23,638 nucleotides of DNA from a virus. Shown piece by piece: positions 1-23,638 of the stretch (the stretch's first letter is position 1; each line of letters opens with the position of its first letter). Below the pieces are notes generated by a model. That model worked only from the letters and a program-made list of their open reading frames with translations. It was not told where the DNA came from and ran no database searches. The stretch spans positions 1 through 23,638 of IMG/VR virus record IMGVR_UViG_3300046003_003104, one strand, 5' to 3'. A program made the translations under genes and the position numbers.

Positions 1-308
1 GTAGACAATAATTGTTCGCGAGCTTCGCAAAAAGGACAGGCCTCATTTTTTTCATGTTTAAGACATGGGAATGTTTTCCATTCACCGTCAACCATTACTT
101 TATGACCATGCATTTCCACGAATGGACTACCGTTTTGAGATGGTAGGATTCTGATAATTTTAGTCCCAGACTTAATATTCTCAGGAATATACGTATTGAA
201 GTAATTCTTCAAATCGTAAGTTTTGGCTTCTTGTTTTTCGTACTTAGGAGAACTATTCTTCTCGTACTGCGCTAACATAGCCTCTAAAGCATTCTTTTGT
301 TCACTCAT
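1..308 (-). CDS. gp32-like single-stranded DNA-binding protein, N-terminal part (cut by window edge)
   Basis: A 102-codon N-terminal fragment that runs off the left edge and resembles T4 gp32, the protein that coats single-stranded DNA in replication and recombination. It starts MSEQKNALEAMLAQYEKN and carries the core signature KIIRILPSQ (residues 50-58), comparable to the AVIRFLPS region of gp32. A zinc site follows with the gp32 layout: H69, C82, C91 and C94, ending in ACPFC. The start is the first ATG after two tandem promoters and no other in-frame ATG precedes the conserved core. Codons are more GC-rich than in the neighbours (GCG, CGC, TTC, TAC), which fits high expression. The C-terminal acidic tail expected of gp32 lies outside the window. 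The identification rests on motif memory but the zinc spacing makes it strong. Confidence 0.88.
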   Translation of the reverse strand, partial: MSEQKNALEAMLAQYEKNSSPKYEKQEAKTYDLKNYFNTYIPENIKSGTKIIRILPSQNGSPFVEMHGHKVMVDGEWKTFPCLKHEKNEACPFCEAREQLLS

Positions 309-324
309 TTTTAAAATATATATA

Positions 325-343
325 TATTACGTTATTTACTAAT
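325..343 (-). promoter_or_regulatory. 19-nt leader element shared with the tail tube gene
   Basis: The plus-strand sequence TATTACGTTATTTACTAAT recurs with one mismatch at 20045-20063, in the leader of the tail tube gene. In the tube it overlaps the TAAA half of the class B motif, so here it may be a degenerate late promoter (upstream half matches class B at 5 of 8 positions) or a shared mRNA leader element. The function is inferred only. Confidence 0.4.
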
Positions 344-354
344 TAAAAGTTACA

Positions 355-385
355 CAAATATACTAACAAAAAAATAAAAAGTCAA
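355..385 (-). promoter_or_regulatory. Class A promoter, proximal, for the ssDNA-binding protein
   Basis: On the minus strand TATATTTG (355-362) matches the Bacteroidetes -7 consensus TAnnTTTG. TTG at 383-385, inside CTTGAC, lies exactly 20 bp upstream. The extended 12-mer TTAGTATATTTG occupies 355-366. The expected start of transcription is near 350, giving a leader of about 40 nt before the ATG at 308. Confidence 0.78.
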
Positions 386-461
386 GTCTTTACTATTAAA
401 AAAATAATGTTTATTTTTTAAACTTTTCGTGTTATTACACAGTATATTTAATCTTGTTTTA

Positions 462-492
462 CAAATATACTAATAAATTTTAAAGTTAACAA
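462..492 (-). promoter_or_regulatory. Class A promoter, distal, for the ssDNA-binding protein
   Basis: A second copy of the 12-mer TTAGTATATTTG (462-473, minus) ends in a perfect TAnnTTTG box, with TTG at 490-492 again 20 bp upstream. It lies 107 bp behind the proximal copy, so the ssDNA-binding gene has tandem host-type promoters. It is just downstream of the terminator at 518-544, which isolates it from the preceding operon. Confidence 0.75.
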
Positions 493-517
493 ATTTTTAT
501 TTAAAAATTATTTAAAA

Positions 518-544
518 TAAAAAACCCCGAATAAATCGGGGTTT
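518..544 (-). terminator. Intrinsic terminator after the 280-aa gene
   Basis: A 9-bp perfect stem, AAACCCCGA / TCGGGGTTT (522-530 and 536-544), encloses a 5-nt loop and is followed on the minus strand by a T-rich tail. It ends the operon of four unrecognised genes and separates it from the tandem promoters of the ssDNA-binding gene. Confidence 0.9.
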
Positions 545-563
545 AATAATATTTTTTTTTTTA

Positions 564-1406
564 TTAAATATCTTCTTCTTCATAACCTTGTTCTTCCGAA
601 GGTTTATCAAAACTATTTTGTATTTGTGAATAACTATAATCGTCATCAATATCGTCTTTAGTTAATACGTATTCTTTTTCTTTGTCTTTATTACCCATAA
701 CATCATAAGCACCTTCTTTGTCAGACCAATAATCACTAAGTTTTATATTATAAGGAAAAGAACTTAAAGAACGCATTTCAAGTTTTTCAACTGGTGTTGG
801 GTTTCTTTTCACAATCTCTTTTTCTAACCCTTCAATTTTGCTAGCAACTGAATCCATTTTAGCTAATTTAGCCTCTAAGTTAGCTAATTTACTCATTAAT
901 TCTTCTCCAGTGCTTTTAGACACTTTCATGGCTCTAATAGCAGCTTCTTTAGCTTCTTCAGCCCCTTTAACAATTGAAGTTACATCTACCTCAACTTCAT
1001 CTTCAGCTGGCATAGGTTCCTCTATTGGCATTTCTTCTGCTGGCATAGGTTCCTCCGCTGGCATTTCTTCACCACCTTCTGGTGCTGGAATAGGTTCCTC
1101 CGCTGGCATTTCTTCACCACCTTCTGGTGCTGGCATTTCTTCTGCTCCAATATCTACTGGTGTATCATCCTCCATTTCACCTGCTTGGTCAAAACCTTCT
1201 GGGTCTTGTTCGTTGCCCACTACTGGTTCTTCTTCGGCTTCTTCTAATTCATTACCTAATTCATTACCTAATATAATAGGTTTTTGTGGGTTACCTGAAG
1301 GTGCTATCACATTTTCCTCAGGGTAAAAATCATATTCGGTCAATAGTTTAAAGCGTTTAGCTTCCTCTTTGATTAACTGTGGGTCAAACGTAATTTTTTT
1401 TCTCAT
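564..1406 (-). CDS. Acidic repeat-containing protein of unknown function (280 aa)
   Basis: I do not recognise a named family. The N-terminus (residues 1-30) is basic and contains KEEAKRFKLLTEY. Residues about 45-140 are very acidic and proline-rich, with a perfect 15-residue tandem repeat around PAPEGGEEMPAEEP and several EEPMPAEE variants. Residues about 145-200 are Ala/Glu/Lys-rich and should form a coiled coil. The C-terminus has an aromatic patch near FPYNIKLSDYW and an acidic end. The start codon shares one base with the stop of the preceding gene (TAATG), so the two are probably translationally coupled. The disordered acidic middle and coiled coil would suit a scaffold, core or structural accessory protein, but this is inference only. 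A strong terminator follows. Confidence 0.75.
   Translation of the reverse strand: MRKKITFDPQLIKEEAKRFKLLTEYDFYPEENVIAPSGNPQKPIILGNELGNELEEAEEEPVVGNEQDPEGFDQAGEMEDDTPVDIGAEEMPAPEGGEEMPAEEPIPAPEGGEEMPAEEPMPAEEMPIEEPMPAEDEVEVDVTSIVKGAEEAKEAAIRAMKVSKSTGEELMSKLANLEAKLAKMDSVASKIEGLEKEIVKRNPTPVEKLEMRSLSSFPYNIKLSDYWSDKEGAYDVMGNKDKEKEYVLTKDDIDDDYSYSQIQNSFDKPSEEQGYEEEDI
1045..1133 (-). repeat. 45-bp tandem repeat inside the 280-aa gene
   Basis: Two identical 44-bp copies lie at 1045-1088 and 1090-1133, a period of 45 bp or 15 codons. Shorter related units (GCTGGCATAGGTTCC) flank them on the low side. The length keeps the reading frame, so copy number can change without breaking the protein. Confidence 0.9.
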
Positions 1407-1594
1407 TAGAATAATAATTGTCTACCGTCTTCTGTTATAATTTTTTTGTTGATTCTTTCTATAAGGCTTTTATCACCTTTGATAACACAAACACCTGAAG
1501 TACAATCCATGTCTTGGTTTTCAGTGTTTAAATATCCCTCTAAAGCTTTGTTCAAATCTTCAGCTTTTTTGTTTTGTTCTTTGTTGGTTTCCAT
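1406..1594 (-). CDS. Small protein of unknown function (62 aa)
   Basis: A 62-residue protein with a charged, Lys/Glu/Asn-rich N-terminal half that is probably helical. A compact C-terminal half has CTSGVC (two cysteines four apart) and ends in IITEDGRQLLF. I recognise no family. It is read from the class B motif at 1622-1636 and is coupled to the 280-aa gene by a TAATG overlap, so the two products probably work together or are needed in fixed ratio. The start is the only ATG in a suitable place; the opposite-strand frame over the same region is not coding-like. Confidence 0.7.
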   Translation of the reverse strand: METNKEQNKKAEDLNKALEGYLNTENQDMDCTSGVCVIKGDKSLIERINKKIITEDGRQLLF

Positions 1595-1621
1595 AATGAA
1601 AATAATTTATAATATCTTATG

Positions 1622-1636
1622 TTTAGTTATAAATAT
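1622..1636 (-). promoter_or_regulatory. Class B (putative late) promoter motif before the 62-aa gene
   Basis: The minus strand reads ATATTTAT AAC TAAA preceded by G, the same pattern found before four structural units. It lies between the stop of the 131-aa gene and the start of the 62-aa gene, 27 nt upstream of the ATG. No hairpin terminator is visible just upstream, so this would be an internal operon promoter. Confidence 0.5.
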
Positions 1637-1646
1637 CATAAAGTAA

Positions 1647-2042
1647 TTAAAAAACTCGTTTTATATTAAAAATACAAAGTTCTTTATTATTAATCAAAAT
1701 AAATTTATTTTGATATTCAACCCAATTTATTTTTATTTGTTTATTGTCTATATTTCCTATGGATTCTGGGTACTTTTCTTGTATCAATAAATTCAAAGCA
1801 TTTATTGTATATAAAGCATCACCTTTTTTATGTATAATGACAGCGTTTGGAAATAAATTTTTTAGGTTGATTGGTTCTTCTGGGTTTATTGTTAATTTAA
1901 AAGTAAGAATATTTTTTGATTCATCATCAAGGTTTTTATAACAAAAAACTTTTTCCACGTTAAATTTTGTTTTTAGATAATCTAAAAACCAATCAACTCT
2001 TTCTGGAAATATAAATGAGGCTAATAATATTGTTTTATTCAT
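1647..2042 (-). CDS. Conserved-looking hypothetical protein (131 aa)
   Basis: I cannot name a family with certainty. The protein starts MNKTILLASFIFPERVDWFL and alternates hydrophobic strands with amphipathic helices, as in a small globular alpha/beta fold. A central segment, PNAVIIHKKGDALYTINAL, gives way to a helix, and the C-terminus contains a likely beta hairpin (FILINNKELCIFNI). No signal peptide or membrane segment is seen. Its start lies 8 bp inside the end of the 198-aa gene, so the two are co-translated. It is not obviously a virion protein; a regulatory or replication accessory role is possible, but nothing in the sequence decides it. Confidence 0.72.
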   Translation of the reverse strand: MNKTILLASFIFPERVDWFLDYLKTKFNVEKVFCYKNLDDESKNILTFKLTINPEEPINLKNLFPNAVIIHKKGDALYTINALNLLIQEKYPESIGNIDNKQIKINWVEYQNKFILINNKELCIFNIKRVF

Positions 2043-2631
2043 TTTTTATAGAATACAAATAGGGTAAAAATCTGACTTGGTTTTCCATGTCTTCGATTAT
2101 ACTTTTATATTCTATAAATATGTCAGTATCCCGCAAAAACACTGAGCTTATGTTAATAATTTTATCTTTTATCTTTGAAGTATTTAAACGTAGATATTTT
2201 AATAATTTTAAATCAATACCAAAAATAAAATCATCACTATAAATATATATCATATCTTTGTGTTGATAAGTGATTTTATTAGGTGACGAATATATTTTTT
2301 TGAGTATTTTTAAAAAAGATTTTTTCTTGTATTGTATTGGGTCAACAAATATGTAGTTTATATTTTTTATCAATTCATGATATGCAAAGTGTTTAAACCA
2401 TTCAATTTCAATGTTGTGTTTGTCTCTACTTTCAGTTCTTTTTGTTGTCCAATAAACGTTATCAGTTACTTTTATCTTACCAACATCATAGTTTGGAAAA
2501 ATACTATCGGTTAAATCAAAACCAATAATTAATGTAGGCAACCCATGGATTATCTCGTCCATGGATTCAACCACATTAAAATCTTCTGAAACGTTGATTT
2601 GTGTTTTCGAAACTATATTGGCAAATTTCAT
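2035..2631 (-). CDS. Hypothetical protein (198 aa)
   Basis: No family recognised. The protein starts MKFANIVSKTQINVSED and shows a hydrophobic strand followed by acidic residues (PTLIIGFDLTD, about residues 32-42). There are repeated Ile/Tyr/Asp-rich strands and a lysine-rich helix (KKKSFLKILKKIY, about 102-114). It looks soluble and globular, with no membrane segment. The start ATG (2629-2631) comes only 4 nt after a TATATTTG box, so its message may be leaderless. It overlaps the 131-aa gene by 8 bp and heads a four-gene unit ending at the terminator at 518-544. AT-rich codon use is like the rest of the window. Confidence 0.72.
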   Translation of the reverse strand: MKFANIVSKTQINVSEDFNVVESMDEIIHGLPTLIIGFDLTDSIFPNYDVGKIKVTDNVYWTTKRTESRDKHNIEIEWFKHFAYHELIKNINYIFVDPIQYKKKSFLKILKKIYSSPNKITYQHKDMIYIYSDDFIFGIDLKLLKYLRLNTSKIKDKIINISSVFLRDTDIFIEYKSIIEDMENQVRFLPYLYSIKNE

Positions 2632-2635
2632 ATTG

Positions 2636-2647
2636 CAAATATACTAA
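2636..2647 (-). promoter_or_regulatory. Class A promoter box before the 198-aa gene
   Basis: The exact 12-mer TTAGTATATTTG seen at the ssDNA-binding and endonuclease genes is present, but no TTG lies 20 bp upstream. The box ends 4 nt from the ATG at 2631, so transcription would begin at or next to the start codon. Confidence 0.55.
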
Positions 2648-2669
2648 ATAAATTTTAATAAAAGTATTT

Positions 2670-5600
2670 TTAAACTAAAAAATTAGGTCCAGCTATTGGT
2701 TGACTATTAATTAAAGCAATACCAGCATATCTCCAATAGAACGCATTGTTTGTTTTGTCTGGTGTTCTTTGAACAACACCTTTAGCTTGTGAACTAGTTG
2801 GTGCATTAGCTAAAAACTCCGTTCTAGTACCGACAAAATCTAAAGAATTTTGACGATATTGAGTATTATTTATACCTTCAACTGAGTTATTTATGTATTC
2901 TTCGGCATTTATAGCTGATATATTTTTACTATTTCTTAAAGCAACAATCGAAGTAGCCTTACTATTAATTTTTTTCCAATCAGAAATATTTTTAAACGTA
3001 GGTTCATATTGTTTTGGTGCGGTAATGATTTCTTTAATAGAGTTACCATACGGTTTTCCTGGTGTGTTTAATCTATTGTAAATACTTTGCGCAACATCTG
3101 CCATACCTTGTTGGTTTTCTTTAAAGTTTTCAGCCGCACATATCGCAACCAAAGACCAATAATCTGCTGTTGGACCAACCACCGTTTTTTCATTTTCACC
3201 ACCAGTGTTAAAATCAGCAACACCAATAATATTTTTCTTATTGTAGTATTTATTATTTGTTTTTAAAATTATTAAAATATAATCTTTAACATCTGAAGAA
3301 TCTGTTATATAACCATCAAACAAACCTATTTTAAATGTTTTTATAGAATCACTTAAATTACCACCAACCAAAAACGCTGTGTTACCATCTATTTTATACA
3401 AAACATCACAGTGACTTGATGTATAAGCACCACTTCTAGGTTTACAAAAAAGACAACCAACTTCTGGTTTTATTTTTAATCCAGATTTTAATGGGAACGC
3501 TTCGTAACCATTAACACCTTTCATAGCAGATGATACATAACTATAATGTAATGTAGATTTCATAAAGTTAGGGTCACCAGCTAACATTACATACGAAATG
3601 AACACAGCACTCCATGGTTGTGCATTAGAACTATATTCTTGAGCACCAACTCCTGGTGTTTTATCAGCATATTTTTTCAATATAGTAACCGCATCTTTTT
3701 CGTCTAAAGTTCCGTTTTTCCAAGCAGTAATTTCATTTTCAGCTGTTTGAGTTAAAACTTTTGGATTTTGTAATGGTACACCTATTATGGTTTTATCACT
3801 AGGAATTGAACTCTTCAAATCAGAATAAAAATCAGTAACATAATTTTTACCTTCAGTTGCTCGAACATTAGACGCTTTAGATTTACCAGCAGTACTTAAA
3901 TCTAAGGTTTCAATTAAACTCATATAGGCTTCAGCAATATCTATTATTGGTGATTCAATCGATTTTATTCTAGTACCAGTAAACCATGTTGACATGTAAT
4001 TTGGTTTTATATTATGCCTTGTTTTAATAATCATATAAGCACCATGAAACATTGGTACGTTGTTTAATTGAAAATACATCATAGGTTGAATCATTGGGTT
4101 ACCTAACATTTCAATTTCCGCGGAATAACTTCTAACCGCATATATGTTATACATATTTTGACCACCAATTGAAGGGTTATTTTCAAAACCTTTAGTTGAT
4201 ATATCTTGAACTATTTTTAAAGATTCTTCTGATTCGGTGAATTCACTTTGGTCCAATGTAATATCTTTAAAAATGTTTTGGTTTTGTTGTGAATAATTTA
4301 CAACAAACACTGAAACTGGGTCTTCGTTATCGTTTAATGGTTCGGCATAATCTGAAGGTATTGACACATCTGGATTACCATCTTTGTCACATCTTATATC
4401 AAAACCATCATTTGGGTATTTACCTGATTTTAAATCTAATTTATTAGATTTTTGACCAGTATAAACACATACAAATGTTGGTCCACATGTGGTTATTGCT
4501 TCATCATAAGCAAATGGTGTAAACACTGATTGTAACATTTCGTCATCACGATAATTAATAAATGTTGGTAACGCTAAAAATTCAAATTTATTATCACTTA
4601 ATAACCCACTTATCACACCAGTTGCTGATGTATTTGGAAAATCTGATATAGTTTCACCTAAGGGTGTTGGGTCAATATATAATTCATTACCAATATCTTT
4701 AAATGACCTAGTTACAAACCTAAAACTATCTATAAGTCTAGGGGAACTTGAAAGGGGGTTATATTTTTTAGCCATAGCAGCATCAATTTTTTTTCTATTG
4801 CTACCATCTCTATTATTATCACCACATTGAAATATGATATTACTTTCATCTGTTATACCACCAAGCCATTTATCATAGATATTTTTACAATGTCTATAAA
4901 GCATTAGTTTTACATCATCTTTATTGTTTGTGCCAAATACTTGATTTATTTCATTTTCCACTTGATTGGTTAATGTTAAACCACTAACCGCGTTGGATAT
5001 AACAGATATATATGTTTCGTAATATTCTTTAAAAAAACCTTCAGAAATACCGATAGGTCTACGTAATAAATCTAAATCTTCACCACTATTAATATCACCA
5101 TCACCTCTAACATTAATTCTGTCTTTACCAAGCCATATACCGTAACCAGTGTTTGCTATTATAATTTCTTCATCAAACGCTTTAATTAGAGCTTTACCAA
5201 CATCAGAACCACCGTTTAATTCTAATAAAAACTGATGTTTATCTAGAGCACTAAAACTAGCACCTTCTGCTAGGGTTGTTATTATGTTATAATTGTCGTA
5301 ATTTATTAAGTTATCAATTATTTTATCGCTATAAAAATTATAGTTATTATTTGTCCCATCATACCCTAAAAAACCAGTTTGACCATTTGGTGTAGTTTCT
5401 GTGGTTTTATATCTCATTCTATCTAAAAAACCACAAAACTCAGTTGGTGTTTGGTTGGTTATTTCTAAACCATTATATATAGTTTCCCAAGAAACATAAA
5501 CACTGGTTCCGTTTACAAAATCAAAAAAAACTTTTTGAAACTCATTTTTAACTTGTTCTGGTAACGCTCTAATAACAGAGTCGTTTTCAATTATAATGTT

Positions 5601-8600
5601 TTCATCTATAATTCTAGGAAAATAATAACCAGGTGCTGGTGCTTTAAATGATGAAGCATTTACCCCACATGTTTTTTTCCATATAACTGGGTCTTTGATT
5701 CCACGACCACCACCTACAATTTTACCATCGACAATAATAGGGTCTTCTTCAGATAACCACCATAACACGGCACCCACATAAGCAACCCAAAATCTTGGTG
5801 CGTGAACAAACCCACCTTTAATATCGAATAAATGTTTTATTTCTAAACTACCAAAAGGGTCATAATTATCATAAGATATATTAAACGGTAATGTGTTTAA
5901 AAACAAAAGAGCTTTAGCATATTTTTCAACATTAAGTTTTCTTAGGTTATCATTATAAGTACATTCAGCATTTTTTTGTAAATAGTACCACTTACTACCA
6001 AATAAACTAAAACCAGTGGCCAAACCACCAATTTTAAAAGTTTGAACGATACTCGTTAATTGTTGAATATAAGGGTATGATATATTGTTTGGTGCTGTGT
6101 TTATATCTATTGCTTTAAACCTACTAGACCCAACACTTTCATGAATTAACCTACCATTTTTTTTAGTTTTCATAAATTCTGAATAATCATTAGGTGTCGG
6201 TATTAAGGTGTTTCGTTTCCAAACACCATCGAACACACTATTATTATTTTTAAATCCGTTTATTGACGCTGATTGTGCTCTAGAATCAGCCAACCCATTT
6301 CTATTTTTACTATCGTTTCTATAAAAAATGTACATAGCTGGAGTGTTTTCTGGAGCATTTTCTGGCCCAAAAGTTATTTTACCAAAATCTTGAATACCGA
6401 ATATACCACCAAAAGAATTAAACCCAGCGTTAGCTATATTACCTGTTGATAAGTTTATTAAATCTATCACACTATTTGTGTCGATAGATGTGTCTACTAA
6501 AGTTAAATCTGTCGCATATTCAACGTTGGTAAACATTTTAACATATATACCATAATCTTCTTGTTTCGTTAATTCGTTTACTGTTTTAGTGTAATTAACA
6601 CCCGAATTATAATTTGTTAAAAATAAAATACCATCATCTACCATATTAGAAAGAGTGTTGGGTATTCTAGGGTTACCTAAAGCTATTGGTACGTAGTCAT
6701 TTAAATCTGAATTTATTGGTAGAACTTTAGTTTCTGTTTTTTCACCGTTACTAAAAAAATAATCATAGTAATATTTTTTATCGGTTGCATCATAAAACAT
6801 TAATTTTGAATCAACACCATTTATAGTACCAAAAGTTTTAACTAAATCATCTATTTTTAAATTTTTTAACGAAACCTTTAAAGTTGGGTTAATTATCGCT
6901 GATAACATAGTGTTTGCCTCTAAAATAGCCATTTTTCGTATATCACCATTTTCACCTCTTGACATGTATAGTGGGTTGTTAGTATATGATAGATATATCA
7001 TACCTCTAATTATCATTAAACGTTTTACTTGTTCGATATTTTGTAGTTCTTTTACAGCGTATGGGTTACCAGCTTTATCGTTAAATAATTTAGTGTCTAA
7101 AGGGTTAACTGGAAAAAATAAAGTCCCACTACCAGCGTTAAGCAAATCTAAACTTTGTTCTAACCTGCTTGCCGTTAAAAACGCTTGTAATAAATCGTCA
7201 ATAAATTCTAATTCAGGTATATCACTTATTCTATTTTTTAAAATAGTGTTTGCGCCTAAGTATTTGTCACTATAATTATTTGATTGAGTTTCTTTTTCAC
7301 TATAAGCTGGCCATGGATAGAAATTAGGGTCGTCTTTGTTATAATCACTACCTTCTTTTTTACCACTAAAAACAGTTGTAAACAATTCTTTTCTAACTTG
7401 ATTTAATTCAGCTTTTCTAGAAACCTCATAAACCGTTTCCATAAAAACTTCAATTAAACATGTGAAAACTTCAATCATATTCCTAACTGTTGGGTTAAAC
7501 CCTAAAGTTTCTGTAATTGAGTTTTTAATTTCGTTAGCTAAGTATTTATTTGTGTCGTTTAACGTTTTTTCAATCAACTCCCTTTGGTCTTTTATTAGTT
7601 TAAATCTAGACCTTAAATCCATTAACCTAAACACATAATCTGAGGCAATTGCTGTAAAATTAGTATTTAAATAATTTAATAAGTCTTTTTTAAAACTTTC
7701 TAAAGCTGCTATGTCTTTTAATTTAGAATCTTCAACTATTGTTAGCGTGCTTTCTGGTTCCAATAATTTTTTAGTTAAATCATTTAAAATTATTGGGGTC
7801 GCTAAATCAATTTCATTTATTTTTGCACCACCTATATTTAAATTATTATATTGTACTATTAATTCTTTTATCGTTTTATCAAAATCATTATATTTTTCTT
7901 GTCGTTCTGCGGAAAAAGAAAGATTTTCCATAATAACAAAATCATATATGGTTATAGTTGTTGTTGTTTCGTCTTTAGTTGTTGTGTATTCAAGACCAAA
8001 GCTATTTATCGCCGCTTCTAAATTATTTAATATTTCTAGAGCTTCTTTAAACGAATTTATATCTTTAGCTTCCTCTGATTTTAACGCAGCTTTTTTAATT
8101 GATTCTGGAATTAAAGAAATCTTATTCTTTAATTCCACCAAATTTAAAATTTTTGGGTCTTTATTTTCATTATATTTTTTAAATTTATCACCACCAATTT
8201 TTGTAAAAGGTATAGCTTTTAATACACCTATAAGCATATCAGATAACATAGCGTAAGTATAACCAATAAATTCACAACTTATTTCAAAATTACCTGTTTG
8301 TGAATTAAATTTAGAGTTAAATTTTAACATATGTAAACAATAAGTTACTGGTAAACCATAATACCCTTTGATTTCTAATTCAAACAACGGATATGGAAAC
8401 TCAAAAAAAGTAGCGTATTTATTTCCTGAGTCATTTAATAACTCTTCTTCATTTTGAAAAATAGAAGAACCTCTAACATCTATAAAATCTATTTTAATCA
8501 TCGGAGTGTAAGATGAATTAAAATCTATATCTATATTAGTAATACCAAAAGTCTCAGGGTTAAAAGTATCGGTTTCAAAAGATGTCGTTAATTCAGTAAA

Positions 8601-8906
8601 TTTTGTTGTTAAAACTTTTTTACCGTTTATATCAGAACCTTCAATAAAATTTATTGTAGCGCCTTGTTGTTCTTTTACAGTTGATTGATTTTTATCACTA
8701 TCATTTGTTATAGATGTTCTACCTCTTTTTTTTGTTGTTAACTTAACTGATATCGTTAAATCCTCTAATCTAACTGGAATGTTTCTAGATGAATCTGTTT
8801 CACCATAGAAGGCGTTTGGGTCTATAATTTTAGTTCTAGAACCATTATTACCTCCTATTTTTTCACCTAACCTACACCCAATTCTGTTTTGATTTGTATT
8901 ATCCAT
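2670..8906 (-). CDS. Giant baseplate hub protein with two cell-wall hydrolase domains (2078 aa)
   Basis: Probably the central hub and puncturing/lytic protein of the tail. Residues about 130-225 (IKIDFIDVRG, FPYPLFELEIKGYYG, FEISCEFIGYTYAM) resemble the N-terminal barrel of jumbo-phage hub proteins. A matching late segment at about 1600-1655 (NPMIQPMMYFQLNNVPMFHG, then a TGTRI strand) resembles the second tube-like domain of T4 gp27-type hubs. The roughly 1370 residues between them are unassigned. Residues about 1720-1890 look like a DUF2272/NlpC-like fold (QPWSAVFISYVM, HYSYV, SSHCDVLYKID); the usual nucleophile position holds S1766, and H1832 is a candidate catalytic residue. Residues about 1915-2078 match SleB/CwlJ-type cell-wall hydrolases, with E1926 in ICAAENF as the likely catalytic acid and GMADVAQSIYNRL following. 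It overlaps the gp53-like gene by 8 bp. Family calls are from motif memory. Confidence 0.85.
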   Translation of the reverse strand: MDNTNQNRIGCRLGEKIGGNNGSRTKIIDPNAFYGETDSSRNIPVRLEDLTISVKLTTKKRGRTSITNDSDKNQSTVKEQQGATINFIEGSDINGKKVLTTKFTELTTSFETDTFNPETFGITNIDIDFNSSYTPMIKIDFIDVRGSSIFQNEEELLNDSGNKYATFFEFPYPLFELEIKGYYGLPVTYCLHMLKFNSKFNSQTGNFEISCEFIGYTYAMLSDMLIGVLKAIPFTKIGGDKFKKYNENKDPKILNLVELKNKISLIPESIKKAALKSEEAKDINSFKEALEILNNLEAAINSFGLEYTTTKDETTTTITIYDFVIMENLSFSAERQEKYNDFDKTIKELIVQYNNLNIGGAKINEIDLATPIILNDLTKKLLEPESTLTIVEDSKLKDIAALESFKKDLLNYLNTNFTAIASDYVFRLMDLRSRFKLIKDQRELIEKTLNDTNKYLANEIKNSITETLGFNPTVRNMIEVFTCLIEVFMETVYEVSRKAELNQVRKELFTTVFSGKKEGSDYNKDDPNFYPWPAYSEKETQSNNYSDKYLGANTILKNRISDIPELEFIDDLLQAFLTASRLEQSLDLLNAGSGTLFFPVNPLDTKLFNDKAGNPYAVKELQNIEQVKRLMIIRGMIYLSYTNNPLYMSRGENGDIRKMAILEANTMLSAIINPTLKVSLKNLKIDDLVKTFGTINGVDSKLMFYDATDKKYYYDYFFSNGEKTETKVLPINSDLNDYVPIALGNPRIPNTLSNMVDDGILFLTNYNSGVNYTKTVNELTKQEDYGIYVKMFTNVEYATDLTLVDTSIDTNSVIDLINLSTGNIANAGFNSFGGIFGIQDFGKITFGPENAPENTPAMYIFYRNDSKNRNGLADSRAQSASINGFKNNNSVFDGVWKRNTLIPTPNDYSEFMKTKKNGRLIHESVGSSRFKAIDINTAPNNISYPYIQQLTSIVQTFKIGGLATGFSLFGSKWYYLQKNAECTYNDNLRKLNVEKYAKALLFLNTLPFNISYDNYDPFGSLEIKHLFDIKGGFVHAPRFWVAYVGAVLWWLSEEDPIIVDGKIVGGGRGIKDPVIWKKTCGVNASSFKAPAPGYYFPRIIDENIIIENDSVIRALPEQVKNEFQKVFFDFVNGTSVYVSWETIYNGLEITNQTPTEFCGFLDRMRYKTTETTPNGQTGFLGYDGTNNNYNFYSDKIIDNLINYDNYNIITTLAEGASFSALDKHQFLLELNGGSDVGKALIKAFDEEIIIANTGYGIWLGKDRINVRGDGDINSGEDLDLLRRPIGISEGFFKEYYETYISVISNAVSGLTLTNQVENEINQVFGTNNKDDVKLMLYRHCKNIYDKWLGGITDESNIIFQCGDNNRDGSNRKKIDAAMAKKYNPLSSSPRLIDSFRFVTRSFKDIGNELYIDPTPLGETISDFPNTSATGVISGLLSDNKFEFLALPTFINYRDDEMLQSVFTPFAYDEAITTCGPTFVCVYTGQKSNKLDLKSGKYPNDGFDIRCDKDGNPDVSIPSDYAEPLNDNEDPVSVFVVNYSQQNQNIFKDITLDQSEFTESEESLKIVQDISTKGFENNPSIGGQNMYNIYAVRSYSAEIEMLGNPMIQPMMYFQLNNVPMFHGAYMIIKTRHNIKPNYMSTWFTGTRIKSIESPIIDIAEAYMSLIETLDLSTAGKSKASNVRATEGKNYVTDFYSDLKSSIPSDKTIIGVPLQNPKVLTQTAENEITAWKNGTLDEKDAVTILKKYADKTPGVGAQEYSSNAQPWSAVFISYVMLAGDPNFMKSTLHYSYVSSAMKGVNGYEAFPLKSGLKIKPEVGCLFCKPRSGAYTSSHCDVLYKIDGNTAFLVGGNLSDSIKTFKIGLFDGYITDSSDVKDYILIILKTNNKYYNKKNIIGVADFNTGGENEKTVVGPTADYWSLVAICAAENFKENQQGMADVAQSIYNRLNTPGKPYGNSIKEIITAPKQYEPTFKNISDWKKINSKATSIVALRNSKNISAINAEEYINNSVEGINNTQYRQNSLDFVGTRTEFLANAPTSSQAKGVVQRTPDKTNNAFYWRYAGIALINSQPIAGPNFLV

Positions 8907-9216
8907 ACAATTGTTTATATCTTGTAACTTGTGTTATATAACGACTAACAGCTTCACTAAAAGGATATGGTACCCTAATAAGTGCTCCATCTGGTATATT
9001 AAACTCTAACCCACCAAATTGTGGGTTAGCTTGCATAATTAACCATCCGCTGTATGGGTTATTATAATAATCATTACTTATTATGTCAAGTCTACTTTGT
9101 CCTTTTTTATAAACAACTGACTTATCATTACTGGATTGTGGTATTATTATACCAGCTACAGGTTCTATTTCTGAACCAACTCTGAATGGTTTATACCTAT
9201 CGTAATACTGTGCCAT
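8899..9216 (-). CDS. gp53-like baseplate wedge protein with LysM-like fold (105 aa)
   Basis: A short protein whose middle (YKKGQSRLDIISNDYYNNPY, then GWLIMQANPQ) follows the LysM-like pattern of T4 gp53-type baseplate wedge proteins: a hydrophobic turn, a repeated Tyr/Asn segment, a Trp and an Ala-Asn pair. The C-terminal half reads IPDGALIRVPYPF and ends in a Tyr-rich helix. In T4, gp53 helps join wedges around the hub. Its position between the large gp48/gp54-like protein (3-bp gap) and the hub (8-bp overlap) fits a baseplate role and tight co-translation. It is shorter than T4 gp53 (about 196 aa), matching only the LysM-like core. The start ATG has no plausible rival. Confidence 0.78.
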   Translation of the reverse strand: MAQYYDRYKPFRVGSEIEPVAGIIIPQSSNDKSVVYKKGQSRLDIISNDYYNNPYSGWLIMQANPQFGGLEFNIPDGALIRVPYPFSEAVSRYITQVTRYKQLYG

Positions 9217-9219
9217 GTT

Positions 9220-12200
9220 TTATAGTTTTATATTTATTTTATATAGTTCATTACCGTCTTTAATCAACGATACATAGAAATTTTCTTTAAGTAAATTATC
9301 TTTTATACCCTGTTCAGCGTCGCTAATCCCTTCACCTTTTATTGGTACAACAAATTTAGAATCATCTGAAAAATCGTTTAACGTGAAAAATTTAACAAAT
9401 TTATCTTTTGTCATAAAATTTTCGTACATTTCGTTTGAGTTGACATCTTTAACTTTAATTTTATAGTTTCCATAACCGCTTTCTAGTTTTTCAACAGCTT
9501 CTTCAGCACCACCTTCCAATTCTGGCAAATATGTTAATTTAATAGGTAATAACCAATTACTATCAGTTTTAACTATATTAGCTTGGTCACATGTCATATT
9601 TGTTATTATAATATATGTTGAACCTGTGCTTGGTGGTTCATCAGTTATATTGTCAATACCAAAGTTTACAAATTCTTCTTCACTTATCTGGTCAATAGAT
9701 AAAGCCTCTGATGCTAAAATTTCTTCACTAATGATTTTTTCTTCTATATTATCAAGATAATTTAAATTACCATCAGCAATATGGTAACCAAATTCTGAAG
9801 TTTCAACACCGTCCTTTACAGTTACGGTCGCATACATATCTTTAGAGATATAATCAGCTCTAGGGTCGTAAACATGTGTATTGGCAAAATAGTTAAAAGA
9901 TAACGCATTTTGTAATTTATTTATTGGCCCCATAAGACTTGAACCGCCTAGGAAACTAAACGACATATCAACGTTAGCAATCATTGGTTGGACACCAATA
10001 CCTTCTGGGTTAAGGTCCCAAACCAAAGGCTCATAACTAATATTAACACTATCTATAGCAATTTTGGTGTTATAAAAATCACCGATTCTAAGAATACATA
10101 TAGGTGGTCTACCAAACGCTAAATTATTTGCACCTTGTTTTTCTAAGGTAGGTCCTTGTCTAGTACATTGTAACAAGAAAGTAAGCCTTGAATTCAAACC
10201 TTCAGGTGTTGTTGAATGGAAAGCTGGGTGAAAATATCTAATTTTTTCTCTAATAGAATCAAACACAAATTTATTACCAGGTATAACATCACCGTTTTCA
10301 TCTTCATAATCAGATACCATTCTTTCAAAATAATCACATTCAGAGTAAAATTTATTGGTAATTTCTTTACGAATTCTAACATTTTCTCCAGTATTAAATG
10401 GTGGTTTATCAAAAGGTAATAAACTTTTTTCTTTTTCGGCTTTTAATGTGGAATCAAAAGTAACACTAATTTCAACCCTTCTAGCTATTTTACACGCATC
10501 AAAATCAACTGGAGGGTTAGGGTTTTCACTTGATTCAACAATACAACCTGGTGTGTCGCTTTCTTTTAAGGCTACAGCGTCCAACAATTTAAACCTTTTT
10601 TCAAGTACATCTTTACTAACACCTAATTGTCCACCCCATTCTTCGATTAATTTTTCTCTTAAAAGTTTAGCTCTTTCTTCAGCTAATTTTGTATTTGAAT
10701 TTGGGTTACCTTGAGGACTTGCAAAACCTTTAAAGTTAACAACAGCCCAAGGGTATTCTTTTAAAAAAGTAACCATGTCATCACCATATGCTGAGTCGTT
10801 AAAACCAAATGCCGCGTTTTCTTTGTTAATAACAAATGTTGGAAAATCTGCTGTACTATTTCTGCCAGAGTTCAACCCATAGTCGAATCTATCTGGCCAT
10901 TCAACAGTTTTACCATTAACATCTTTTTGTGTTACGTCAGCTTTAATTAAAAATAATCCACAAAGAAAACCGTTAGGGTTTTGTTCATAATCAATATTAC
11001 TACCATCACCACATTTTGCATCTTCATACTCAGGATTATATATTTTAACGTCATTTGGATAATAAACGCTCATGGTGTCTGGTGTAGGTGGGTTTTTAGG
11101 TTCTTGTTTTATTTGTGGCTTTTCTATTATTCTTGGTTTAATCTCTTCTAATTGTGTTTTAGTTAATTTATCAGACCATCTTTTATCAATATCAACACAA
11201 CCAGCAAAAAATGAAGCAATATAATTATCGTCTGGTGAACCACTGGCGTTTTTTCTAGCATTAAAAGCATTAAAATAACTTGGGTGGTCTACAATTATTT
11301 TAAAAGATAATTGACCTGTTCTTTTTGTATTATTGTATGTATAAATTGGTTCTCCTCTACCTATAAAATTGGTTTCTTCCCAATTAACAGAATTATTTTC
11401 ACTAAATTGTATATCATATGGTGGGAACCACATAATTCTACCTTTTTCCCCTGAAACTAAATCACCTGGACCTATTTCACAAGGTGCTAAAGCTAAAAGG
11501 TTGTCTTTCCACGCAAGGTTTTCAATACTAAACATAAATTTCTTTGGGTCGTCTGGTGAATCATCAGAATATGGTCCTATTTTAACAAAAGGTCCATCCA
11601 ACACACTTCCTTTTGTTCTAAATCTATAAGGTGCAAGCTTATCATTATATAGTGGTTTATTTCTTATTAGTTTAGAAATAGAGTCATATCTATCAAGTGT
11701 TGTCCAACTTCTACAGTATGTTTCATCAGCTGTTTTATTTTTTTCACCTTTCCAAACACCAGATTCTAAATCAAACATATTTTTAGACATCACAGCACTA
11801 CCTTTAGAAAAACCGTAACCATTAGCTGTTTGTGTTTGTGTTGAAGTTTTATCCATATCTCCCTTAACACTAACGATAGTTTTCATACCTTTATTGTTAA
11901 ATAATTTTTGAGTTTTAACCAATAAAGATTTTTTATCACCTAATAATTGTCTATCACTACCATCACCAACTGCGTTGACCAAATCACCAAATGGTTCAGA
12001 AACCCAAGAAAATGTAACGTCACTAGGTTGTCTATTGCTGTAATCTTTAAACAAAGCGCTAGAAGCTAAGGTTGGGTCAAAGAAGTCAGCGTTTTCCGTT
12101 TCTGCCTCTCTATTGTAACTAATACTTGGTATTACATCACCTATATTACCAAGTATTTTATTTATATCACCATTAGATGTACCTTCACCACTACTAAAAT

Positions 12201-13419
12201 AATAAGCATATATTTTAGGGTTACTCATTGGCTCACCATCTTTATCAACAAAAGCTGGTGCGTAACCACTTCTAAACGAATTTAAAGTTTCTGAATTTAC
12301 AGATAGGTTTAAAAGCATGCTATTTATAAGTGATTTTACTTGACCTTTACCTGTATTTTCAATCATAGCATTGGCTCTATCTATATTACCAATATCCCCA
12401 TTTTCAGATTGAAAAATTGAACCAGATTCATCCAAATAACTTCTTGGAATTTGAAAACCTAAAACTCTTGTAATACCATTAAGGATTTGACCACCCGTTG
12501 ATTTTGGTACTGTAATTTTATAACTAGGTCTAAAACCAGCTAACTCCCCATCTTTAATAAGCGAATAAATATTTTCTTTTAAATTTAAAGCACCTAATAT
12601 ATCTTGTTGAACATTGAATGCAGCATTGTTTGCCAACGCCAACGCTAATTGTTGTGCACCTATATTACCTAACTTAGTGTCTTTGATAAAACCAGCACCA
12701 CCCAACACTCGACCCAATAGAGACGATTTAAAGTCAAAATTTGGTATAACTGAACCTCCAGCACCCAAACCAACGCCTTGACCGTTTAAAACGCTTCCTA
12801 TTACGTTTATCGCTTGGTCTCCAGCAGTACCTCCTTGATTCAATCCACCAAACACGTCAACATAGTTTCCTAATTGTTGAGAAATATTTAATGGGTTCAA
12901 GGTTATAAAATCAGCAACATCTATTTGACTTCCATAATCTAAATATAAATTCCTAGTTACATTATCAATTCTGTATTGAGCAATTTCTGATTTTCCTTTA
13001 ATACCATATTGTTCAACTTGTGTGTTAGCACCTGTTGGATATTGTGTATTTGTTGGCCAAATAGCCCCAACAAACTCTGGATTTGATAATGCGGGAATAT
13101 AATCAATTTCTTCTAATATATTGGAAACGTTTGGGTCGTTTTGAAATGTATTATAAATAACATTTAAGTCTTTCCATATAATACCATTGGTCTCCAAAGG
13201 TAAACCAATTGGTATAAGGATATTTCCAGTACCAACAGTTGTATCTAAAACTGGTTCACCAATTCTAGGTGAACCGTTTATGTTTGTTGCTATTTGTGGG
13301 TATTGTGGTGATAAATTTAAGTTTAATAAAAAGTCTCTAATTCCACCACCAACAGTTACACTGTTAATAGTATTTTTTGATGTAGGTGTTGGATAACCTG
13401 AGTTGTAGAAAATTGGCAT
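9220..13419 (-). CDS. Large baseplate/tube-cap protein with an inserted OmpA-like domain (1399 aa)
   Basis: First gene of the baseplate unit. Residues about 655-710 (GRIMWFPPYDIQFS, NFIGRGEPIYTYNNTKRTG, LSFKIIVDHP) resemble the conserved core of gp48/gp54-like baseplate tube-cap proteins. A second conserved block lies at about 1100-1190 (PPICILRIGDFYNTKIAIDS, WDLNPEGIGVQPMIANV, FLGGSSLMGP, FNYFANTHVYDPR). Between them, after a Pro/Lys-rich linker (about 745-775), residues about 855-990 look like an OmpA-family C-terminal domain: VNFKGFASPQGN, then NTKLAEERAKLLREKL, then RRVEISV. The N-terminal 300 residues are Gly/Asn-rich with no recognised domain. The likely role is to cap or initiate the tube at the baseplate. 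The start at 13419 is 9 nt after a class B motif. Domain calls are from motif memory. Confidence 0.82.
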   Translation of the reverse strand: MPIFYNSGYPTPTSKNTINSVTVGGGIRDFLLNLNLSPQYPQIATNINGSPRIGEPVLDTTVGTGNILIPIGLPLETNGIIWKDLNVIYNTFQNDPNVSNILEEIDYIPALSNPEFVGAIWPTNTQYPTGANTQVEQYGIKGKSEIAQYRIDNVTRNLYLDYGSQIDVADFITLNPLNISQQLGNYVDVFGGLNQGGTAGDQAINVIGSVLNGQGVGLGAGGSVIPNFDFKSSLLGRVLGGAGFIKDTKLGNIGAQQLALALANNAAFNVQQDILGALNLKENIYSLIKDGELAGFRPSYKITVPKSTGGQILNGITRVLGFQIPRSYLDESGSIFQSENGDIGNIDRANAMIENTGKGQVKSLINSMLLNLSVNSETLNSFRSGYAPAFVDKDGEPMSNPKIYAYYFSSGEGTSNGDINKILGNIGDVIPSISYNREAETENADFFDPTLASSALFKDYSNRQPSDVTFSWVSEPFGDLVNAVGDGSDRQLLGDKKSLLVKTQKLFNNKGMKTIVSVKGDMDKTSTQTQTANGYGFSKGSAVMSKNMFDLESGVWKGEKNKTADETYCRSWTTLDRYDSISKLIRNKPLYNDKLAPYRFRTKGSVLDGPFVKIGPYSDDSPDDPKKFMFSIENLAWKDNLLALAPCEIGPGDLVSGEKGRIMWFPPYDIQFSENNSVNWEETNFIGRGEPIYTYNNTKRTGQLSFKIIVDHPSYFNAFNARKNASGSPDDNYIASFFAGCVDIDKRWSDKLTKTQLEEIKPRIIEKPQIKQEPKNPPTPDTMSVYYPNDVKIYNPEYEDAKCGDGSNIDYEQNPNGFLCGLFLIKADVTQKDVNGKTVEWPDRFDYGLNSGRNSTADFPTFVINKENAAFGFNDSAYGDDMVTFLKEYPWAVVNFKGFASPQGNPNSNTKLAEERAKLLREKLIEEWGGQLGVSKDVLEKRFKLLDAVALKESDTPGCIVESSENPNPPVDFDACKIARRVEISVTFDSTLKAEKEKSLLPFDKPPFNTGENVRIRKEITNKFYSECDYFERMVSDYEDENGDVIPGNKFVFDSIREKIRYFHPAFHSTTPEGLNSRLTFLLQCTRQGPTLEKQGANNLAFGRPPICILRIGDFYNTKIAIDSVNISYEPLVWDLNPEGIGVQPMIANVDMSFSFLGGSSLMGPINKLQNALSFNYFANTHVYDPRADYISKDMYATVTVKDGVETSEFGYHIADGNLNYLDNIEEKIISEEILASEALSIDQISEEEFVNFGIDNITDEPPSTGSTYIIITNMTCDQANIVKTDSNWLLPIKLTYLPELEGGAEEAVEKLESGYGNYKIKVKDVNSNEMYENFMTKDKFVKFFTLNDFSDDSKFVVPIKGEGISDAEQGIKDNLLKENFYVSLIKDGNELYKINIKL

Positions 13420-13428
13420 AATATTTCT

Positions 13429-13443
13429 TTTATATATAAATAT
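13429..13443 (-). promoter_or_regulatory. Class B (putative late) promoter motif before the baseplate unit
   Basis: The minus strand reads ATATTTAT ATA TAAA, 9 nt before the ATG of the 1399-aa gene and about 50 bp after the terminator at 13494-13515. The leader would be very short, as at 17136 and 19428. Confidence 0.5.
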
Positions 13444-13493
13444 TAAACTACCAAAAAAATTATAAAAATAAATGGTTGAAGTTGTTATAAAAC

Positions 13494-13515
13494 AAAAAAA
13501 GACACTATTAGTGCC
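13494..13515 (-). terminator. Intrinsic terminator after the tape measure unit
   Basis: On the minus strand GGCACT-AAT-AGTGTC forms a 6-bp stem (one G-U pair) with a 3-nt loop, followed immediately by seven Ts (13494-13500). The short stem makes it weaker than the other terminators here, but stem and T-run together are convincing. Confidence 0.7.
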
Positions 13516-13518
13516 AAT

Positions 13519-13580
13519 TTTTATTTATTATTATTATAATTTATATTTTATTTATTATTAATATATTTTATTTATTATTA
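13519..13580. repeat. Three copies of a 15-bp A/T-only repeat
   Basis: TTTTATTTATTATTA occurs perfectly at 13519-13533, 13546-13560 and 13566-13580. TTTTATAA-type repeats follow at about 13580-13606. The stretch contains almost no G or C and lies in the 271-bp gap between the tape measure and the baseplate unit. It holds no open frame with a usable start codon. It may be simple-sequence drift, a flexible or bent region, or part of a transcript leader. Confidence 0.7.
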
Positions 13581-13607
13581 TTTTATAATTTTATAATTTT
13601 ATATATA

Positions 13608-13638
13608 CAAAAATACGGTTTTTTTTCCACAAAGTCAA
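13608..13638 (-). promoter_or_regulatory. Possible host-type promoter in the tape measure/baseplate gap
   Basis: Minus-strand TATTTTTG (13608-13615) fits TAnnTTTG, and TTG inside CTTGAC (13636-13638) lies exactly 20 bp upstream. The CTTGACTTT start is the same as in the proximal ssDNA-binding promoter. The TTAG extension is missing. Transcription would start near 13602 and meet the terminator about 90 nt later, before any gene. Confidence 0.45.
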
Positions 13639-13690
13639 GTTTTTATAAAAATAATTTATAAGTTATTGAAAATCAATTAATTATTTTTTA

Positions 13691-16198
13691 TTAACCTTTA
13701 TGCTTACCACCATTATCATTTTTTTCTAATTGAGATTGGACAATCCTGGTAATTGATGCTCTAAATTCTTGACTTTTAATTAATTCTTGACCAATATTTG
13801 AACCATCTGGTAAAGTAACTTTTATTTCTCCAGATATCTTTAATTCACCAAATTCAATTTTACTACTAGAGCTTTTATTAGAACTTCCGCTACCACCCAT
13901 TAATCCACCCATTAATCCACTAGTTAGCAAACCTAACGGACTTGCCAACATACCAAATTTCAAAATTTGCGCTAAATCTTTGTTACCGTTTTTATTGGTT
14001 CCAGCTACCATTGTTGAATCATCAACCTTTGTGAATTTATCGTCTTTATTAAATTGAACAATACCATCATCCATACTTTGTGTGTTTTGATTAGCTTCAT
14101 CTTGGTTAAAATAATCTCCACCATATTTACCTATCGCACCACCAGCCAAAGCACCACCACCAACAGCGGCCGCTGTTATAGCTAACGAAGCACCAGCGGT
14201 GAAAGGCGCTAAAGCAAGTCCTAATAAAGCACCACCTATAGCCAGTCCAGTACCCCAATTATCACCAGCTTTTGTTGATTTTCTACCACTAGCTTCAGTC
14301 GCTTTTTTACCTAAATATTTTCCAGCCATACCACCAGCAACACCAGCAGCTGCTACTGCCATTAAAGGACCAGCCGTTTTAGCAAAACCTTTTGCTAAAG
14401 AAGAAATTGTTCCACCTCCACCTCCACCAACTAAAAATCCTTGAGACAAAGCAATACCATTTAAAACCCACTTAGCGATATCAAATAAAGCCATAACACC
14501 TTTACCAGCTAACCAAGCCGCAAATATACCCTGAGGTCCTATCGCTACGGCAATTTCAGCTAAACCCTTAAACCATGTAGCGGCTGTTGTAATCCAGCTA
14601 CCAAGTGTTACACCTAATGATTTTAATTCTTTTTTAAAATCCGTACCCTTATCACCCATTAACTCTTCAACAAATGGTTTTAAAACTCCTGTGATACCTT
14701 CAACAATTGGCATCATATAAGTTTTAACCATGTTAATAAGATTTGTCATTTGCTCATCAAAACTTTTTGCGGCCAATGCTCTTTCTTCTAGAGTTTTTTT
14801 CTCTTTGACTTGTTTTTCAATCAATGATTTACCAGCAGCGCCTAATTGATTTAAGAATTTCTTTTCACCATCTATAGTAATATAAGCTTTTCCGTTTTTA
14901 TCAAATTCTGCTGTATTCGCTAAAAATTCTCTTGCCTCATCATTCATAGTGAATGATACTTGGCTTTTAATTTTAGTAAACTTTGCAGCGTTCATCCCAG
15001 CTGTTACTAGGGAATCATATTCCATACCAGTTTGTTGAGCAATTATTTTAAGTCTATGCATTTCCATAGTTGCCAATTCAAACTTACCAGTCTTTTTGTT
15101 AAAATTAGCCGACTCAGCAGCTGCGTTAGCTATTTCCTCAGTTAATCCAGCCATATCATTACGAGCCATATACATAAGCTTGAAAGGGTCCCCAAGCTTA
15201 GCAAACGCACCACCCATAACATTAAATTGGGCAGCTGTTTCAACAGCACCTTCAACATTCCAAAGTTTTTCAGCAAATCCGCTGGCAAAGTCCATACCAA
15301 CACCTAGTTTAGCTGATAATTCACTCATTTTCACTAACCCTTTAACACCATCTTTAAACCTAAATTTATTAAGCATTTTGGTATTTTGAGCTATATTTTT
15401 AATAACCTTAGCTGAGTTTAAACCCATGGAAGAACTTCTATTAGCCGCTTCTTCCATAGCATCTTTGGTTCTAACAGCTGAAACTCCTTGCGCTTCAAAA
15501 TCTGCTGCCATTTGACCTGTTGCTTCAGCACCTAAAGATGTTCCTTCAGCAATTTGAGACAACGCAACCAAACCTTCTTTACCTAAAGATACGTTTCTAC
15601 CAATATTTTCAGAATATTGAGCTTGCATTTCGGCCAACTCTTTAATACCCATTCCAAGTTTTTGAGTATCTTCTGCCGCTAGTTTTATATTATTTCTAAA
15701 ACTCTCACTTTGAGAACCAATTAAACCCATTTGAAGACCAGCACTTCTAATAGCTTTATCCATTTCAAACAAACCTTTAAGTTTGTTTGTAATATTACCA
15801 ATCATTGAAGGTATTTTATCTAAATTAGCAGCCGCTTTAGCTGAAGAAGCCAAAATTTGACCTCCTAGCATATCCCATTTTTTGGCTTCTTTAACAATTT
15901 CAGTATAGTACTGTTTTGTTTTTTTAATTCGACCCATCTCCGAGTCAATCAAATGTATCCTAGCTTTTGTTAATTTAAGCTGTTCTTTATCCTCATCAGT
16001 AACAGCGTTGGCTAATCTTTCTTCTTCTTCTTTTAATTTATTTAGATTTTCTTGAGCTGTTTTTAAGTCTTTTTGTAGACTCTTAATCTTTTTAATACCT
16101 TCAATATAACCTTCTAAACCACTATTTATATCTTCTTGTATCCTAGCGTAATCCCTAGCATTATTTAATGCGTCATAATCAAATCCATCAAAAGCCAT
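13691..16198 (-). CDS. Tail tape measure protein (835 aa)
   Basis: The ruler that sets tail length and fills the tube lumen before DNA ejection. Residues about 30-110 form a charged coiled coil rich in Lys/Glu. Residues about 110-500 are helical, with many Ala, Lys and Met. Residues about 545-705 hold hydrophobic, Gly/Ala-rich membrane-like segments (IFAAWLAGKGVMALF, GGGGGG linker, GLAIGGALLGLALAPF, ITAAAVGGGALAGGAIG), typical of tape measures. The C-terminal 60 residues return to a beta-like segment (KIEFGELKISGEIKVTL). Its place after the tail chaperone and before the baseplate genes is the usual one. Tail length scales with ruler length, about 0.15 nm per residue if fully helical, suggesting about 125 nm. 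That estimate is inference. The start follows the 308-aa gene's stop by 2 bp. Confidence 0.88.
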   Translation of the reverse strand: MAFDGFDYDALNNARDYARIQEDINSGLEGYIEGIKKIKSLQKDLKTAQENLNKLKEEEERLANAVTDEDKEQLKLTKARIHLIDSEMGRIKKTKQYYTEIVKEAKKWDMLGGQILASSAKAAANLDKIPSMIGNITNKLKGLFEMDKAIRSAGLQMGLIGSQSESFRNNIKLAAEDTQKLGMGIKELAEMQAQYSENIGRNVSLGKEGLVALSQIAEGTSLGAEATGQMAADFEAQGVSAVRTKDAMEEAANRSSSMGLNSAKVIKNIAQNTKMLNKFRFKDGVKGLVKMSELSAKLGVGMDFASGFAEKLWNVEGAVETAAQFNVMGGAFAKLGDPFKLMYMARNDMAGLTEEIANAAAESANFNKKTGKFELATMEMHRLKIIAQQTGMEYDSLVTAGMNAAKFTKIKSQVSFTMNDEAREFLANTAEFDKNGKAYITIDGEKKFLNQLGAAGKSLIEKQVKEKKTLEERALAAKSFDEQMTNLINMVKTYMMPIVEGITGVLKPFVEELMGDKGTDFKKELKSLGVTLGSWITTAATWFKGLAEIAVAIGPQGIFAAWLAGKGVMALFDIAKWVLNGIALSQGFLVGGGGGGTISSLAKGFAKTAGPLMAVAAAGVAGGMAGKYLGKKATEASGRKSTKAGDNWGTGLAIGGALLGLALAPFTAGASLAITAAAVGGGALAGGAIGKYGGDYFNQDEANQNTQSMDDGIVQFNKDDKFTKVDDSTMVAGTNKNGNKDLAQILKFGMLASPLGLLTSGLMGGLMGGSGSSNKSSSSKIEFGELKISGEIKVTLPDGSNIGQELIKSQEFRASITRIVQSQLEKNDNGGKHKG

Positions 16199-16200
16199 AA

Positions 16201-17127
16201 TTATTTGTTTTTAGTTTTAACTTGAGGCTCATAACCTTTAGATTTTAAGAATGTTAATTTAATATTTTCTTCTTTATACGTGTCTAGTTTAACATCTTTT
16301 TTTTCAACATAAATATCACAATAATATTGGTCATCTTTTTCTTCTGTTGGTTTTTTGACAACTATTTTAAAACCATATGTTCTTCTTACCAATACTTTAC
16401 TATTTGAAAAACCAGGTTCGTATGGTCTAACTACTGCTTTATTATTACCAGCATTTATAATAAGTTTATCTTCGTTACCATTATCATATCTAAAACCTAT
16501 TTCAATTCTATATGGTACGATAAAATATGCTGATAAATTTTCTTTATCCGTAAATCCTGGTAATTTATTATTAATAGAACTATTTAAAATATCACTTATA
16601 GTTTTATAAGCTGGATAAAGACCGCTACCTCTAGCTTTTTTGTCTTTTATTGCTGCTATAAAATAATTCCATAAAGAAGGTGCGGTATAAAAAGCTTTTC
16701 GTACTTCAGGGTTATTAATAACATCTTTATAATATTTATTATGTAATTCTGAATCAAAAGAGTTTTCTTCATCTTCTTCTTCTTTTTCTTCTACATCATG
16801 TAACACAATATCTTTAACACCAATTTTTGTGTCTATAAACGTATTAGTATTTGGGTTTAATGATTTTACATCAAGTTCACTAGTTGAATCATTAAACGAG
16901 TCTTTTTTAAATTTTATTTTTTTGAACCCAGTTTCATCTGTAGCAAAAAACACATCGTTATCATAAGAAACAATTTTAAATATAGTTTCTTGGTCTTTAG
17001 CGTCAATTATTTTTATAGATTGATTTGGCGTTAAATTTTGTAACACATTGTTAATATTCGCGTTTTCAGTCAAAATATTCAAAATACTATTAAATTGTGC
17101 TTCGTTTATTTTAATTTTTTTACCCAT
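16201..17127 (-). CDS. Hypothetical protein encoded before the tape measure (308 aa)
   Basis: No family recognised. The N-terminus MGKKIKINEAQFNSILNILT is a short amphipathic helix of a kind I associate with several phage structural proteins. A beta-rich segment follows, about residues 38-110, and then a strongly acidic linker (EEKEEEDEENSFD, about 114-127). Next comes a helical part with W and aromatic residues (about 130-185) and a beta-rich C-terminal domain containing RRTYGFKIVVKK. It is the first gene of a unit with the tape measure (2-bp gap) and starts 8 nt after a class B motif. It may therefore be a tail or baseplate component, or a helper for the tape measure. T4 genes in comparable positions code for hub components, but similarity to them cannot be shown here. 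Confidence 0.75.
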   Translation of the reverse strand: MGKKIKINEAQFNSILNILTENANINNVLQNLTPNQSIKIIDAKDQETIFKIVSYDNDVFFATDETGFKKIKFKKDSFNDSTSELDVKSLNPNTNTFIDTKIGVKDIVLHDVEEKEEEDEENSFDSELHNKYYKDVINNPEVRKAFYTAPSLWNYFIAAIKDKKARGSGLYPAYKTISDILNSSINNKLPGFTDKENLSAYFIVPYRIEIGFRYDNGNEDKLIINAGNNKAVVRPYEPGFSNSKVLVRRTYGFKIVVKKPTEEKDDQYYCDIYVEKKDVKLDTYKEENIKLTFLKSKGYEPQVKTKNK

Positions 17128-17135
17128 AATTAGTT

Positions 17136-17151
17136 TTTATTTATAAATATC
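17136..17151 (-). promoter_or_regulatory. Class B (putative late) promoter motif before the 308-aa/tape measure unit
   Basis: The minus strand reads G-ATATTTAT-AAA-TAAA. It sits 12 bp after the terminator at 17163-17185 and 8 nt before the ATG. It also forms one arm of an 8-bp inverted repeat (ATTTATAA / TTATAAAT, 17139-17146 and 17152-17159). Confidence 0.58.
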
Positions 17152-17162
17152 TTATAAATTAA

Positions 17163-17185
17163 AAATCCCCAAAAAATGGGGATTT
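17163..17185 (-). terminator. Intrinsic terminator after the tail chaperone
   Basis: A 9-bp perfect stem AAATCCCCA / TGGGGATTT with a 5-nt loop is followed on the minus strand by T5AAT3. It starts 2 bp beyond the stop of the chaperone extension frame. Confidence 0.88.
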
Positions 17186-17186
17186 A

Positions 17187-17408
17187 TTATTTTAGTGGTA
17201 TCTCACCAGTTTTCATTTTAGATTTTAAAGCATCACCAGATATTTTTGATTGTCTGCTACCTTTACTATTTGATGTTGAAGTTGATTTTTGGTTTTCAAT
17301 AAACTCCATCTTTTTTTCGTTTTGTTTTATTAACAAAGTTATAAAATATCTTCTTTCATAGACAGGCATCATCATAACATCATTATAACCCATATTTAAA
17401 TTTTGCAT
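17187..17408 (-). CDS. Tail assembly chaperone, C-terminal extension frame
   Basis: This frame encodes 73 residues from an ATG at 17408, but it is open further upstream to 17492, well inside the end of the 424-aa chaperone gene. Read from the U7 run at 17460-17466 it continues FFGLTSNYKPIVLEESFICM and then YNDVMMMPVYERRYFITLL. The M-P-V-Y-E-R-R motif is typical of the distal part of tail chaperones and hub-assembly proteins. The rest is a basic, Ser/Thr-rich tail. Coding-like residues upstream of the ATG suggest that the real product is a frameshift fusion of 508 aa (or 509 if by -2), not a free 73-aa protein. A separate product from the ATG, which has no clear leader, remains possible. A strong terminator follows directly. 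Confidence 0.7.
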   Translation of the reverse strand: MQNLNMGYNDVMMMPVYERRYFITLLIKQNEKKMEFIENQKSTSTSNSKGSRQSKISGDALKSKMKTGEIPLK

Positions 17409-17439
17409 ACAGATAAAAGATTCTTCTAAAACAATAGGT

Positions 17440-18714
17440 TTATAGTTTGATGTCAGGCCAAAAAAAGCCGAGGTTAAGGGGAAGAAAGGTTTTTACGGAC
17501 CCACCCCCAGGAGTCCCAACCTCAATATTTAAATCAACACCACAATCAATAGAATCTACATATTTATTAAAAGATTTAGAATCACCTATCCTCATATAAT
17601 TAACAAAATCTCTAATCATAACTTTATTTGTGTCCCCGTTAACTTCAACAATCATATTTTCTAATTTATATGTGATAGCATTATTAACAGGTATGTTCAT
17701 TTCTTTTTCTTTTTCCAATATTTTTTCTATATTTTCAATATCACCACAATTTAATAGTTTAAATCTAACATTAGCTTTGCTAATTGGCATAACAAAACTA
17801 AACAAACCATCTTCATCTGGTTCAACATTAAACTCAATAGTTTTAAGGTCATTTAAGTTTATTTCAATATCAAAAGGTTCTTCTAGTTCATCATATAAAG
17901 TAACAGGGTACATTTCACCATAAGCTGTGGCTCTTAACCAAAGCATTATTGCATTTCTATCACCTGGCAACAAGTCTTTATATCTCAAATCAGGTTCTAA
18001 TAATTTTCTATTTATTAAAATTTCTAAAAACTCACCACTTTTTAATAAATTAGGGCTAGTAAGAATATTTTCATCTGATGTAGTCATATAAGCTAATTTA
18101 ATGTTAGCTTTTTTATTTTTATATAATTTACCCTTAGAAGGTAATGGAATTACATCAAATGGTGCGTTATAGTTAGGCTGACTCAATTCTAAAATATATG
18201 GGTCAACACTTGGTTGTGTGTTGTACATCGTATTGGTTTGGTTAGTAGTCATAACTGGACTAGATGGTTGTGGTTGGTAAGTTGGTTTTGATTGCATAGT
18301 ATTTTGTTGATAATAATCTTTATCTCTACCCATCGCCTCTTCCGATAAACGTTGGTAATTTTTAGTTTGTTCTAAGTTCTTGTTTAGTTGTTCGTCTCTA
18401 AGACGCATTTGTTCATTATAACCATCTTCTTTTGTCGGTTGTTGATAAACTCTAGTTGAGGTTTTTTCAGATAGAGACGCGTCTTTAACCACACCAACAT
18501 CTTGTCTTTGTTTTAGTTGAGATTCAGTTCTAACCCTCATTTGTTCAACAGCACTCATATGTTCATACGGTGTGTCTGATTGCACTTGTGAAGAATAGAT
18601 TTGGTTTGTAAGCATCATCTTTTCGGCTTCATACGCGGCTACTCTTTCGGCTTCTGTTAAGTTAGGTTTTTGTGGTTGGTTGTTTGGGAAAACATTTGGT
18701 TTAATATCTGACAT
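17440..18714 (-). CDS. gp26-type baseplate hub/tail assembly chaperone (424 aa)
   Basis: Residues about 1-175 are Gln/Pro/Thr/Glu-rich and probably disordered. The conserved part, about 182-416, begins FDVIPLPSKGKLY and continues with MTTSDENILTSPNLLKSGEF, LLPGDRNAIMLWLRATAYG and a Cys-containing distal segment. This pattern belongs to the T4 gp26 baseplate-hub family (PF12322 as I recall it), whose members act near the tape measure as assembly factors. The zero-frame product ends FFWPDIKL right after a U7 run. A +1 or -2 shift there would add about 90 residues. The gene lies 7 bp after the tube paralogue and upstream of the tape measure unit, the normal place for a tail chaperone pair. GC content rises locally near VGTPGGGSVKT (about 17485-17520). 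Confidence 0.82.
   Translation of the reverse strand: MSDIKPNVFPNNQPQKPNLTEAERVAAYEAEKMMLTNQIYSSQVQSDTPYEHMSAVEQMRVRTESQLKQRQDVGVVKDASLSEKTSTRVYQQPTKEDGYNEQMRLRDEQLNKNLEQTKNYQRLSEEAMGRDKDYYQQNTMQSKPTYQPQPSSPVMTTNQTNTMYNTQPSVDPYILELSQPNYNAPFDVIPLPSKGKLYKNKKANIKLAYMTTSDENILTSPNLLKSGEFLEILINRKLLEPDLRYKDLLPGDRNAIMLWLRATAYGEMYPVTLYDELEEPFDIEINLNDLKTIEFNVEPDEDGLFSFVMPISKANVRFKLLNCGDIENIEKILEKEKEMNIPVNNAITYKLENMIVEVNGDTNKVMIRDFVNYMRIGDSKSFNKYVDSIDCGVDLNIEVGTPGGGSVKTFLPLNLGFFWPDIKL
17460..17466 (-). other. Probable programmed frameshift (slippage) site, U7
   Basis: The minus strand reads GGC TTT TTT TGG in the chaperone frame. The extension frame reads TTT TTT GGC, reached by +1 or -2 slippage or by loss of one T. 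The -1 frame stops at once (TTG GCC TGA). The overlap of the two open frames is bounded at 17440 and 17492, and U7 is the only long homopolymer in it. Confidence 0.65.
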
Positions 18715-18721
18715 AATTTAT

Positions 18722-19417
18722 TTATTTTATTTCTAATCTACCAATAGTAACTGATAGAATTATATTATTTATTTCATTAGATTTATAATCTAAATCACCA
18801 AAACTAAGATAATCTATAGTACAATCATAAAAATCAAATCTATCTATTACAACACCAGTAGGGTCCAAGTCTTCAATATAAAACGAAAATTCTTGTCGGT
18901 TTTCTAAAAATTTTAATAAATTTTTATTTTTATTTTGTATTGTATCGTTAATTTCTATTGATAATGGAGAATAAATTTTTTCATAAGAGTATGTTAAACC
19001 TAAAAACTTTTTAGGGTTTAAAATAATTGTAGGTTTGTTTACAAACTTAACATCCCAGACATCAATTCCGAGTTCCTTAGGTAAATGAAGTAAAAATCTA
19101 TTTTTTGATTTACATTCTTTAACTTGTGGGTTTAACATTTTAGGTGTACTTAACAATGGATTTTTTTTACCAGTTAATTTTTCATAATGCGGGTTTGGTT
19201 CACCTGTTTGTGGGTCATACAAAGGAATCTCATTTTTCTTTTTATCTAAAAAATCATTTATAGATGAAGAAAATTCACCTTCACTATATTTTGTTTCTTT
19301 TAAATTATTTCCAATAGGTTGGGTTTTTGTTAAATAAGACTTTACACCATTTAAATGTTTAATCTCTATAGTATCACCACTTAAAACTACTTTTTGTTTT
19401 TTTGTATTTTTATTCAT
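18722..19417 (-). CDS. Tail tube protein paralogue (231 aa)
   Basis: Clearly related to the tail tube protein encoded next to it. Both have KNR(F/W)L, a P-x-x-LGI segment, and near the C-terminus LDPTGVVI followed by a strand and then FGDL. It is about 70 residues longer, mostly in a lysine-rich N-terminal region (about residues 1-90) with short charged stretches. It lacks the WxxG-like core residues and the tyrosine/arginine-rich middle of the tube protein. It may be a specialised tube ring, such as a baseplate-proximal or terminal ring, but which end is not shown. The ATG at 19417 is preferred: the in-frame ATG at 19447 would place the start within the inverted repeat and promoter motif. 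Confidence 0.8.
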   Translation of the reverse strand: MNKNTKKQKVVLSGDTIEIKHLNGVKSYLTKTQPIGNNLKETKYSEGEFSSSINDFLDKKKNEIPLYDPQTGEPNPHYEKLTGKKNPLLSTPKMLNPQVKECKSKNRFLLHLPKELGIDVWDVKFVNKPTIILNPKKFLGLTYSYEKIYSPLSIEINDTIQNKNKNLLKFLENRQEFSFYIEDLDPTGVVIDRFDFYDCTIDYLSFGDLDYKSNEINNIILSVTIGRLEIK

Positions 19418-19427
19418 TTTAAAACTC

Positions 19428-19442
19428 TTTACAAATAAATAT
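19428..19442 (-). promoter_or_regulatory. Class B (putative late) promoter motif before the tube paralogue
   Basis: The minus strand reads ATATTTAT TTG TAAA, 10 nt before the ATG at 19417 and about 27 bp after the terminator hairpin. G lies two bases further upstream than at the other sites. It overlaps one arm of a perfect 13-bp inverted repeat. Confidence 0.55.
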
Positions 19443-19465
19443 ATCAAAACAAATTTATTTGTAAA
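19428..19465. repeat. Perfect 13-bp inverted repeat over the class B motif
   Basis: TTTACAAATAAAT at 19428-19440 and ATTTATTTGTAAA at 19453-19465 are exact reverse complements separated by 12 nt. The left arm contains most of the promoter motif, so the dyad could be an operator or a leader hairpin. Confidence 0.7.
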
Positions 19466-19500
19466 TAAAAAAGCCTCTATTAAAGAGGCTTTATTTTTTT
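19464..19500. terminator. Bidirectional intrinsic terminator after the tail tube gene
   Basis: A 9-bp perfect stem AAAGCCTCT / AGAGGCTTT (19470-19478 and 19484-19492) has a 5-nt loop and T-rich tails on both strands. On the minus strand it ends the tail tube message 14 bp beyond the stop codon. Confidence 0.9.
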
Positions 19501-19513
19501 TATTTGGTAAATT

Positions 19514-20002
19514 TTAAAACAAAAGTATCGCGCGGTCAAAACGTAACGTAGCGGTAATCTCAGCGATACCGTCATCTTCAAATGATAAATCACCGAATCC
19601 TACATTTGTAAGCATAGTTCCATCTAGCAACCATTTTTCGATAACAACACCTGTTGGGTCAAGCATTTCTAGTTCAACTGGTCTTTTGTAACCAGCAGCG
19701 TAACCTTGACGACCTGTGATTGATTCAGAGTGCAAACGAACCCATTCCATAATAGCTTGAGTAGCAGAAGGTCCAATTGGGTCACGGAAAGTAACATCAA
19801 TAGCTTCCCATGTAAATCTACCAATAACCCAAGTAGATGTGTTCAAGAAAGGTATCTCAACCTCATTTTGTGTTATTGAAGGTCTAGATGCTGAAGATAA
19901 CCACCATTGTTGGATACCTAAATCAGCAGGGAATGTAATTAACCAACGATTCTTTTTCTTAGGCTCGTATGGTAAGGGCATTTTCATTAATAAATCAGCC
20001 AT
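19514..20002 (-). CDS. Tail tube protein, gp19-like (162 aa)
   Basis: The major subunit of the inner tail tube. Its length nearly equals T4 gp19 (163 aa). It contains KNRWLITFPADLGIQQWWL near the N-terminus, RFTWEAIDVTFRDPIGPSA in the middle, and LDPTGVVIEKWLL followed by a strand and FGDLSFEDDG near the end, which fits the tube beta-sandwich. The start at 20002 (MADLLMKMPLPY) is chosen because upstream codons in the frame read Phe/Ile/Tyr-rich noncoding DNA. Its leader contains ATAAAAAACAAAAAACT before the ATG. It uses CGT, CGC and GCG codons that are rare in neighbouring genes, as expected for an abundant protein. It has its own late-type promoter motif and terminator, so it forms a single-gene unit. 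Confidence 0.93.
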   Translation of the reverse strand: MADLLMKMPLPYEPKKKNRWLITFPADLGIQQWWLSSASRPSITQNEVEIPFLNTSTWVIGRFTWEAIDVTFRDPIGPSATQAIMEWVRLHSESITGRQGYAAGYKRPVELEMLDPTGVVIEKWLLDGTMLTNVGFGDLSFEDDGIAEITATLRFDRAILLF

Positions 20003-20008
20003 AGTTTT

Positions 20009-20039
20009 TTGTTTTTTATTATATTTATTAGTATATTTG
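20009..20039 (+). promoter_or_regulatory. Class A promoter for the endonuclease gene
   Basis: TTG at 20009-20011 and TATATTTG at 20032-20039 are separated by 20 bp, with the extended 12-mer TTAGTATATTTG at 20028-20039. Transcription would start near 20045, giving a leader of about 40 nt. The promoter lies inside the leader of the oppositely transcribed tail tube gene. Confidence 0.75.
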
Positions 20040-20044
20040 TATAC

Positions 20045-20063
20045 TATTATGTTATTTACTAAT
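20045..20063 (-). promoter_or_regulatory. 19-nt leader element shared with the ssDNA-binding gene
   Basis: Plus-strand TATTATGTTATTTACTAAT differs by one base from 325-343. It overlaps the lower half of the class B motif and the predicted start of the tube message. Both genes are expected to be highly expressed. Confidence 0.42.
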
Positions 20064-20070
20064 AAATATC
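20055..20070 (-). promoter_or_regulatory. Class B (putative late) promoter motif before the tail tube gene
   Basis: The minus strand reads G-ATATTTAT-TAG-TAAA, about 53 nt upstream of the tube ATG. It lies between the endonuclease promoter and the endonuclease start, so the two promoters face each other. Confidence 0.58.
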
Positions 20071-20086
20071 TAAAACTTAAAAAAAA

Positions 20087-21517
20087 ATGGATAAAAAAGA
20101 AAAATTTATAAATAAAGCTATAATTAAATTTGGTAATAAATTTAATTATGAAGAAATTGATTATATTGATTCTACAAAAAAAATAAAAATAAAGTGTAAT
20201 AAACATAATTTATTTTTTAATCAAGCGCCGTCTGAACATTTAAGGGGTAAAAATTCTTGTAATGAATGTACTAGGAACCCTAAAGTTAATACAAACTATT
20301 TTGTTCAAAAATCAAAAGAAATTCATGGTGATAAATATGATTATTCTTTAACGGAATATGTTAATTCATCAATAACGGTAGATATTATATGTAAAGAACA
20401 TGGTGTTTTTAGTGTTCTACCAAATAACCATTACAAACAAAATTGCCCAAAATGTAAAGAAAAAGATAAATATTTGACAACTAAAGAATTTATAGATAAA
20501 GCGTGTATTTTACATAATAAATATGATTATTCCGAAACAGAATATATAAATTCAAAAACTAAAGTTATAATAAAGTGTAAAGAACATGGTGTTTTTAATC
20601 AAATACCAAACGACCATTTAAATGGGAAAGGTTGTCCAAAATGTGGTTTAGCTTATAATAAAATGGAAGACGAAATAAAAGAATTTATTAAATCGTTAAA
20701 CATAAATATTATAGAAAATTCAAAACAAATAATATCACCTTTAGAATTAGATATATTTATACCGTCACATAATTTAGCTATTGAGTTTGATGGTTTATAT
20801 TGGCATTCTGAAGTTTATAAAGATAAAAATTATCATTTAAATAAAACTGAACTATGTCAAAGTAAAAATATTAGATTAATCCATATATTTGAAGACGAAT
20901 GGTTATTTAAAAAAGAAATAGTTAAATCTAGATTAAAAAATATATTAGGTTTAACACCAAATAAAGTATATGGTAGAAAATGTGTCATAAAAGAAGTTAT
21001 ACCTAAAGAAGCTAAAATATTTTTAGAAAATAACCATATACAAGGCAACGTTAACTCTAAAGTTAGACTAGGCTTGTATTATAATAACGTATTAATTGGT
21101 TTGATGACATTTGGTGGTTTAAGAAAAAACCTAGGAAATAAATCAAATGAAAATATATATGAATTATTTAGATTCTGTAATTTATCTAATTATATAATAA
21201 TTGGTGGTGCTGATAAATTGCTTAAATATTTTATTAAACATTATAAACCAAAAGAAATAATTAGTTACGCTGACAGAAGATGGTCACAAGGTGATTTATA
21301 TAATAAATTAAATTTTATTTTTTCACATAACACAAAACCAAATTATTTTTATTTGGTTAACGATAAAAGGGAAAATAGATTTAACTATAGAAAGGATATA
21401 TTAGTCAAAGAAGGTTTTGATAAAAACAAAACAGAACACGATATAATGTTAGAAAGAAAATTATATAGAATATATGATTGTGGTAGTATTTGTTTTAAAA
21501 TAAAAATGACCGATTAA
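20087..21517 (+). CDS. Free-standing homing-type endonuclease with three zinc-ribbon repeats (476 aa)
   Basis: The only plus-strand gene. Residues about 6-186 form three repeats of about 60 aa, each with one Cys-x2-His and one Cys-x2-Cys pair: C37/H40/C58/C61, C102/H105/C120/C123 and C164/H167/C183/C186. These are likely zinc-binding DNA-recognition modules. Residues about 190-290 resemble the Vsr-like/EDxHD homing nuclease core (LELDIFIPSHNLAIEFDGLY, WHSE, then LIHIFEDEW), with E196, D222, E233, H240 and H250 as candidate active-site residues. The C-terminal 180 residues (NNHIQG, YELFRFC, GGADKLLKYF, YADRRWSQG) form a separate domain whose hydrophobic pattern reminds me of GNAT folds, unproven. 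It probably cleaves related phage DNA lacking the insertion. Its very AT-rich codons, opposite strand and own host-type promoter fit a mobile insertion. Its stop codon lies in a terminator loop. Confidence 0.85.
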   Translation: MDKKEKFINKAIIKFGNKFNYEEIDYIDSTKKIKIKCNKHNLFFNQAPSEHLRGKNSCNECTRNPKVNTNYFVQKSKEIHGDKYDYSLTEYVNSSITVDIICKEHGVFSVLPNNHYKQNCPKCKEKDKYLTTKEFIDKACILHNKYDYSETEYINSKTKVIIKCKEHGVFNQIPNDHLNGKGCPKCGLAYNKMEDEIKEFIKSLNINIIENSKQIISPLELDIFIPSHNLAIEFDGLYWHSEVYKDKNYHLNKTELCQSKNIRLIHIFEDEWLFKKEIVKSRLKNILGLTPNKVYGRKCVIKEVIPKEAKIFLENNHIQGNVNSKVRLGLYYNNVLIGLMTFGGLRKNLGNKSNENIYELFRFCNLSNYIIIGGADKLLKYFIKHYKPKEIISYADRRWSQGDLYNKLNFIFSHNTKPNYFYLVNDKRENRFNYRKDILVKEGFDKNKTEHDIMLERKLYRIYDCGSICFKIKMTD

Positions 21518-21530
21518 TATCGGCCATTTT
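21503..21530. terminator. Shared terminator between convergent genes
   Basis: AAAATG-x-CCGAT / ATCGG-x-CATTTT forms a long hairpin with a TAAT loop (21515-21518) and T runs on both sides. On the minus strand the odd pair is G-U, so the stem is unbroken; on the plus strand it is an A-C mismatch. The endonuclease TAA stop (21515-21517) lies within the loop. Confidence 0.85.
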
Positions 21531-21537
21531 AACTTAT

Positions 21538-23638
21538 TTAACTTAACATAATTTTTTTAATTCTTTTTAATTCTTCCATTAATTTAGGGTCTAAAATTTC
21601 TTGAACAACATTTTGACCAGTTTGTTGAGCTGGTGCTGCTTGTTGAGCTGGTGCTGCTTGTTGAGCCGTACCAACTTTAGTCATAGTTTTACCACCTGAA
21701 AACAAACATTTATATGATTTAATAAATAACATTATAGGTGCTCTAGCACTACCATAAGCACCAGTTAACCCAGCGTCTTCATCATAAGCCATAATTATTC
21801 TACTAACTAAAGAAATCACTTTAGCTATAGCCTCAACATCTCTTCTTCTTGTGACGGTTGAATCTTCAGCTTCTTTTGTTAATTCATCAAAAGATATAAC
21901 TTTACCAAGTGTACTCTTATTTTGCACAATTAATTTAGCTATCGACATAATATCTTGTTGCGCTGATTTTAACGTATCTTTACCTTGAGACACTGAAACA
22001 TTAACCAAAGATTCCATTTGTTTAACCAACGCATTTACATTCGCTTGTTTAAATGAATTAGAGAGTTTTTGCCACGCTTTTGTTGCATGTGTTTCAACTG
22101 ACTGTACGTTAGCATTATTAGGTGAATTTATTTGTGTGAAATTAGCTTTATTAGCGGTATTCCAATTAGCACCAGCTTCATTTATTTTCTTTAAATTTTT
22201 AACCTTAGCACCCCATGAACCAGTATTTGGGCTATCAGTGTAATCTGGTTTAGAACCTTTATTTATAACACTAACAGTTTCAGGGTCTAAATTTACATTT
22301 GTATTTATTTTATCATCACGAGTCATAAATACTTTATCAGGACCTTTTGATGATATAGGGTTATTTTTATTAACTATTTTTACTTGTTTTTCACCTTTTT
22401 GTCCACTATATAAAAATTCATCACCAAGTTTAATATTATTTTTGTTTAAACCTGATTGCGATGGCATATCTTTACCACCAACCTTAACGACACCTCTATT
22501 AACCATATCGTTTAATTGTATTGTGGCTCTTATTAGGTCTTTAACACAATTTAATGATTCATTACTTACACCACCAGTACCATCACCAGTACCATCTTGT
22601 GTTTCACCTTCTTCGTCAGGTAACACACCACCTTCTAAATCACGCAAAGATTGATACAATATATTAAGCGTTGCCGCTCTAGATGATTTTTGACCTTTCA
22701 TTCTCATTAATTTAACAACAATACCAGCAGTAACCAATCCAATACCTATAGGACCTAAAACAGCCCCAAAACCTTTAGCCAAAGCATAACCAGCGGCTGT
22801 TTTAACACCAGTTTTTAATACTAATTTTGGAACAGCTTTAATTATAGTATTTATTATCATACCTTTTAAACTACCACCAGTTTGAGTAACTAAAGAATCA
22901 CCAAAAGATTCTCCAGTACCAGCCCATTGACCTTGAAATACTTGACCTAAATTACTACCGTGACCATTAGGGTTATTAACTATTTCCGTAAGCGCTTTTT
23001 TAGCCGCTTCAGGGTCTGCAAATATACCACCTTGTTGAGTTAGCGCGTTGATACCGTCTTGAACGTTACCACCACCTAAAGCCTTCACACCATTAATAAA
23101 TTCTTGCGGTGAAGAATTAGGGTTAAGGTTCATCCCGTTCAATCTATTCATGATTTGGGTCATACCCTCATTAGGTTTTATTGACGCAAACACTTGTGTT
23201 TTTTCTTGAACAGCTTGTTTTATATATTCGATAGATGGGTTTTTAGTTACCACATCAAATAAACTTTTAAACCACTCAGTGTTTACCAACCATGAAAAAG
23301 CACCCAAAGAAGCACCTATACCAGCCAGTGTCATAGGTAATTTGTTAGATTTAAGAGTATCCATTCTTGTACTAGCAAAATCTTCACCACCACCTCTTTT
23401 TGCTTGTAGTTGACCTCTAACATCACGAGCATCCAACGGGTCCGCTTCATTTATTTCATCTTCATTTTCATAAATTGGATTTCTTTTCATTCCACTACCG
23501 TCACATTCTTCACAACCACTACCCTTACAACTTGGACACCATGGTGATTCAAAATCATCATCTGATTCATCTTCATTTTCATTTGTAACACTATACATAC
23601 CTTTCAAATCAACATCTAAATATTTGTTAACATATTTC
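21538..23638 (-). CDS. Large putative structural protein with DnaJ-like zinc motif (at least 699 aa, 5' end outside window)
   Basis: No family recognised. The frame is open through the right edge. The first possible internal start is a TTG at 23607, but coding-like residues (KYVNKYLDVDL) precede it, so the true start is probably outside. Counting from that TTG, residues 24-39 hold WCPSCKGSGCEECDGSG, two C-x2-C-x-G-x-G units as in DnaJ zinc fingers. Hydrophobic, Gly/Ala-rich segments lie at about 92-110 (TLAGIGASLGAFSWLV) and 265-305 (GFGAVLGPIGIGLVTAGIVV), suggesting membrane insertion or a tightly packed core. There is a QQAAPA repeat near the C-terminus, and the end reads EELKRIKKIMLS. The position upstream of tail genes suggests a virion protein, perhaps one ejected with DNA; this is inference. 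The shared terminator follows. Confidence 0.78.
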   Translation of the reverse strand, partial: KYVNKYLDVDLKGMYSVTNENEDESDDDFESPWCPSCKGSGCEECDGSGMKRNPIYENEDEINEADPLDARDVRGQLQAKRGGGEDFASTRMDTLKSNKLPMTLAGIGASLGAFSWLVNTEWFKSLFDVVTKNPSIEYIKQAVQEKTQVFASIKPNEGMTQIMNRLNGMNLNPNSSPQEFINGVKALGGGNVQDGINALTQQGGIFADPEAAKKALTEIVNNPNGHGSNLGQVFQGQWAGTGESFGDSLVTQTGGSLKGMIINTIIKAVPKLVLKTGVKTAAGYALAKGFGAVLGPIGIGLVTAGIVVKLMRMKGQKSSRAATLNILYQSLRDLEGGVLPDEEGETQDGTGDGTGGVSNESLNCVKDLIRATIQLNDMVNRGVVKVGGKDMPSQSGLNKNNIKLGDEFLYSGQKGEKQVKIVNKNNPISSKGPDKVFMTRDDKINTNVNLDPETVSVINKGSKPDYTDSPNTGSWGAKVKNLKKINEAGANWNTANKANFTQINSPNNANVQSVETHATKAWQKLSNSFKQANVNALVKQMESLVNVSVSQGKDTLKSAQQDIMSIAKLIVQNKSTLGKVISFDELTKEAEDSTVTRRRDVEAIAKVISLVSRIIMAYDEDAGLTGAYGSARAPIMLFIKSYKCLFSGGKTMTKVGTAQQAAPAQQAAPAQQTGQNVVQEILDPKLMEELKRIKKIMLS
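21622..21666 (-). repeat. 18-bp tandem repeat, 2.5 copies
   Basis: The plus-strand unit TTGTTGAGCTGGTGCTGC is repeated exactly at 21622-21639 and 21640-21657, followed by half a unit. It encodes a QQAAPA linker near the C-terminus of the large structural protein. Confidence 0.88.

Follow-up and report, generated by a model that had tools for sequence, protein, structure and literature searches.

Results

The locus and its two reading frames

The window, i.e. the complete stretch of 23,638 bases of an IMG/VR virus record that was analysed, contains the gene for a gp26-type tail assembly chaperone, the frame-0 product of which is called G here (Table 1). Its 3' end reads GGC TTT TTT TGG CCT GAC ATC AAA CTA TAA, so that the minus strand carries a run of exactly seven T's followed by GGCCTGAC. 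A second open frame extends from 17492 to a stop codon at 17187-17189, with 101 codons in total, 90 of which lie past the T7 run, while the -1 frame reads LA* at the run and stops after two codons. The earlier note had described a chaperone frame that ends with FFWPDIKL just past a U7 run, a second frame open from 17492 with the motif MPVYERRYF inside, and a -1 frame that is ruled out at this site, and all three descriptions were borne out. It had also stated that removal of one T would result in a single 508-aa frame, which agrees with the product computed when TGGC is read as one step.

Runs of this type are commonplace, with 35 runs of at least seven T's over both strands of the window, and therefore the case rests on conservation. 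The chance of a 90-codon open frame is about 1e-4 on the basis of base composition. In the window and its relatives, at least 60 open codons past the gene end were found for the chaperone gene in 15/15 cases in +1 and in 0/15 cases in -1, compared to 2/68 (+1) and 4/63 (-1) for other gene ends.

Table 1. Features of the chaperone locus and its surroundings in the window
Feature	Position	Strand	Basis or remark
Frame-0 product G, gp26-type tail assembly chaperone, 424 aa	18714-17440	-	ORF; terminus FFWPDIKL*
Conserved domain of G, residues 165-424	18222-17443	-	
Slip site UUU_UUU_UGG (T7, then GG)	17458-17466	-	T7 at 17466-17460
T domain, shifted-frame coding region, 90 codons (GLTSNYK...MPVYERRYF...IPLK) and stop	17187-17459	-	
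Frame-0 stop codon TAA, few codons 3' of the slip-site TGG	17440-17442	-	sequence
Synonymously constrained stretch just 5' of the slip run, ACCTTTCTTCCNCTTAACNTCNNN	17467-17490	-	codons 401-416
Strong terminator-like hairpin, directly 3' of the T-domain stop	17163-17185	-	
Upstream neighbour, tail-tube-like protein	18722-19417	-	phrog_4542, E=1.5e-6
Upstream neighbour, tail tube protein (gp19 type)	19514-20002	-	phrog_4542, E=1.6e-25
Downstream neighbour, 835 aa, candidate tape measure	13691-16198	-	position and composition only

Tube genes are located directly upstream of G in the window, and an annotated tape measure gene follows in the phages immuto, SP-15 and LIS04. The 835-aa candidate tape measure had no family match, and a BLASTP comparison with the immuto tape measure gave no support. 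The two proteins of the tail-tube family (phrog_4542) form a tandem pair (18722-20002, minus strand), and a second terminator-like hairpin at 19470-19492 separates their genes. A single plus-strand gene lies within the tail module (20087-21517); its product has a Mom-like domain (PF25680, 6.7e-8) as well as treble-clef zinc finger and REase_MTES_1575-like stretches, and it resembles a mobile gene for an endonuclease or a modification enzyme. The minus-strand gene at 2670-8906 encodes a tail or baseplate protein of 2078 aa with C-terminal DUF2272 and cell-wall hydrolase-like stretches.

Conservation of the junction

A scan of viral contigs retrieved 52 homologues with identities down to 37%. 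The sequence T7GGCC and the frame relation were invariant in 49/49 homologous junctions (including that of the window; 33 of them distinct), and thus the alignment of homologues for which the earlier note had called revealed separate frames together with a conserved slippery run of exactly seven T's. In the homologues with a junction, frame 0 ends with FFWP plus two to four residues, the -1 frame ends with LA*, and the +1 frame comprises 86-96 codons in those that are not truncated. From the contigs retrieved by an exact-pattern scan, 80 loci with 68 distinct contexts were read: the -1 frame was closed in 80/80, and the untruncated loci have shifted frames of at most 98 codons with a median of 91, only one being shorter than 70. 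In this locus (L263) the exact T7 element is present, and the shifted frame stops after 40 codons, possibly due to a mutation or a sequencing error.

The two slip codons are under synonymous constraint. Synonymous identity at both TTT codons was 1.0 in the window clade (0.78 expected) and 0.97 in the sister group (0.70 expected), and in the latter the constraint begins exactly at these two codons and is absent upstream. Codon identity was 0.89 at codons 411-420, versus 0.53 expected.

The layout is conserved across hundreds of T4-related phages. Profile scans of viral contigs yielded at least 600 relatives in one branch, the best 80 of which were read, and 35 in another. Among wider relatives, 108 loci were classified; 104 of them had an open +1 frame, and four had only the -1 frame. 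The second domain is in +1 in Microcystis phage Mel-JY01 (AAC TTT TTT TGG CCT AAG TAA), Flavobacterium phage immuto (AGC TTT CTT TGG CCT), Streptococcus phage GXN1 (GAA TTC TTT CGT CCC) and the 484-kb metagenomic genome LR756508 (AAC TTT CTA TTC CCT). Rhodothermus phage RM378 (TCC TTT TTT TGG AAT), Listeria phage LIS04 and Bacillus phage SP-15 follow the same +1 rule, and the one locus found in a scan of genome contigs, in an Erysipelotrichaceae MAG, is likewise +1. In one locus of the sister branch (L108), TTC TTC TGG replaces the T run and the T domain is open in -1, not in +1, which is a natural loss or switch of the slip site.

The G and T domains

The two domains were modelled separately with AlphaFold2, which returned confident models for both. 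The G model (pLDDT 88.7) had a structural match in BFVD, the baseplate hub subunit of Bacillus phage SP-15 (E=2e-18). When it was compared with 989 PDB chains using VIA-align, the top two were 3klu (B. subtilis YqbN, Z 5.1) and 2ob9 (the HK97 tail assembly chaperone, Z 4.6), both Z values being middling; a Foldseek search of the PDB gave no significant match, and a profile search of PDB sequences gave none.

The T frame is under purifying selection (dN/dS 0.127), and its differences are distributed 140/76/288 over the three codon positions, i.e. with an excess at the third position. The T model is helical (pLDDT 85.4) and had no significant Foldseek match in the PDB. The DUF6760 profile (PF20546) matched 10 of 34 T domains at E<=0.1, with a best value of 1.6e-5; the match of the T domain of the window itself was weak (E=0.049, 14.1 bits, under the curated cut-off of 27). 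A search for DUF6760 pairs of contractile injection systems gave no match in the one cellular genome that was examined.

Possible cis elements near the slip site

Directly 5' of the slip run, synonymous sites of the stretch ACCTTTCTTCCNCTTAACNTC are frozen in the window clade only, and the element is absent from the sister branch; it is possibly a clade-specific cis element. Dual coding in the +1 frame was considered as the source of this 5' constraint and was discarded, because the freely varying base of CCN would change the +1 residue between P, H, R and L. RNAalifold predicted a pairing of TTTCTTCC with GGAAGAAA without covariation, and an upstream hairpin formed by GAGGTTGGG and CTTAACCTC in a single fold had a z value of -1.69 with weak covariation. 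Thus, no convincing stimulatory RNA structure was found upstream or downstream of the slip site, nor was a Shine-Dalgarno-like spacer present at the slip site.

The link to T4 gp26 and gp51

The G protein of the window matches phrog_150 ('baseplate hub', E=2.7e-7), the second half of the gene being of the gp26 type, and phrog_150 was matched by 46 of 47 family members. The G protein of the window had no match to PF12322; this family matches the proteins of SP-15 and RM378 as well as T4 gp26 (E 9e-64) and T4 gp51 (E 4e-52). T4 gp51 does not end with the gp26 domain, and its match to phrog_150 takes in the final portion of that profile. A comparison of a profile of 34 shifted-frame domains with the C-terminus of eight gp51 proteins using hhalign resulted in a probability of 92.7% and a score of 35.7, which was reached by 0/200 column-shuffled controls, the best of them scoring 15.6. 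Three intermediates (L177-L179) match phrog_634 ('baseplate hub assembly catalyst') with E values of about 1e-19 to 1e-21 (one E=4e-21).

In the cyanophages S-PM2, S-RIM8 and P-SSM3, U_UUU_UUY stands at the end of the gp26 gene, from where the -1 frame leads into the T domain with no stop codon in between. The same layout is found in pelagiphage Mosig, Caulobacter phage Cr30, Sinorhizobium phage phiM7 and Aeromonas phage ZPAH1, and the phages with the -1 layout include a Straboviridae relative. In the 595-kb genome LR756511 and in Agrobacterium phage Atu_ph07, the second domain is in -1 at U_UUU_UUC. The records of the cyanophages and of Mosig, Cr30, phiM7 and ZPAH1 annotate a short 'gp51' with a later start, or nothing. 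In the cyanophage and other T4-like loci L187-L191, L193 and L194, the gp51 annotations are truncated or missing, and the -1 frame can be followed without a break starting at the gp26 FF codons. T4 has no such second frame after gp26; its gp51 is encoded by a gene of its own on the opposite strand from gp26, without a slip site.

The view of the earlier note that T4-like phages use separate genes, and that slippage would therefore be unusual, thus fits T4 itself, whereas slippage is common in the gp26 family at large (+1 in the relatives of the window, -1 in cyanophages and others). The simplest reading is that T4 gp26 would correspond to G and gp51 to GT, split apart in T4, which suggests that genes 26 and 51 may be a split version of the same G/GT pair.

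Discussion

A probable programmed +1 frameshift and its alternatives

A conserved slip site, dual coding, selection on the T frame and a layout shared by many phages characterize this locus. Together they make it very probable, on comparative grounds, that a programmed ribosomal frameshift provides a T4-type version of the lambda G/GT tail chaperone pair. The majority of ribosomes would translate the gp26-like gene to FFWPxxxx* and yield G. In a fraction of them, slow reading of the next codon, UGG, would hold tRNAPhe on the P-site UUU; peptidyl-tRNAPhe would then move one base forward on the U7 run (UUU_U), onto the overlapping UUU, and the shifted ribosomes would go on with GGC CUG ACA. This would add the helical T domain of about 90 residues and result in a G-T fusion of 508 aa. 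If the parallel with lambda holds, the tape measure would be coated by G, and tube subunits would be recruited by the T portion of the fusion. We infer the ribosomal nature of the event, its direction (+1 rather than -2), its efficiency and its role in assembly.

Three explanations do without a ribosomal shift. An assembly or sequencing homopolymer error could conceal one uninterrupted 508-aa gene, as deletion of one T would fuse both frames. This alternative, raised in the earlier note, had to be rejected because the independent exact-pattern scan, run on IMG/VR, retrieved 109 contigs that carry seven T's and none with six or eight; moreover, the same frame break occurs in isolate genomes at sites other than seven-base homopolymers, and an error can be regarded as practically negligible. 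Alternatively, RNA polymerase might drop or add U's on the T7 run, so that mixed mRNAs are read by unshifted ribosomes. The U7 run in an AT-rich gene would allow this in the window clade, but the uninterrupted homopolymer of the window is not found in relatives with TTTCTTTGG and TTCTTTCGT, and the frame relation is retained at these broken runs and at CCCAGT; in addition, the abundance of T runs in the window indicates that a run alone does not create the layout. Transcriptional slippage is thus very unlikely. The same low probability is assigned to the production of two separate proteins, with T translated from its own start by re-initiation or at an internal AUG and no fusion being made. 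In favour of this reading, TAATGATGG is present at this place in Vibrio phage K474 and an ATGA overlap in Atu_ph07, and in most T frames of the window clade an ATG does precede the MPxYERR motif. However, the internal ATGs lie downstream of the slip run, where residue conservation already begins (FFGLTxxYK), and 58/108 T frames of relatives have no ATG, GTG or TTG ahead of the conserved motif, so that an independent start is disfavoured. Separate proteins would also leave the exact T7 run and the frozen synonymous sites unexplained, and T4 gp51, a natural fusion of G and T in one gene with a C-terminus that matches T, counts for the fusion.

If the shift is ribosomal, its direction has to be considered, as +1 and -2 lead into the identical frame in the T7 clade. 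In a Mu-type programmed -2 shift, the P-site tRNAPhe would slip back two bases and one extra Phe would be incorporated (FFFGLTSNYK). The U7 run permits perfect re-pairing, the new A-site codon UUU is common, whereas the A-site codon GGC of the +1 shift is rare here (1.7 per 1000), which counts against +1, and -2 shifting has been documented for Mu (PMC5009743). In addition, the first TTT is nearly never TTC, as -2 needs (74 TTT, 1 CTT and 1 TTC, n=76), but an invariant first TTT would also be needed if the +1 slip occurred at the first UUU. The relatives speak for +1, because UUC_UUU_CGU and UUU_CUU_UGG permit +1 re-pairing and offer no good -2. The clearest discriminating site is UUC_UUU_CGU, which enables +1 re-pairing to UUC, while -2 in the same frame would pair the UUU-decoding tRNA with UCU. 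Several relatives have CUU_U at the slip site, which is the slip sequence of the prfB type. A cognate or prfB-like +1 site is present in 98 of the 104 +1 loci, and 11 of these 98 have a cognate +1 site without a cognate -2 site, whereas loci with a -2 site only were not found (0); -2 re-pairing is thus possible within the T7 clade, but not at all sites of the family. The remaining six of the 104 end in CCC_AGU-type sites, at which re-pairing from CCC to CCA is plausible. Therefore, of the two directions that the earlier note had left side by side, the comparison supports the programmed shift as such and favours +1 with high confidence, and a -2 shift appears unlikely.

Comparison with known systems

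In lambda, G and GT arise through a -1 frameshift, and equivalents of it exist in other long-tailed phages; the tape measure is bound by lambda G and the tube protein by T, and T4 has been named as an exception among the long-tailed phages using G/GT frameshifting (PMC5009743). The locus resembles lambda G/GT in the overlapping G and T frames, in a slip close to the end of G, in a T domain accessible via frameshifting only, and in the location of the gene between tube and tape measure genes in annotated relatives. It differs in that G belongs to the T4 gp26/gp51 family (phrog_150; PF12322 in relatives) and in the probable +1 direction of the shift, which would take place on UUU_UUU_UGG while the A site holds a sense codon. 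In T4, gp26 and gp51 both belong to PF12322, and the extra C-terminus of gp51 is homologous to the shifted-frame T domain, but unlike in the window the two are encoded apart, by genes that lie on opposite strands and lack a slip site. The cyanophage gp26 and gp51 genes and those of Mosig, Cr30, phiM7 and ZPAH1 share with the window a gp26-type gene that is followed, in another frame and at the conserved FF codons, by the same T domain, yet their relation is -1 at a canonical U_UUU_UUY.

As in the +1 frameshift of prfB (RF2) at CUU_UGA, the P-site tRNA would slip forward onto an overlapping UUU; in contrast to prfB, the A-site codon is UGG and not a stop codon, and a Shine-Dalgarno-like spacer was not seen. 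Tail chaperone shifts other than -1 include the -2 shift of phage Mu and a +1 shift proposed for the haloarchaeal myovirus HSTV-2 (PMC5009743). The locus would share with these two a non -1 shift in the chaperone of a contractile-tailed phage, although the slip site differs. A search of the open-access full-text literature yielded no description of a frameshift in a chaperone of the gp26/gp51 type.

Taken together, we lean slightly towards a wider proposal: the G/GT shift would be the common expression mode of gp26-type chaperones across the T4 superfamily (mostly +1 at UUU_UUU_UGG in the relatives of the window, -1 at U_UUU_UUY in cyanophages and others), T4 gp26 and gp51 would descend, by duplication and splitting, from a single frameshifting gene, and ACCTTTCTTCCNCTTAACNTC would be a new 5' cis element that tunes the +1 shift. 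The results indicate that the wider family of T4 does use G/GT frameshifting, and, if this is true, T4 would no longer be the exception. They also suggest that annotation pipelines miss fused domains, which in cyanophages are recorded as short 'gp51' open reading frames and in SP-15, LIS04, RM378 and immuto are left without annotation. In UUU_UUU_UGG, natural selection would have produced a +1 site that operates without the help of a stop codon or a Shine-Dalgarno motif and would be useful for studies of the mechanics of frameshifting.
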